From: Lineus longissimus
Taxonomy: Eukaryota > Nemertea > Pilidiophora > Heteronemertea > Lineidae
DNA length: 64,000 bases
Reading direction: 5' to 3'
Assembly: GCF_910592395.1 (NCBI RefSeq)
Contig: NC_088326.1
Coordinates: forward strand, 9,243,001 to 9,307,000
Position numbers and translations under genes: made by a program. This document shows positions 1-64,000 of this stretch, one piece after another (positions within the stretch are counted from its first letter, which is position 1; each line of letters begins with the position of its first letter). The notes under the pieces were generated by a model. It had not been told where the DNA came from and made no database searches. It saw only the letters and a list, made by a program, of their open reading frames with translations.

Positions 1-376
1 ACATGACCTGTTATTTCTCAAAGCTTGGAAGCTCAAATGTCTGAATGTAATGTATGCGCGTAATGTATACTCTCAGCAAGCGAATAGTTGTGATCGTCGG
101 TTTTTGATACGAATCGTTTCCTGTATGGCTGTTACAAGCCGTTGTCTGAATATGGTGTGAACCTGTTTACCGTACAATGCTGCTCCCTGTGACGCTGTAC
201 CCGCAAATGTTCAATGAAAAAAATGCTGATAATGACTTACACGGCTTTTTCGCATCGTAAACATAGTGGTACCCGGGTTAACTGTCTTTGGGTTTGGCCT
301 AATTTTACAACGATTACTCCCCATGTAACCACGATCTCGGATGGACAGGCTGTGTATTATGAATAGGAAAAGTCAC
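1..376. other. No gene seen
   Basis: No supported coding sequence or repeat is visible in these first 376 bases. The broken minus-strand gene that follows meets a stop codon at about 377, so its 3' untranslated region, if it has one, would lie here. Confidence 0.5.
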
Positions 377-2814
377 CTAGGGACCGTTGCGTAGAATACT
401 TTTTTGGCGAAATATTGCGCAAAGTCCAGTAAGCCCCCTAGAGGTTCCATCACTATGCAAATCCCAACACTTGCTCTCAGAACACTCCTCTGCTACCTGC
501 AATTTTGCTAAGACATGTGCGCGGTCAACAAAATTGCAGACGGTTGCGGCACTGGGAAGATCCCCATCTTGGTGTTTTGGCCATGCAACCATTTGCTTAC
601 ACACTGAATAACCTTTCTTACATGTGCTGATGCAACCTCACATTCACCTGACAATTCCATGGCACACAACTCAAGTTCATCAGTGAACCGGTTATTGACA
701 TCCTCTCGTGTTTGGAATGAGTCAGGACTACGATAATGAAGTAATTCTGCCTCCAGAGTCACAAGCTCTGCCTTTAGAGATTTTCTTTCCTTTTTTTCTT
801 CAGTTGCCCTGTCAGCATTTGTTTTGTTCTGTAGTTTGTACTTGCTAACGAGGTTTTGAAGGCTCGTGATTTTTTCTCTTAGAGGAGCAATTTGTTCTTT
901 CATATCATTAACACTACGTTGATAAGCAAGTTTTTTTCCAGGTTTTGCTCCTGCTCCTGCAGTTCACTTAATTTTTTCAGCGACCTTTGGTAAACACCAC
1001 TAGATTTTAACTCAACTAAGTTTTGTTGAGAGTCAGAAAGTTCCTTTTCTTTTTTTGACAAGTTGGTTTTCAAATGGAAATAACGTGCCCTCAGTTCTGA
1101 TAATTCAGCGTCCTTTTCACGGTTTGTGGTGTTCAATTCAGATACCTGACCACTAAGATGTTTGGAGTGTTCAGCAAGGGCGTCCAACTTTATTTTTAGT
1201 TCACCAATTAGAACCATTTTTTCCCTCAAGCTCAACCTTGAGTGATTTTATCAAAGCCCCCCGTTTCTGTGGAGACATGAGGTCACCAGAATGCTCCACA
1301 ATCTCGGATTTATTGGATTCCAGTTCATCATTTTTTCCACTTCCAGGATGTCCAGTACTAATATCAAGATCTGATGCTGAATGTAGGCCTACTGCCTCAG
1401 TGTCAGATACATTTGGACTCGAACATGTCGGAGGGATCACTTCCAAGTCCAACTGTGCACCAATATCTCGTCGCAAGAGTTCATCCAGAAGATCACCTTT
1501 TCTCGCTTTACTCTTGTTCAACGACTTAAATTCACTCCGGAGTTCACCGAGAATGTCTCTCACTTTGTCCTGAGGGGAGCAGAACTTAACTTTCCTAACA
1601 CCTGTAACCAAGTGCACACGTGCTCAAGATCAATCTTTTCCAGTTTACGAAAGTCATCCAATTAAAAAAGTACGCCAACTTTCAGCTGATGAATGCCAAA
1701 GATGTCACTGTCACAGTCTTTCAGTAGCGTGGGATCTAAAAGTTTATGACGATTGACACCAAGGGATGAACACAATGGCCCAACATACGCCAAGTCAACA
1801 AAGGCATCAAGAAAAACTGGGGACTTCCTCAATAGTCAGAACGTTCAGTTTATTTTGAGCAGTTTCAATCAATGTGCGGAAGCCAGGGGATCCACGGAAG
1901 TCAAACATCAACGACATAACCTCTGTGATGACGTCCCATGACTTGCTGAGTTCAGACTTCAGCCGCCCCATCTGGACAAGTTGATGATTATGAACTCGAT
2001 CTCTATTCGTTTCTGGAAGTTTAGGTGGGCGACCTTTCCCCTTTCCCTTGGCTTGAGATATCGCCGAACTTGCCTGCACCAGTCATCTTCTGTAAAAAAA
2101 GTTACACAGGTTTAAGCAAAAAAAAAAGATTAAAATGTGTCAACCATTCTCAACCTGATGGGACAGGACTGTCATGACAGTAGTGTTTATACATGTCACT
2201 AAATGTGATGGGCCTATTTATTTGTACAACAATAAACATGTATGTGTAGGCCTAGGCCTGATAGCATAGCAGAAATATTGTTGAGCAATTCATTTCATCT
2301 GTGAGGTGAATGAAATACAGTCATTTTGATCCAGGCTATGTAAAATCAACAAGCCGAGTTGTATCTCTCTCTAATTATTTCGTCTGTTTAATAACTTTGG
2401 TAGCGTTCACATCTTCCTCCATCTTGATCATTCAAGAGGCTTCAAGAAACTGACATCATTTAGACTGGGGCTCTCTGTTGCGCAGAGTTGCGTCACGGCG
2501 TCATTGACCCAGACCCTAGATGCTTGGTTGCATGACGTCACAATGTCATCCTAGCAACCCAGGAGCACAGAACCCGGTTTATCACAGTTACTTCGCAAAA
2601 TATACTGGCGGGAAATTCTCATAACTTTACTACCACAGTTGGCGCAAACATAGCACATTTGGCTCAAATTAACCTGTTGCACTTGACTTACCTTTACCTC
2701 TGCAAGACTGCTGGCACTTTTGGATGGTTGTAGAGCGGCTGTAACTTTCTTTGAATAGGTATGATCCTTTTCGATGGCAGCAATTAGATCAATCTGATCA
2801 GTCTGTACTGACAT
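377..2814 (-). pseudogene. AT-hook and coiled-coil protein gene, frameshifted
   Basis: This is a minus-strand gene readable in pieces. An ATG at 2814 opens a 41-codon exon starting MSVQTDQIDL that ends at 2692 before a GTAAGT donor. A TGCAG acceptor lets the next exon start in the same phase at 2073 with a basic GKGKGRPPK AT-hook-like motif. Downstream the frame must change at about 1820 (CCCC run), about 1220 and about 940 (A runs), and again near 600. Residues from 1235 to 508 are heptad-like and rich in E, K and L, so a coiled coil is likely. The last part, 604-377, contains LPSAATVCNFVD and LHSDGTSR, which look like the start of a transposase-like domain found in uncharacterised invertebrate proteins (recall, not verified). 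Either this is a decayed transposon-derived gene, or the homopolymer shifts are assembly errors. Function is unknown. Confidence 0.5.
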
Positions 2815-3388
2815 TTCTGAAAATAAAATGCATAGATTAACGCATAAAGCAGAATGAAATCCTAAAACGTCCGGCCTTTCTGCTTGCCGGTTAACCGGGA
2901 ACTTACTTAACATAAACTTTTAGAATTCGGTAATCTTGACTTTATTGACTTCTAGTTTAAAACAAAACAAACGCTCACTTCAGACAGTCGCTTCTACAAC
3001 CCAGACTTTTTTTCCGAGTCCGGCTACTGCCACCCCGAGGCTATCGGCCGGTGGCGCCAACTCGGGACAGTCACTGGAACTGACCAGACCATTACAATCC
3101 ATCAAGTGATAGTGCATAATTCGGTATAACTATTTCTTGTATGTCTTATGATAAATTATTTTATTTATATCTCATTGTGCACTTTGTTTTACTGTATTTT
3201 TTGTGTATTTTACTTCTCCATTATTATTGTCATCGACCTTTAGTTTATAGGTCCACGTTATTGTACAGTGCTAGAAAGGGTCAGATTCTATTGGCACTTT
3301 AAATAATAAAATTATTATTATTATAATTATAATTATGAAGCAATGAAAACCAACACCCATCTTGAGATGTTACTACTATAAAATAGCC
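2815..3388. other. Non-coding stretch with TA-rich tract
   Basis: No supported gene. The ATG exon downstream is preceded by a TTTTATTTTCAG acceptor-like site at about 2816-2827, so an untranslated first exon may lie here. An AT-rich tract at 3300-3340 consists of ATTATTATAATTAT-type repeats. Confidence 0.4.
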
Positions 3389-3670
3389 TCAGTTCATGAG
3401 TTCTCTAGTCATGTCATTTTTGTTTACTAGAAAATCAATATCCTCACCATTTGTCTTTATGGGATTCGCATGCCTGCAACATTTGCAATGTGCCTCCCCT
3501 TCTGGTCCCTTTGAAGCTGGTATGGCTGGGTGATCAGGGTCAAGACTGTCATTGTTTTCATCAGCGACACCAGAATGATCCCAGTCCATGGTATCATCCA
3601 ATGATGAATCTGGGGTTAACACTGAAGGAGAAGGTCCAGCATCACTTGGAGAGATCAGGCCTTCTACAAG
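3389..3670 (-). CDS. Terminal exon of an unrecognised gene
   Basis: The minus-strand reading runs from a TTTTCGTTTCAG acceptor (3671-3682) to a stop at 3389, about 93 residues. It starts LVEGLISPSDAGPSPSV, is rich in Asp, Ser and Pro, and contains HCKCCRHANPI, a cysteine/histidine cluster too short to name. Upstream exons are not identified between here and 4.2 kb, so the gene is partial. It lies immediately upstream of the broken coiled-coil gene on the same strand and could be an upstream exon set of that gene, but it ends with its own stop codon. Function is unknown. Confidence 0.35.
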   Translation of the reverse strand, partial: LVEGLISPSDAGPSPSVLTPDSSLDDTMDWDHSGVADENNDSLDPDHPAIPASKGPEGEAHCKCCRHANPIKTNGEDIDFLVNKNDMTRELMN

Positions 3671-3682
3671 CTGAAACGAAAA

Positions 3683-4218
3683 CAAAAATATAGGTCAGTA
3701 CTATACTCAGGTCATGAGGTACAGGCCTACATGTACAGTATGAGTACACTCCAGTTTGTCATGACGATGACAGTCCAGTTCTTGGCGTACATAATTCCTC
3801 GCCATGGCCTCCAGAAGTGCATGGTGGTAACGAGCACAGGGTAGCCCGATGCAGAACACTCACCAAGTATACTAAATCACGATTCCGGTTACAATTCAAC
3901 TTTTATTTCGCACAAATTCTCTCAATCATGTCAATCACACAGCGAAAAAAAGGCGCAGTCCTTCTCTCACCTGCCGCTACCTTTCGCAAGTCCCCCACAC
4001 TTGACTTACTTAAAGGGGTAGTGGCTCGCAGCCACCACGGCACAGTGTGGTGTGGTATCAAAACATAGCTAAAACATCATCTTATATTTCTACAGGTTAT
4101 TGAACTCATATAATATCCCTGAGCCCAGGTGGTTTGGATGTAATTGTGCCTACCTTCTTCTTACTCCTCGCAGCATTTCTCATTCTCCGATGATGTGCAC
4201 TGCCACTCACTGTCACAA
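3683..4218. other. No gene seen
   Basis: Only short open frames without domain content are present. The 940-bp repeat begins at the downstream edge. Confidence 0.4.
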
Positions 4219-6350
4219 ATATCTTTTTCCATGAAGTTTTTAACATTTTTTGCCTGTCCTACATCACCAGAGTACCTTGAAGTCACGGCTGGTAGATATG
4301 AGTAATTTTTCACCGATGTTTCATCCCTTGATATTATGCCGAGTCTTCTAAGGTCACAGATATGAGTAATTTTTCACCGATGTTTCAGCCCTTGATATTA
4401 TACCTGTCACCATACTTTTGGGGGCTGCCTATTAGTTTGCTCCATACACCCCTGAAGCCCTCCCACCACCATCACCATGGACATTATATCAAGCTGTCTG
4501 ATCCTCTGAGACGGATGTCCCAAGCCTGGTCCTGAGATGCTTAAGTCTGGTCCTTAACTAAACCTAGTCAGCTATGTGTCCTTCGCCCGGGGTCCTGGGT
4601 ACCTGAGTCCTAGCATCCAGAATGCTATTACTGGCTAAGTTGATGATAGTTCATAGTGTCAGATGGATGTCCTGAAATGATACCCTTGGATGTCCTACTG
4701 TCACAAAATCAGCCCTGGATGCCCTAGCCTACTGTCAAGGACCCTGGTCTTCATTTTCCTGCTGACACAACATTATTTACCCTTGGATGTCCTGCTGACA
4801 CGACATTTACCCTCAGATGTCCGACACGACATTAACCCTTCGATGTCTGACTGCTGATGGACAGGACACCCGGACAGCTAGGACTGACTGTCACAACTAC
4901 CCTGCCCTCATGTCCTGCCCGGGTGCCCTGCAGACACGATATTTACCCTCGGATCCTACTGACACGACATTAACCCTCGGATGTCCTACTGACATGACAT
5001 TAACCCTCAGATGTCTTGTTTGACACCACTAGTACCCTGGGACAAAAGGTTGTGACTTCCGAAGGTTGTGACAAGACAATATTCATTAGCACAACCTTCC
5101 AGGATAATTGGCAAGATATTTAATTCAGGAGATGATCTGGCTAGTAATCTTGCGTGAAATATCTTTTTCCATGAAGTTTTTAACATTTTTTGCCTGTCCT
5201 ACATCACCAGAGTACCTTGAAGTCACGGCTGGTAGATATGAGTAATTTTTCACCGATGTTTCATCCCTTGATATTATGCCGAGTCTTCTGAGGTCACAGA
5301 TATGAGTAATTTTTCACCGATGTTTCAGCCCTTGATATTATACCTGTCACCATACTTTTGGGGGCTGCCTATTAGTTTGCTCCATACACCCCTGAAGCCC
5401 TCCCACCACCATCACCATGGACATTATATCAAGCTGTCTGATCCTCTGAGACGGATGTCCCAAGCCTGGTCCTGAGATGGTTAAGTCTGGTCCTTAACTA
5501 AACCTAGCCAGCTATGTGTCCTTCGCCCGGGGTCCTGGGTACCTGAGTCCTAGCATCCAGAATGCTATTACTGGCTAAGTTGATGATAGTTCATAGTGTC
5601 AGATGGATGTCCTGAAATGATACCCTTGGATGTCCTACTGTCACAACATCAGCCCTGGATGCCCTAGCCTACTGTCAAGGACCCTGGTCTTCATTTTCCT
5701 GCTGACACAACATTATTTACCCTTGGATGTCCTGCTGACACGACATTTACCCTCGGATGTCCGACACGACATTAACCCTTCGATGTCTGACTGCTGATGG
5801 ACAGGACACCCGGACAGCTAGGAATGACTGTCACAACTACCCTGCCCTCATGTCCTGCCCGGGTGCCCTGCGGACACGATATTTACCCTCGGATCCTACT
5901 GACACGACATTAACCCTCGGATGTCCTACTGACATGACATTAACCCTCAGATGTCTTGTTTGACACCACTAGTACCCTGGGACAAAAGGTTGTGACTTCC
6001 GAAGGTTGTGACAAGACAATATTCATTAGCACAACCTTCCAGGATAATTGGCAAGATATTTAATTCAGGAGATGGTCTGGCTAGTAATCTTGCGTGAAAT
6101 ATCTTTTTCCATGAAGTTTTTAACATTTTTTGCCTGTCCTACATCACCAGAGTACCTTGACGTCACGGCAGGTAGATATGAGTAATTTTTCACCGATGTT
6201 TCAGCCCTTGATATTATGCCGAGTCTTCTGAGGTCACAGATATGAGTAATTTTTCACCGATGTTTCAGCCCTTGATATTATACCTGTCACCATACGTTTG
6301 GGGGCTGCCTATTAGTTTGCTCCATACACCCCTGAAGCCCTCCCACCACC
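4219..6350 (+). repeat. 940-bp direct tandem repeat, two full copies and a third partial one (left arm)
   Basis: The segment starting AATATCTTTTTCCATGAAG at about 4219 recurs at about 5158 and 6098, so the period is close to 940 bp. The first two copies are nearly identical; the third diverges after about 250 bp. Each full copy ends with a run of short units around the phrase GGATGTCCTACTGACACGAC, itself a degenerate minisatellite of about 35-40 bp. Open frames inside it are repeat artefacts. The same unit occurs in inverted orientation at 8425-9870, so this forms the left arm of a very large inverted repeat. Confidence 0.85.
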
Positions 6351-6499
6351 ATCATGTACTTCCTCATGAATCAAATTCGTGCCCCCAACATGTCCATGAC
6401 GATGTTTCAAGGCCGTTTGGCATCCTAAAATGTGAAGAAGTACAGGTTTTCATTCATTTAGTAGGTTTACACAACTGTCGTGTACGCAAGGAATTTTCT

Positions 6500-8430
6500 T
6501 CAGTGTGCCTGTCCTACATCACCAGAGTACCTTGACGTCACTGCTGGTAGATATGAGTAATTTTGCACCGATGTTTCAGCCCTTGATATTATACCCGAGT
6601 CTTGTGAGGTCACAATTACGTCACCAAAACCTATTCTGGTCATACAGGTTAACCATTACCGACGTCAGAATAGGTTTTTGTACATAGTTGTTACCTCAGA
6701 AGACTCAAGCACAATATCAAGGGGTGAAAAATCGGTGAAAAATTACTCAGGTTATTCTGGTGATGCAGGGCAAGCATTACCGACATCAGAATAGGTTTTG
6801 GTTACCTAGTTGTGACCTTACAAGACATTCTTCCGTCCGTAATGCTTGCCCTGTATGACCAGAATACCCTGACATCACTGTTGACAGACACCGATGTTTC
6901 AGCCCTTGATATTATGCCCCAGTCTCCTGAGGTCACAACTAGGTCACCAAAACCAATTCTGACGTCGGCAATGCTTGCCCTGCATCACCAGAATACCCTG
7001 ATGTCACCGCTGGTAGTTCTGAGTAATTTTTTACCGATGTTTCAGCCCTTGATATCATGCCCCAGTCTTCTGAGATCACAACTAGGTCACCAAAACCCAT
7101 TCTAACGTCAGTAATGCTTGCCCTGTATGACCAGAATAACCTGAGTAATTTTTCACCGATGTTTCACCCCTTCATATTGTGCCTGAGTCTTCTGAGGTAA
7201 CAACTATGTACCAAAACCTATTCTGACGTCGGTAATGGTTGCCCTGTATGACCAGAATAGGTTTTGGTGACGTAGTTGTGACCTCACAAGACTCGGGTAT
7301 AATATCAAGCCTGAAACATCGGTGAAAAATTACTCATATCTGCCATGGGTGACGTCAGGGTATTGTTGTGACCTCACAAATTGGCACTTTTAGGCCAAAC
7401 AATTACTCATATCTGCCAGGGGTGACGTCAGGGTATTCTGGTGATGCAGGAGAAGCATTACTGACGTCAGAATAGGTTTTGGTGACGTAGTTGTGACCTC
7501 ACAAGACTCAGGAATAATATGTGACGTCAGGTTATTCTGGTAAAGCAGGACAAGCATTACTAATTTATGTAAGGTCACAACTAGGTCACCAAAACCTATT
7601 CTGACGTCGGTAATGATTGCCCTGTATAACCAGAATACCTTGACGTCACCGCTGGTAGTTCTGAGTAATTTTTAACCGATTTTTCACCCTTGAGTCTTCT
7701 GAGGTCACAGATATGAGTAATTTTTCACCGATGTTTCAGCCCTTACAACTGAGTCTTGTCACTCTGGAATCACTCAAACCTATACTGACGTCAGAGCCCT
7801 TTGTCCTACAGCTCCAGAGCTTACTGTCGTCACCACTGAGCGACATAAGTAAAATTCCACCGATGTTTCATGGCTTAACATGATATATGAGTAACCTACA
7901 CTGACGTCAGGGCCTTTGTCCTACACCACCAGGGCTTACTGTCGTCACCACTAAGAGACCTGAGTGAAATTCCACCGATGTTTCATGACTTAATATGATA
8001 TCTTGGTACGGTCCAGTCACCTAAGAATCACTTACCTACACTGATCTCAGAGCCTAGCCTTTTGTCCTTCAGCACCAGAGCTTACTGTCGTCACCACTGA
8101 GAGACATGAGTGAAATTCCACCGATGTTTCATGGCCTAACATGATATAAGAGTACGGGTAAATCACTCTAACATCACTTACACCTACTAAGGCTACTTTG
8201 ACGTCAGAGCCCTTTGTCCTACTGTCCTACTGTCGTCACCGCTGAGAGATATGAGTAAAATCCCACCGATGTTTCATGACTTAATATGATATATGAGTAA
8301 CTTTCACTGACGTCAGAGCGTTTGTCCTGCACCACAGATAGGTTTCGGTGACGTAGGTGTGACTCCTCAAGACTCGGCATAATATCAAAATTACTCATAT
8401 CTACCAGCCGTGACGTCAAGGTACTCTGGT
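6500..8430. repeat. Array of CRE-palindrome (TGACGTCA) units
   Basis: Units of very roughly 140-150 bp in both orientations carry the recurrent phrases TCACCGATGTTTCAGCCCTT, GAGGTCACAACTAGGTCACC, CCAAAACCTATTCTGACGTC and CATCACCAGAATACCCTGA. The palindrome TGACGTCA or its core GACGTC occurs at almost every unit boundary (for example near 6535, 7424, 7455, 7642, 7786, 8200, 8308, 8411). The array is the spacer of the large inverted repeat. Related sequence recurs at 48.4-49.2 kb inside the second duplication copy, so the unit is dispersed and probably mobile. No protein is supported. Confidence 0.8.
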
Positions 8431-9870
8431 GATGTAGGACAGGCAAAAAATTTTAAAAACTTCATGGAAAAAGATATTTCACGCAAGATTACTAGCCAGA
8501 TCATCTCCTGAATTAAATATCTTGCCAATTATCCTGGAAGGTTGTGCTAATGAATATTGTCTTGTCTTCGGAAGTCACTATACAATTGCTGCATGCTCGG
8601 TCGGGCGGCATGGTGTTTTGCGCCACCCGAGGCGCGTCATGTTGCCCGAAGCGAAGCTGAGGGCAACATGACCGCCGAGGGTGGTGCAAAACACCATGCT
8701 GCCCGACCGAGCATGCAGTAATTGTTTTGTCCCGACCTTCAACACATGGTAGAGGAAAAGTCAGGTCACATGGCAACCTAATATCGAGGCTACATACGTG
8801 AAAAGAGGGGTTTAAGAAGGGATTTTTAGTGAATATTTCACCATTTCACTTGACGTTCGCGTCATGGATGACGTAGAGATTACGTCGGGCCTAGAAGAAG
8901 GCCTAGAATTGAAGACGTCATAGCCGTCATGCAGCGTTCCCATGATGATATGATGACGTCAGCTCTGTTCGAGCGGGCGGCATTCACATTTTCGGACCGC
9001 AAAAAGTGACGTCAGAGGGGGACATTCATATTTTCGGACCGGCTTGACGTGACGTAGAATCCCATTTGAGATGACGTCGCGGGCAGGCATGACATTTGTG
9101 GCACTTTCGAGGTCGGGACAAAACCTTTTGTCCCAGGGTACTAGTGGTGTCAAACAAGACATCTGAGGGTTAATGTCATGTCATTAGGACATCCGAGGGT
9201 TAATGTCGTGTCAGTAGGATCCGAGGGTAAATATCGTGTCCGCAGGGCACCCGGGCAGGACATGAGGGCAGGGTAGTTGTGACAGTCAGTCCTAGCTGTC
9301 CGGGTGTCCTGTCCATCAGCAGTCAGACATCGAAGGGTTAATGTCGTGTCGGACATCTGAGGGTAAATGTCGTGTCAGCAGGACATCCAAGGGTAAATAA
9401 TGTTGTGTCAGCAGGAAAATGAAGACCAGGGTCCTTGACAGTAGGCTAGGGCATCCAGGGCTGATGTTGTGACAGTAGGACATCCAAGGGTATCATTTCA
9501 GGACATCCATCTGACACTAGGCCCTATCATCAACTTAGCCAGTAATAGATGCTAGGAGTCAGGTACCCAGGACCCCGGGCGAAGGACACATAGCTGGCTA
9601 GGTTTAGTTAAGGACCAGACTTAACCATCTCAGGACCGGGCTTGGGACATCCGTCTCAGAGGATCAGACAGCTTGATATAATGTCCATGGTGATGGTGGT
9701 GGGAGGGCTTCAGGGGTGTATGGAGCAAACTAATAGGCAGCCCCCAAAAGTATGGCGACAGGTATAATATCAAGGGCTGAAACATCGGTGAAAAATTAGT
9801 CACAACTAGGTCACCAAAACCGCTTGTAGTCAGTCCTGAGTAATTTTTCACCCATGTTTCAGCCTTGATA
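8425..9870 (-). repeat. Inverted copy of the 940-bp repeat (right arm)
   Basis: Read on the minus strand, this matches 4219-5158 almost throughout: the AAATATCTTTTTCCATGAAG start lies near 8460-8480, the ACTAGTACCCTGGGACAAAAG phrase near 9121-9145 and the GGATGTCC minisatellite at 9150-9490. It is interrupted by an inserted palindromic element at 8579-9121. It ends at about 9870 in degenerate CRE-type units. Its orientation opposite to the left arm makes the whole 4.2-9.9 kb block a giant foldback. Confidence 0.85.
8579..9121. mobile_element. Inserted element with a long hairpin
   Basis: Comparison with the intact repeat copies at 5.0 and 6.0 kb shows about 540 extra bases here, between GGAAGTCAC and AACCTTTTGTCCC. 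Its first part, 8583-8724, is a nearly perfect hairpin with arms of about 65 bp around a short loop at GAAGCGAAGCTGA. The phrase GGTCGGGACAA occurs near the right end and in inverted form just after the hairpin. It encodes nothing obvious, so it is best read as a non-autonomous foldback insertion. Confidence 0.65.
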
Positions 9871-10467
9871 TATGAAAGCCCTATCCCCGACAGTGCAATA
9901 GTTATGGCCAATGTACATTCCCATAACAATAAATACCAGACAAAACATGCTGAATGATCATGCATTTATTTATTATAAACAATCTATAAACAATCTCATT
10001 AACCTCCATGACAATTAACTTCCGTTACATTTAGGGGTCATTCAACATTTTCAAAATTTTCACAAGTCTACAAAGAGTAGACTTGGGGGGAGGGGGTCAA
10101 TGCCTGTAGTAGACTTTTTCTGCAACATGAAAATGGTGATTCTGGAAAATCAATGAATTCTTTCAGCCGGGTCTCCAGTGCCATGCCACTCAATAAACAA
10201 TGGTCCAAAAGTGACCCAGGACTAATTTGCTTGGTGTAACATTTCAAGCATGCCTGATAGGATCAGAAATATAAAAAAATTTTTATGAAGGCTTTTGAGG
10301 GAGGGAGGGGGGTCATGAAAAAGTCTACTCTGTAGACGTGTGAAAATGTTGAACGACCCCTTATAAACCCCTGACCATACATACATTAACTCATATACTG
10401 CTCCACATCAACAGGAAACACTGTGATGTGGGCCAGTATATTCTTTACCACATGAGCAATTGTACAC
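9871..10467. other. Non-coding, with first copy of a 140-bp direct repeat
   Basis: Bases 10136-10275 recur at 11159-11300 with few changes. Both carry the phrases CAATGAATTCTTTCAGCCGG and CAAGCATGCCTGATAGGATC. Two further shared phrases, GTTACCGGCCTCTCAAAATG and GCGGCCGACGAAAAAGCCGT, occur near 10503 and 10946. No gene is supported apart from the short fragment at the end. Confidence 0.6.
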
Positions 10468-10473
10468 CAAGTT
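10408..10473 (-). pseudogene. Fragment of a CSCGK-motif gene
   Basis: On the minus strand the short reading LVYNCSCGKEYTG matches the C-terminal LSYTCSCGKDYKV of the small gene at 11738 and 44958. The upstream part has been cut by the MITE at 10474-10806: directly beyond the MITE the flank resumes with CTATAACTT, which would encode the missing Tyr-Asn. This is therefore a diverged relic of the same family. Nothing in the motif identifies a function. Confidence 0.5.
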
Positions 10474-10806
10474 CACCCCCGTCTGACTGAGGCCGGTAAC
10501 GCACGTTACCGGCCTCTCAAAATGGCGGCCGACGAAAAAGCCGTAAAATTTTTTTGTTATATGTTGGGCTGAAATATCATAATTATTAGGCAATGAAACA
10601 TGTGGAAAACCCAGCTTGGCCATTTTCAGAGCATTCCGCAATCTTTGTTTGTTTTTCTTTGGTGCCCTCAGATTCAAAGCTGGCTTCAACTTTGAAACAT
10701 GGATCAGTTCCATGATCATTTCTGGGTCATGTCCTGCATCAAAGAACAACACCTCTGCTCTTTCACCATCTATCTTGATAACCTGAAACCCAGTCAGACG
10801 GGGGTG
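10474..10806. mobile_element. 333-bp MITE, 5-bp target duplication AAGTT
   Basis: The ends are perfect 16-bp inverted repeats, CACCCCCGTCTGACTG at the left and its complement at the right. Each end is flanked by AAGTT (10469-10473 and 10807-10811). The undisturbed context GTACACCAAGTTATAG is seen at about 11724, supporting the empty-site reading. A 5-bp duplication would fit several superfamilies. An open frame on the minus strand through it is not supported as a gene. Confidence 0.75.
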
Positions 10807-11737
10807 AAGTTATAGTTTTTCATGGTGCCCCACATTTTTCATGGACATCTATCATAACTGCCGATGTTTCAACTGCTTGACTGCCGAAGTTTCAACTGCC
10901 AATGTTTCAAATTCTCATACATACATTAACTCAGTGACCACATCACACGTTACCGGCCTCTCAAAATGGCGGCCGACGAAAAAGCCGTTAGAGGTAGGTT
11001 TTTTCTTCGCCTGATTCCTCTATTTCTGTGCGATACTATAGGATGCCGATTTCACAGGTTATTGATACCACCATGATCTTTAATCGGTGTAAGTGGCATA
11101 TTGAAATACGCCGTACTTTCTGAGAAATCTGCAGTTGATTGTGCCAAGCGCGAGGTCAATGGTGATTCTGGAAAATCAATGAATTCTTTCAGCCGGGTCT
11201 CCAGTGCCATGCCACTCAATAAACAATAGTCCAAAAGTGACCCAGGACTAATTTGCTTGGTGTAACATTTCAAGCATGCCTGATAGGATCAGAAATATCA
11301 ACTGCTTCAAATTTCGGCCATTTTGGGGTGAAAACATCATATCTTAAAATTTTTCATTATATAGTATATTAAAACAAAAAGGAATGTGCTTATCTGACTC
11401 AGTGGCCCCATGTTTCTATCTATCGGCAATACATTTATAGGGTCTAAACCTAACCGTTTAAAAGTTAGCTGTACATCAGTTGCCAAGCCCCTGTACAAAG
11501 CTCTGTTCTTCGGTCCTATTATAAAGCCAGTACCCAAAATTCAAACGGCCGTATCTCTTACATCCACCACTTGCGAAACTTAAGAATTGGGTTTTTGTGG
11601 TCAGATGGGTTTACTCTAACCCACAAAACACAAAATTTATTTGTAGCTGGGATGTTAATTAAATCTCACCTATCTCCCAGACTAATTAACTTCCATGACA
11701 ATTAACTTCCGTTGAGCAAGTGTACACCAAGTTATAG
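10807..11737. other. Non-coding, with second copy of the 140-bp direct repeat
   Basis: This contains 11159-11300, the second copy of the repeat at 10136-10275, and a second copy of the GCGGCCGACGAAAAAGCCGT phrase near 10970. Short open frames occur on the minus strand without domain content. Confidence 0.5.
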
Positions 11738-12277
11738 TTAATGAAAAGTGCCCACATGTGATGTGTTTCTGTTGATGTGGGTCACAGCACTGTTCGCCAC
11801 TTTATAGTCTTTACCACATGAGCAAGTGTACGACAAGTTATAGGTCTTCAAATAAAACCGTATCAAAGACGATGGGTTCATCTCCCAAAGTTCAATGGCA
11901 CTAAATTTCCCACCTTCTCGGCCTTGATCATATTGCTGACCATATTTGCAACGCATTTGGAAGAGTTTGTTAAAGTCCGATAATCTTTGCTTAGCGGAGA
12001 TATTTTTGGCCAATACTTTAAGCTCTTTAAGAGTCTCCTCCGCAGGTTCCTCCTCCTCCCCTTCGCCTTCCTGCTCGTTGCTGGTGCTTGGTCTCTCGCT
12101 TTTTCTTCCTTTCTTATTTTCTTCCTTTTCTTTCTTCTCGTTGCTGGTGCTTGGTTCGACCTTCAATACCTGAGTTTTCACTCGAATGTAGTATGAACTT
12201 GGTACTATACACTGGTATAATCGCTTTTTGTATGCTACCCACAGAAATCTAGGAATTAGTCGTTGAACTTGAAACAC
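11738..12277 (-). CDS. Small acidic/basic protein with C-terminal CSCGK motif
   Basis: The open frame is 179 codons. Residues 1-35 lie in an inverted-repeat element (12172-12418), so they may not belong to the original gene: a CAG acceptor-like site sits just after them, before VLKVEPSTSN. The middle, about residues 40-85, is low-complexity Lys/Glu with two STSNE repeats. The C-terminal 60 residues are well structured, with WEM, FYLKTYNLSYTCSCGKDYK and THINRNTSHVG, which could be a small zinc-binding module (C-x-C with downstream His). A near-identical copy is at 44958-45497 (Asn-Pro against Arg-Pro near residue 131) and a relic at 10408. The family is not recognised. Its repeated presence beside the PD-(D/E)XK-like gene suggests both travel together. 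Confidence 0.5.
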   Translation of the reverse strand: MFQVQRLIPRFLWVAYKKRLYQCIVPSSYYIRVKTQVLKVEPSTSNEKKEKEENKKGRKSERPSTSNEQEGEGEEEEPAEETLKELKVLAKNISAKQRLSDFNKLFQMRCKYGQQYDQGREGGKFSAIELWEMNPSSLIRFYLKTYNLSYTCSCGKDYKVANSAVTHINRNTSHVGTFH

Positions 12278-12418
12278 ATGTCTGTTTTTTGTTACCCCCG
12301 TCTTGAGACTGAAATTTAACGGCTAATTACTAGATTTCTATCAGCAGTATACAAAAGGTGATTATACCAGTGTATAGTGTCATATTCATACTACATTCGA
12401 GTGAAAACTTAGGTCTTG
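12172..12418. repeat. Foldback element (inverted repeat arms of about 65 bp)
   Basis: The left arm, 12172-12240 (CTGAGTTTTCACTCGAATG and on), is complementary to 12345-12418 with a few mismatches; the spacer is about 105 bp. Inside and just after it are TTACCCCCGTC and GACGGGGGTTAC (12289 and about 12487), a second nested inverted pair. The same structure is present in duplication copy 2 at about 45392-45638, so it predates the duplication. Confidence 0.7.
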
Positions 12419-12660
12419 AATTATAGTATCAACGGAGATATCGATGTTTTAAAAAACGAAGTGAGTTCTGCGTGTCCGCCATTGTGACGGGGGTTACTGA
12501 AGTTACCCCCGTCCGGTATCCAACAGTGTGCTTGGTCTCTTGCTTTTTCTTGTCACTGGCCTCCTCCTCTCCCATTCCTGCCTCCTGTTTTGTCTAAGTG
12601 AATTGTAATCTAAATTTTGATAGTTTTATCTATGTAATTTGAACACTATAGCATGGTGAT

Positions 12661-12700
12661 TTTAAATGAACTATGAACTATGAACTATGAACTATGAACT
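12661..12700 (+). repeat. Heptamer microsatellite (ATGAACT)n
   Basis: Four to five consecutive copies of ATGAACT are present, with the same array in duplication copy 2 at about 45888-45920. Confidence 0.9.
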
Positions 12701-12765
12701 GATGACCTAGAAAACACACCACCTGTTGACAGATGGTCGAACCTCTTGCTAATCCACTGCCCTCA

Positions 12766-13090
12766 AAGATTTCGATTACAGTAGTGTGCATTTCAAGCAA
12801 TCACTAAAACCCATTTCTGTCCCTTCAATGGACTGATATTTCTGTTTAAACCATTATGGGGTCGTAAGACACCAGCCTAGTCGTTTCATGTGCCCTTTTC
12901 AGGTAACACTGATTTTAAGAAAGTAAGATTTCGATTACAGTAGTGTGCATTTCAAGCAATCACTAAAACCCATTTCTGTCCCTTCAATGGACTGATATTT
13001 CTGTTTAAACCATTATGGGGTCGTAAGACACCAGCATAGTCGTTTCATGTGCCCTTTTCAGGTAACACTGATTTTAAGAAAGTAAGATTT
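12766..13090 (+). repeat. 160-bp tandem repeat, two copies
   Basis: The block beginning AAGATTTCGATTACAGTAG is repeated at 12766 and about 12927. In duplication copy 2 the same block (45987-46460) has extra partial copies of the ATGGACTGATATTTCTG section. The repeat lies just 3' of the PD-(D/E)XK-like gene. Confidence 0.85.
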
Positions 13091-13143
13091 CGATATCTTA
13101 TAATCAAATTTTGAGATCTATGCTGGTGTCTTTCGACCCTAGG

Positions 13144-13832
13144 CTAATATGCGAAGTCCGGCCTGGTCTCACATAGTTTGAGCAGCTTCATCATGTCTTT
13201 CAAGAAGTTGGCGAACACATACCTGTGGTTCCCCATATTAAATGGGTACCTGTTCACGTCTATGATGGTAATTTCCTCATCGTCCTTCGCAGCTATAAAC
13301 AGTTCAGCTCCCAGGTAGCATATTAAAACTCCAACCACTCTGCAGGGAGACGAATCAAGTGTAAGCTGTGACAAAAGCTGATGTCGCAGCTGCTCTCTAT
13401 CTTCAGGACGTAAGCGCCCTGACTTCACTTCTGCCACAAGGTAGGACTCCGGCCCCCAGATCAAAACATCAAGAACAGGCTTGTAAAAATGGTCCCAGTC
13501 AACAGCGGTACCATCAGAAGATCCAGAGCTTATCGAGGATTTCCCTGGCGATTTGCTTGGCGATTTCTCTGGCATGGATTTCTCTGGCGAGGACATCTCT
13601 GACAAGTCCGAGTCTGATTCTGAGGTATCATCCTGGTAGTAATTGTACTGTATCGCCGATGTCCTCAGTTTTTTGTTTTTGCCACTGCCACCGCCCATAT
13701 TGTATATGTTAATGTCATCGGACTCCTCCATCAGGGCTTTCAGCAGGGAATGTATGCAGTTTCTTCCTGCGCTGTTCCCAAATTGGTAAGTGAAACCTTC
13801 CATCAATAGCCTCTGGTATTCGAGTTTCCAAA
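13144..13832 (-). CDS. PD-(D/E)XK nuclease-like protein, exon 2 (copy 1)
   Basis: This is the second, terminal exon of a two-exon minus-strand gene whose first exon is 20169-20481; the joined reading has 333 codons plus a stop. The acceptor is AAATGCAG at 13833-13840, and phase 1 is conserved across the junction. Residues 105-150 are well packed, 165-210 are an acidic then Ser/Pro/Lys linker with repeated SPEKS/SPSK motifs, and 215-330 form an alpha/beta domain. There Asp226 (PVLDVLI) is followed after 12 residues by E239-V-K241 in LVAEVKSG, the D...E-x-K signature of the restriction-endonuclease-like fold. I infer nuclease or DNA-binding activity; the specific family is not recognised. Copy 1 is open throughout, but its intron carries a minisatellite and a complete Harbinger element. 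Confidence 0.6.
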
Positions 13833-13944
13833 CTGCATTTAAAAAAAAAATAGACATGGTCAGTAATTGCGAGCAATCACAGAGATACCCCCGCACCCTG
13901 TATGACCGATAGTGCCGAGCACATGGTGAGGAGGAACAGGCCGT

Positions 13945-14815
13945 TTTCAAAATGGCCGCCGTGGCAGCCATACTGGATATTGCACGGCGGCCATTTTCGA
14001 GAGCAGCCATCCTATGGTCACTCCCAACAACCACAGCAGAAATGAATTCAATCGGACAAGCCGTTCTCTTCGAAATGAATGGAAGCTGTTTTCAAGATGG
14101 CCGCCGTGGCAGCCATACTGGATGATATTGCACGGCGGCCATTTTCGAAAGCAGCCATCCTATGGTCACTCCCAACAACCACAGCAAAAATGAATTCAAT
14201 AGGACAAGCCGTTCTCTTCGAAATGAACGGAAACCGTTTTCAAGATGGCCGCCGTGGCAGCCATACTGGATATCGCACAGCGGCCATTTTCAAAAGCAGC
14301 CATCCTATGGTCACTCCCAACAACCACAGCAAAAATGAATTCAATCGGACAAGCCGTTCTCTTCGAAATGAACGGAAACCATTTTCAAGATGGCCGCCGT
14401 GGCAGCCATACTGGATATCGTACGGCGGCCATTTTCGAAAGCAGCCACTTATGGTCACTCCCAACAACCACAGCAAAAATCAATTCAATCGGACAAGCCG
14501 TTCTCTTCGAAATGAACGGAAACCGTTTTCAAGATGGCCGCCGTGGCAGCCATACTGGATATCGCACGGCGGCCATTTTCAAAAGCAGCCATCCTATGGT
14601 CACTCCACCACAGCAAAAATCAATTCAATCGGACAAGCCGTTCTCTTCGAAATGAACGGAAACCGCTTTCAAGATGGCGGCCGTGGCAGCCATACTGGAT
14701 ATCGCACGGCGGCCATTTTCAAAAGCAGCCATCCTATGGTCACTCCCAACCACAGCAAAAATGAATTCAATCGGACAAGCCGTTCTCTTCGAAATGAGCG
14801 GAAACCATTTTCAGC
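13945..14815 (+). repeat. Minisatellite, six units of about 140-147 bp
   Basis: Each unit contains GGCCGCCGTGGCAGCCATAC, GGCGGCCATTTTC, AGCAGCCATCCTATGGTCAC and AATCGGACAAGCCGTTCTC. Six units are countable here and four in the duplicate at 47310-47890. Long open frames on both strands across it, with internal repeats, are by-products of a period near a multiple of three. It is followed by GGACGGACGGACGCACGG and CTTCGTATGCGGGGTATAAT, which looks like the terminal part of a mobile element. Confidence 0.85.
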
Positions 14816-15496
14816 CGCACGCACGGCACGACGCACGGAAGGACGGACGGACGCACGGACAAGCCAATTCCTATACCCCCCTATACTTCGTATGCGGGGT
14901 ATAATAATCAGATTAACTTGCATACTAAACCAGGTCAATCCATGAAATGTCTGTGACATTGTGTGCTAAGCTGGAAGGTTACACATTGACGTAATTCTCA
15001 AGACTCCCATTGGAATTTTAATGTAAATGTAAAGTTTATAATAGGGAACTTTCGCCACGCCGTCCGAGATCCAAATCTCCGAGAACGGGCCAAAAATGTG
15101 AATGACGTCATCAGTATTTGGGTATCAGATTGCGATCCCGAAACCGGATGCCGTGAATCAGGCGATATATCTCGAGTGGCTTTTCCGGGAACGGCTGCGC
15201 GGCTATCAAAAATTATTCAAATGGCAAACCTGTGGGATACTCTCGCGGTATGTACAAAATGAGGACGAATATGGGTGCAAAACATTCTTGAGTTGATAGT
15301 GAAGCCATCCTGCACGATTTTAATTTGTTTTTCATGCTGTAAACATGGTAAAACAGTGCCAATTCTAAGGCGCAGAAATGTAGGCCTACATCAGCAGTGT
15401 ACATTAACATGTAAATGTACTGTGTGTCAGAACCGTAGGCCTAATAATGTATGTAGGGATGGCTCTCTCATCTCTTGTCTGATGAATGAATGATAG

Positions 15497-15630
15497 GCCT
15501 TTTCGTCAAGGGCTCCCGAAGGGCTTAATCCCATTGTTCCGTAGGCCAACAATGGGGCTCTGTCCGAGGCTCGAACAATGGGATGAAGCCCTCTGCCTGA
15601 GTCTGGGAGCCCCTTGTCGAAAAGGCCCTA
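15497..15630. repeat. Imperfect hairpin inside the Harbinger element
   Basis: GGCCTTTTCGTCAAGGGCTC at the left pairs with GAGCCCCTTGTCGAAAAGGCC-type sequence at the right. The inner arms around CCCATTGTTCG also pair, giving arms of roughly 50 bp. It may be a small foldback insertion or a structural element near the left end of the transposon. Confidence 0.65.
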
Positions 15631-15908
15631 TACATTGACCGGCCTGATTGACTGAGTCAGTGATTGATTCTTCATTCAGGGCATGTAACATGGCTACTGA
15701 CACCCCTGGCCAATGTTTGACTGGAGGCGGCCTTTACTAGTTAGAATCTTTGGAAGGCGACTTGTCAGACTCGCCTCTGAAGGCATTCGAAGGCCCCTAA
15801 GGTCAACGAATAAAAGAGTGGCCTCTTAGTCACCTGTCTTTGATACTGGTTGGTAGGCTAGCTACTGGTCCTAATTTTTTTTTCATTGTCACTTTCACGT
15901 TTCAGGAG

Positions 15909-17727
15909 ATGAGGTTTGAACCTGGCAGTGGTGATGAGGAAACTGGTCCCGGACCCAATGATGGCGGCAGTGGGGATGCACCACCAAAAAACCCCAAAAG
16001 TACAGGCAAGGCAGGGTATGTATCCATGCTTTCTCCATGAAGGCCTGTGGGCCAGCCCTGTAGATGTTCGCCATAAACCCATAATTGTTGAAAATTCAGG
16101 GTGGGTATGCACAGATTCAGAAGACGCTTTTTGAAGGAACCCCCTCTTGATCCTCCCAGATCCCTCAAAATGGCAAACTATAATAATCATAGTACTTTGA
16201 TCTGGTAACTAATCATCTGCTAATGTACAATTCTTTTCTGCTTTTTCTAGGGCCAAGACGATAAGGTATAACCCGTCCTTCGATGTTACACTTCTGCGAG
16301 AAATCAGAGCTCGAAACCCATACGAAGATGCAGATAGATGGGCAGTAATAACCCAGAACTTCAATTCTGCTATGTTGAAGATAAAGCCCGGAGCTGTTCC
16401 GGTTAATGACCGATCGGTGAAGGAGAGGGTAGACCGATTAATTAACGCATTCAAAACACAGCAGATGGCTGCACTAAGAAAGTAAGTTTTGTTGCATTGA
16501 TGTCTCGGACAAAATTCAGTGTTAATTTAATAATTATAAATTTTGAGACAAGATAAAAAAATAGTTTCTAGCAACTTAGATGTAGGCTTAGGGTAATTTT
16601 TACCTTGCCTTTTGACTTCCCTATGACCTATGAATTTACAATAACCTGCATATTTTCAAATTCTTTTCTCTTTGCTTCAATCCATGGGTCGTTGGTAGAA
16701 TATCCCATCATTTTTAAGGTTTTCTTCAGTCCTCTGTGAACAGTAATAAAGTACTTTGATTTCCAAGCAAAAATGTTCATGCCAATTATACTCTTTCAGA
16801 TCTGGCACTGCTGAGGAATATGAAGAGCGGGAAATCCTCCTTCAAGAGATCCTCACCATGAAGTCTGATTCCCATGAAAGAAAGAAGACCGCATCAACCA
16901 GTTCAAACAAAAACGACAAGAGATTGATTGAAGCGGGGACTGAAATAAGGAAACGCGCGATGGAAACCCTGATTGGTGATAAAGGTAAGAATACGTACTG
17001 AAACAAATTTCTGATTTTTGTCCACTTGATCCCATAAATTTAGGTGGCAAAAATCTGATGTGGCCCTGGATAATTGCTACCCATTTCCCTCAAAAAGATA
17101 TCACTGAGAAAAGACTGTCCTTCAGTTGGGGGGGGGGGGGGGTGATGTCATTAGGGGGGCATAGAATGTCTAGGAGGGGCAAATGTCAGGGGTGAGGGAG
17201 GGAAACTCATGATTCCCATTCACATGCTTTGGTCCCATTTCTCTCCAAAGGGAGGGTTAATACACTAGCTAGGCCTAAGTCGAACCTGTTGGGATCAGAG
17301 ATTTTTCTTCGACTTTTAAGACAAGGTTCAACTAAGGTGAGGATTATTAAAAAGAAAAGCATAAGTCAGAATTCGACTTATGCAAGACTGACTTGGGCAA
17401 GTTTGACTGTGATTCTGCAATTGAGGTTTCATTTGACTACTGCATGTTTTAGTAACCTCCATAGTTATACTTCTCTTTTACATTGCAGATGAAAACAAGG
17501 CTCCTTCCAACACCCCAAGAAAGAAAAAGAAAGAGGTGATGACTGACTACACTAAAATGAAACAGGAGGAAATTAACCTAAAAAATGAAGAACTGGCATT
17601 CAAACGGGAACAATTTGAACTTGAAAAAGAGGAGAGGCGCCATAGAATGGAATTAGAAAAGACAAAAGAACAACAGTTTTCAGCAATATTTCAACAATTT
17701 ATTGAGAGTCAACAACTCAAGAAATAG
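15909..17727 (+). CDS. Harbinger MYB/SANT-like DNA-binding protein, four exons
   Basis: The model has exons 15909-16015, 16251-16481, 16800-16984 and 17489-17727. Donors are GTATGT, GTAAGT and GTAAGA, acceptors TTTCTAG, CTTTCAG and ATTGCAG, with phases 2, 2 and 1; the product is 253 residues. The second exon carries a MYB/SANT-like trihelix: RYNPSFDVTLLREI, then a Trp (DRWAVITQNFN) and VKERVDRLINAFK. The C-terminal exon is a highly charged Lys/Glu coiled coil ending at IESQQLKK. In PIF/Harbinger elements this second protein helps bring the transposase to the nucleus and to the element ends; that role is inferred from the family. The ATG at 15909 follows a TTTCAG acceptor at 15900-15905, so an untranslated first exon may exist. 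All exon junctions are clean, so the gene looks intact. Confidence 0.88.
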
Positions 17728-17751
17728 ACTTTGAAATTATCAGTACGTCTA

Positions 17752-17967
17752 CTGTAGAATCCCCTCTGTCTCGACACTTCTGTGGTGACTTGAATAAATG
17801 AATGAATGGTTTTCCCCCGTGTTTTCCTAGCATATTTTTGGGGGGGGTATTCCCATTGTTTCTCTACGCACAAAATGAAATATATCGATGTTTAAAACCG
17901 GCTTCTGTGAGGTGTTTGAGAAACAAGGGTCAAGATTGGAAGTGTCGAGACAGAGAGGATTTTACAG
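17752..17967. mobile_element. 216-bp MITE, TA target duplication, directly after the MYB-like stop codon
   Basis: The inverted ends begin CTGTAGAATCC at the left and CTGTAAAATCC (reverse strand) at the right and share about 29 bp with two or three mismatches. TA flanks both sides (17750-17751 and 17968-17969). TA duplication plus CTGTA-type ends fits a Tc1/mariner/pogo-derived MITE. A third copy of the end sequence lies at about 18470-18500. The element sits 24 bp past the stop codon, so it probably lies in the 3' untranslated region. Confidence 0.78.
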
Positions 17968-18518
17968 TATGTTATTCATGTCAAAGTATTGTGTGCGAGT
18001 TAAGTTAGTATTTGATTGTTTTTTAAAAGATGTTGCAATGTTACAGAGTTTATTGATATAGAAATAAATGTTGGTTATTTTGATTTAATATCTTTGTATC
18101 AATTCAATTTTATGCCTTAGGCTACATCTGTGAAGAAAGAGCGTATACATCTGAGATCACAACCTATCACGATGCTCTGCAATGCTGGATTAAGCTTTTG
18201 TGTGAGAGAAGGCCATCCCCTGGAAGCCATTCAATTCACCCAGGCAATTATCAGGATTTCAAGAATGGACTTGTTAGCATGGTTAGCTTACAGGGATGAG
18301 TGCCAGTCAGATGTTACTCCCAGCTACCATGGCTTCATTATGGTAACCCCACTCCACCCCAACCCCCTGGGAATCGGCAAACATTGGCCTCGCATTCGAT
18401 TTATTATGGTATATTGGAAAAGAATGCATACTAAAGTAAACCGTTTCATGGAGACACTGCTGCAAAGTACTGTAGAATCCCCTCTGTCTCAACACTTCTC
18501 GGTTTTGACTGGTCTGAT

Positions 18519-18555
18519 CTTGAAGTAATTATATTGTCAATATAATTACTTCAAG
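18519..18555. repeat. Perfect 37-bp palindrome
   Basis: Two 18-bp arms (CTTGAAGTAATTATATTG and its complement) flank a single central T. It lies between the two convergent Harbinger genes. It could act as a bidirectional terminator-like hairpin, but that is only inference. Confidence 0.9.
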
Positions 18556-18864
18556 GAAGATGAAAATAAAAATGTCGTTTCTCTTGATGGACTAAGACCA
18601 TTCCCAACTTAACGTGGAAGAGAAACGAGTCATCTTCAGTTTTTTTTATATCTGGGGGGGGGGTCAAGCAGCAGCAAGTTCGAGAAGGTCCCAAAAAATA
18701 CACAATTCCAGTCATTTGGGAAATAGCGATCGCGCTGCCATCTTGTGTTGCAGTCAAGAACAGCAAAATCAATTGACCGCCCGCGCTAAATTTGAAATTC
18801 ACTGAGACCGGAGGCGCGCTGCGGGGATGCGCGCACAGAACCAGAAAACCGTTACGTTCATTTA

Positions 18865-19950
18865 CTAGTCCAAAATGCCAACATAATCCTCCAAAGTTGG
18901 TGGGTCAAGTTCGAAGTAACCGCCCGTCAAGGAACCTCTCAGACACGTGTGGATATTGGTCAGCAAGCCTGCAAGCAGGTAATACTTTGCCACAGGCTGC
19001 AAAAATACCTTCAGGTCTTTTTTGAAATCTACAAATGCCCAGTACTGTAAGATCTTGCCAAATGTCCATTCAACAGATGTTCTTGGGGCCGCCATCGCAG
19101 TATTGAATGCCTGTTGATGCTCGTTTAGCCCAAGCGCGCCTGCCCTAAATGGAGAAATCATCCACGGTCGAACAGGATAAGCAGGATCCCCATAAACGTA
19201 GTAACTTTCACCGTTTTCGGTCCGTGGCAGACGATCCAGCTGGTCGTGAAGGCCACTGTCCGCTAAGATGCCAGCGTCATGCCGTCTCCCTTCAACTGGT
19301 CCCCAGAGATTGGCGAGGATGCCATTTGGTAGGACCATGGACTGAAATTTTAGAGAGTGTACGCGCTTGTGTCCATTGAATACTGATCGTTGACCTCTTA
19401 TTGGTCGACAAATTGGTCTTACCGTTCCATCGATGAAGCCAAAGCAGTTATCCAAGGGTGCGCCAGACTCATGTATAGCATCCGCGTAGACACGAAGATG
19501 TTCTTCATTTAGCCATGACTGATCTAACTGGTGTAGGAGGTGTCCATGAGTTTGGTAAATGTAATCGACGGTTTCATTGATTGCGAACGATATGACAGAA
19601 GTCGGCCTTCCGAAAACATCTTCACTTTGACTGAGCCTATTGGGATACGCCATCCGTCTCAGAGTCATGCAGAGGGCGTCAAGACCCTTAACCTCACAGC
19701 GATTCCGACACTGAACCACATTTGGAATGCGTAACACATTTGCAATTTCAATGATTTCATCTTTGTAGAATCTGAATTGTTCCTTGCTTTGTGCGTCAGT
19801 CAGTCGATTCAAGTCGAATCTTGGCCAGTTGGGATTAAACGTGCTCTCCTTATCTTGGGCGTCAGCAAAAAATAAATGTTCATGCATAACCTGCATCAAT
19901 TCGTCATCTTCGAAAGCAAAATTTCCTAGCCGTCTGAGATCAGCCGCCAT
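18865..19950 (-). CDS. PIF/Harbinger DDE transposase
   Basis: The uninterrupted protein is 361 residues. The catalytic triad can be placed: Asp174 in FGFIDGTVR, Asp255 in YVYGDPAYP and Glu294 in RTSVEWTFGK. HKRVHSLKFQSMVLPNG and GPVEGRRHDAGIL between the first two Asp are characteristic of the DDE_Tnp_4 nuclease of this superfamily. The N-terminal 110 residues contain RRMAYPNRLSQSEDVFGRPTSVIS, a helix-turn-helix-like segment. It reads toward the MYB-like gene (convergent) and starts 160 bp inside the right terminal repeat. No stop or frameshift is present, so this element could be, or recently was, autonomous. Confidence 0.93.
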   Translation of the reverse strand: MAADLRRLGNFAFEDDELMQVMHEHLFFADAQDKESTFNPNWPRFDLNRLTDAQSKEQFRFYKDEIIEIANVLRIPNVVQCRNRCEVKGLDALCMTLRRMAYPNRLSQSEDVFGRPTSVISFAINETVDYIYQTHGHLLHQLDQSWLNEEHLRVYADAIHESGAPLDNCFGFIDGTVRPICRPIRGQRSVFNGHKRVHSLKFQSMVLPNGILANLWGPVEGRRHDAGILADSGLHDQLDRLPRTENGESYYVYGDPAYPVRPWMISPFRAGALGLNEHQQAFNTAMAAPRTSVEWTFGKILQYWAFVDFKKDLKVFLQPVAKYYLLAGLLTNIHTCLRGSLTGGYFELDPPTLEDYVGILD

Positions 19951-20168
19951 TTTGACAGAATCACCATAGCAACGAGCTGCAGGTGACGTAAAAAAATACC
20001 CGTCCTCGGAACGGCGTGGCGAATGCGCGCAACGTACTTTCCGGGAACGGGATCGAGAACGAGATCCGTTCTCGGCGGATCGGATCTCGGACGGCGTGGC
20101 GAAAGTTCTCTAATGTCTGAAATCGCCTTGCCCAGGGGCACAAGTCAGGAGTAGAACACACGACTTAC

Positions 20169-20481
20169 CCTTTTTCGAGAAGCCCCACGAATCAGTATCG
20201 TCGTTCCATTTCATGCTATTCATTACTTCATCAAACTTGGAGGTGTCGATGGCTTCGGAGATTTTCATCAGTTGGTCACAGATCTCTTTTGAACTGTTGT
20301 TATATCTCACACTATACTCCACCGCGTCATCATCTGTGGAAGATAACGGCAATATGTAAGATTTATATGCAGCCAAGAGGAGCCTTGCCATTTTTCCAGA
20401 TACCAAACACCGGGTGGAGAGCAATTTACCTATGGCCTGCCCACATTTGGGAGATGCAGGCTGCCTGAGCTCTGGCCCCAT
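20169..20481 (-). CDS. PD-(D/E)XK nuclease-like protein, exon 1 (copy 1)
   Basis: This first coding exon starts at ATG 20481 (MGPELRQPASPKCGQ) and ends at 20169 before a GTAAGT donor in phase 1, which matches the acceptor of exon 2 at 13832. The 104 residues include a basic segment (GKMARLLLAAYKSY) and acidic stretches (STDDDAVEY, WNDDTDSWGF). The intron is 6.3 kb, of which 5.07 kb is the Harbinger element. In duplication copy 2 the same exon is split by a composite insertion. No domain is recognised in this exon. Confidence 0.55.
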
Positions 20482-20646
20482 GCTGGCAAGATAAGGCTAA
20501 TGTGGCTTGACAACTGAAGTGTGATGAGTGTAAACAATCTCAAGAGGTTGCTTCAGTTCCATATGTTGGTGCTTTACCAAAATTAGATTTCGGGTTTATG
20601 TACTCCAATTTGGGATGTTTGAGAAAAAAGAATTAAAAGAGACATT

Positions 20647-20749
20647 TTTAGCTCAGCTGACTAAGTCAGCCGAGCTTGTCAAATAAGTTGTTCAGTGGCG
20701 TCCGTCTGTCCATCCATCCATCCATCCATCCATCCATCCATCCATCCAT

Positions 20750-20782
<33 letters not shown>

Positions 20783-22368
20783 AGTTAAACCCATGGTGCA
20801 CATTTTGTAACCGTAAGACCTAGAGACTTCAATTTTGCATTTCTGGATACTTCTGGTCAAACTCTACTTTCAAAACAAAATTTGTCGCCATTCGACCTAC
20901 TTCCTGCGAGCGAGAGTGCATGAAGGAAACTGGCCTATATCGGCCTAGGAGCAGCAGAATTAGTCGAAATATGCTCTAATATTATGATAAAATTCTTGAA
21001 AATCTATTTTATTGAGAAAAAGTTCAAAATTTTAACTGGAGAGGGCGCTACCTGCCTTTTAATTATTTAAGCCGATTCAAATTCCCGCCCGATGACGTCA
21101 GCCATCAATGAAGTCTCCTATTTGCCAGTTCTCAAAACATGGCAGCTACACAACAAAAGCAGTAGCTCCAGGAATAAATCACTGTTCACTTCAGCTTCGT
21201 AATCGATTGTACCCCCACTTTATTGTGTTTTGTGTGGTGTTCCTATTCAATCAACGATGTAAGGCCTTATTATGTTGGTTTTAATTGAGAAGGTGCATTA
21301 AAAGCGGCCTACGAAATACCGAAGCGGAGACAAAATGGCGGCATGTTGTTCAGGCTTGGAGCTCAATGACACTCAAGTACCCAATTTTCTGCTTAAAAAG
21401 TAGTCTGGTAGGCGATATTATCACCAGTTCGTTTCAGTGGTAGTCATAAGGTCTTTAGGGACTACTTTCAGAAATTAGTTCTTGAAAATTTGGCCACATT
21501 TCTGTGAAAACGATATCGGAAGTGCATGCTCTGTTCGCGATGACATCGCCGATGTATTTTGAAGTGGAGAATTCCCACAGTATGTGCAGTGAATCGGCAT
21601 GATTCTGTTCGCCTTTTAAGTTTTAGTTCTACGATTCTTTCATGAGTAAAAAGTAGACATTCTAAGCAATACAATAATGTCACTCCCATAAAAATTGATT
21701 GGAAATTGAGGGAGCTACGGCATTCTGTTCGGCAACTGGCAGCGCTGAAAAAATACATTGCATACTGTACAATACCAAATGGCACATTTTAAAAAGCGCT
21801 CATTGGACAACGTAGGGAATCACCAGAAATGACGTCATTGCTGGTCTAAATAGAAAACTACGGTGGCGCAGTAGAGCACAAGAAAAGGTTTAGCATTAAC
21901 TTCGTCATGCAAGCTTCAGCAACCAAACGATTTCTCATGAATGATTTATTTGATCATCATCAGCTTGTTTCCCCTGATAGATAAAAAAATGATTTACAAT
22001 TTCCATCAACGTTTTCTATTTTGTGTATAGTCACATGTTATTTAACTGGCAAGGAGCCAAGCAGTTTTGAATATTCGCGGGAAAATACTTCGTACTTGTA
22101 AACGAGGCTATGACAATGAGTATCCTCATTCATGGCATAAACTTCATGTTTCGGTAAATATTTTCATACGATGATTTCACCCGAATTATGGTCAGGATTG
22201 AGGAATGAACAGTGGCATAATTATGTCAACCAAAAACATTGGTACCGTAGTGAACGCAAAAGGATATCAAATACCATGGAGCATGCCATTTTCATGCATA
22301 ATGAACTAAACACCGGGAAGATATTAATGATATTAACTCAGCTGAGCGCCAGGCCCTTGGGCCTCTTG
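20647..22368. mobile_element. 1.72-kb non-coding insertion (AGCTCAGCTGA...GGGCCTCTTG)
   Basis: Duplication copy 2 reads directly from AAAAGAGACATTTTT into GAAATCATTTCAAG at about 50780; copy 1 has about 1.72 kb in between. The left end reads TTAGCTCAGCTGACTAAGTC, the right end CTCAGCTGAGCGCCAGG then CCCTTGGGCCTCTTG. The duplicated target is at most TT. It holds a CATC microsatellite (20709-20776) and no supported protein. Similar ends are, from memory, widespread in marine invertebrates; I cannot name the superfamily. Confidence 0.75.
20709..20776 (+). repeat. (CATC)n microsatellite
   Basis: About 17 uninterrupted tetranucleotide units lie within the 1.72-kb insertion. The minus-strand open frame encoding a WMDG repeat here is an artefact. 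Confidence 0.95.
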
Positions 22369-22719
22369 TTTGAAATCATTTCAAGTTTTCTTTTGCCACC
22401 TAATATTCAAAGTGATCATGCAGGTTCTCATTAGCAAACAAAGAAATATTTATGAAATGAGAAGCTAAGAACATGTGAGCAAACCTAAATTTATGCATGA
22501 CTCACAATCCAAATTACTCAATGAAGGCCTATAGACCTGCTTCGTTTTATGCATATTTTACCCACACCAGACTTACATTTTGGGTATGATATTTACAATG
22601 TATAGTGAATAGTCCACTGATTTATTGTCACCCATGAAACAAATTCAAACATATCCGTTGCGAAGTTATAGTTACAATTTATCGATCAGAAACACAAGAC
22701 TAATGACAGTGTCCAAAAG

Positions 22720-24359
22720 TCATTCAGAATCAGTGATGTTTGGTGTCAGTGGTACAACACCAAACATCCTGTCAACAACACGATCCCAAATGTTATTCCT
22801 GTATTCATAAGAACATTTGACATACTTTCTCTTTGTCTTTCCTTTCCTCTCTTCCTGTGAATTTTCCGAGGCTGACCACGTGCTGGTATATCGTCGCCCA
22901 ACATTTTCATTCCAGTGACACACTGCAAGATTTGAACGGAGTTTATACTGTGTATCTCCAAATGAAATTCGTTTGTCCTGAAATATGTTCATCACATTAT
23001 TGAATGACTCCACAAAGAACGTATCCCTTGCATGGACGTAACTTTGAGGGTACTTATATACTGATGACTGTTTGATAGCATTTTCTAATAGATCCTCTGC
23101 TTTCTTGCTTGTGATGACACGGCGCGATGGTTCGTAGTTCGCATCCGTGCGACAACGTGAGGTTGGTGGACAATTGTCATGATTATTCTTATAATGTTCG
23201 ATGATATTTTCTTTCATAGCTTTCAATTTGTCTTTGTCATGATCACAATTTCTGATTGCCCAGTTTATGTGCGTTGCAATACCCATTGGCTTGTCCTGCA
23301 GTTCTTCATGCCTGGTTTTGTTGTGCCTTTTCTACGCTCCTTCTGCCACTTTCTTTACTGATTTGGTAATGTTTTTTACCGCATGCCAGGTATCGTTTTG
23401 ATTAATTGTTGAGTTTTTATCCTTTACCAGTTTGTTTACTGCCCCATTGAAGTCATGGCAATGAATATTGATGCCAATTCCCCCATCCTCTTTGTTCCCA
23501 GTGTCTCATGTCTTTGCGTAACAGGATCGTCTCTCTTTGTCACATGCTCACATTGGAGCACTTTTTGGGTTTTCTCACCCATCCCAACCACACTCGTATC
23601 CTTGGCATTTTTTCGCCATCCATGGCGAGCATCAGTTGCAATGTTTATGCCTGGATGATACTCCTCCTCCTCACCATCGTCATTCGGAACAGTTACGTAG
23701 TCGTAGCTCCCGATCTCCTCCAAAAGTGCCTGGTGGGTACTTTTCTTCTCCTCTTCCTCTGAACTAGGGAAGAAGTACAAACTTTGATAAGTCTTGCGTT
23801 TTCCTTCTGACAGACAACCAATGCCGCAAGTATCCACAAAACGTCTGTACATAACTGGTAGAAGACCACTCGAAAAGAACCCATGTGCCATTCTTGTATT
23901 CACCAAAAGTTCATTGTCAGGAAGGCGCGACGAGGATATCCACTCAAATTTGTGATGACCGTGCCGTCTTCCACATCGAACTTTAGTTTTGACTGCATGC
24001 CCAAGATAATGTGTCTCGATTATAGAAAGTCCTGCGTTGCATAACCTTCCATGGCGTTCCGACATTTCCATGACTTTTAGAAGCGCATCCTTGCTACACA
24101 CAAACAGTTCTTGCTTCAAATCGTTCCTTTCCACAGGCTTGTAAGTAGGAGTTGCTGTTGTTCTGTCCTCTTCCAAATGATGATTCAGCCAATAGTCCAA
24201 GGCATTTTCAATGATCATCGCATTGTTCACTGGGGGTTCAGTCTCCGTCACCAAAAAATCACGTACTCGTTGCATCTTCTTTCGAATGGACTCTTTTATA
24301 TTATTATTCCCTGGGATTTCAATTTTTAAACTTTTTGGACGCACACTTTTTTCAGCCAT
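22720..24359 (-). pseudogene. Kolobok-like transposase, copy A (disabled)
   Basis: It starts MAEKSVRPKSLKIEIPG at 24359. The central region has ATDARHGWRKNAKD, EHVTKRDDPVTQRHETLGTK and, after the break, the C-terminal WAIRNCDHDKDKLKAM and FVESFNNVMNIFQDKRISFG. The order (D-R motif, Lys-rich, E-x-x-G, D-x-WH-x-x-K, C-terminal zinc-like residues) resembles Kolobok transposases, in keeping with the TTAA sites. Compared with copy B there is a 28-bp deletion near 23491 that shifts the frame and a nonsense change (TAG at 23334-23332 where B has AAG). It is transcribed divergently from the small Cys-rich gene at 24628, with 268 bp between the start codons. It retains what seems the ancestral orientation of a 36-bp segment that is inverted in B. 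Confidence 0.7.
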
Positions 24360-24627
24360 TATGATACCTCGAAGTTACCTCGTGAGAATAAACTGTATGA
24401 ATGAATATACTGGTATATGCTTTGCTGTTGGACTGTAGTTTTCTCATGGACAGGATGGACAGGATAAACAGATAAATGATGCTTGCAGAAGGGCAGCCTA
24501 GTTACAGGAAGCCCTGAAACATTGGCAAGATAATCGGCCTTATTTGGGACAGATTGTGAGTACTATATCTAGTGTTGCTATGTGCCTACCATCAGTTCTT
24601 CCTGTGCAGTAACACAGTCCAAGTAAA
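24360..24627. promoter_or_regulatory. Shared divergent promoter region, copy A
   Basis: These 268 bp separate the start codons of the transposase and the Cys-rich partner. An almost identical 268-bp interval occurs in copy B (55242-55509). The presence of the same divergent arrangement in the diverged element C argues for a functional bidirectional promoter. No single core motif is clear. Confidence 0.45.
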
Positions 24628-26236
24628 ATGGATAGCAGCTTTGATGAAAGAGAAAATGAAATCATGGACTCGTCAATGGAACAAGCGTCCCGTGCTTCTT
24701 CAGAAAATAGAGACACTGATACAGAGGATACAGATAATACAGAAAATCGTCATGTATTTGCAATTATAGTCACTGCTGAGGAGGAAGAAATGATCAGAGG
24801 ATTCATGCTGTGGGCCTGGCTGATGTCCACATGCGTGAGTGAGGCTGCCGAAACAAAACTATCCCATGATAGACGAACGAAACAACGATGATGTAAATAT
24901 TCAGCTTATTGAGACGCACAACTTCTTACAATACAAGTGATCAACGTCTTTAAAGTGTGATGAACTTCAAAGTGGTGTGATGATAATGATGATGGTGATA
25001 GTGGTTCAATCTGTAATTGAAACAAAGAATCCTAAATACATATCATATAATAACTACCTAAAAATTACGGAATCAATCGACAAACCGAGAAATTGACAAT
25101 TGTAACATTACTTACAAAGCTGGGTTTACTAGGCGAATTTATACATAGTTTGGACCTTCTGTCCAAACAAAGAAAAGGGGCACGTCTTGCCGCCTTGATG
25201 ATTCTAGCCTCACTGATACTAATTAGAAAATACTATAGAAAGTTCAAACAAAAACTCGTTTAGTCATATTCCTGTTTCCCTGGAAAACATGTGAGGGAGA
25301 GGCCCTTACTCCCCAGAAAGCTAACTAAAACCATATGCCTATCTTGGTGACAAATGAACCTAACTTAAACATGTCAAAGCAACCAGGATGGCCAATAGTA
25401 CATTTGGTACGAATTCTAAGTAAAGGCTAAAAAGGTTAAACACGGATGCAATTGAATATGTGTAGCTTCCGACAGATACTAAGACTAATTATAAACAACA
25501 AAGATAGTAATATGAATTTGACCGTAACACATGCAATTCAGTGATATCAACGTTGATGATTTCCCCAGCCCATGCTTCTTTAGAAAATAGAGACACAGAT
25601 GATACAGAAAATCGGCATGTATTTGCAATTATAGTCACTGCTGAGGAGGAAGAAATGATCAGAGGATTCATGCAATTCTTTGATATCAACTTTGAGATTG
25701 CCCCAGCCCATGCTTCTTCAAAAGATCGTCATGTATTTGCGATTCTCGTCACTACTGAGGAAGAAGAAAAAATAAGAGGATATATGCAATTCAGTGATAT
25801 CAACGTTGAGATTGTCCCAGCAGCAAATGTGGATGCCAATGATGCCACTGATGATGCTCCGGATAATCCTGGTTTCCGAATAAACCAGGACTACAATCAG
25901 ACTGAATGTCCCCAGTGTTTTTGCAGTCCATGCATCACTGATGAAACCAACAAACAATTGTGGTGGGAAACCATTAATGCAGAACCGGATTATCTCAATT
26001 CTAGTTCCAGAAAATCGACCTACCGAAAATTCTGGACAATGATGTTGCATCGAGATGTGTGGAATGATCCAAGGTACCAAGAGAAGAAAACATTGGCATT
26101 GCAACAAAGACGTGCCAGGGGAAAGAAATTTGTAACCCATCGGCGGGACATCATGCCAAATTGTGTCATTGAACTTTTACGAAAGTGGTATCCCAACCCA
26201 GAAAAAGTCCCCTACATGGGACACAAGTGGGAATAG
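24628..26236 (+). pseudogene. P2X7-tail-like Cys-rich protein, copy A (interrupted)
   Basis: It starts MDSSFDERENEIMDSS at 24628. A 722-bp insertion (24808-25529, CATG duplicated) breaks the reading within the first of its repeated N-terminal modules; the reading resumes at 25531 and runs to 26236. The intact C-terminal domain has CPQCFCSPCITDE, WW, YRKFWTMMLHRDVWND and HRRDIMPNCVIELLRKWYPN. This resembles the cysteine-rich cytosolic tail of P2X7 receptors and its stand-alone invertebrate relatives (C-x2-C, Arg-aromatic, IPSC-x-IR-x-FP-type ending), without any channel part. I infer a DNA- or zinc-binding accessory protein of the Kolobok-like element. Confidence 0.6.
24808..25529. mobile_element. 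722-bp insertion in the P2X7-like gene
   Basis: It is absent from copy B, where GAGGATTCATGCAATTCAG is continuous at about 55680. CATG is present on both sides here (24804-24807 and 25530-25533). No inverted ends or protein are evident. The element type is unknown. Confidence 0.7.
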
Positions 26237-26626
26237 GGCTTGAGGATGTGATCATAACATGCGACATGGAATTTCAAAACACTGTACACTAAAAGTTTTT
26301 CAATTTGGATTTTAGGAATACTAGTATAAATCAATGTGTTATTTTACTTTGTGGATTAACCTTGTCTGGAAGAAACCAAGGGAAACTATAAATTGTGCTT
26401 TGATTGATAAAGTCGAATGAAACACAACAAACAATTCAATGTCTGAGGTAATATATATCCTTCATTTTCTGATATTTAGAAAATGCTTTTTCTCCTGCAT
26501 TGTTGAAATAAAATGTACGATATACTATTTTGGTGTGCAGTAATATTTGAAAATAAATCTACATGTAAACCTAATCCTTCAATATTTCAATATTTTATTC
26601 AGAGAATTCTAATTCTACCAGACTAT

Positions 26627-27036
26627 AGCTGCGCTTACACCACGAAATATTGGTGGACCAATTGCACTTACACCACCACATTGCCGCGACAAATTGGTTC
26701 GGCAATCCATTGCCGATACAAATTGCCGAGCGAATTTGTCCCACCAAGCTTGATGGTCCAAATTCGCCCGGCTTGTTAAAAGTTCGGCTTTGTCGTGGTG
26801 TAAGCGCAAATGGATCGGCAATTAGCTAGTTAGATGGTTCGGCTCCAGGCGGCGCTTTCGAAATGGCGCTTTCTGCCAAGGCTTTCCGCGTTCGGCTTAT
26901 TGTTTGCGCGCCATCTGTAGCCGGATTTTATAACTAGCTGCAGCGCTGGTGTAAGCGCTTGGTGGATTTTCGATGGTGCGGCATTGGTTCCCGAACCAAG
27001 ATTGGTGGTCCATTTTCAGGTGGTGTAAGTGCGGCT
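26627..27036. mobile_element. 410-bp MITE, TAT target duplication
   Basis: Copy B reads CCAGACTATAATACCCGGCC without interruption at about 56764. Here 410 bp are inserted with inverted ends AGCTGCGCTTACACCAC / AGCCGCACTTACACCAC, flanked by TAT on both sides. The phrase ACCACCACATTGCCGCGAC and its inverse recur inside. It is non-coding. Confidence 0.85.
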
Positions 27037-27781
27037 TATAATACCCGGCCAAACCTATGCTTCAATAAACTAATTGCACTTGACATATGCAGTGATAAAC
27101 TTGAGTGCTCACAGCATGTGGCCTATATAGCTTTCCCTCTGATGTTACCTAGCCAGGCTGCATCATACTGACATTGCCCCTGATTCGTTCTGGCTATCTA
27201 CTTGCCCCGCCTCCATAGTGCCAATCATATTAAAAAAATAGAGGGGCAGGCCCTGAAATCTTCTAATTTCTCCTTTTTGGCTGGGAGATAGGACTTGAAC
27301 TTTGAAAATGTTGTTGCTGAGGCATTCACAGATTTGACTGACAGTTTCCAGGAAATTCTGAGGCCTGATGCCAAAGTTATGTGGGATATTTTAATCTTGA
27401 CCGTTGGAGGTCCTGGGAGCAATGATATCAGTTGAGCACTGGATCAGTGACAGGTGAAGAGCCTTTTATACCCGGGGTCGGTCTTAAAGGCCAGAAGCCC
27501 CACGCTCGGATTTACCGGGTATGGCAATTATCTCAGGGTGTGATGTAGCACAGCAGGCCAGTCCCACTTGTCCTAGTTCTCTGTGCTATGAATACATTAC
27601 ACCTATTACTCACCCTTTGCCTTGTCTGTAAACAAATTATAACCCATGTGGAGTTCAGTAAAATTATCACTATAGTTATTTCCAAAATCCGGCAGTGAAT
27701 TGAATCGCAAAAAATACAAACACATTGTTTTTGAGTCGGTAGGAAAAAAAGTAATCCAAAAGTATGTCATAGCATGCTGTA

Positions 27782-29391
27782 TTACAAACTGAATACTTTA
27801 TCCATTAACTGAGTCCAAATGTTATCACGATAAGCATAGGTAAGCTTTTTGTAGCCTTTCTTCTGTCGTTGTCGTTGGGATGCACCGTAACCCCCAGTGG
27901 TATACACAGCAGTGTACTCTCTGTCGACATTTTCGTTCCAGTGAAGGACAGCCAGGTTTGAACGAAGTTTGTAAGTTTCGGAAGACATGCAGATGCGCTT
28001 GTCAGTGAAAATGTTAAAACATTGTTAAAACTCTCCACATGTGATGTTCCCCTACCTAAAACATAATCCTGTGGATTCTTGTAGATGACATTGTTCTGAA
28101 TGCACTTTCTCAGAAGTTCTTCAGCGGTTTTACTGGTAATTACAGCTCTTGATGGAGTATAGTTTGTATCCTTACGACATCTTGATGACGTGTGACAGTT
28201 ACTGTGGTCATCCTTATAGTGTTCCACAACATTATCAAGTCTTTCACAGAGTTTGGCCGTGTCCCCATCACAATTCCGAATTGCCCAGTTGAAATGGGTG
28301 GCTACTGGCTGAGGCTTGTCTTTTAATTAATTCATGCCATGTGTTATCATGGTTTTTTTGTGCACCATTTCCAACTGCTTTCACGACTTTACTGACACCC
28401 TTGACACCGTGCCAAACATCATTTTCTTTTGAAGATTATCTTCGGCTTCCCTAATCAGTTTGTTGATAGACAAATTTCTGTCGTGTGTTACAACACGAAC
28501 AGTAGTGTCTTTGTTTTTCAAATGTTCAAATACCCGTTCTGTTCCAAGTTCTTCGTGCCTTTGTGAGACAATGTCATCCTTCTTGGTGACATGTTCACAG
28601 CGTAGCACACGGTGTGTAATTTCTCCAAGACAAGCAATGCTTGAATCTTTGGCATTTTTACGCCAACCATGTCTGGCATCTAGTTGGATGTCAATTTCAC
28701 CATCCTGCGATTTTGATCTTTCAGCTTGAAGATCACTATCGATGCTGCCTGGATATTCTCTTTCGGTGCAGTCAAAATATCAACCGGTTTCAATTTCTTT
28801 TAATTTCTTCTTGTTAATGCACCCTATGTTAGAACCAGTCAAAAACCATTCATACTGTACAGGCATGATGCCACTAGTAAAATATCCATGTGCAACACGA
28901 TAATTTACAAGAAAGTCTCCATTTGGTAGATATGGTGATGATGACCAGTTGTATTTGTGCTTCTTCTTCGTACATTCCAGTCTGATAATTGCACAGTGTC
29001 CTGACAGTTTTATATGAGAAACTGATAATGCATGTTCACAGTATCTACTATGCTCCTCAGAAACTTTCAGCATTTTTTCAAAGGCCGATTTTTCTGTTAA
29101 AAATAAAGGTTGGTTTGCGTCCTCCCTTGATGTTGGCAAATACATATTGATGTTTGGTCCATCAATAATACTGTTACTATCATGCTTCGATATCCAGAAA
29201 TCTAGCAAAGATTTAATCACATCTGCATTATTGACAGGGGCCCGAAGTTTATTCCTAAGTATGTCCCTCACACGTTGCATTTTGGAGAAAACATCATCTT
29301 TTAACCCTTCATCACCTGGGATGTCTATCCTGAATCGTGCTGGTCTTTCACGGGAAGATTTCTTAGGATCAGCCATATTTGATGCCATCAT
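27782..29391 (-). pseudogene. Kolobok-like transposase, element C (disabled)
   Basis: The reading starts MMASNMADPKKSSRERPARF at 29391 and follows copies A and B at moderate identity: IDIPGDEGLKDDVFSKMQRV, then LLDFWISKHD, SGIMPVQYEWFL and, in later pieces, CEHVTKKDDIVSQRHEELGT and CRKDTNYTPSRAVITSKTAE, ending YRDNIWTQLMDKVFSL at 27782. Several frame changes (around 28780, 28440, 28330 and 28020) disable it. It is the most divergent of the three transposases here. The Gypsy insertion lies only a few bases upstream of the start codon, cutting it off from the original divergent promoter. Confidence 0.7.
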
Positions 29392-29393
29392 AT

Positions 29394-29602
29394 TGTCGTG
29401 TGGGGAGGGGATCCTGTTGAGACTCGATCAATGAATGATAACGCTTGTTTCTCTTTTACACTGTATTGATACTCTCTCTACTCCAGCACTAACTAAACTC
29501 TTTCTAACTACAAGGGGCTCAGCTAGCCCTCTTAGCCCAAAAGCAGGGGGAGGAGGTCACTGACCCCATGTCATGACCTGATTAGCATATACATACATAA
29601 CA
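29394..29602 (-). repeat. LTR (downstream LTR of the minus-strand Gypsy)
   Basis: The 209-bp LTR reads TG...CA in both orientations (plus strand TGTCGTGTGG to ACATACATAACA). It appears identical to 43118-43326, implying recent insertion. Confidence 0.95.
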
Positions 29603-29617
29603 TCCCCTTTTGTTATT
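29603..29617 (-). promoter_or_regulatory. Polypurine tract
   Basis: On the minus strand AACAAAAGGGGA abuts the 3' LTR, the expected position of the plus-strand primer for reverse transcription. Confidence 0.75.
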
Positions 29618-30764
29618 TTAAGAAATTTTGGTTTACAAAATTTTGTATCAAGTTGATTAATCAGTATGATGCAAATCTTTCTCAGTCGATATAAAACCGT
29701 GTCATCTTAAGGCACGTACTATGATAGATTATAAACACACGTTACATTTACTGCCATCTTAAGGTCAGTTGATAAGGTATCATTATCATATCATGATTAC
29801 AAAATAAAACTTTCTTTACTGCCATCTTAAGGCGAGTAAACACATCGTTGACGTACCATCTGCTAGTAATACCTGTAAGTGAACACAGTCCGCCAACGAG
29901 TCTCATTCAAATGCAATGGGAGGGTGTAAAACCAAAAACGATAAAAATAATTGCTACTAAACTACACTGTATCGATTTTCCTACGAAAATACAATCAAAC
30001 AAAAAATCCAATATCTCCCCTTTTGTGATTTTAGAGAATCAAAATACTTGTCAAAACTAGAACAACCTAAATCCTATTATCATTACAATTCAATCAAAAC
30101 TAATCTAACCAATACTCCTGCTACTACAATAATCCGCCAAGATTGGCCTCCTGTGATTATCCTAATTATCCTTATTGTTGACCATCTGCAAGTGTCAAAT
30201 ACCCTAGAAAGCCCATCAACAAATGAATGAAGTTTGTTTGAACTCTATGCTAATCCTCATAGACCTACTCTGAACAGAAAAAGAGTATACTACACAACGA
30301 AACTTAAAGGACCATTCACTGTCATCTATGGTATTTGAAACATGGTTTTAACTTGCAGTATCATACTACCTAGCCTATAAAGCCTGCATGCCTATTTAAT
30401 GTTGCTTTTAACGCCACTTATCTAGAAGAAGATGTGCGAAAATCTTTTAATGAAACAACTAATGCATATGTTTACACTAATTAAGGCCTGAAATATAGAT
30501 AGTTTATACGTGTACCATCTATATGCTCTAGGTGTATGATTGATTAAGGAAACCTGACTGCCATTAGCCAGTCTTGTGGCTTTTACCTGGCCATCATTAC
30601 ATGCAAATTAAATTGCCAAACAGTAATATCTCATTTATCAAAAAAAAAACAAAACAAAACAAATTGAGCAATACTGCTAATATTATGTACAAAAGGAGAT
30701 TGAAGTCCTGTCAGACATCCATCCAGGCGTATGATGACTCGTCATCTTTCACTATATCTGCCAT
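29618..30764. other. Non-coding 3' region of the Gypsy element
   Basis: AT-rich, with no supported protein and no envelope-like gene. The phrase CATCTTAAGG recurs near 29703, 29757 and 29822. An A-rich tract lies at 30640-30665. Confidence 0.6.
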
Positions 30765-31755
30765 CTACATGGCCAAACGCTGAATCAATTTACGTGGCGT
30801 CCCTGTGCACATTAGAAGCTGATTGCTTAAGACATTTTCAACAATTGGTAAACTATCGGGATACCATTGAGGAGACCACCAGTACCTGTAATCACCGTTG
30901 TTGAGCGGTATTGACACCAAAACCTGCAAATTGCCTGCTTTGAATCGAGCCCTTGAAATGCTCACTTCAGATTCTGAAGGCGCATTCTCAAGTGCTGCCA
31001 GCAGTTTTCCTTGTTGTGCACTGCTCAACTCGCAAGGGGCGGCAAAGCCATTGTTGACTTCTGCAAATTGCATATGTTTTGCTAGATCAACCGGTTCTGT
31101 CTTACATGTGTGCATTACATGATTTCCGATGTTGTCCAATGCTTTACCATTTTCATCCATAAAGCGTGGAGTGCCATTACCAGGTACACTAGTAGCTTTG
31201 GTAACCTCGTCCGATTTCTTCAAAACGTCCTTGAGCTTCTGAAGATTGGTAATATTCTCTTTCTCTGAGGTGGCGCGAATGAAAGCTGGTTTCAACCTGT
31301 TGAAGTTGAACACATCCTGCAACAACTTTCCATCTAGCGTGGACAACAAGTAATGAGTGCGATCCAGACATTTGTAAATGGCAAATGGACCACACCATAT
31401 CGCTTTGAACTTTCGCGAGGGCGCCGTGAGATGCGTGCTACTAGGCTTATTCAAGTACACCAACTGCCCTACGGCATACAGTGGGCACTTCTTAAGCCTT
31501 TGTGAAATCTTCTCATTTTGTGTTTCCTGGTGAGACCTCTGTATGTCTAGCATTGTCTTGGACACATGTTTGAACTTTGCCTGGAGGTGTTCCACATATT
31601 CTCTATAAGTCCTGGACAATCCCAAGTCTAGCTTGAATTCCAGACCAGATACATCAGTAGGTTCACGGAGAAACACCAAATAATGAGGAGAGTAACCTCC
31701 AAGATGTGCAGAAGAGAACGTGTTGTAAGCATATTGCGCAACGCTTCCATACCTT
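30765..31755 (-). pseudogene. Gypsy integrase, C-terminal part (separated by Academ)
   Basis: The minus-strand reading immediately downstream of the Academ insertion gives AQYAYNTFSSAHLGGYSPHY, the usual end of a retroviral-type integrase core. It is followed by the C-terminal SH3-like domain with VGQLVYLNKPS and WCGPFAIYK (a GPF/Y-type motif), then about 170 residues of low-similarity tail ending KLIQRLAM. Excision of the Academ element with one CTT copy restores the frame to the upstream integrase, so the break is entirely due to that insertion. Confidence 0.85.
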
Positions 31756-32263
31756 TAGTCCAGTCAAAATAAGGTTTGACCTCACACTAATTGCAAGAGA
31801 AACGAAACCAGTTTTATTCAGTAGTTTAATGCCTATATAAAAACATATCAAAAATCCCCAAAAAAATATTTAGTGGAACAGTGTTATTTTTAGGTCATCA
31901 CGTTTTGCATGGTCAGGGGCCAGGCGCCCTATAGAGAACAACCAGATTTGGTATCTTATCAATTTTCTCTAAGCTGAACAGTTGCATGTGTACCTTTTTA
32001 TGAAAGTCCTTCCCATTGGAAGTTGTTTTTACATGGTATCCATGCTTCTTGTGGTCAAACTAGGGGGTCCCCTACCCCAGGGCCACCAATTTCACGCGGT
32101 TTTGGTCTTAAGTGGACGTAGCATGTATTGGCATAGTTGCAGACAGGTTAAGGGTTTCTAGTGTTTGGTAATGAGGCGGCCAATTATGGGAAATCATCCT
32201 GTAGCATGATTCAATATAACAGTTAAGTAGGATCTTAATTCATTGCACAACATAATGCGTGCA

Positions 32264-35200
32264 TCAAAGGTCATCTTTGCCTGGTGTGTCTTCACCCATG
32301 TTCGCACAGATCCCTCTGCATTGCCCACAGGCTGGATTGCAAGGCAGGTGAAGTTGTCGACATCCACAATGTTTAGTTTCACAACCCGATTTGCAGTTGC
32401 ATCGCACAACCTTTTGTAGTTCTTTGGGGGCATAGTCCAAGTCGGAAGCAACCGGAACCAGAGCACCTCCGTGTGCCTTCCATCCCCATTCCTCTGCGTT
32501 GAGGTCGCAGCCCTTCCAAGCCTGTATTTGATGGTATACTCTCAAGGAATGGTACTTTGCAGCTGCTTGAGTTGGGGGTAGTGACTTGGGGTGAATGACT
32601 TGTTTCCGTGTTGCCAACAGTTCAATATATTTCAGATGCCGCAGCTTGTCCAGGTTGTCATCTGGCTTTGCCTTGTACACGCACAACAGAGCCTTTTCGC
32701 CTGCGGCAATGATGTCCTTTTTTGTAGCTCCACCTTTGTTAAACGTTTTGGCTGCCTTGAGAAAATTCTTGTTTTTTGCACACAAAGACAATGCGGTAGA
32801 TTTACCATGTCCAAACAGCCTTGATGTTGTATCACAACCTAGAATTGCATGCAAGAACAGAATGTTCTGTGAAACATCATCGCCAAGGGCCCGCTGTGTC
32901 CTTTGAATATCAAGATAGCGGGCGGAAGAACCAGATTTTGGTGGAGCCATTAAGTAGACTTTCTTGTGTGACCCCGTCGTGTACTTTATCAACAGCACAA
33001 GCAGATCAGTGTCACTGCCAACCAGTACAGTCTCACTCTTTCTGGCCACCTCAAGCGCAGTTTTGACTATCATTAGATCAGCGTCCCCTCTGGCATGAAT
33101 GACTTCACAACCAGCCATTTCCATGTGTTTTCCGAGAAGATGGATGAAGCGTTGTTTATTCTCCTTGTTTGCCAAAAAGTCGTCCTTCTTCATGTTTAGA
33201 GGCATGTTCTCATTGAACTGGACATCTACAGTGTGTTTGGAACCTTTGCGTCTTGTGTGCGTCCCATCCTTGGTGGTTGGCCCACTTTGGTAACCATCAA
33301 ACACGACGACTGGTTTCCCGTACTGCTTCACAACATGAGCAATGTAGCTATGGCAGATAGCTTTGTAAGTGTTTCCAATTTCCCAGGGGACCTTGTGCAG
33401 GAGAGCACCTCCATCAAGTACATACTTGACTTTACCTGATTCAATCGTTTTCTGCTGTTCATCACTGATATCTCCGGCAAGGTCTCGTATGGCATTGGCA
33501 AGGCCAGGCTTATTTGCTTCGAGGAGGACATTTCTCTTTTCGAACAGAGCTGGCGGGTAAGCGCATAGTTCATATTGAAATGCCTCCGGAAGACTTTCCT
33601 TCTGTGTACCGACCATCACAAGCCTCTGAAAGAGTAGGAGAGGGTCAATGCTCAAATCTTCACCATCTATGGAAATTTTACACTTTGAATCCATTGTTAC
33701 TGCCTGGTCTTTCTTCTTGAAAGTGTACTTCAGAACCTGTTTCCCTACCATTCCCTCAAGAACTTTGCCACCAACATCCTTCGATTCCTCCACATTCACG
33801 TTTTCAGCTGCTGAAACTCCATTGACAATGTTTACGAGGTTTTGGGATGGTCCAAAGGGTGCCTTGTCCTCAATGAATGCAACTAGCTTATTGACATCAT
33901 CTGCATCACGTTTTTTGCGCGCCAACGAGAGGTCTTTATGCTGCTCACTTGTGCTGTATGCAACCGATGTAAGGTTCTGCAGAGCCTGATTTACTTCAGC
34001 ACAAACCGGACTTGATAAGGCCCAAACGATCCTCTGTGTTTCGGTCATTCCCCTTCCTCTTGTCAGTCCTCCGGTGGTCTTTAAACTTCGCATAAGAACT
34101 TGTTCAATCACCAAATCCGGGGAAAGCCCTGCCCAATATCGATCTGATCTTCTGACGGCATGAAGTCCACGTAAGAAATGATCATACACAACAGAATTTG
34201 TACTTTGCAGATTGCACATCTTTTGCAAATATATATGGACAGATTTGGTGTACAAACTGTGGCCTGCAGCGGCAAGGAATGGGAGCATGTCATGCATAGC
34301 CTCTAAGTGCAGAGGCCAGTTGCTCGTTCTCTCAGAAGTGATGAACTTTCTAACAATGAAAATCATCTTCATGTACATGAACCATAACTGGCTTGTCTTT
34401 CCGTCTGGGTGGTTCAGCTTATCGTCAATCAGGTCCTTGATGTACGACATAGTTGCAGACGACTCAATGTCTTCGGGAGAAATCTCACCCGCCACTAACT
34501 GGTCGAACATCTCAGCAAGATCCTTCAACACAGGATCAAGGAACTCGGAATCCATTGGGACCGCACTGGATTGCTTTGAGTCAGACGGATTATCAATACA
34601 GTGAGTTGCACAGTCGTCCTCGTCAGCATCCTCGTAACTCCCATCATCAACATCATCTTCGTGTTCTGCATCAGAGCTCTCTCCGTCCATGACATCTAAT
34701 TGTTCACTAGGCTTGGGTGTAATACCAAGCAATTCAAACAACAGTATTTTGCTCAGAGCCGTATCAAGAAGGAAGTGCGCCCTTAGAGCTCTGGAGACAG
34801 CCTTTCCACTCATGATGTGGGTGACAGTGTTGGCCGTATAGACCCTCTCCAGCATTTCTCGCAGACCTGCACCCTGCATTAGGTGACCAACAGACCCCAG
34901 GAAGCTCATCAAAGTATGGAAGCCACCAAGCCGGAGCACAATGGCTTTGAGATGACTGTTATCAGGTTCATTTTCAATGATTGTGGTTGCTTTGAACCAG
35001 AGAGGTTGATCAAATGTTATGACCGGCTCAACACCATATTTGTGACTGTGCTCAAATACAAAGTGTAAGGTTGAGTTTATGCACGTCAGATCAGATGGGT
35101 TCAAGTCAATCATGGGGAGGAGCATCACTGATGCTGGACCTGGGTGTTCGCCCTTTGTAATCAACTGCATGAAACCAGACCAATTTGGTCTCTGAGGCCT

Positions 35201-36775
35201 AACAGCAAATGCCAACTCCCAAAGAAGGTCAACATTTGGAGAGTGTTCCCCATAACGTGGTAACTCGAGTCTTTCATAGTTCAGATTCTTCATTCCATCC
35301 TTCGATGATGAGTAATATCTGAGATTTATCCGACCAATTTTGGATATCTCATCAGCTGATATAGACACGCGTTTTATGACACTTGCTGAATTCAGCTTCG
35401 GCGTGATGTCTGCAACTATGCCCATACCGTGAAAAGTGCCACTGCCATCCAAGGTTCGGACATTGTGGTCAACATTGTCTGCAGCATATTGCATGAAGTG
35501 ATCTGGAGTAAACCCCCGTACATCTACATCTACTCCCTGCTGTACAGCTGCACAGCGATTATAACTTGCAACCTCTGAATATGAAACAGCAAAACCATGC
35601 TTATACAATGAATCATTCAGGAACTTTGATGCAAAGTGGGAGTGCATTTGAACTCCAAGACCTAGTTGCAATGGGGCAATCAAAACTCTTGGTCGAGTAG
35701 CTTGCATGACTGCCTGACCAATGGATGCTACCTTTAGCCCCTTTTCTTTTCCTACAAACAGACGGTCAAGCAATGTTAACAGAGACTGAGGCAAGAAAGC
35801 AGTGGAATCTTCCACTGTAGACATTTCTAGGGATGTTGGATAAATGCCTCTCAATTGCTCTACACTTTTGATGTCTGTCTTTATCAGCTTGGCTGCTGCC
35901 TCAATAAGCCTAAGTTTTTCGCCCTCACTATTGGCTGCCTTAGCCTGATGGAAATATTCATCTAGAATGGAGGCAGCCTTTTGTCTGAATGTAACAACAT
36001 TTTTCTTCCCATTTATTTCAGTGATAATGATTTTATCGCCAAAATGTTCATGGAGTTTGTCTTTCATATGAGTCAGTCCATAGGCCTCGCAGTCAGGATC
36101 ATTCAGAATGTCAGTCATTTCAGTAATGAGATCATACACGGTCGTTTGTTCTTCATCGTGATCCTGTAGATCTTCTACAACCCTAAGAAAGGCTTCCTGT
36201 CTACGAACATCCTTTGGTCGTCCAGCTTTGAATCTCTTTGCCTCGCTACTATCTTCCAAAAAACGAACTGGGATCTGTTTGCCGGTGCGAAAGTTGCTAT
36301 CGCAGGAAAGATGATAAACAATATCACCTGCGTGCAAATCACTCAATATAGCTTCTATTCTGGCCCTCACACTGTCAGCCCATGAATCACGTCGCGACAT
36401 ACACAATTCCAGTATTGTGTCCTTAATACCAAGAGTCCGAATTGGTATGAGGACAAATTCTTTTTTTTTCCCACCATACTTGTCACCCGTTCCACAGAAG
36501 TAGCATTGTTCCTGGGGAAGAAAACTGTCTTCAGCCGACCGTAAACTTTGTCGCCGTTCTTCTGATGGGGACACATCCCCTTTACGTTTTTTCCGCTTTG
36601 CATCTCGGAGGAAATCCCTTCTGCAGTCTGTATGGACCCTTTGGCCTGGCTTAACATCAACGGTTATACCTGAGAGCAGACAGGCTTTCTTGATTCCGTC
36701 ACAACCCAGCTGTGTTAAAGTTGCGACAGAGTCATTCTCCTTCGGTACCTTTTCGCAGAAGCCACAAGTATCCAT
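32264..36775 (-). CDS. Academ transposase with XPG/FEN-like nuclease and C-terminal CXC motif
   Basis: The single open frame has 1,503 residues. The N terminus, about 1-180, has three Cys/His clusters (MDTCGFCEK..., VHTDCRRDFL; CYFCGTG; YHLSCDSNF), probably zinc-binding. The middle is a large helical region without recognised motifs; residues about 660-720 are very acidic. Around 1150-1340 lie KYVLDGGALLHKVPWE, PVVVFDGYQSGPTTKD, HARGDADLMIVKTAL and LVGSDTDLLVLLIKYT, the acidic nuclease motifs of the XPG/FEN PIN-like fold, followed by LHAILGCDTTSRLFGHGK. The C terminus has a CXC-type cluster (CNCKSGCETKHCGC). Domain content and 3-bp target duplication suggest the Academ superfamily. No stop or frameshift is seen, so it may be active. 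Confidence 0.82.
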   Translation of the reverse strand: MDTCGFCEKVPKENDSVATLTQLGCDGIKKACLLSGITVDVKPGQRVHTDCRRDFLRDAKRKKRKGDVSPSEERRQSLRSAEDSFLPQEQCYFCGTGDKYGGKKKEFVLIPIRTLGIKDTILELCMSRRDSWADSVRARIEAILSDLHAGDIVYHLSCDSNFRTGKQIPVRFLEDSSEAKRFKAGRPKDVRRQEAFLRVVEDLQDHDEEQTTVYDLITEMTDILNDPDCEAYGLTHMKDKLHEHFGDKIIITEINGKKNVVTFRQKAASILDEYFHQAKAANSEGEKLRLIEAAAKLIKTDIKSVEQLRGIYPTSLEMSTVEDSTAFLPQSLLTLLDRLFVGKEKGLKVASIGQAVMQATRPRVLIAPLQLGLGVQMHSHFASKFLNDSLYKHGFAVSYSEVASYNRCAAVQQGVDVDVRGFTPDHFMQYAADNVDHNVRTLDGSGTFHGMGIVADITPKLNSASVIKRVSISADEISKIGRINLRYYSSSKDGMKNLNYERLELPRYGEHSPNVDLLWELAFAVRPQRPNWSGFMQLITKGEHPGPASVMLLPMIDLNPSDLTCINSTLHFVFEHSHKYGVEPVITFDQPLWFKATTIIENEPDNSHLKAIVLRLGGFHTLMSFLGSVGHLMQGAGLREMLERVYTANTVTHIMSGKAVSRALRAHFLLDTALSKILLFELLGITPKPSEQLDVMDGESSDAEHEDDVDDGSYEDADEDDCATHCIDNPSDSKQSSAVPMDSEFLDPVLKDLAEMFDQLVAGEISPEDIESSATMSYIKDLIDDKLNHPDGKTSQLWFMYMKMIFIVRKFITSERTSNWPLHLEAMHDMLPFLAAAGHSLYTKSVHIYLQKMCNLQSTNSVVYDHFLRGLHAVRRSDRYWAGLSPDLVIEQVLMRSLKTTGGLTRGRGMTETQRIVWALSSPVCAEVNQALQNLTSVAYSTSEQHKDLSLARKKRDADDVNKLVAFIEDKAPFGPSQNLVNIVNGVSAAENVNVEESKDVGGKVLEGMVGKQVLKYTFKKKDQAVTMDSKCKISIDGEDLSIDPLLLFQRLVMVGTQKESLPEAFQYELCAYPPALFEKRNVLLEANKPGLANAIRDLAGDISDEQQKTIESGKVKYVLDGGALLHKVPWEIGNTYKAICHSYIAHVVKQYGKPVVVFDGYQSGPTTKDGTHTRRKGSKHTVDVQFNENMPLNMKKDDFLANKENKQRFIHLLGKHMEMAGCEVIHARGDADLMIVKTALEVARKSETVLVGSDTDLLVLLIKYTTGSHKKVYLMAPPKSGSSARYLDIQRTQRALGDDVSQNILFLHAILGCDTTSRLFGHGKSTALSLCAKNKNFLKAAKTFNKGGATKKDIIAAGEKALLCVYKAKPDDNLDKLRHLKYIELLATRKQVIHPKSLPPTQAAAKYHSLRVYHQIQAWKGCDLNAEEWGWKAHGGALVPVASDLDYAPKELQKVVRCNCKSGCETKHCGCRQLHLPCNPACGQCRGICANMGEDTPGKDDL

Positions 36776-37676
36776 GACTGTTGCTACAAGAAAAGGATAA
36801 GTGGGTTCAGAGCCGCAATTAAAATCACTGCATATCAGTCACACTCTGTCTGATTAAACAGGGTTGTGTAATTATTATTTAGGAAAAACCAAACAATGCC
36901 TGGCCATTGAGGACAGCATTTTACATGTGTGTATTAAAATTAATGACCGCTCCCTTTCTCATGAGCAGCTAAAACAAAAAAACATGCACCTTACATAACT
37001 TTTAAAGACCTCTAGTAGGGCCTACTTTTAAGCATTCAGTTCTGCTTCCATTCACTTAAATCTATGACTTACCTAGTTCAATCACACACCGTTCATTTCG
37101 CAAAAAGTCTATCACCTGGCCAGGTGATTGTATTGTTTATACACTGCTGCTGAGAACAAACACAAAAAAACTATTGATTAGATCAAGTGCTGCCATCTAT
37201 TGAATTCTCCTGCAGGGAGTATTCATTGTTTTAGCCTGTGGAGTCCTACCAATTTGATTTCAGTGGTGTAGAATAGGTTTTGTTCTTTCTAATGGACGAG
37301 GATGTTAGTCGCGGGGTCCAAAATAAACGATGCGGGGGGGGGGTACCCCTAGTTAGGGCAGAAAGATGGGTTCTAGGTAGCTCCTGATGAGTTTATTTGA
37401 AAGATCAGCATAAAAAACATATAGTTGGACACCAAGTTGAATGGTGTAATATAAAATATCAACCTGAAATCTGTCTTTTTTGATTTCTCATCTGCAAATT
37501 TCAAGTTCTGATAGCCACATATTCACGCTAAGAATTCACCATGTTCCACTACAAGGATTTTTTGGGATTTTTAATATGTGATACAGTAGACCCTAAGGAA
37601 CAAAATACGGGTGGTTTCGTTTCTCTTGCAATTAGTGTGAGGTTCGACCCATATTTGGCTTAGATTGACTGGACTA
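36776..37676 (-). promoter_or_regulatory. Academ 5' region
   Basis: Non-coding sequence lies between the transposase start and the right terminal repeat and presumably contains the promoter. A poly-G tract occurs at about 37335. No specific core motif is assigned. Confidence 0.35.
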
Positions 37677-40483
37677 CTTACCCAATCATTTCCTAATTGT
37701 GCGAGGTTGACCTTGAGTAGGTCAGCAATGGACTTGATTTGGCGCTCTGTGTGTAGACTGCCATGATTCTCAACAGAGATGGTCTTCTGACTTATGCCTA
37801 GCGTTTTACATAACAATGTCAACAGTTTACCTGTCAGAGATGCTGCGGCATCAGTGACCAGCATGGTAGGTATACCGAAGATTGTGAAGACCTTCTGAAT
37901 CAGAGCTTCACATACCGTTTCTGCATCGATTGTCTTCAACGGGATACAAATGGTGTAACGCGTAATTGCACAGCAAACGACCATGAGGTGTCGAAATCCT
38001 GATAAGGACGGTGGCATGGATTTGAAGTCCATGCTTATTGTCTCGAATGGACAATATCTGTCAGGAACCCTTGGATGAAAAGGTCTTACAGAATCTGGTT
38101 TGCCTTTGTGCTGCTGACAACGTGAACAAGACTGAATATACGAGCAAATGCGACTGAACATTGCAGGAAAATGGAATTTCCTTCTCATTGTGAGATATGT
38201 TCTAATGTACCCCTGGTGCATGGATGTGATGTTATCATGATAAAGACTGATCAGTTGGTCAATGTAAGCTTCTGGAATTGCTAACTGAAAAGTGAAATCT
38301 TCATCATTGTTGTGCAGAAACAACCGAAACAGGACACCATTACACAAGATGTATTCTTGTGATCGAAGCGTTACTGATCTTACAGCTTTCTTGTCACCTG
38401 GTACTATGTTGTGGGCCAGATAATCATATATTGGCTTGAAGTGAGGAGATGCTTGTTGTGCCAATCTCAATTCTTGGATCTCAAATGGTAACTGGTAATC
38501 CCTGATTATCTTCCGTTTGATAATTGACATGATTTTGTCCAACTGTCTTTGATGAGGAATGTGGCCAGCTATGACATCATCAATCCTTGTGATTAGCGGC
38601 TTTGGCACAGTGAGTAACTCCTTTGTGGGTGGACAGTGTTCATGTTCGACCTCGATTGTTCCTGTGTTTGGCTTTCTTAGATTATTGACTACAGTATGAG
38701 CAGGCGGCTCCGTTACCCTATCAACTAATCTTGGTTCAGGACAATTGGGAATTGTCGGAATCCTGGCCAACTGTTGTTGTAAAGGAGGGTTAGGCAGAAT
38801 TACTGTTGACCTGGCCGGGCCATTTCCTGTTACTGGACAATTACTCGAATTCTCAGGAGGCTCATCGGTCCTTATTCTTTGTCCTGTTTGTTGGCCTTGG
38901 GATAGGACTGTCACCGGATTATTCCTTTGATCTGGGGCGGGCGTTGTTGTCCTTTCATCTGAGCTTGATTTGGACCTTGTTTGCACAATGGAACTTGTTA
39001 AGGTATTAGCTGGCGGCACCTGTATTCCCATCCGCCTTGCATAAGAACGTGTAATTATCGGCTCAGTTCTGACTGCTGGGAACGCAAACGATTCATTGTC
39101 TTGATTGCTGGTCACAGGAAAAGCAATGGGCATTATCCTGTCAAAGTCTTCGTCATCGTCTCTAGGCGCTCTAGACAAAAAGTCGCTAAGTTGTAAGTCG
39201 GATCCCTTACAATAACCAATTTTGAAGCTATATTCAGAAAGCCTCTCAATTAGTTTTTGTAACCTAGTTGTGCATGGTTCATGTTTGGATTGCAATATCT
39301 GTACCAAACTGGAGTGGTCCACAAATGCCTGGAAAACCTGAGATTTCAGAATATGCTTGAATGCTGATACGTTCAAAAAGAGACCAAAAAGTTCCAACTC
39401 ACTGACAGAATAGAATTGCGCTGCATTCGGCAATCGCTTTGAATGATATGCTAGCAAACGCTCTTTCCCGTCAATCACCTGCATCAAATGGCATCCAGTA
39501 GCCACTCTACTGGTATCAGAGTAAAGCCGAAGTTCACCGTGTTTCTGTGGTGCTACCAAGACCGGTGGTTGACACAGTAATGATTTGATGGCGTCAAAAG
39601 CCTGTTGGTGAGATTCTTCCCACTGAAAGACTACCTTTTTCTTTGTCAACTGATGTAATGGTCTCAGAATCTCCTGTAGCCTGGGCAAGAACATAGCTAA
39701 ATAGTTGACCGCACCTATGAACCTTCGCACCTCTTTTGGCGATTTTGGAACTGCGACATTCCGAATGGCCAAGCATTTGTCTGCCATAGGGGTAATACTC
39801 ACCAGACCATCAGAGTCTATCAGAATAACATGACCCATGTAATTCACCCTATTTCGAAACAACAAGCACTTACGTGGAGAAATCTTCAGACCATGTTTCT
39901 CGAGTGCCTGGAACAAACTAGCAAGATGTTCTGAATGTTCCTTCTTGCTTTTGCTGAACAAAATGATGTCGTCATGGATGCATTCGCAGAAATCTCGCGA
40001 GTTTGGAATCTCTTTCAAGATCTCATTAATGCGTTGCTGCCAAATCCCCGGGCTTAGGGTTAAGCCCATGGGTAGTTTACGGAAATAATAGCTATCACCA
40101 CCTGGATACGAAGTTATACCAGTATACTGCTGTGAATGTTTAGACAAAGATAAACTATGAAAAGCACTTTTGAGATCTACTACACTGAGCACCTTTGCTC
40201 CAGAATGTCCAATTTTAGCAAGGGTCTCAGACACGAGTGGAAAATTACCATTGATCTTCCTAATCTTGGAATTTAGAAACCTAAAGTCAACCACACACGA
40301 AACTGAATCTGATTCCTGGAGATGTGAAAACTTTGTGAGATTTTGCCGCTGAATCTCTGTTAAATCCTTTTTACAAGAGATATTGGAGCTTTGAGCATGT
40401 GAGAGAACACATGTTGGTAATGCATGACTAGCTTGCGCTAAATGACCTAGATGAACCGATGCAATTGGACGACCCTTGTGCAA
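37677..40483 (-). pseudogene. Gypsy pol: reverse transcriptase, RNase H, integrase core
   Basis: Domains in order on minus: RT with VVDFRFLNSKIRKI, LSVVDLKSAFHSL, LPMGLTLSPGIWQQ and an active site reading CIHDDIILF (His in place of the usual variable residue and Ile for Tyr in YxDD). Next comes RNase H with LYSDTSRVATG and ELELFGL, then a Pro/Ser/Thr-rich linker of about 140 residues. The integrase follows, with an H-H-C-C zinc motif (YHDN, MHQGY, CSRCQQ) and the first catalytic residues Asp (SMDFKSMP), Asp (LVTDAAASL) and Glu (LHTERQIKS). The reading is then cut by the Academ insertion at 37676. The reading upstream at 40484 is in a different frame from the protease. Confidence 0.85.
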
Positions 40484-40493
40484 CTTGAGGGTA

Positions 40494-41170
40494 CTAAGTA
40501 TTAATTGCTCTGATATATGTCCTGCCTTTCTTCAACTTCACAAGCATGCTGTGTGGACAAACCCTATCTAACTGTCTTCCAGATTCAATCACAAGTTCGG
40601 TATTTCTGAAAATACCAGGCACACTACCCTTGATTGAAATATATTTGGTCTGTCCTGGTCTCAAAACAACACTCTCCACTGGCCCAAACCAAGCCTTCTT
40701 GGGCCTCACCGTGAAAGTGTTACTTTCAAAATCCAAACTCCCTTTCAGTTCACTCAACGTGGAGGTTCCAAGCAAAATATCAGGACCAGTCAAGTTATCA
40801 GCTATTACTGCATAGATTTTGAATTTATGTCCCTGGATTGACATTTGAAAATTCAATGCCTTGGTTGCATACAAGAAGTCACCATTTCCCATCCTAAACT
40901 TCAATGGTGCAATAGGGATCACCTTTTGGTTCGACAGATACTTTGAATTACGCACACAAGACCCTGACACTAAACTTTGAGTGGCACCACTATCGAACAA
41001 TAATATTACACCTTTACCTGTCGGTAAACTACCCTTTACAAAATTTTTGCTATTGAGATATAAGGTAACAGGCTCTTCGCCTAAAAATTCTGATTCCTTC
41101 TGACATTTATCTGTTACATAATCATCTTGACACGGAGCCGAGACTGCATGGGCATTAGCAGCAGGACTCC
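40494..41170 (-). CDS. Gypsy aspartic protease region
   Basis: The minus-strand reading contains FDSGATQSLVSGS, the D-S-G-A active-site motif of retropepsins, then VIADNLTGPDILLGTSTL, the second hydrophobic-Gly motif. It ends YIRAINT at 40494, while RT continues in another frame from 40483; the two could be joined by a programmed shift or separated by a mutation. Upstream the same frame extends toward gag. Confidence 0.75.
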
Positions 41171-41173
41171 GAT

Positions 41174-42151
41174 CTAAAAATTCTGTGCACCAGCGTTGGC
41201 ATAATGATGTTGAGGTGGGCCTACAGCTTGTGGCTGTCGCATGTCAACATCCCGTTTCCTACAGTTCCGCCATTTGTGACCTGGGTACCTGCAGTAATCG
41301 CAGAAAATCACCTTTCTGCCAGACTGTCGTGAGCGCGAATCGCTCCTATTCCTGTCACTACTGTGGCGGGAGCGTGAGGTGCTCCTGTCGTACCTGTCCC
41401 TATGATTGTTTCTAGGCCTAGTGTATGAATCACTACGCGAAGAAGAACGCCTATTGCCATAATGGCGTTGATTATAGGGTTGACTACGCCTACCGGGTGA
41501 CCTACTGGGCCTATGGCGACTGTTGTCGTCGTCGGGCGGGTTATCCTGAGATATACGGAGGTTATGCAGTTCCTCCTTGATAAAATCGAGATCTTTCTCG
41601 ATGCCTGGCTTTGCCTCAGTGGCCGCAAATGTCACCTCACGGGTGGGGTCACCTGTGACATCAAGGCAACGCTGTGCTAACAGCGCAATCTGTTCGGACG
41701 TAGCGTCCTCCGGAGCAGACATGATCACATTAGCCTGACATGTTGACGGTAAGGTTGCTATAAACTTGTTTTTGATAGCCCCATCACCGTACCCTATGGC
41801 AGTAGCCGCAATCTTTACCCTGTTGTGGTACACCTGAGCTGACTCACCTGGGGTGTACGTCAGACAATCAAATACCTTTACGTTCGCAAAGTGTGAATTT
41901 TGTGCACTAAACCGTGCTATAAAGGCAGTTTTCAATTGGTCTACCGCTACAAATGTTTTTCCGTCTATCCATAAACGGGCAGCCTTACATAAGGTGAGCT
42001 GAAAACGACGCACAACATTGGCGACTGCAGCAGCATCTGCAGGACGGTGGAGATCATGTATACGTAGATAGTCGGTAAAACTCAACCAATGGGCTAAAGC
42101 ATCCTCCCGTTTCAGAGTCTCACCCGAAAAACCTGACGGTAAAAAATCCAC
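41174..42151 (-). CDS. Gypsy Gag with zinc knuckle
   Basis: The protein is 325 residues. The N-terminal two-thirds are a helical capsid-like region (LCKAARLWIDGK, AFIARFSAQ, YHNRVKIAA). Residues about 210-280 are a very Arg/Ser/Asp-rich stretch with many RS and SR dipeptides, probably RNA-binding. A CCHC knuckle follows, CDYCRYPGHKWRNC (C-x2-C-x4-H-x4-C). It packages the retrotransposon RNA in cytoplasmic particles (family knowledge). The frame is intact. Confidence 0.85.
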   Translation of the reverse strand: MDFLPSGFSGETLKREDALAHWLSFTDYLRIHDLHRPADAAAVANVVRRFQLTLCKAARLWIDGKTFVAVDQLKTAFIARFSAQNSHFANVKVFDCLTYTPGESAQVYHNRVKIAATAIGYGDGAIKNKFIATLPSTCQANVIMSAPEDATSEQIALLAQRCLDVTGDPTREVTFAATEAKPGIEKDLDFIKEELHNLRISQDNPPDDDNSRHRPSRSPGRRSQPYNQRHYGNRRSSSRSDSYTRPRNNHRDRYDRSTSRSRHSSDRNRSDSRSRQSGRKVIFCDYCRYPGHKWRNCRKRDVDMRQPQAVGPPQHHYANAGAQNF

Positions 42152-43101
42152 TGTACGAAGTGCAGCCGTGATGAAAAAATTAAAAGTGTAGGCCTAACTG
42201 ATGTAATTATACCGATTTGTCTGAAAATAACTTGAAACTTGAAAATACACCTCTCAGTACATTTAAAATGAAAGTCGGTAGCAAAGTGTGTCACTTACCA
42301 TTACTGCCAGACGAGATTCTTTCTTCCTTTTAAGAATTAAGCTTGAAATGCAGGTATCGATCTGTCATGATAGTTCATTGCACAAGAAAAGTCATCCAAA
42401 TTGATTATAAAAGTCAGTGAAGAGGGAAAATGAGTTCTTTGACATGTTAGTTCGAAAATTTTTCAGTCCTTTGAAATGTTCATAAAAGTTAATTAAAGTC
42501 ATTAAAGATGTAAAGTCTGCTGCTGGTTCCCTGTTATTCGACTATTCATCTAGGAGTGCATGTACTAGTTACTGGACGTCTTTGAAAACTTTTATCTTCG
42601 CTGCATTTGTTGGATGGCACTGGACGTTCCTTCTGATGACAGGCCACACATTTGTGGAAAGGAAGATTGTTTCATGGCGTGGCTTGGATACCGCTATGAT
42701 GCTCAATGATACAAACAATATCCTGTGTCATGGCGTGGCTTGACTTCTGCTATGATTCTCAATGATACAAACAGTATCCTTTACGTTTCCTCTGATAGGT
42801 GGTCTTATACATCACTCGTTACACTCTCTCCAGATGTATCCTTCATTACTCCTCTGAAGTGTCACTCGTTCCTTTCCTGATGAAGAGGAGCAAGATAGCG
42901 CTGTTCTGTATAGGCTGTTTTGTAGCTCCCTGCACATCTACATCAGTGTTGCATGTGCGAATAGGTGGCGTGAACTTGAGAAATTGAGGAGTGTCCTGAG
43001 AAATTTGAGAACTGCTTTAGTTCTTCTGATCTCCGAGAGAGAACATGATGTCCTTGCAAAGGATGGAACTCCTAATATAGAGTTCATATAGAGTCTAAAG
43101 G
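42152..43101. other. Gypsy 5' leader
   Basis: Between the upstream LTR and gag on the minus strand, 0.95 kb without a supported protein. It contains a repeated phrase TCATGGCGTGGCTTG (42672 and 42727). Confidence 0.6.
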
Positions 43102-43117
43102 CCGGTGTTCTCCACCA
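43102..43117 (-). promoter_or_regulatory. tRNA primer-binding site
   Basis: On the minus strand TGGTGGAGAACACCGG starts directly after the upstream LTR. TGG pairs with the CCA end of a tRNA. Which tRNA was not determined. Confidence 0.7.
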
Positions 43118-43326
43118 TGTCGTGTGGGGAGGGGATCCTGTTGAGACTCGATCAATGAATGATAACGCTTGTTTCTCTTTTACACTGTATTGATACTCTC
43201 TCTACTCCAGCACTAACTAAACTCTTTCTAACTACAAGGGGCTCAGCTAGCCCTCTTAGCCCAAAAGCAGGGGGAGGAGGTCACTGACCCCATGTCATGA
43301 CCTGATTAGCATATACATACATAACA
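43118..43326 (-). repeat. LTR (upstream LTR of the minus-strand Gypsy)
   Basis: Indistinguishable by eye from 29394-29602. It carries the retrotransposon promoter (by family). Confidence 0.95.
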
Positions 43327-43667
43327 ATATATATCGTATTGCTCGCTAACTTAGTACTTGTGATCAGTATGATTTGAAATGAAGTGATGTTATCAGTACA
43401 AGTGATGCAGTGATACGCTATCATTGCCTACTAACCAGGATAATCCTGATTCAATCTTTCATCTACAATGTAATGTCTTAATAATCTGAAACAGATGTCA
43501 AGCCTGGATACTGAAATGGCTATACAGATTATATAGGCTTATGAGCATTGGTCTATGAGAACAAATCATGGCCTCAATGATGTATATTCTACAGTGTTTG
43601 CAGTTCCTGAATCACTTTTGTGTTGGTTGGGAAAGCACATATATCAGAATAGGAGAAGGCTACAACA

Positions 43668-44273
43668 TTGGCATTTATGATGGAATCCGATTCTGAAAAT
43701 TCAGAGCCAGTTGACCCAGAAGAGGTGAGAGTGATTGCAGTAAAGGTCACAAAGGAGCAGGAAGAAACAATCAAGGCTTTATTTGTACATTATGAGTGGG
43801 ATTTCCAAGAAATACCAATTCCTGATGAAAGCACAAATGCAGCAGAAAACATGGAAGTTGAAGACCAAGGAGCTGCGGCAAATGGGGAAGAACCATACAT
43901 TAATAATTATCGGCTGCCCCAACATATGGAGGGAGATGAGTGCCCACACTGCTTGATCTCCCCATGTATTACGGATGAACGTTTCAGACAAATGTGGTGG
44001 GAAAGTGAAAACCACGGACCCTACGTGGAAAATTCAAATAAGAGAAAACCACTCTACAAACGTTTTTGGACTATGTTACTACACAGGGGAGTGTGGGATG
44101 ATGTGCGATATAGGGAGCGAAAAACTGCAGCAATACTACGTGATCCGAAGAGAAAAAAGCATGTCTACAGTAGAAGGGATATTATGCCAAACTGTGTGGT
44201 AAAATTGATCCGTCAGTGGCTTCCAAATCCAGCATCTATACCGTACATGGGACATATGTGGGAGTGGCAATAA
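43668..44273 (+). CDS. P2X7-tail-like Cys-rich protein of Kolobok-like element C, intact
   Basis: The protein is 201 residues. The N-terminal acidic part contains one copy of the module seen three times in copy B (VRVIAVKVTKEQEETIKALF). The C-terminal domain is CPHCLISPCITDE, RQMWW, YKRFWTMLLHRGVWDD, RRDIMPNCVVKLIRQWLPNP and YMGHMW. The pattern of Cys pair, Tyr-Arg/Lys-aromatic, and PNCV-x-x-IR-x-x-x-P resembles the cytosolic Cys-rich tail of P2X7 receptors and stand-alone relatives in invertebrates. Before the Gypsy arrived its start codon was about 340 bp from that of the divergent transposase. It is the only unbroken member of the three here. Function as an accessory protein of the transposon is inferred. 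Confidence 0.65.
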   Translation: MAFMMESDSENSEPVDPEEVRVIAVKVTKEQEETIKALFVHYEWDFQEIPIPDESTNAAENMEVEDQGAAANGEEPYINNYRLPQHMEGDECPHCLISPCITDERFRQMWWESENHGPYVENSNKRKPLYKRFWTMLLHRGVWDDVRYRERKTAAILRDPKRKKHVYSRRDIMPNCVVKLIRQWLPNPASIPYMGHMWEWQ

Positions 44274-44957
44274 AACGTTTTGTTTCAGAGACACCATGTG
44301 CAGCTATCATAAACCAGTGTATTGAAGGAGTGTATAGGAATCAACTTGTCTTATGTCGGCCTATAGGCCCTACCCAGTCACTACTTCTAGTAAGACCCAG
44401 TCACTACTACTAAAAAGATTGAGAAAATGGATTCATTTATTTGATATAAGTGATTTGTATCAATAGGAATATTATCACTGATGGCTGAGCATTGACTTGG
44501 GTATGTTGTCTTTATTTTCTTATTGCATGTGATGAGTACAACATGAATACCTAACTTTTGAACCAGACTATAGTACAAACCGGGCTGTTGGGAATTCCCC
44601 CTCTGTAGAAATAACCTCAGCGTAAGAGATCATGTGACTGACTCATCTGTCAGTTGACTATCCAAATATGGCAGACTCCTCCCTCATCTGTCCATCAACC
44701 TGATGTACTAACGGTCATTACAGATAAAAATGTTTTAATATCTCATCAACCATACCAAAGGGAGGGCTGTATTTTGACAGACATGCAGATTAGATATTCA
44801 TGAGTTTGGTAGACAAGTCTGAAGGAAAACTTTGGACTGGTGCCAGAGATATCTGTGAGATTGTTGGAGAAAGTGTCGGAGGTTTGAATGCCCCGGTTAT
44901 TGGTCACGTGACTGGATGTCAGCCATTAGGAGCTCCTTTTATACCGGCTTCTGGCCT
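44274..44957. other. 3' region of Kolobok-like element C
   Basis: Non-coding, ending in GGTATAAAAGG-like sequence (reverse strand) next to the terminal repeat. The right ends of copies A and B carry the same GGTATAAAAGG phrase, which links the three elements. Confidence 0.6.
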
Positions 44958-45497
44958 TTAATGAAAAGTGCCCACATGTGATGTGTTTCTGTTGATGTGG
45001 GTCACAGCACTGTTCGCCACTTTATAGTCTTTACCACATGAGCAAGTGTACGACAAGTTATAGGTCTTCAAATAAAACCGTATCAAAGACGATGGGCGCA
45101 TCTCCCAAAGTTCAATGGCACTAAATTTCCCACCTTCTCGGCCTTGATCATATTGCTGACCATATTTGCAACGCATTTGGAAGAGTTTGTTAAAGTCCGA
45201 TAATCTTTGCTTAGCGGAGATATTTTTGGCCAATACTTTAAGCTCTTTAAGAGTCTCCTCCGCAGGTTCCTCCTCCTCCCCTTCGCCTTCCTGCTCGTTG
45301 CTGGTGCTTGGTCTCTCGCTTTTTCTTCCTTTCTTATTTTCTTCCTTTTCTTTCTTCTCGTTGCTGGTGCTTGGTTCGACCTTCAATACCTGAGTTTTCA
45401 CTCGAATGTAGTATGAACTTGGTACTATACACTGGTATAATCGCTTTTTGTATGCTACCCACAGAAATCTAGGAATTAGTCGTTGAACTTGAAACAC
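44958..45497 (-). CDS. CSCGK-motif small protein, copy 2
   Basis: The 179 residues are almost identical to the protein at 11738, with an Asn to Arg change before Pro-Ser-Ser. The frame is open. The N-terminal 35 residues again lie in the foldback repeat. Conservation of the open frame in both copies fits either a young duplication or selection; the very few differences do not discriminate. Confidence 0.5.
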   Translation of the reverse strand: MFQVQRLIPRFLWVAYKKRLYQCIVPSSYYIRVKTQVLKVEPSTSNEKKEKEENKKGRKSERPSTSNEQEGEGEEEEPAEETLKELKVLAKNISAKQRLSDFNKLFQMRCKYGQQYDQGREGGKFSAIELWEMRPSSLIRFYLKTYNLSYTCSCGKDYKVANSAVTHINRNTSHVGTFH

Positions 45498-45986
45498 ATG
45501 TCTGTTTTTTGTTACCCCCGTCTTGAGACTGAAATTTAACGGCTAATTACTAGATTTCTATCGGCAGTATACAAAAGGTGATTATACCAGTGTATAGTGT
45601 CATATTCATACTACATTCGAGTGAAAACTTAGGTCTTGAATTATAGTATCAACGGAGATATCGATGTTTTAAAAAACGAAGTGAGTTCTGCGTGTCCGCC
45701 ATTGTGACGGGGGTTACTGAAGTTACCCCCGTCCGGTATCCAACAGTGTGCTTGGTCTCTTGCTTTTTCTTGTCACTGGCCTCCTCCTCTCCCATTCCTG
45801 CCTCCTGTTTTGTCTAAGTGAATTGTAATCTAAATTTTGATAGTTTTATCTATGTAATTTGAACACTATAGCATGGTGATTTTAAATGAACTATGAACTA
45901 TGAACTATGAACTATGAACTGATGACCTAGAAAACACACCACCTGTTGACAGATGGTCGAACCTCTTGCTAATCCACTGCCCTCAA

Positions 45987-46460
45987 AGATTTCGATTACA
46001 GTAGTGTGCATTTCAAGCAATCACTAAAACCCATTTCTGTCCCTTCAATGGACTGATATTTCTGTTTAAACCATTATGGGGTCGTAAGACACCAGCCTAG
46101 TCGTTTCATGTGCCCTTTTCAGGTAACACTGATTTTAAGAAAGTAAGATTTCGATTACAGTAGTGTGCATTTCAAGCAATCACTAAAACCCATTTCTGTC
46201 CCTTCAATGGACTGATATTTCTGTTTAAACCATTATGGGGTCGTTCATGTGACCCATTTCTGTCCCTTCAATGGACTGATATTTCTGTTTAAACCATTAT
46301 GGGGTCGTAAGACACCAACATAGTCGTTTCATGTGACCCATTTCTGTCCCTTCAATGGACTGATATTTCTGTTTAAACCATTATGGGGTCGTAAGACACC
46401 AGCATAGTCGTTTCATGTGCCCTTTTCAGGTAACACTGATTTTAAGAAAGTAAGATTTCG
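45987..46460 (+). repeat. Tandem repeat block, expanded in copy 2
   Basis: Equivalent to 12766-13090 but with two extra partial copies of the section containing CCATTTCTGTCCCTTCAATG. The expansion postdates the duplication. Confidence 0.8.
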
Positions 46461-47309
46461 ATATCTTATAATCAAATTTTGAGATATATGCTGGTGTCTT
46501 TCGACCCTAGGCTAATATGCGAAGTCCGGCCTGGTCTCACATAGTTTGAGCAGCTTCATCATGTCTTTCAAGAAGTTGGCGAACACATACCTGTGGTTCC
46601 CCATATTAAATGGGTACCTGTTCACGTCTATGATGGTAATTTCCTCATCGTCCTTCGCAGCTATAAACAGTTCAGCTCCCAGGTAGCATATTAAAACTCC
46701 AACCACTCTGCAGGGAGACGAATCAAGTGTAAGCTGTGACAAAAGCTGATGTCGCAGCTGCTCTCTATCTTCAGGACGTAAGCGCCCTGACTTCACTTCT
46801 GCCACAAGGTAGGACTCCGGCCCCCAGATCAAAACATCAAGAACAGGCTTGTGAATATGGTCCCAGTCAACAGCGGTACCATCAGAAGATCCAGAGCTTA
46901 TCGAGGATTTCCCTGGCGATTTGCTTGGCGATTTCTCTGGCATGGATTTCTCTGGCGAGGACATCTCTGACAAGTCCGAGTCTGATTCTGAGGTATCATC
47001 CTGGTAGTAATTGTACTGTATCGCCAATGTTCTCAGTTTTTTTGTTTTTGCCACTGCCACCGCCCATATTGTATATGTTAATGTCATCGGACTCCTCCAT
47101 CAGGGCTTTCAGCAGGGAATGTATGCAGTTTCTTCCTGCGCTGTTCCCAAATTGGTCAGTGAAACCTTCCATCAATAGCCTCTGGTATTCGAGTTTCCAA
47201 ACTGCAGTTAAAAAAAAAATAGACATGGTCAGTAATTGCGAGCAATCACTGAGATACCCCCGCACCCTGTATGACCGATAGTGCCGAGCACATGGTGAGG
47301 AGGAACAGG

Positions 47310-47890
47310 CCGTTTTCAAAATGGCCGCCGTGGCAGCCATACTGGATATTGCACGGCGGCCATTTTCGAGAGCAGCCATCCTATGGTCACTCCCAACAAC
47401 CACAGCAAAAATCAATTCAATCGGACAAGCCGTTCTCTTCGAAATGAACGGAAACCATTTTCAAGATGGCCGCCGTGGCAGCCATACTGGATATCGTACG
47501 GCGGCCATTTTCGAAAGCAGCCACTTATGGTCACTCCCTACAACCACAGCAAAAATCAATTCAATCGGACAAGCCGTTCTCTTCGAAATGAACGGAAACC
47601 GTTTTCAAGATGGCCGCCGTGGCAGCCATACTGGATATCGCACGGCGGCCATTTTCAAAAGCAGCCATCCTATGGTCACTCCACCACAGCAAAAATCAAT
47701 TCAATCGGACAAGCCGTTCTCTTCGAAATGAACGGAAACCGTTTTCAAGATGGCGGCCGTGGCAGCCATACTGGATATCGCACGGCGGCCATTTTCAAAA
47801 GCAGCCATCCTATGGTCACTCCCAACCACAGCAAAAATGAATTCAATCGGACAAGCCGTTCTCTTCGAAATAAGCGGAAACCATTTTCAG
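47310..47890 (+). repeat. Minisatellite, four units
   Basis: The same unit as 13945-14815, but with four copies instead of six. The intron of the broken nuclease-like gene carries it. Confidence 0.85.
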
Positions 47891-48359
47891 CCGCACGCAC
47901 GGAAGGACGGACGGACGCACGGACAAGCCAATTCCTATAACCCCCTATACTTCGTATGCGGGGTATAATAATCAGATTAACTTGCATACTAAACCAGGTC
48001 AATCCATGAAATGTCTGTGACATTGTGTGCTAAGCTGGAAGGTTACACATTGACGTAATTCTCAAGACTCCCATTGGAATTTTAATGTAAATGTAAAGTT
48101 TATAATGTCTGAAATCGCCTTGCCCAGGGGCACAAGTCAGGAGTAGAACACACGACTTACCCTTTTTCGAGAAGCCCCACGAATCAGTATCGTCGTTCCA
48201 TTTCATGCTATTCATTACTTCATCAAACTTGGAGGTGTCGACGGCTTCGGAGATTTTCATCAGTTGGTCACAGATCTCTTTTGAACTGTTGTTATATCTC
48301 ACACTATACTCCACCGCGTCATCATCTGTGGAAGATAACGGCAATATGTAAGATTTATA

Positions 48360-49215
48360 GTCAATGCAAATTGTGCAAATTGCTCAAGTGCTCTGGTGAT
48401 GCAGGGCAAGCACTAATGATGTCAGAATAGGATTAGGTGACGTAGTTGTGACCTAAAACATCGGTGAAAAATTACTCATACTTGCCAGGGTTGACGTCAG
48501 GGTATTCTGGTGATGCAACACAAGAATGTCTTATGTCAGAATAGGTTTTTGTGACGTAGTTGTGACCTCACAAGACCCATTACTCATATCTGCCACCGGT
48601 GACGTCAGGGTATTACGAGTAATATTTCACCGATTTTTCAGCCCTTGATATTATACCTGAGTCTTGTGAGGTCACAACTACGTCACCTGTCACCAGAGTA
48701 CCTTGACGTCACTGCTGGTAGATGTGAGTAATTTTTCACCGATGTTTCAGCCCTTGATATTATACCTGAGTCTTGTGAGGTCACAACTACGTCACCGAAA
48801 CCTATTCTGACGTCATAAGTGCTTGCCCTGCATCACCAGAACACTCTGACGTCACCGCTGGTAGATATGAGTAATATTTCACTGATGTTTTAGCCCTTGA
48901 TATTATACCTGAGTCTTGTGAGGTCACAACTACGTCACCAAAACCTATTCTGACGTCAGTAGTGCTTGCCCCGCATCACCAGAATACCCTGACGTCACCG
49001 CTGGTAGTTGTGACCTCACAAGATTCAGGTATAATATCAAAGGCTGAAACATCGGTGAAATATTACTCATATCTACCAGAAGTGAGTCTTGTGAGGTCAC
49101 AACTATGTCACCAAAACCTATTCTGACGTCATTAGTGCTTGCCCTGCATCACCAGAATACCCTGACGTCACCCCTGGCAGATATGAGTAATTTTTCACCG
49201 ATGTTTCAGTCCTTG
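48360..49215. repeat. CRE-palindrome repeat block (second locus)
   Basis: Units with CACCGATGTTTCAGCCCTTG, GTGAGGTCACAACTACGTCA and CCAAAACCTATTCTGACGTC in both orientations, as at 6.5-8.4 kb, with TGACGTCA near 48495, 48600, 48704, 48985 and 49163. It is inserted in exon 1 of the nuclease-like gene copy 2. Confidence 0.8.
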
Positions 49216-49351
49216 ACGCTAACACCCGCCGCCTAGCGGCCAATCGTGGAGCGAACAAATATCCAGCACGGGTGACCTGGTCTTCTGGCCTAGTAAAGCG
49301 AAATCGTCCGCTGAATGTACCACGTTATTGTGAGAAGGAGGAACATTGATA

Positions 49352-50480
49352 ATGTCAACAGTCAATTAAAGACAGTATCTAGGTCTGTACTAGGCCAATA
49401 CATCCATGCTCCCGACCATCATACTGCTTATACAGCTGGTTTTGCATAATCATCAGCTGGCTACCTGAGCGCCTTCCTCAGGTCTGAACGAGGAAGTTTT
49501 GTTCACCTTGATGGAGATTTATAAATATCCACTTTGTGTACATGGTAACCAAGGGAAGCGAGGGAGCATTCGTTTTAGTGAAACTTTTTGGAGTTTGGAC
49601 CATGGTATCTACCAGAGGTGTTCCATCACATATTAAATGCTCCCTTTTCCTGTCAGTAGCATTTCACACTTCTGTGGAGGGGTGAGAGCTACGGTCTTTC
49701 TTTTTTAGCATAGATTCTTGGCCATTCTATACAGGTTGTTCACCCCTCCATTGAAAATGAACCAATGCTTCAAAGGGAAATTCTCATCGATATGAAATGA
49801 TAGAGCACACATTATTTTACGGAAAAGGCTTATATATGTATTTGCCAGTTTATAATTCTGTGGCATCAGAAACATAGAGTACTATTGGCTTCTCGATGAT
49901 TCATCAACATGGTAATATGAACATTTTGAGATGGCTATTCTCATGACTTTTTAAGAATCATTTCAAGAATAATGATGATGAGAAAGCCCCCTGGCATACC
50001 AATCTGAAAAAAGTCTTGGGGTGTTGAGTTCAGAGGTACGTGGGCTACCGTCAACATGGCAAACAAGGGTTTTTCAGACAAGCACAGTTTAGCTGACTCA
50101 GCCTCTGCAACTTTTTCCAAAGACTGACCAGTTTTACCAGCTACGGCCCCAAACATTTAACATGAAAAATTACCACTCTGTCCACGTTCCTCCCTGTGCC
50201 AATTTCAATGTACAGCTTTCCACAGAGGCATAATTTCGAATATGAAGGAATATGCAACAGGAACTTTCTATTTAAAATAACATGTGCTCCCTGAACACTG
50301 TAGCCATTGAATCTATTTTTAGATTTAGCTCAGGGAGGATGCTGCTCGTTCATTCTGGCTAGCTGCCATGATCTGAGGTTCAAATCACAGTGGGGAGCCT
50401 CTAGCAATATGATGGTCGGGAGCATGGGGTCAGCCTCCATATCTACCTAGATACTGTCTTTAATTGACTGTTGATAATGT
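49352..50480. mobile_element. 1.1-kb element with long inverted ends
   Basis: Bases 49352-49425 (ATGTCAACAGTCAATTAAAG ... CTCCCGACCATCATA) are matched in inverse by 50406-50480. The arms are about 75 bp with a few differences in the middle. The interior has no supported gene. It is a probable foldback or long-TIR MITE. Confidence 0.7.
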
Positions 50481-51439
50481 GAAATAGCCTGTGCAATAGC
50501 ATGATAATTTGATTCTTAAAGACCGACCTTTTCCAGATACCAAACACCGGGTGGAGAGCAATTTACCTATGGCCTGCCCACATTTGCGAGATGCAGGCTT
50601 CCTGAGCTCTGGCCCCATGCTGGCAAGATAAGGCTAATGTGGCTTGACAACTGAAGTGTGATGAGTGTAAACAATCTCAAGAGGTTGCTTCAGTTCCATA
50701 TCTTGGTGCTTTACCAAAATTAGATTTCGGGTTTATGTACTCCAATTTCGGATGTTTGAGAAAAAAGAATTAAAAGAGACATTTTTTGAAATCATTTCAA
50801 GTTTTCTTTTGCCACCTAATATTCAAAGTGATCATGCAGGTACTCAATAGCAAACAAAGAAATATTTATGAAATGAAAAGCTAAGAACATGTGAGCAAAC
50901 CTAAATTTATTCATGACTCACAATCCAAATTACTCAATGAAGGCCTATAGACCTGCTTCGTTTTATGCATATTTTACCCACACCAGACTTACATTTTGGG
51001 TATGATATTTACAATGTATAGTGAATAGTCCACTGATTTATTGTCACCCATGAAACAAATTCAAACATATCCGTTGCGAAGTTATAGTTACAATTTATCG
51101 ATCAGAAACACAAGACTAATGACAGTGTCCAAAAGTCATTCAGAATCAGTGATGTTTGGTGTTAGTGGTACAACACCAAACATCCTGTCAACAACACGAT
51201 CCCAAATGTTATTCCTGTATTCATAAGAACATTTGACATACTTTCTCTTTGTCTTTCCTTTCCTCTCTTCCTGTGAATTTTCCGAGGCTGACCACGTGCT
51301 GGTATATCGTCGCCCAACATTTTCATTCCAGTGACACACTGCAAGATTTAAACGGAGTTTATACTGTGTATCTCCAAATGAAATTCGTTTGTCCTGAAAT
51401 ATGTTCATCACACTATTGAATGACTCCACAAAGAACGTA

Positions 51440-53875
51440 GAGTAGAGCGGGGCAAGACGCCCCCCTTAAGGGATAAAGTCACGTAGGATGCATAGTAATA
51501 CTACCAGTAGCGAACTGCACCTCGTGATGACTGACACTTGGAAGTACCACCAATAGGTCATAATAATATTCAGCTCTCTCATTGGTTTAATGGTGCAGGG
51601 GATCTTTTATAACAAAGTTCAAAAGGGGCGTTTTACCCCATATATGGGGCAAGTTGCCCCGCTAGTTGGGGCAAGAGGCCCACTGGGGGGCGTCTTACCC
51701 CACACTGGAGGGGCGTCTTGCCCCACGGCTGGAAAAGGGTTTGTGACCGTTGACTCAATTAAGACACAACTCAATTAAGACACAACTGTTTTAAGCCCCG
51801 TCTAGACTAGCCAGGTTTCTCCAGTAATTTGCGCTTTGGTTTTTTACCTTTACCTTTTGTTTTGGCACTGTGGTGACTGTCTTTGGTTTCGACCTTTCGC
51901 TTTTTCCCTTTTCCAGCAGACAGTGTCACTCCCTTTCGTTTTCCCTTTCCTTTCTCTGCCTTCTGTTGCAACCTCTGCACAACCTCAGCCTTGTATGGAG
52001 ATGAGGTAAGGATTTCTGCCTGTTGTTTCTTTGACGGTTTTCTTTTATTCTGTTTCCTACTGGCACTGGCATGAGGTGGAGACATGGAGTTGTGAACTTC
52101 TTCTATGTTTGGAACCTGTGGTAGATCTGTTAAACCTGAAAAAATTTGATTATTACATTTGAGCATATAGGCCTGATATGAATGTAGCTAATAGTTGGGA
52201 CTAGCAAGATCCACAGTCGTATCATTGGTATAGACCTTTCCAATAAAGATGGCGGCCTACTTGTTTTCGTCTTTTGTGTGGATGGCCACTGAACAATTAA
52301 CCACATGATATCGGGATAACAGGCCACCATCTTTGTTGGGAAGGTCTAGTTCTATATACTTACTGCTGTTCGACCTATCCAGAAGGCGTATATAAACAAA
52401 TGGATGCTATACAGATCTATTAATACGAGTGCAACCATATGTTAACAAAGGGTGGGGCAAGACGCCCCCTCTCTGGGGCGAGAAGCCCCCCCCCCCGATG
52501 GGCCTCTTGCCCCGCCATGGAGGGGCGTCTTACCCCATAGGCATACGCCCAATTCTAACAGCCTCGCTTTCGTACCACGATGGCATGTGGCCTGGGAGCC
52601 CAGACAAGAACTAGAATTGTCGGTTGAGTCTGCAGGCAGACTCTGGAGTCTCCGTCAACTGTGGGGTGCTTTGTTTGTTGAGGAAGTGGAGGAGGCAGTA
52701 TGTTTTGGTTAAAAGTTTATTGGGAAAATAGATATATACATATATACATAGTTGGAGATTAAAAGTCGGGTTACTGGTTTGTAGACCTTGGTATGAGAAT
52801 TGTCTTCGCTGGCAAGGTTTGCATTGGGTTTATGTTGCTGCTGTGTTAACGCTGTGTTGGGATAGCAGCGATGGTGATTTTGTGATTCACATGTGCCTTA
52901 AACACTATTCTGCACATGCGACTTGCGCATGACCGGAACTTGATCGTCTTATCAACGCCGTCGCCTCGCTCCAAGGCCCTGCCTGTATTGACCACTATTG
53001 TTGCCGCGAAAATTTGTTTGTAGCAAGAATAACTTATAACAACAATGAATCATAAAAGATTTCAATTTATGTCCAAGCAAGTGTGTTCCTGTAATCGTTG
53101 CTCTTAAGTACGAATTGATCAACATGGAAGCTATCGAAATTGGCAGGGAATATGGTCGCATAATACGTCTCGTTTGGAGAATGTGCAATGGCGGAAATCG
53201 AAATTGGCAGGGAATATGGTGGCATAATACGTCTCGTTTGGAGATTGTGTAATGGCGGATCAAATTTTCACGGCCCATCGCCAAACGGCTGTCTCGTCCC
53301 CTAAAATATGTCGTTATTGCTCGCTAAATAATTCTGAAAATTCGCACTGCACACCTTTGATGTTTCGATAAACAACTCATTATACTATTTGATTTACTTA
53401 ATGTCCAGTTTTCCCTAAACTTCGCGAACACGAATCCACCTGGGTTCTCCAATCACTAATGATATACACAGTGCATTGCATACACCGTAGTCACATGGAA
53501 CGGGGTTATAAATTGGGGGAATTTGCCTAGCTAAACCAAGAGTCTCCTTTCAACCCTACATACGTAGGTTGACGGAGACTAATGATCTTCTTACTCATGT
53601 CCATCTTTGTCATTTATGTGATTAAATCTTACCTCGTGATTCTATGTGGTGGCTACGAAATACTCGTCTACGTAAAATCACATCAAAATGACCGAAAATC
53701 AACTTCAGGTCGTAATTTCCAGAGCGAGCTGTCTGCTTCAACCGGGATGCTGATCTGACCTTGACATCAAGTTACAGAATTTGTGGATAGACGGCAGCAC
53801 TTGTTGGGCGTTGAATATTGGAAATAGGAGGGGTGGGCGACTTGCCTCTGGGGGGCGTCTTGCCCCGCTCTACTC
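51440..53875. mobile_element. Pogo-like (TA) element with GC-rich subterminal repeats
   Basis: The 2,436-bp insertion is flanked by TA (51438-51439 and 53876-53877); copy A reads AAGAACGTATCCCTTG uninterrupted. The inverted ends start GAGTAGAGCGGGGCAAGACG. The interior has several further GGGGCAAGACGCCCC-like palindromic blocks near 51640-51725 and 52450-52535. Only a fragment of a protein is left (51807-52166), so it is a deletion derivative. Confidence 0.85.
51807..52166 (-). pseudogene. Lys-rich C-terminal fragment, probably of a pogo-type transposase
   Basis: The 119-codon reading has SKKQQAEILTSSPYK then long Lys/Gly-rich segments (KGKGKRKGVTLSAGKGKKRK). From family knowledge, an ILTSSPYK-type motif with a basic tail follows the DDE domain in pogo/Tigger transposases. 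No catalytic part is left in the element. An acceptor-like TTTTTTCAG precedes GLTDLPQVPN, so this could be the last exon. Confidence 0.45.
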
Positions 53876-55241
53876 TATCCCTTGCATGGACGTAACTTTG
53901 AGGGTACTTATATACTGATGACTGTTTGATAGCATTTTCTAATAGATCCTCTGCTTTCTTGCTTGTGATGACACGGCGCGATGGTTCGTAGTTCGCATCC
54001 GTGCGACAACGTGAGGTTGGTGGACAATTGCCATGATTATTCTTATAATGTTCGGTGATATTTTCCGTCATAGCTTTCAATTTGTCTTTGTCATGATCAC
54101 AATTTCTGATTGCCCAGTTTATGTGCGTTGCAATACCCATTGGCTTGTCCTGCAGTTCTTCATGCCAGGTTTTGTTGTGCCTTTTCTTCGCTCCTTCTGC
54201 CACTTTCTTTACTGATTTGGTAATGTTTTTTACCGCATGCCAGGTATCGTTTTGATTAATTGTTGAGTTTTTATCCCTTACCAGTTTGTTTACTGCCCCA
54301 TTGAAGTCATGGCAATGAATATTGATCCCAATTCCCCCATCCTCTGTATTTTCCAAGTAATCGTATATCCTCTTTGTTCCCAGTGTCTCATGTCTTCGCG
54401 TAACAGGATCGTCTCTCTTTGTCACATGCTCACATCGGAGCACTTTTTGGGTTTTCTCACCCATCCCAACCACACTCGTATCCTTGGCATTTTTTCGCCA
54501 TCCATGGCGAGCATCAGTTGCAATGTTTATGCCTGGATGATACTCCTCCTCCTCACCATCGTCATTCGGAACAGTTACGTAGTCGTAGCTCCCGATCTCC
54601 TCCAAAAGTGCCTGGTGGGTACTTTTCTTCTCCTCTTCCTCTGAACTAGGGAAGAAGTACAATCTTTGGTTGTCTGTCAGAAGGAAAACGCGAGACTTAT
54701 CAATGCTGCAAGTATCCACAAAACGTCTGTACATAACTGGTAGAAGACCACTCGAAAAGAACCCATGTGCCATTCTTGTATTCACCAAAAGTCTATTGTC
54801 AGGAAGGCACGACGAGGATATCCACTCATATTTGTGATGACCGTGCCGTCTTCCACATCGAACTTTAGTTTTGACTGCATGCCCAAGATAATGTGTCTCG
54901 ATTATAGAAAGTCCTGCGTTGCATAACCGTCCATGGCGTTCCGACATTTCAATGACTTTTTGAAGCGCATCCTTGCTACACACAAACAGTTCTTGCTTCA
55001 AATCGTTCCTTTCGACAGGCTGGTAAGTAGGAGTTGCTGTTGTTCTGTCCTCTTCCAAATGATGATTTAGCCAAAAGTCCAAGGCATTTTCAATGATCAT
55101 CGCATTGTTCACTGGGCGTTCAGTCTCCGTCACCAAAAAATCACGTACTAGCTGCATCTTCTTTCGAATGGACTCTTTTATATTATTATTCCCTGGGATT
55201 TCAATTTTGAAACTTTTTGGACGCACACTTTTTTCAGCCAT

Positions 55242-55509
55242 TATGATACCTCGAAGTTACCTCGTGAGAATAAACTGTATGAATGAATATACTAGTATAT
55301 GCTTTGCTGTTGGACTGTAGTTTTCTCATGGACAGGATGGACAGGATAAACAGATAAATGATGCTTGCAGAAGGGCAGCCTAGTTACAGGAAGCCCTGAA
55401 ACATTGGCAAGATAATCGGCCTTATTTGGGACAGATTGTGAGTACTATATCTAGTGTTGCTATGTGCCTACCATCAGTTCTTCCTGTGCAGTAACACAGT
55501 CCAAGTAAA
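55242..55509. promoter_or_regulatory. Shared divergent promoter region, copy B
   Basis: The 268-bp interval between the start codons of transposase B and partner B is almost the same as 24360-24627. Confidence 0.45.
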
Positions 55510-56397
55510 ATGGATAGCAGCTTTGATGAAAGAGAAAATGAAATCATGGACTCGTCAATGGAACAAGCGTCCCGTGCTTCTTCAGAAAATAGAGACACTG
55601 ATACAGAGGATACAGATAATACAGAAAATCGTCATGTATTTGCAATTATAGTCACTGCTGAGGAGGAAGAAATGATCAGAGGATTCATGCAATTCAGTGA
55701 TATCAACGTTGAGATTTCCCCAGCCCATGCATCTTTAGAAAATATAGACACAGATAATACAGAAAATCGGCATGTATTTGCAATTATAGTCACTGCTGAG
55801 GAGGAAAAAATGATCAGAGGATTCATGCAATTCTTTGATATCAACGTTGAGATTGCCCCAGCCCATGCTTCTTCAAAAGATCGTCATGTATTTGCGATTC
55901 TCGTCACTACTGAGGAAGAAGAAAAAATAAGAGGATATATGCAATTCAGTGATATCAACGTTGAGATTGCCCCAGCAGCAAATGTGGATGCCAATGATGC
56001 CACTGATGATGCTCCGGAAAATCCTGGTTTCCGAATAAACCAGGACTACAATCAGACTGAATGTCCCCAGTGTTTTTGCAGTCCATGCATCACTGATGAA
56101 ACCAACAAACAATTGTGGTGGGAAACCATTAATGCAGAACCGGATTATCTCCATTCTAGTTCCAGAAAATCGACCTACCGAAAATTCTGGACAATGATGT
56201 TGCATCGAGATGTGTGGAATGATCCAAGGTACCAAGAGAAAAAAACATTGGCACTGCAACAAAGACGTGCCAGGGGAAAGACATTTGTAACCCATCGGCG
56301 GGACATCATGCCAAATTCTGCATTGAACTTGTACGAAAGTGGTATCCCAACCCAGAAAAAGTCCCCTACATGGGACACAAGTGGGAATAGAGCTTGA
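55510..56397 (+). pseudogene. P2X7-tail-like Cys-rich protein, copy B (C-terminal frameshift)
   Basis: It starts MDSSFDERENEIMDSS. Residues about 40-150 consist of three tandem modules based on RHVFAIIVTAEEEEMIRGFM, each followed by QFSDINVEI-type sequence. Then come CPQCFCSPCITDE, WW and YRKFWTMMLHRDVWND. Near 56317 one base is missing relative to copy A, so the conserved IMPNCVIELLRKWYPN ending is lost and a foreign tail follows. The module count (three) differs from one in element C. Confidence 0.65.
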
Positions 56398-57210
56398 GGA
56401 TGTGATCATAACATGCGTAATGGACACTGTACACTAAAAGTTTTTCAATTCGGATTTTAGGAATACTAGTATAAATCAATGTGTTATTTTACTTTGTGGA
56501 TTAACCTTGTCTGGAAGAAACCAAGGGAAACTATAAATTGTGCTTTGATTGATAAAGTCGAATGAAACACAACAAACAATTCAATGTCTGAGGTAATATA
56601 TATCCTTCATTTTCTGATATTTAGAAAATGCTTTTTCTCCTGCATTGTTGAAATAAAATGTACGATATACTATTTTGGTGTGCAGTAATATTTGAAAATA
56701 AATCTACATGTAAACCTAATCCTGTAATATTTCAATATTTTATTCAGAGAATTCTAATTCTACCAGACTATAATACCCGGCCAAACCTATGCTTCAATAA
56801 ACTAATTGCACTTGACATATGCAGTGATAAACTTGAGTGCTCACAGCATGTGGCCTATATAGCTTTCCCTCTGATGTTACCTAGCCAGGCTGACATTGCC
56901 CCTGATTCGTTCTGGCTATCTACTTGCCCCGCCTCCATAGTGCCAATCATATTCAAAAAATAGAGGGGCAGGCCCTGAAAGCTTCTAATTTCTCCTTATT
57001 GGCTGGGAGATAGGACTTGAACTTTGAGAATGTTGTTGCTGAGGCATTCATAGATTTGACTGACAGTTTCCAGGAAATTCTGAGGCCTGATGCCAAAGTT
57101 ATGTGGGATATTTTAATCTTGACCGTTGGAGGTCCTGGGAGCAATGATATCAGTTGAGCACTGGATCAGTGACAGGTGAAGAGCCTTTTATACCCGGGGT
57201 CGGTCTTTAA

Positions 57211-60200
57211 AACAAAAAGTTGACCCTGGGATGGCGTGGGTTAATACCAAGGTAATCAAGAAAAATATTGATTTGAATTATAGACTAGTATTCAACCTTT
57301 CATAAAATATTGATTTCAGTTCTATGGTTCCCCGGGTATTTTCAGGAGGGCAGCACCAGAAAGTGAGAATCTGAGAACTGTTTTACAAAAATAGGATTTT
57401 CTCTAGATTTTTGTGGTGAACCCTATACGCCATTGCAGTGAGGGATGTCCCAGACCTTGGATATTAACCCCTTGTGGCGGTTTGTTAAAAAACACGGTAT
57501 CCTATTTTTGGCAGATTTTTAAGTTTAATAGAAAATGCATTGCAAATAATCACCGGTGTTGTCCCTATTAGGTACATTCAGTTGGACCGTACGCCCATGA
57601 ATTTTGTCTCCCACAGGGACACAACAGTAGATAAAATGGCCGATGAAGCTTGGAAACACACGTACAAGGAAAGAATAAAGGCCCGTAGCCGGGTTGGTAA
57701 GAATCGTGAATGCCGGATATGAACTTGGGGGGCCAAACGGAAGCTGGGGTGTATGATATATGGAGAAATGAGTGCCAAACTGCCAAATGCAAAGAAGTCT
57801 AAGAATTTTCGTGTACACAGGTTGCTGTACATTTTGAATACTGGGGTCACTGACCCCCAGGGTGATGTCTCACATTCTTTGTCACAATTCGCTGTGTGTG
57901 AATTTGAAACATTTGACCCTGGAGCCCAGTGCCATAAACAAGAGTCGGCAGCGATGCCTGGCCAGAGGACTGTGTATTGGGCACACATCATACCCTGCAT
58001 GTATTCTTAATTTGCATATGGAGGCTGGTCAAGATAGGCACATGCTATTGTTGTGTTACAAAATGTTCAAAAGACCCAGGCTTATTAAGCTAATCCCACC
58101 CCATGCTAGTTTTTAACGAATTAACCCCTTCCTGGCTGATGCATACATTTCAAACCAACTTACTTTTTTGTTTGATATTTCTTTGGTCCCTTTTTCCTGA
58201 CAGTTGGTCCCTGTGACGACGCTGATTGGACTGGATCACTGGAGTATGTGTGGTCCCTGCGGTGACGGTCCTCCCCTCAGACATACCCTCCGACTGTGGA
58301 CCGTGACTCGTTAGATGGCGCCTGACTGTATGGGTGCTCCTTGTGGATCTTTTCTTTCTTTCCTTTTGGTTTGGTGATGTTGGCTCCACTCATTCAACCA
58401 ATAAAAATGTTCTAGGGTCAGACTGAGCAAATTAAAGCCAACGACGCAAAAATACCCCAACCGGGGTATCGTTGATAACTTGACTCGGGTATTATAGCCT
58501 GCACTAGTTTTGAATTGCAATTCATAATTCTCACATAAAAACATCGCACGGTGTGCTGTCATTGTGACCGGCTTGTTCAAAAAGCTAACTTTAACAAAAC
58601 CGCATGTGACCCCCTCTTATTTTGTCTAGCCCCATCCCAATTCAAACAAAAACCGTCACTTTTCGTCTTTGCTAGCATTCTCGCTCTCAATTCTGATACT
58701 TTTCTCCTGAATGCATCAAAGGTTCATTGCGTCCCCGACTGCGAAAGTCAAAGATCCTCGGCACTAACAGACTAATTAAAATTGGGGCGTAGGGGTGGTG
58801 GTGGTGGTGGTGGGGGGGGGGGGGTTTCGGTTACTTATAATGGGCAGCCAAAGTGAAATGTATGAGAGAGGGAGGGGCAAAGCCAATATACTTACTGTTG
58901 TGCAAGTCTGTTCGGATATTAATGTCTTGTCCTTATGGAATCGGTGGAGCCCATACAGCACTGTAAGGACAGGTTTACAGTGTGCAGAGGGCCTTACTCC
59001 TGCTCCTATTCCTATGGGATTCAATTTCAACAGCTTGCCAGGAGTCAAGTTTGTGTTTCACAGTGAACAAGCCACCGAAGAGATTTTTTGTTGCATCGGT
59101 TAGCCTTTGAATGAACTAGAATCACGGTCTGCAGTCAAGTGTTCCACATGTAGGCCCTATAAACTATTATAGCGTCCGTCGGCTTGAACGTTGATTCCTG
59201 TTTCGTCCTGGTTTCTTAGCCACAATATCCTTTTCATGTTCTCGCGTATGTCTGCCATATCAGCCACATTCATTTCAAGTTCTCGCGTATGTCTGCCATA
59301 TCAGCCACATTCGTTTTAACTGTTTCTTTGCCAACTTTATTTGCCTGCTTTGGCATGGTACTCTTACGGGGGGGGGGGGGGGAGGGGATTTCCATCATGC
59401 TTAGTATGTAACTCATACTGTCATTGCCGGTCACTGTGTCCTGCAACGCAATCTGTAATGCAACATTGGAAGGGCGGCTTTTTGGCCGCGCTTGCTGGTG
59501 TCTGTGTCCTCCAAAGTTTGTACAATTTCGACTCAAAACCACAGTTTTCACACACCATAGTAACTGAACAACATACACCTTGCTTATTCGGGAGACAGTT
59601 GAACTGATATCCACTATGGCCCTGTTAATGTCATTGAGTACATCCATCAGTTTGGTTGTCTGAACAACGAAACTCTCGTGATCATGCTGAATGGTCTCTG
59701 ATGATGTCTCTTCTTTCATGTTGACCCATAGTCAGTTCTTGTTCTTGGCAGTACGGTTATTAATGTCTGGTATATGTCTTTTGCCGTCGTGTCCCATCGT
59801 TGTGACCTGTCCATACTCCTAGGGCGTGAGTCGTCTCCATGCGGGTTGTAGGCCCACTTCTGGTTCATCGTCGCTCACCATCTCGACACTTCCGCTCTGC
59901 ATGTGTCCCCCCTTGAACATTGATCTTGTTGCTCCTTTGATGCTCTATGGCACCTCCTGCCACTCCCTCTCTCTCTCAACTTCTTCTCCTTTGTCCTCAT
60001 CTGGTCTTTTCATAACTTGTCTTTGGTTAGAATATTACTCCTAACAGATGTCTGTTTTGGGATGGTTCCTGCAACAGACTGAAAAGACACAAGAAAGGAC
60101 AAAAAATTACTTCTGGGTGGATGTTGATGTTGCGCTTAAAGATAAACATAGCTCCTGGAAGTGGTTGAGGTTGTGGAAGTGTTAAGTAGGTCATTGAGTC

Positions 60201-60874
60201 AGACTTGATTGCGGCAGGGAGATTAGATATGGGTTAATTTATTGGTCATATCACGCTTACAATCAAGCCTCCATGTAGCCCGTTGTCCCCAATCATGAAC
60301 GACAAGTCAATGAGTTTTAGGTTGTATCCACTGGCACAGCATCTTTATTGGATGTTGGTTAAACAGCCTTTTCACTCAACTTCTGGATCCGGCCTGATCT
60401 TCGAAGCCGCTGTTTATACTCACTCACCTTTGTTGCAGTCGCAATCCCTTTGTCCAACTTCCCTATTACACTTCTTATCTACTGTATCTCAGCTTCAAGT
60501 TCGGCCTTGCGCTGCTGATGTAAATGAGACATTTTAAAGGTTTTATGAAACAAAAAGGTTTTAAGGAATAGAGTAGATAAATATCAATTATCTACACTTT
60601 ATCATAGCATTACACTGAGGGGAAGGATAGCAGTTGAAACATTGATGCCTGTAACTCTCGTAATTTTAAAGTGGGAATATAGTAGGGACGGATCGATTTG
60701 TTACCTCTACTCTTACAGACCCATCAATATGTAAAATCAAATTACAACATATTGAATAATAATGATCAATGATATATTGTAATGGATGCTACATGTTCAG
60801 TTCGTCTACGATTTTGGCAGAAATTATTGCAGTTTTTATTCAGTGTTACAAATTTAACAGTATTGGGCAATAAT
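57211..60874. other. No convincing gene; short repeats and low complexity
   Basis: Open frames are short and lack recognisable domains. The longest, 59270-59719 on minus, has a weakly helical start (VVQTTKLMDVLNDINRAIVD) and could be a relic of a retroelement, but this is weak. Bases 59235-59312 are a direct repeat of about 40 bp (CTCGCGTATGTCTGCCATAT). GGT and poly-G tracts lie at 58794-58824 and 59369-59382. Confidence 0.5.
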
Positions 60875-62479
60875 TTAGACTTGTGAGTTGTCAGACTCAG
60901 GGTTGCTGGGTGGTTCAGGGTCTTGTTGGATGCAGGAACGTTTATTATGCCCGGCCTTCCCACAAGATCCACACGCTTGGAATTTCAGTTCCCGTTTACA
61001 TGTCTGTGACAACTTCTCAAGTCTATTTTGTTTGCTCATAACTTGTTTTAGGGCCATGTCTCCATGATTCGAACCACGAAAATACCAAACTGTTACCCTG
61101 TCGTTGAGTTTTTCTAAGCCCTGTTGATTAAAGTGATGGATATTACCATGGAGTTCAAAGGCTTCACTGACATGAAATGCCAAAACATGCATGTAAGGTG
61201 TGACATTTTTTGTTTGGTAAGCATCAGCAAACTTTGTGACCCATGCCTTGCATTTCACATCAAAAGCCTTGAAATCAGATACACCTGAGGAAATTTCCAT
61301 CATTAAGTCTTTAAAGCTTGCCCACAACCATTTGATATCATTTAGCTGTGGATGGTCAGGGATAAAATTATCTAAATTGATGTTGTGGAAGATTTTCCAG
61401 TGATCTGGCCCAGTGATGGTTCCATGTTCAAGTAGACCTCCTCTAGAAATGTAGAAGCTGAAGTCGGGGATTTTCAGTTCGTTTTTCAGAAACTTTTCCA
61501 ATTTCAAAATATTATGGCATTTGTCCTTCTGAAATTTCGAAGGGACAATTTTTTCTATGTTGTCTAATCTCCGTAATTCAAATAACAAGTGGTTGAATAG
61601 CTGATCAGCAATTCTAATGAACAGGTGTAATGTGTCTGGAACAATATTTTGGATTGGTATGAAATCAAAAATTGGTTCATGGGAGCAATTGAACCGATTG
61701 CCAGTTTTCTTGGATGCCATGAGTGATATTTCCTCAACACTTCTTGCCCCGTTCCCACCGACCATCATTGACCAGTCTTTCTCCATGTCATATCGTAAGT
61801 CACTGGGGCATTTGCACCACAAACAACAGTGCTTTGAGTTGCATGCATCTATGCCAGTAACGCAGTTCAAAAATTTCATATCGCCCCCTACATAAAAATC
61901 AATGTCATAGGTCACACCATCAACTTCAATAGAATGCAGATTCTTACTTTCTTCATATATGTCCTGGAGAGCAACTTTCAGTTCTTTGTATGTTTCATGG
62001 CATTTGAAAATGGCCAAAATATGATGTCCACTGTAGCTCATGCAAGAGTCTTCTTCCAGAAGGCTGAACGAGAAGGTAACCAAGTGCAAGCGTTTACCAA
62101 CGTTGGTACCATCACCTGACAATTTGACTCGCAGTTTTTGGGGAAGAGACTTTGTCTCTTTCACCTGCGTTACCACCTCCTTCAGTCGTTCTGTGATAGA
62201 CTGTTGCACCCCAACAATGGGCTCTGGAGCAGGTTTTATGTCAAAGCTATTGTTCAGTTCTTTGATTCTTTTAAACACCTTATGAGCTCTAATCGGAGAC
62301 TTAGATGCACCAATTATTTCTTGGAGAGCACGGTTGGAGACATTAAACGAATCCTTGACATATAAAATCATGTTAATATCATCAATATCCCTATCAGTCA
62401 TTTCTACTTGGTCGTTGGCTGTCATTGCTTCTGCATCTAAAATTATTTCTTCAATACCCTTGGACGTTTTGACCTTCAC
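60875..62479 (-). CDS. RAG1/Transib-like DDE transposase core with C-terminal zinc knuckle
   Basis: The open frame has about 534 codons and its true start lies upstream. Candidate catalytic residues are Asp123 (KLSGDGTNV), Asp200 (YVGGDMKFL) and Glu456 (QQGLEKLND). A zinc-binding insertion is formed by Cys219-x2-Cys222 (CLWC) and His431-x4-His436 (YMHVLAFHV). In mouse RAG1 the residues are D600, D708, C727, C730, H937, H942 and E962: the D-to-Cys distance (19), C-x2-C, H-x4-H and His-to-Glu distance (20) are all the same here. The C terminus carries CGSCGKAGHNKRSC, a C-x2-C-x3-G-H-x4-C knuckle like that described in the tail of RAG1-like transposases. No RAG2-like gene is seen. The frame is open, but the N-terminal part lies in another frame (62480-62868). 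Confidence 0.65.
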   Translation of the reverse strand: MKVKTSKGIEEIILDAEAMTANDQVEMTDRDIDDINMILYVKDSFNVSNRALQEIIGASKSPIRAHKVFKRIKELNNSFDIKPAPEPIVGVQQSITERLKEVVTQVKETKSLPQKLRVKLSGDGTNVGKRLHLVTFSFSLLEEDSCMSYSGHHILAIFKCHETYKELKVALQDIYEESKNLHSIEVDGVTYDIDFYVGGDMKFLNCVTGIDACNSKHCCLWCKCPSDLRYDMEKDWSMMVGGNGARSVEEISLMASKKTGNRFNCSHEPIFDFIPIQNIVPDTLHLFIRIADQLFNHLLFELRRLDNIEKIVPSKFQKDKCHNILKLEKFLKNELKIPDFSFYISRGGLLEHGTITGPDHWKIFHNINLDNFIPDHPQLNDIKWLWASFKDLMMEISSGVSDFKAFDVKCKAWVTKFADAYQTKNVTPYMHVLAFHVSEAFELHGNIHHFNQQGLEKLNDRVTVWYFRGSNHGDMALKQVMSKQNRLEKLSQTCKRELKFQACGSCGKAGHNKRSCIQQDPEPPSNPESDNSQV

Positions 62480-62868
62480 ACTGAAAGGTTGAAAATTTTT
62501 GCTCTTTTCTTCATCATTTGGCTCTCTTTTTCTCTTTTCATTGCTCGTGCATGCAGTTCCTCAACACGTTGACGTTTGACCATTTCCCTATCAATGTCTG
62601 CCTGTAATTTGCGTTTTACTGGTGTGCCCCTCTTAAATTTCAACACAAACTTGTATTCTTTCTCTTTCCAACCACCTATCAGTTTTCTAAATTGCAAGCC
62701 ACCAGCCCTTTTCACCCTTTTATACGTTGAATGCATTTTTTTCAAATAGCTCACTGATATTTTTTCTGTTGCTGGCAAGTCTAGGTGAGCGAAATCAAGT
62801 CGATGTTTTCTGCACAGATTCTCAGAAACTTTGCTTGCCACTGATTCATTCGCTTGCCCATCAGACAT
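62480..62868 (-). CDS. Basic N-terminal segment of the RAG1-like protein, in another frame
   Basis: The reading from a possible start MSDGQANESVAS (62868), just after a TTTTGTCAG acceptor, is rich in Lys and Arg: KKMHSTYKRVKRAGG, WKEKEYKFVLKF and EMVKRQRVEELHARAMKRE. It ends FNLSV at 62476, overlapping the start of the 534-codon frame at a GTGTG; losing one TG would fuse the two. It may therefore be one gene with a 2-bp shift (mutation or assembly error), or two exons using the CTTTCAG acceptor. The longer open frame upstream to 63045 looks non-coding in its hydrophobic part. Confidence 0.45.
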
Positions 62869-63064
62869 TTCATACTGACAAAACATATTCACAGGGATAT
62901 CAAATGCGCAGATATCAATAAACCGGCCTTCATTAGCTGATCCATAGTAATTGTCATTTGTTGGAAATGCAAATACTGTTGTGAATGTCAAGTTCAAGAT
63001 AGCCCGGAGGAACAACATCCCTGAGAGAGATCCCATCATGTTCATGATTTAGACCTATTTTTTG

Positions 63065-63736
63065 TCAGTAGTTGAGTCCCTCCTTGAAAGCCGGAAGAGT
63101 GGCCCGTGTTCCTGATGCCCAGACAAATTTTATCACTAGGCAAAATCCTCTGTGAAGTGAATGTTCCCTACAGTCAAGATCGAAATATTTCAGTTGTTTC
63201 CTCTCATGAAGGCAGAAGCGAAGGGTATTTGGAACTATGTAGTTAAAGTCCCCAGCTGGATTTGTCACACAGTAGTGCCAATCAGAACCAAGGAGGGTGT
63301 CGAAGTCATGCGCATTGTTCAAATTTAGCTCATTTCTGACACCAGAGTCAATTCCAACTTGGAGAAACGGTAGTGCCGTTTCTTCTTGACACCCAATACG
63401 AATTTCCACCGCCGAGTCCTTCTTTCTTTGCCCCTGCAAGTGCTCTTTTATTTGAGCAGTCACCTGCGATTTTAGAAGTTCAAATGCATCTGCCTTGGTA
63501 ACGGATTGTGGCCTTATAACTATGTCGGACTCCTTTTTCCACTCGTTGAAACTGTTGTCCCAACCAACGTAATGGACTAAAACCTCCTTCCCAGCATCAC
63601 TATCCCTTTCTTGGATTATGCGTATATCCCAAAGCTTGGAGATCGGCCATTTGGGTGTGGTCACTCTAAGATGCCTCAAGGATACAGATTCTTCACTGTA
63701 ATTGACCCTAGCCCTTGGTCGTAGAACGATGGGCAT
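63065..63736 (-). CDS. Chromo/tudor-knot-like protein
   Basis: The start MPIVLRPRARVNYSEES at 63736 follows a CTTTTATAG acceptor-like site. Residues about 30-75 read WDIRIIQERD, VLVHYVGWDNSFNEWKKESD, a small beta-barrel of the chromo/tudor-knot type (Tyr-Val-Gly-Trp-Asp, then Asn-Glu-Trp), which normally binds methylated histone tails or RNA. The rest, about 150 residues to a stop at 63065, is not recognised. It lies on the same strand just upstream of the RAG1-like gene and may be its accessory protein or first exon. Targeting to chromatin is inferred only from the domain. Confidence 0.5.
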   Translation of the reverse strand: MPIVLRPRARVNYSEESVSLRHLRVTTPKWPISKLWDIRIIQERDSDAGKEVLVHYVGWDNSFNEWKKESDIVIRPQSVTKADAFELLKSQVTAQIKEHLQGQRKKDSAVEIRIGCQEETALPFLQVGIDSGVRNELNLNNAHDFDTLLGSDWHYCVTNPAGDFNYIVPNTLRFCLHERKQLKYFDLDCREHSLHRGFCLVIKFVWASGTRATLPAFKEGLNY

Positions 63737-63781
63737 CCCTATAAAAGAAACAATACCCACACTAAGTGCACTAAAAAACAT

Positions 63782-64000
63782 TTTCCATGGGAGCCCTATG
63801 GGTCCCGTCTAGACCTACTATTTATAATTCCCAAACTTCCCTCTCTTGGCCCAATGGTTCATCAAATCAAAGACTATAGAAAGAAGTGTCTTTGATGACA
63901 TATAGTCCCTTTAATGATCTGGCCCTGTCAAATTATGAAGCTGCAGACTCCTATTCAACAAAACCAAAAGAAAATGGGGGTGTTTTAGCATATAAAGTAC
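63782..64000. other. No gene seen
   Basis: The window ends in sequence upstream of the chromo-like exon. Further 5' exons may lie outside the window. Confidence 0.4.

Follow-up and report, generated by a model that had tools for sequence, protein, structure and literature searches.

A probable RAG1/Transib-type transposase core linked to a chromo-like gene in the nemertean Lineus longissimus

RAG1 is thought to have descended from a transposase of the EnSpm-Mirage-Chapaev-Transib (CMCT) clade, and a frame with RAG1-like catalytic and zinc-site residues in the nemertean Lineus longissimus raises the question of what kind of element it belongs to, and of its place in that clade. The frame lies in a window of 64 kb, by which the whole stretch of DNA analysed is meant, and a first-pass annotation had assigned it to a compact RAG1/Transib-related lineage. 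Very probably, the window holds a decayed cut-and-paste DNA transposon of the CMCT clade, whose transposase has a RAG1/Transib-type core. Directly shown are the sequence, its conservation, the predicted fold, the recent copying of relatives, and the linkage to a chromo-like gene, while the chemistry, the binding of zinc, and the role of the chromo-like protein are inferred. The clade, RAG1 included, is characterized by 5'-CA..TG-3' termini and a target-site duplication of 2-5 bp, according to an excerpt of PMC12730594.

The 534-residue frame (Table 1) comprises counterparts of the dimerisation and DNA-binding part of RAG1, of its RNase H domain, of its split zinc site and of its C-terminal domain, followed by a zinc-knuckle tail. 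As in the Transib/RAGL superfamily, the RAG1-type core thus runs from the DDBD to the C-terminal domain in one chain. All residues named by the first-pass annotation are found in the frame where it had placed them. Its span, 60875..62868, holds for this frame only up to 62479, the segment 62480-62868 lying outside; the GTG ‘start’ at 62479 is merely where the mechanical list of open reading frames opens. The first catalytic aspartate, D123, is taken to be the counterpart of RAG1 D600.

Table 1. Features of the transposon in the window and of related elements in the same genome (positions are those of the window, except where a locus is named).
Feature	Position	Strand	Basis
RAG1-type transposase core frame, 534 aa	60875..62479	minus	Open reading frame, alignment, predicted fold, profile searches
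D123 codon, first catalytic Asp	62111..62113	minus	Invariant, 121/121; in strand 115-127 of the structure model
E162 codon, counterpart of BbeRAG1L E764	61994..61996	minus	Kept in 119/121
D200 codon, second catalytic Asp (RAG1 D708)	61880..61882	minus	121/121
C219-x2-C222, split zinc site, half 1 (RAG1 C727/C730)	61814..61825	minus	121/121
D282-x2-H285 motif (H285, counterpart of BbeRAG1L H894)	61625..61636	minus	D 121/121, H 120/121
H431-x4-H436, split zinc site, half 2 (RAG1 H937/H942)	61172..61189	minus	121/121
E456 codon, catalytic Glu (RAG1 E962)	61112..61114	minus	121/121; in helix 453-468 of the model
C503-x2-C506-x3-G510-H511-x4-C516, zinc-knuckle tail	60932..60973	minus	Conservation and C-terminal profile search
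Transposase N-terminal part, 189 aa, other reading frame	62476..63045	minus	BLAST against 120 homologues: P0011, E 3.8e-12
Chromo-like protein gene, 238 aa	63065..63781	minus	Upstream of transposase, same strand; Pfam Chromo E 0.0022
Second-lineage elements, about 5.5 kb	L009 1678-7158; L013 1191-6723		Each with 23-nt, 91% inverted ends CATTACCA

Conservation can be read from alignment A1, which contains the window protein and 120 of the 295 homologues retrieved at E<=0.001 from a large protein collection (121 sequences), the search covering homologues up to 1.75 times the length of the query. The 120 homologues are 418-844 aa long, many of them about 740 aa, and nearly all are unnamed; two among the matches listed carry an organism name, namely the sea urchin Lytechinus pictus and the sea cucumber Holothuria leucospilota. 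This animal family is large and poorly catalogued. D123, D200, C219, C222, H431, H436, and E456 are identical throughout A1, as are the spacings D200-C219 (19) and H431-H436 (5), while the spacing of 20 between H436 and E456 is kept in 117 of the 121; the named residues are, therefore, not due to chance. In the tail, C503, C506, and H511 are identical in 120 sequences, C516 in 118, and G510 in 102. Beyond the residues listed by the first-pass annotation, E162, H285, and the invariant N459 (121/121) are also conserved.

Single-sequence searches do not reach RAG1. The window protein alone retrieves no RAG1 from PDB sequences at E<=10, nor does any Pfam family match it at E<=1, and six relatives searched singly (L016, L009, P0001, P0005, P0006, and P0089) do not retrieve the Pfam RAG1 model at E<=0.5, so it takes profiles, or certain members of the family, for the sequence link to become visible. 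For example, the Pfam RAG1 model matches 8 of 62 family members at E<=0.1 (best 1.5e-5) and ties with a zinc-knuckle model as the commonest match among 25 of 66 families. Searched against PDB sequences, the family profile has its best match in zebrafish RAG1 (E 3.1e-5, distributed between two weak stretches), with BbRAG1L at E 2.9e-4; with the full A1 profile, PDB RAG1 chains score up to 25.8 bits. The HMM-HMM comparison suggested by the first-pass annotation, carried out with hhalign, gives a score of 83.0 against a four-sequence RAG1 profile (E 5.5e-10, 332 columns), above the reversed profiles (20.5 and 18.7), the column-shuffled profiles (maxima of 23.1 and 24.7 in 15 shuffles each), and a Mutator-like frame of the window (13.0). 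Against single sequences, the scores are 69.9 for mouse RAG1, 64.7 for zebrafish RAG1, 60.6 for BbRAG1L, and 28.4 for the host's own RAG1L.

The profile alignments pair D200, C219, C222, H431, and H436 with RAG1 D708, C727, C730, H937, and H942, and the family glutamate 20 residues past the second histidine with RAG1 E962; E162 aligns with the glutamate of the DES motif, and H285 with the histidine of amphioxus IDATH. The active-site residues named for BbeRAG1L are D701, E764, D811, H894, and E1063 (excerpt of PMC7204232), of which D123, E162, D200, H285, and E456 are the equivalents in these alignments, D123 by strand position only.

The predicted core fold matches RAG1/RAG1L over about 440 residues in structural alignments, at 13-17% identity, and structural comparison and profile search both rank RAG1 top. 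P element transposase superposes on the predicted core with an rmsd of 9.9 over 359 residues (9% identity). The transposases among the 50 structural matches listed are RAG1, RAG1L, Transib, P, IS256-type (ISCth4), hAT (Hermes), and integrases, a set from which the absence of another transposase family does not exclude it. To our knowledge, EnSpm and Chapaev are without a solved structure and, thus, cannot be weighed by fold ranking. The RAG1/Transib-type core proposed from motifs is, in this way, backed by predicted fold and sequence profiles, beyond what the motifs alone allow. Like RAG1 and RAG1L (TransibSU, ProtoRAG), the family combines the DDE triad, the glutamate and histidine helper residues, a split C2/H2 zinc site of equal spacings, and the tail pattern, but its N-terminal region differs in the modelled relative. 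The HzTransib chain in the PDB, with 480 residues, is shorter than the many relatives of about 740 aa, and Transib also differs from the family in its ends and duplication and in the linked chromo-like gene of the latter.

The CCGHC-like tail had been put forward as a further mark of RAG1-like transposases. It does equal the RAG1L CTT pattern, Cx2Cx3GHx4C (excerpt of PMC7204232), but it also has the spacing of an ordinary retroviral-type CCHC knuckle. As such common knuckles have identical spacing, the match to the RAG1L-type tail is weak evidence, and the motif argument seems partly generic. Searched against the PDB, the C-terminal family profile ranks retroviral nucleocapsids top, with RAG1 behind at E 0.09. 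Both the window copy and L016 retain the knuckle, and it is missing in each of the three second-lineage frames inspected (L009, L011, and L013).

Relatives in the same genome provide the evidence of recent copying. A protein search of the 391-Mb assembly (30 contigs) gave 39 match rows, 38 of which are covered by 25 loci (L009-L033), sorted into two lineages according to the better tblastn match to the L016 or L009 transposase. Ten loci are window-like and form the first lineage (L015, which is the window locus, L016-L023, and L032), and fifteen form the second (L009-L014, L024-L031, and L033). The L016 transposase is about 45% identical to that of the window. Near-identical pairs lie on different contigs (L009/L010, 99.96% over 5,487 bp; L016/L017, 98.2% over 4,528 bp; L013/L025, 97.3% over 4,912 bp), which indicates recent copies. 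A Tc1/mariner-type transposase frame is also present at 92-928 (+) of L016, near the intact chromo-carrying copy.

All four second-lineage copies with both ends known start with CATTACCA at both ends, and have the 5'-CA..TG-3' termini of the CMCT clade. The boundaries of L016/L017 read TGTACATA and CATATC, neither of them CAC, CATATC being the clear end. The ends of protostome RAGL elements follow the consensus CACTWMCAAACKTYKBB, with a perfectly conserved CAC (excerpt of PMC7204232); CATTACCA is alike, but with T at the third base. Terminal inverted repeats starting with CAC, typical of Transib/RAGL, are thus absent from the second-lineage copies, which have CAT, and from L016/L017. Duplications also differ from those of RAG1L. 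L009 and L010 have no flanking repeat of at least 3 bp within five bases of their ends, and the flanking repeats of L013 (4 bp) and L025 (3 bp) are off the ends and mutually inconsistent, with boundaries derived from two-copy comparison. A 5-bp target-site duplication is found at none of the four second-lineage insertions and, by eye, at neither of the two first-lineage ones (L016/L017). DDE cut-and-paste insertion is normally expected to come with a target-site duplication. The absence of a consistent one is, therefore, unexpected, and counts against the cut-and-paste transposon proposed here.

RAG proper is also present in the host. With the Pfam RAG1 model, RAG1-like loci over the Pfam cut-off appear at C7:11998413-12000092 and at C16:11365392-11368190, the two together accounting for six match rows. 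In the C7 locus (L034), the RAG1L match contains three stops, and convergent kelch-like frames lie downstream (3693-4217 and 4227-4595, minus), one of which ends, by eye, in a PHD-like cysteine pattern; the host, thus, apparently carries a RAG1L-RAG2L locus too. The first-pass annotation had described the window element as lacking RAG2, and the two host RAG2L frames used as queries detect no RAG2-like gene in the window plus 3.9 kb (best E 4.8), and nothing in L009-L033 at E<=1e-3.

The place of the family within the CMCT clade is less firmly fixed than its membership. Own-genome EnSpm sequences also match. With hhalign, the family scores 49.7 (E 1.8e-5) over 77 columns against a four-sequence EnSpm profile that is shallow and built from partial or joined frames. 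Among the single EnSpm sequences, L041 (46.4) and L040 (43.6) exceed the host RAG1L and fall below the three PDB RAG1/RAG1L sequences (60.6-69.9), and L042 (22.5) and L043 (17.2) are at background. Plain HMM searches of own-genome sequences give 33.3, 18.6, and 2.5 bits for L041, L040, and L042, and 8.2 bits for the host RAG1L, which is degenerate (3 stops), the maximum among 1,200 shuffled decoys being 5.2 bits; more weight is given to the profile-profile results and to the 25.8 bits reached by PDB RAG1 chains, but the plain searches of PDB and own-genome sequences used differently trimmed profiles. The profile-profile scores keep their order for the second lineage (48.3 to RAG1, 31.3 to EnSpm) and under other settings (67.6 and 43.3), with which the RAG1 and EnSpm profiles find no match to each other. 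The family is, thus, related to both, with RAG1 nearer by sequence profile, but the EnSpm profile is shallow and partly fragmentary.

With a chance somewhat short of even, the family would belong to a CMC lineage that already has a name, be it EnSpm, Chapaev, or some further Repbase family, and would be new only to Pfam. The scores of L041 and L040 above the host RAG1L in both kinds of search argue for this, as do features that EnSpm/CACTA and other CMC elements have in common with the family, i.e., the C(2)C and H(3-4)H motifs, DxxH, a TP-x-M-H block, and CA..TG termini. Against it stand the stronger and far longer match to RAG1, the two EnSpm sequences at background, and ends that are not CACTA. 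Chapaev carries Chapa and RING zinc fingers (excerpt of PMC4411706); neither is among the Pfam matches listed for family members, although Pfam may lack a Chapa model. The family may already bear a name in Repbase or Dfam; among the open-access papers listed by the literature searches, no title or abstract opening describes such a family.

It is unlikely that the family falls within the Transib/RAGL superfamily proper and is a sister of RAG1L that lacks RAG2. Fold and profile put RAG1 first, the tail has the RAG1L pattern, and the second-lineage ends resemble the protostome RAGL consensus except for the third base. Nevertheless, CAT replaces CAC in those four copies, the L016/L017 ends differ as well, no 5-bp duplication is seen, no RAG2L was found with the host frames, the EnSpm copies match the profile too, and the host RAG1L, as a tblastn query at E<=1e-3, retrieves not one of the 25 loci L009-L033. 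The CACAGTG-like ends with 5-bp duplications for which the first-pass annotation proposed searching the flanks do not turn up either, as no CACWRTG pair with a 5-bp repeat is present around the window copy, which is decayed.

This copy is frame-broken and dead. Its N-terminal part and its core lie in different frames, separated by a segment that is, by eye, shorter than in the intact relative L016, where N-terminal part to tail are read in a single frame, and no recognisable element ends were found in its flanks; the evidence of copying, consequently, comes from the relatives and not from the window copy. The element was described as compact (about 530 residues) by the first-pass annotation, an impression that results from the broken frame, since in a full-length relative the core is predicted to be preceded by an N-terminal domain and then a long helix. 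That the locus is a domesticated host gene is very improbable. The 534 codons of the core do remain open and retain every catalytic residue, but the N-terminal part has lost the frame and is, by eye, shortened relative to L016, and the genome also contains an intact first-lineage copy and recently copied relatives.

The decayed transposon has a chromo-like neighbour, as had been reported, although its Pfam match (18.3 bits) is under the curated cut-off of 25.1. In L016, an intact chromo-like frame of 220 aa (MSL3_chromo-like, E 0.00039, also below cut-off) is found directly upstream of an intact transposase frame of 742 aa, both with GTG as mechanical start. A tblastn search at E<=1e-4 detects chromo-like sequence upstream of the transposase, in the same orientation, in 8 of the 10 first-lineage loci (the window, L016, L017, L018, L019, L021, L022, and L032), and detects none in L020, L023, or any of the 15 second-lineage loci. 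By DNA similarity, the eight loci fall into four element groups and, thus, amount to about four independent observations of the linkage; some of the chromo-like frames are broken or incomplete. The chromo-like gene may encode a separate partner protein that reads chromatin, or else an N-terminal segment joined to the transposase by splicing. At about 1628-1700 of L021, a pyrimidine tract and CAG are seen by eye just before the conserved chromo-like block, which suggests an intron within the chromo-like gene in some copies.

In the proposed mechanism, D123, D200, and E456 would be the catalytic residues of the RNase H domain, assisted by E162 and H285, and the insertion would be pinned to this domain through C219, C222, H431, and H436, the putative ligands of a split zinc site. 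The N-terminal domain and long helix would precede this core in full-length enzymes, and the zinc-knuckle tail would touch the element ends, by analogy with RAG1L. By analogy with RAG1 and Transib, nicking of the flanking DNA by the enzyme, followed by hairpin formation, would release the element, which would then be joined to a target. In the window lineage, a chromo-like gene lies just upstream, with either of the putative roles given above.

Chromo domains usually read methylated histones, and RAG2 reads them via its PHD finger, so that the chromo-like protein could parallel the RAG2 PHD finger. It is conceivable, if rather doubtful, that the family represents a second independent RAG1-RAG2-like solution, in which a RAG1-fold transposase has its own chromatin-reading partner (chromo-like replacing kelch-PHD). 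Such a lineage would connect RAG1/Transib with EnSpm in profile space, and its insertion would leave no target-site duplication. New here are the linkage of the chromo-like gene and, in the relatives, the CAT ends and missing 5-bp duplications. The family offers natural comparisons for asking, for example, what in V(D)J chemistry is ancestral, and whether enzymes of the RAG1 type are prone to acquire a chromatin reader. As its profile matches RAG1 and EnSpm, which miss each other in the same test, it may also help to root the CMCT clade.

Two further frames were noted in the window. The Mutator-like transposase frame used above as a control (53772-55241, minus) is 489 aa long, with a Pfam Mutator match at E 1.6e-6. 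A 295-aa frame at 55510-56397 (plus) contains three HVFAI-type block repeats, with a Pfam DUF3303 match just over cut-off.
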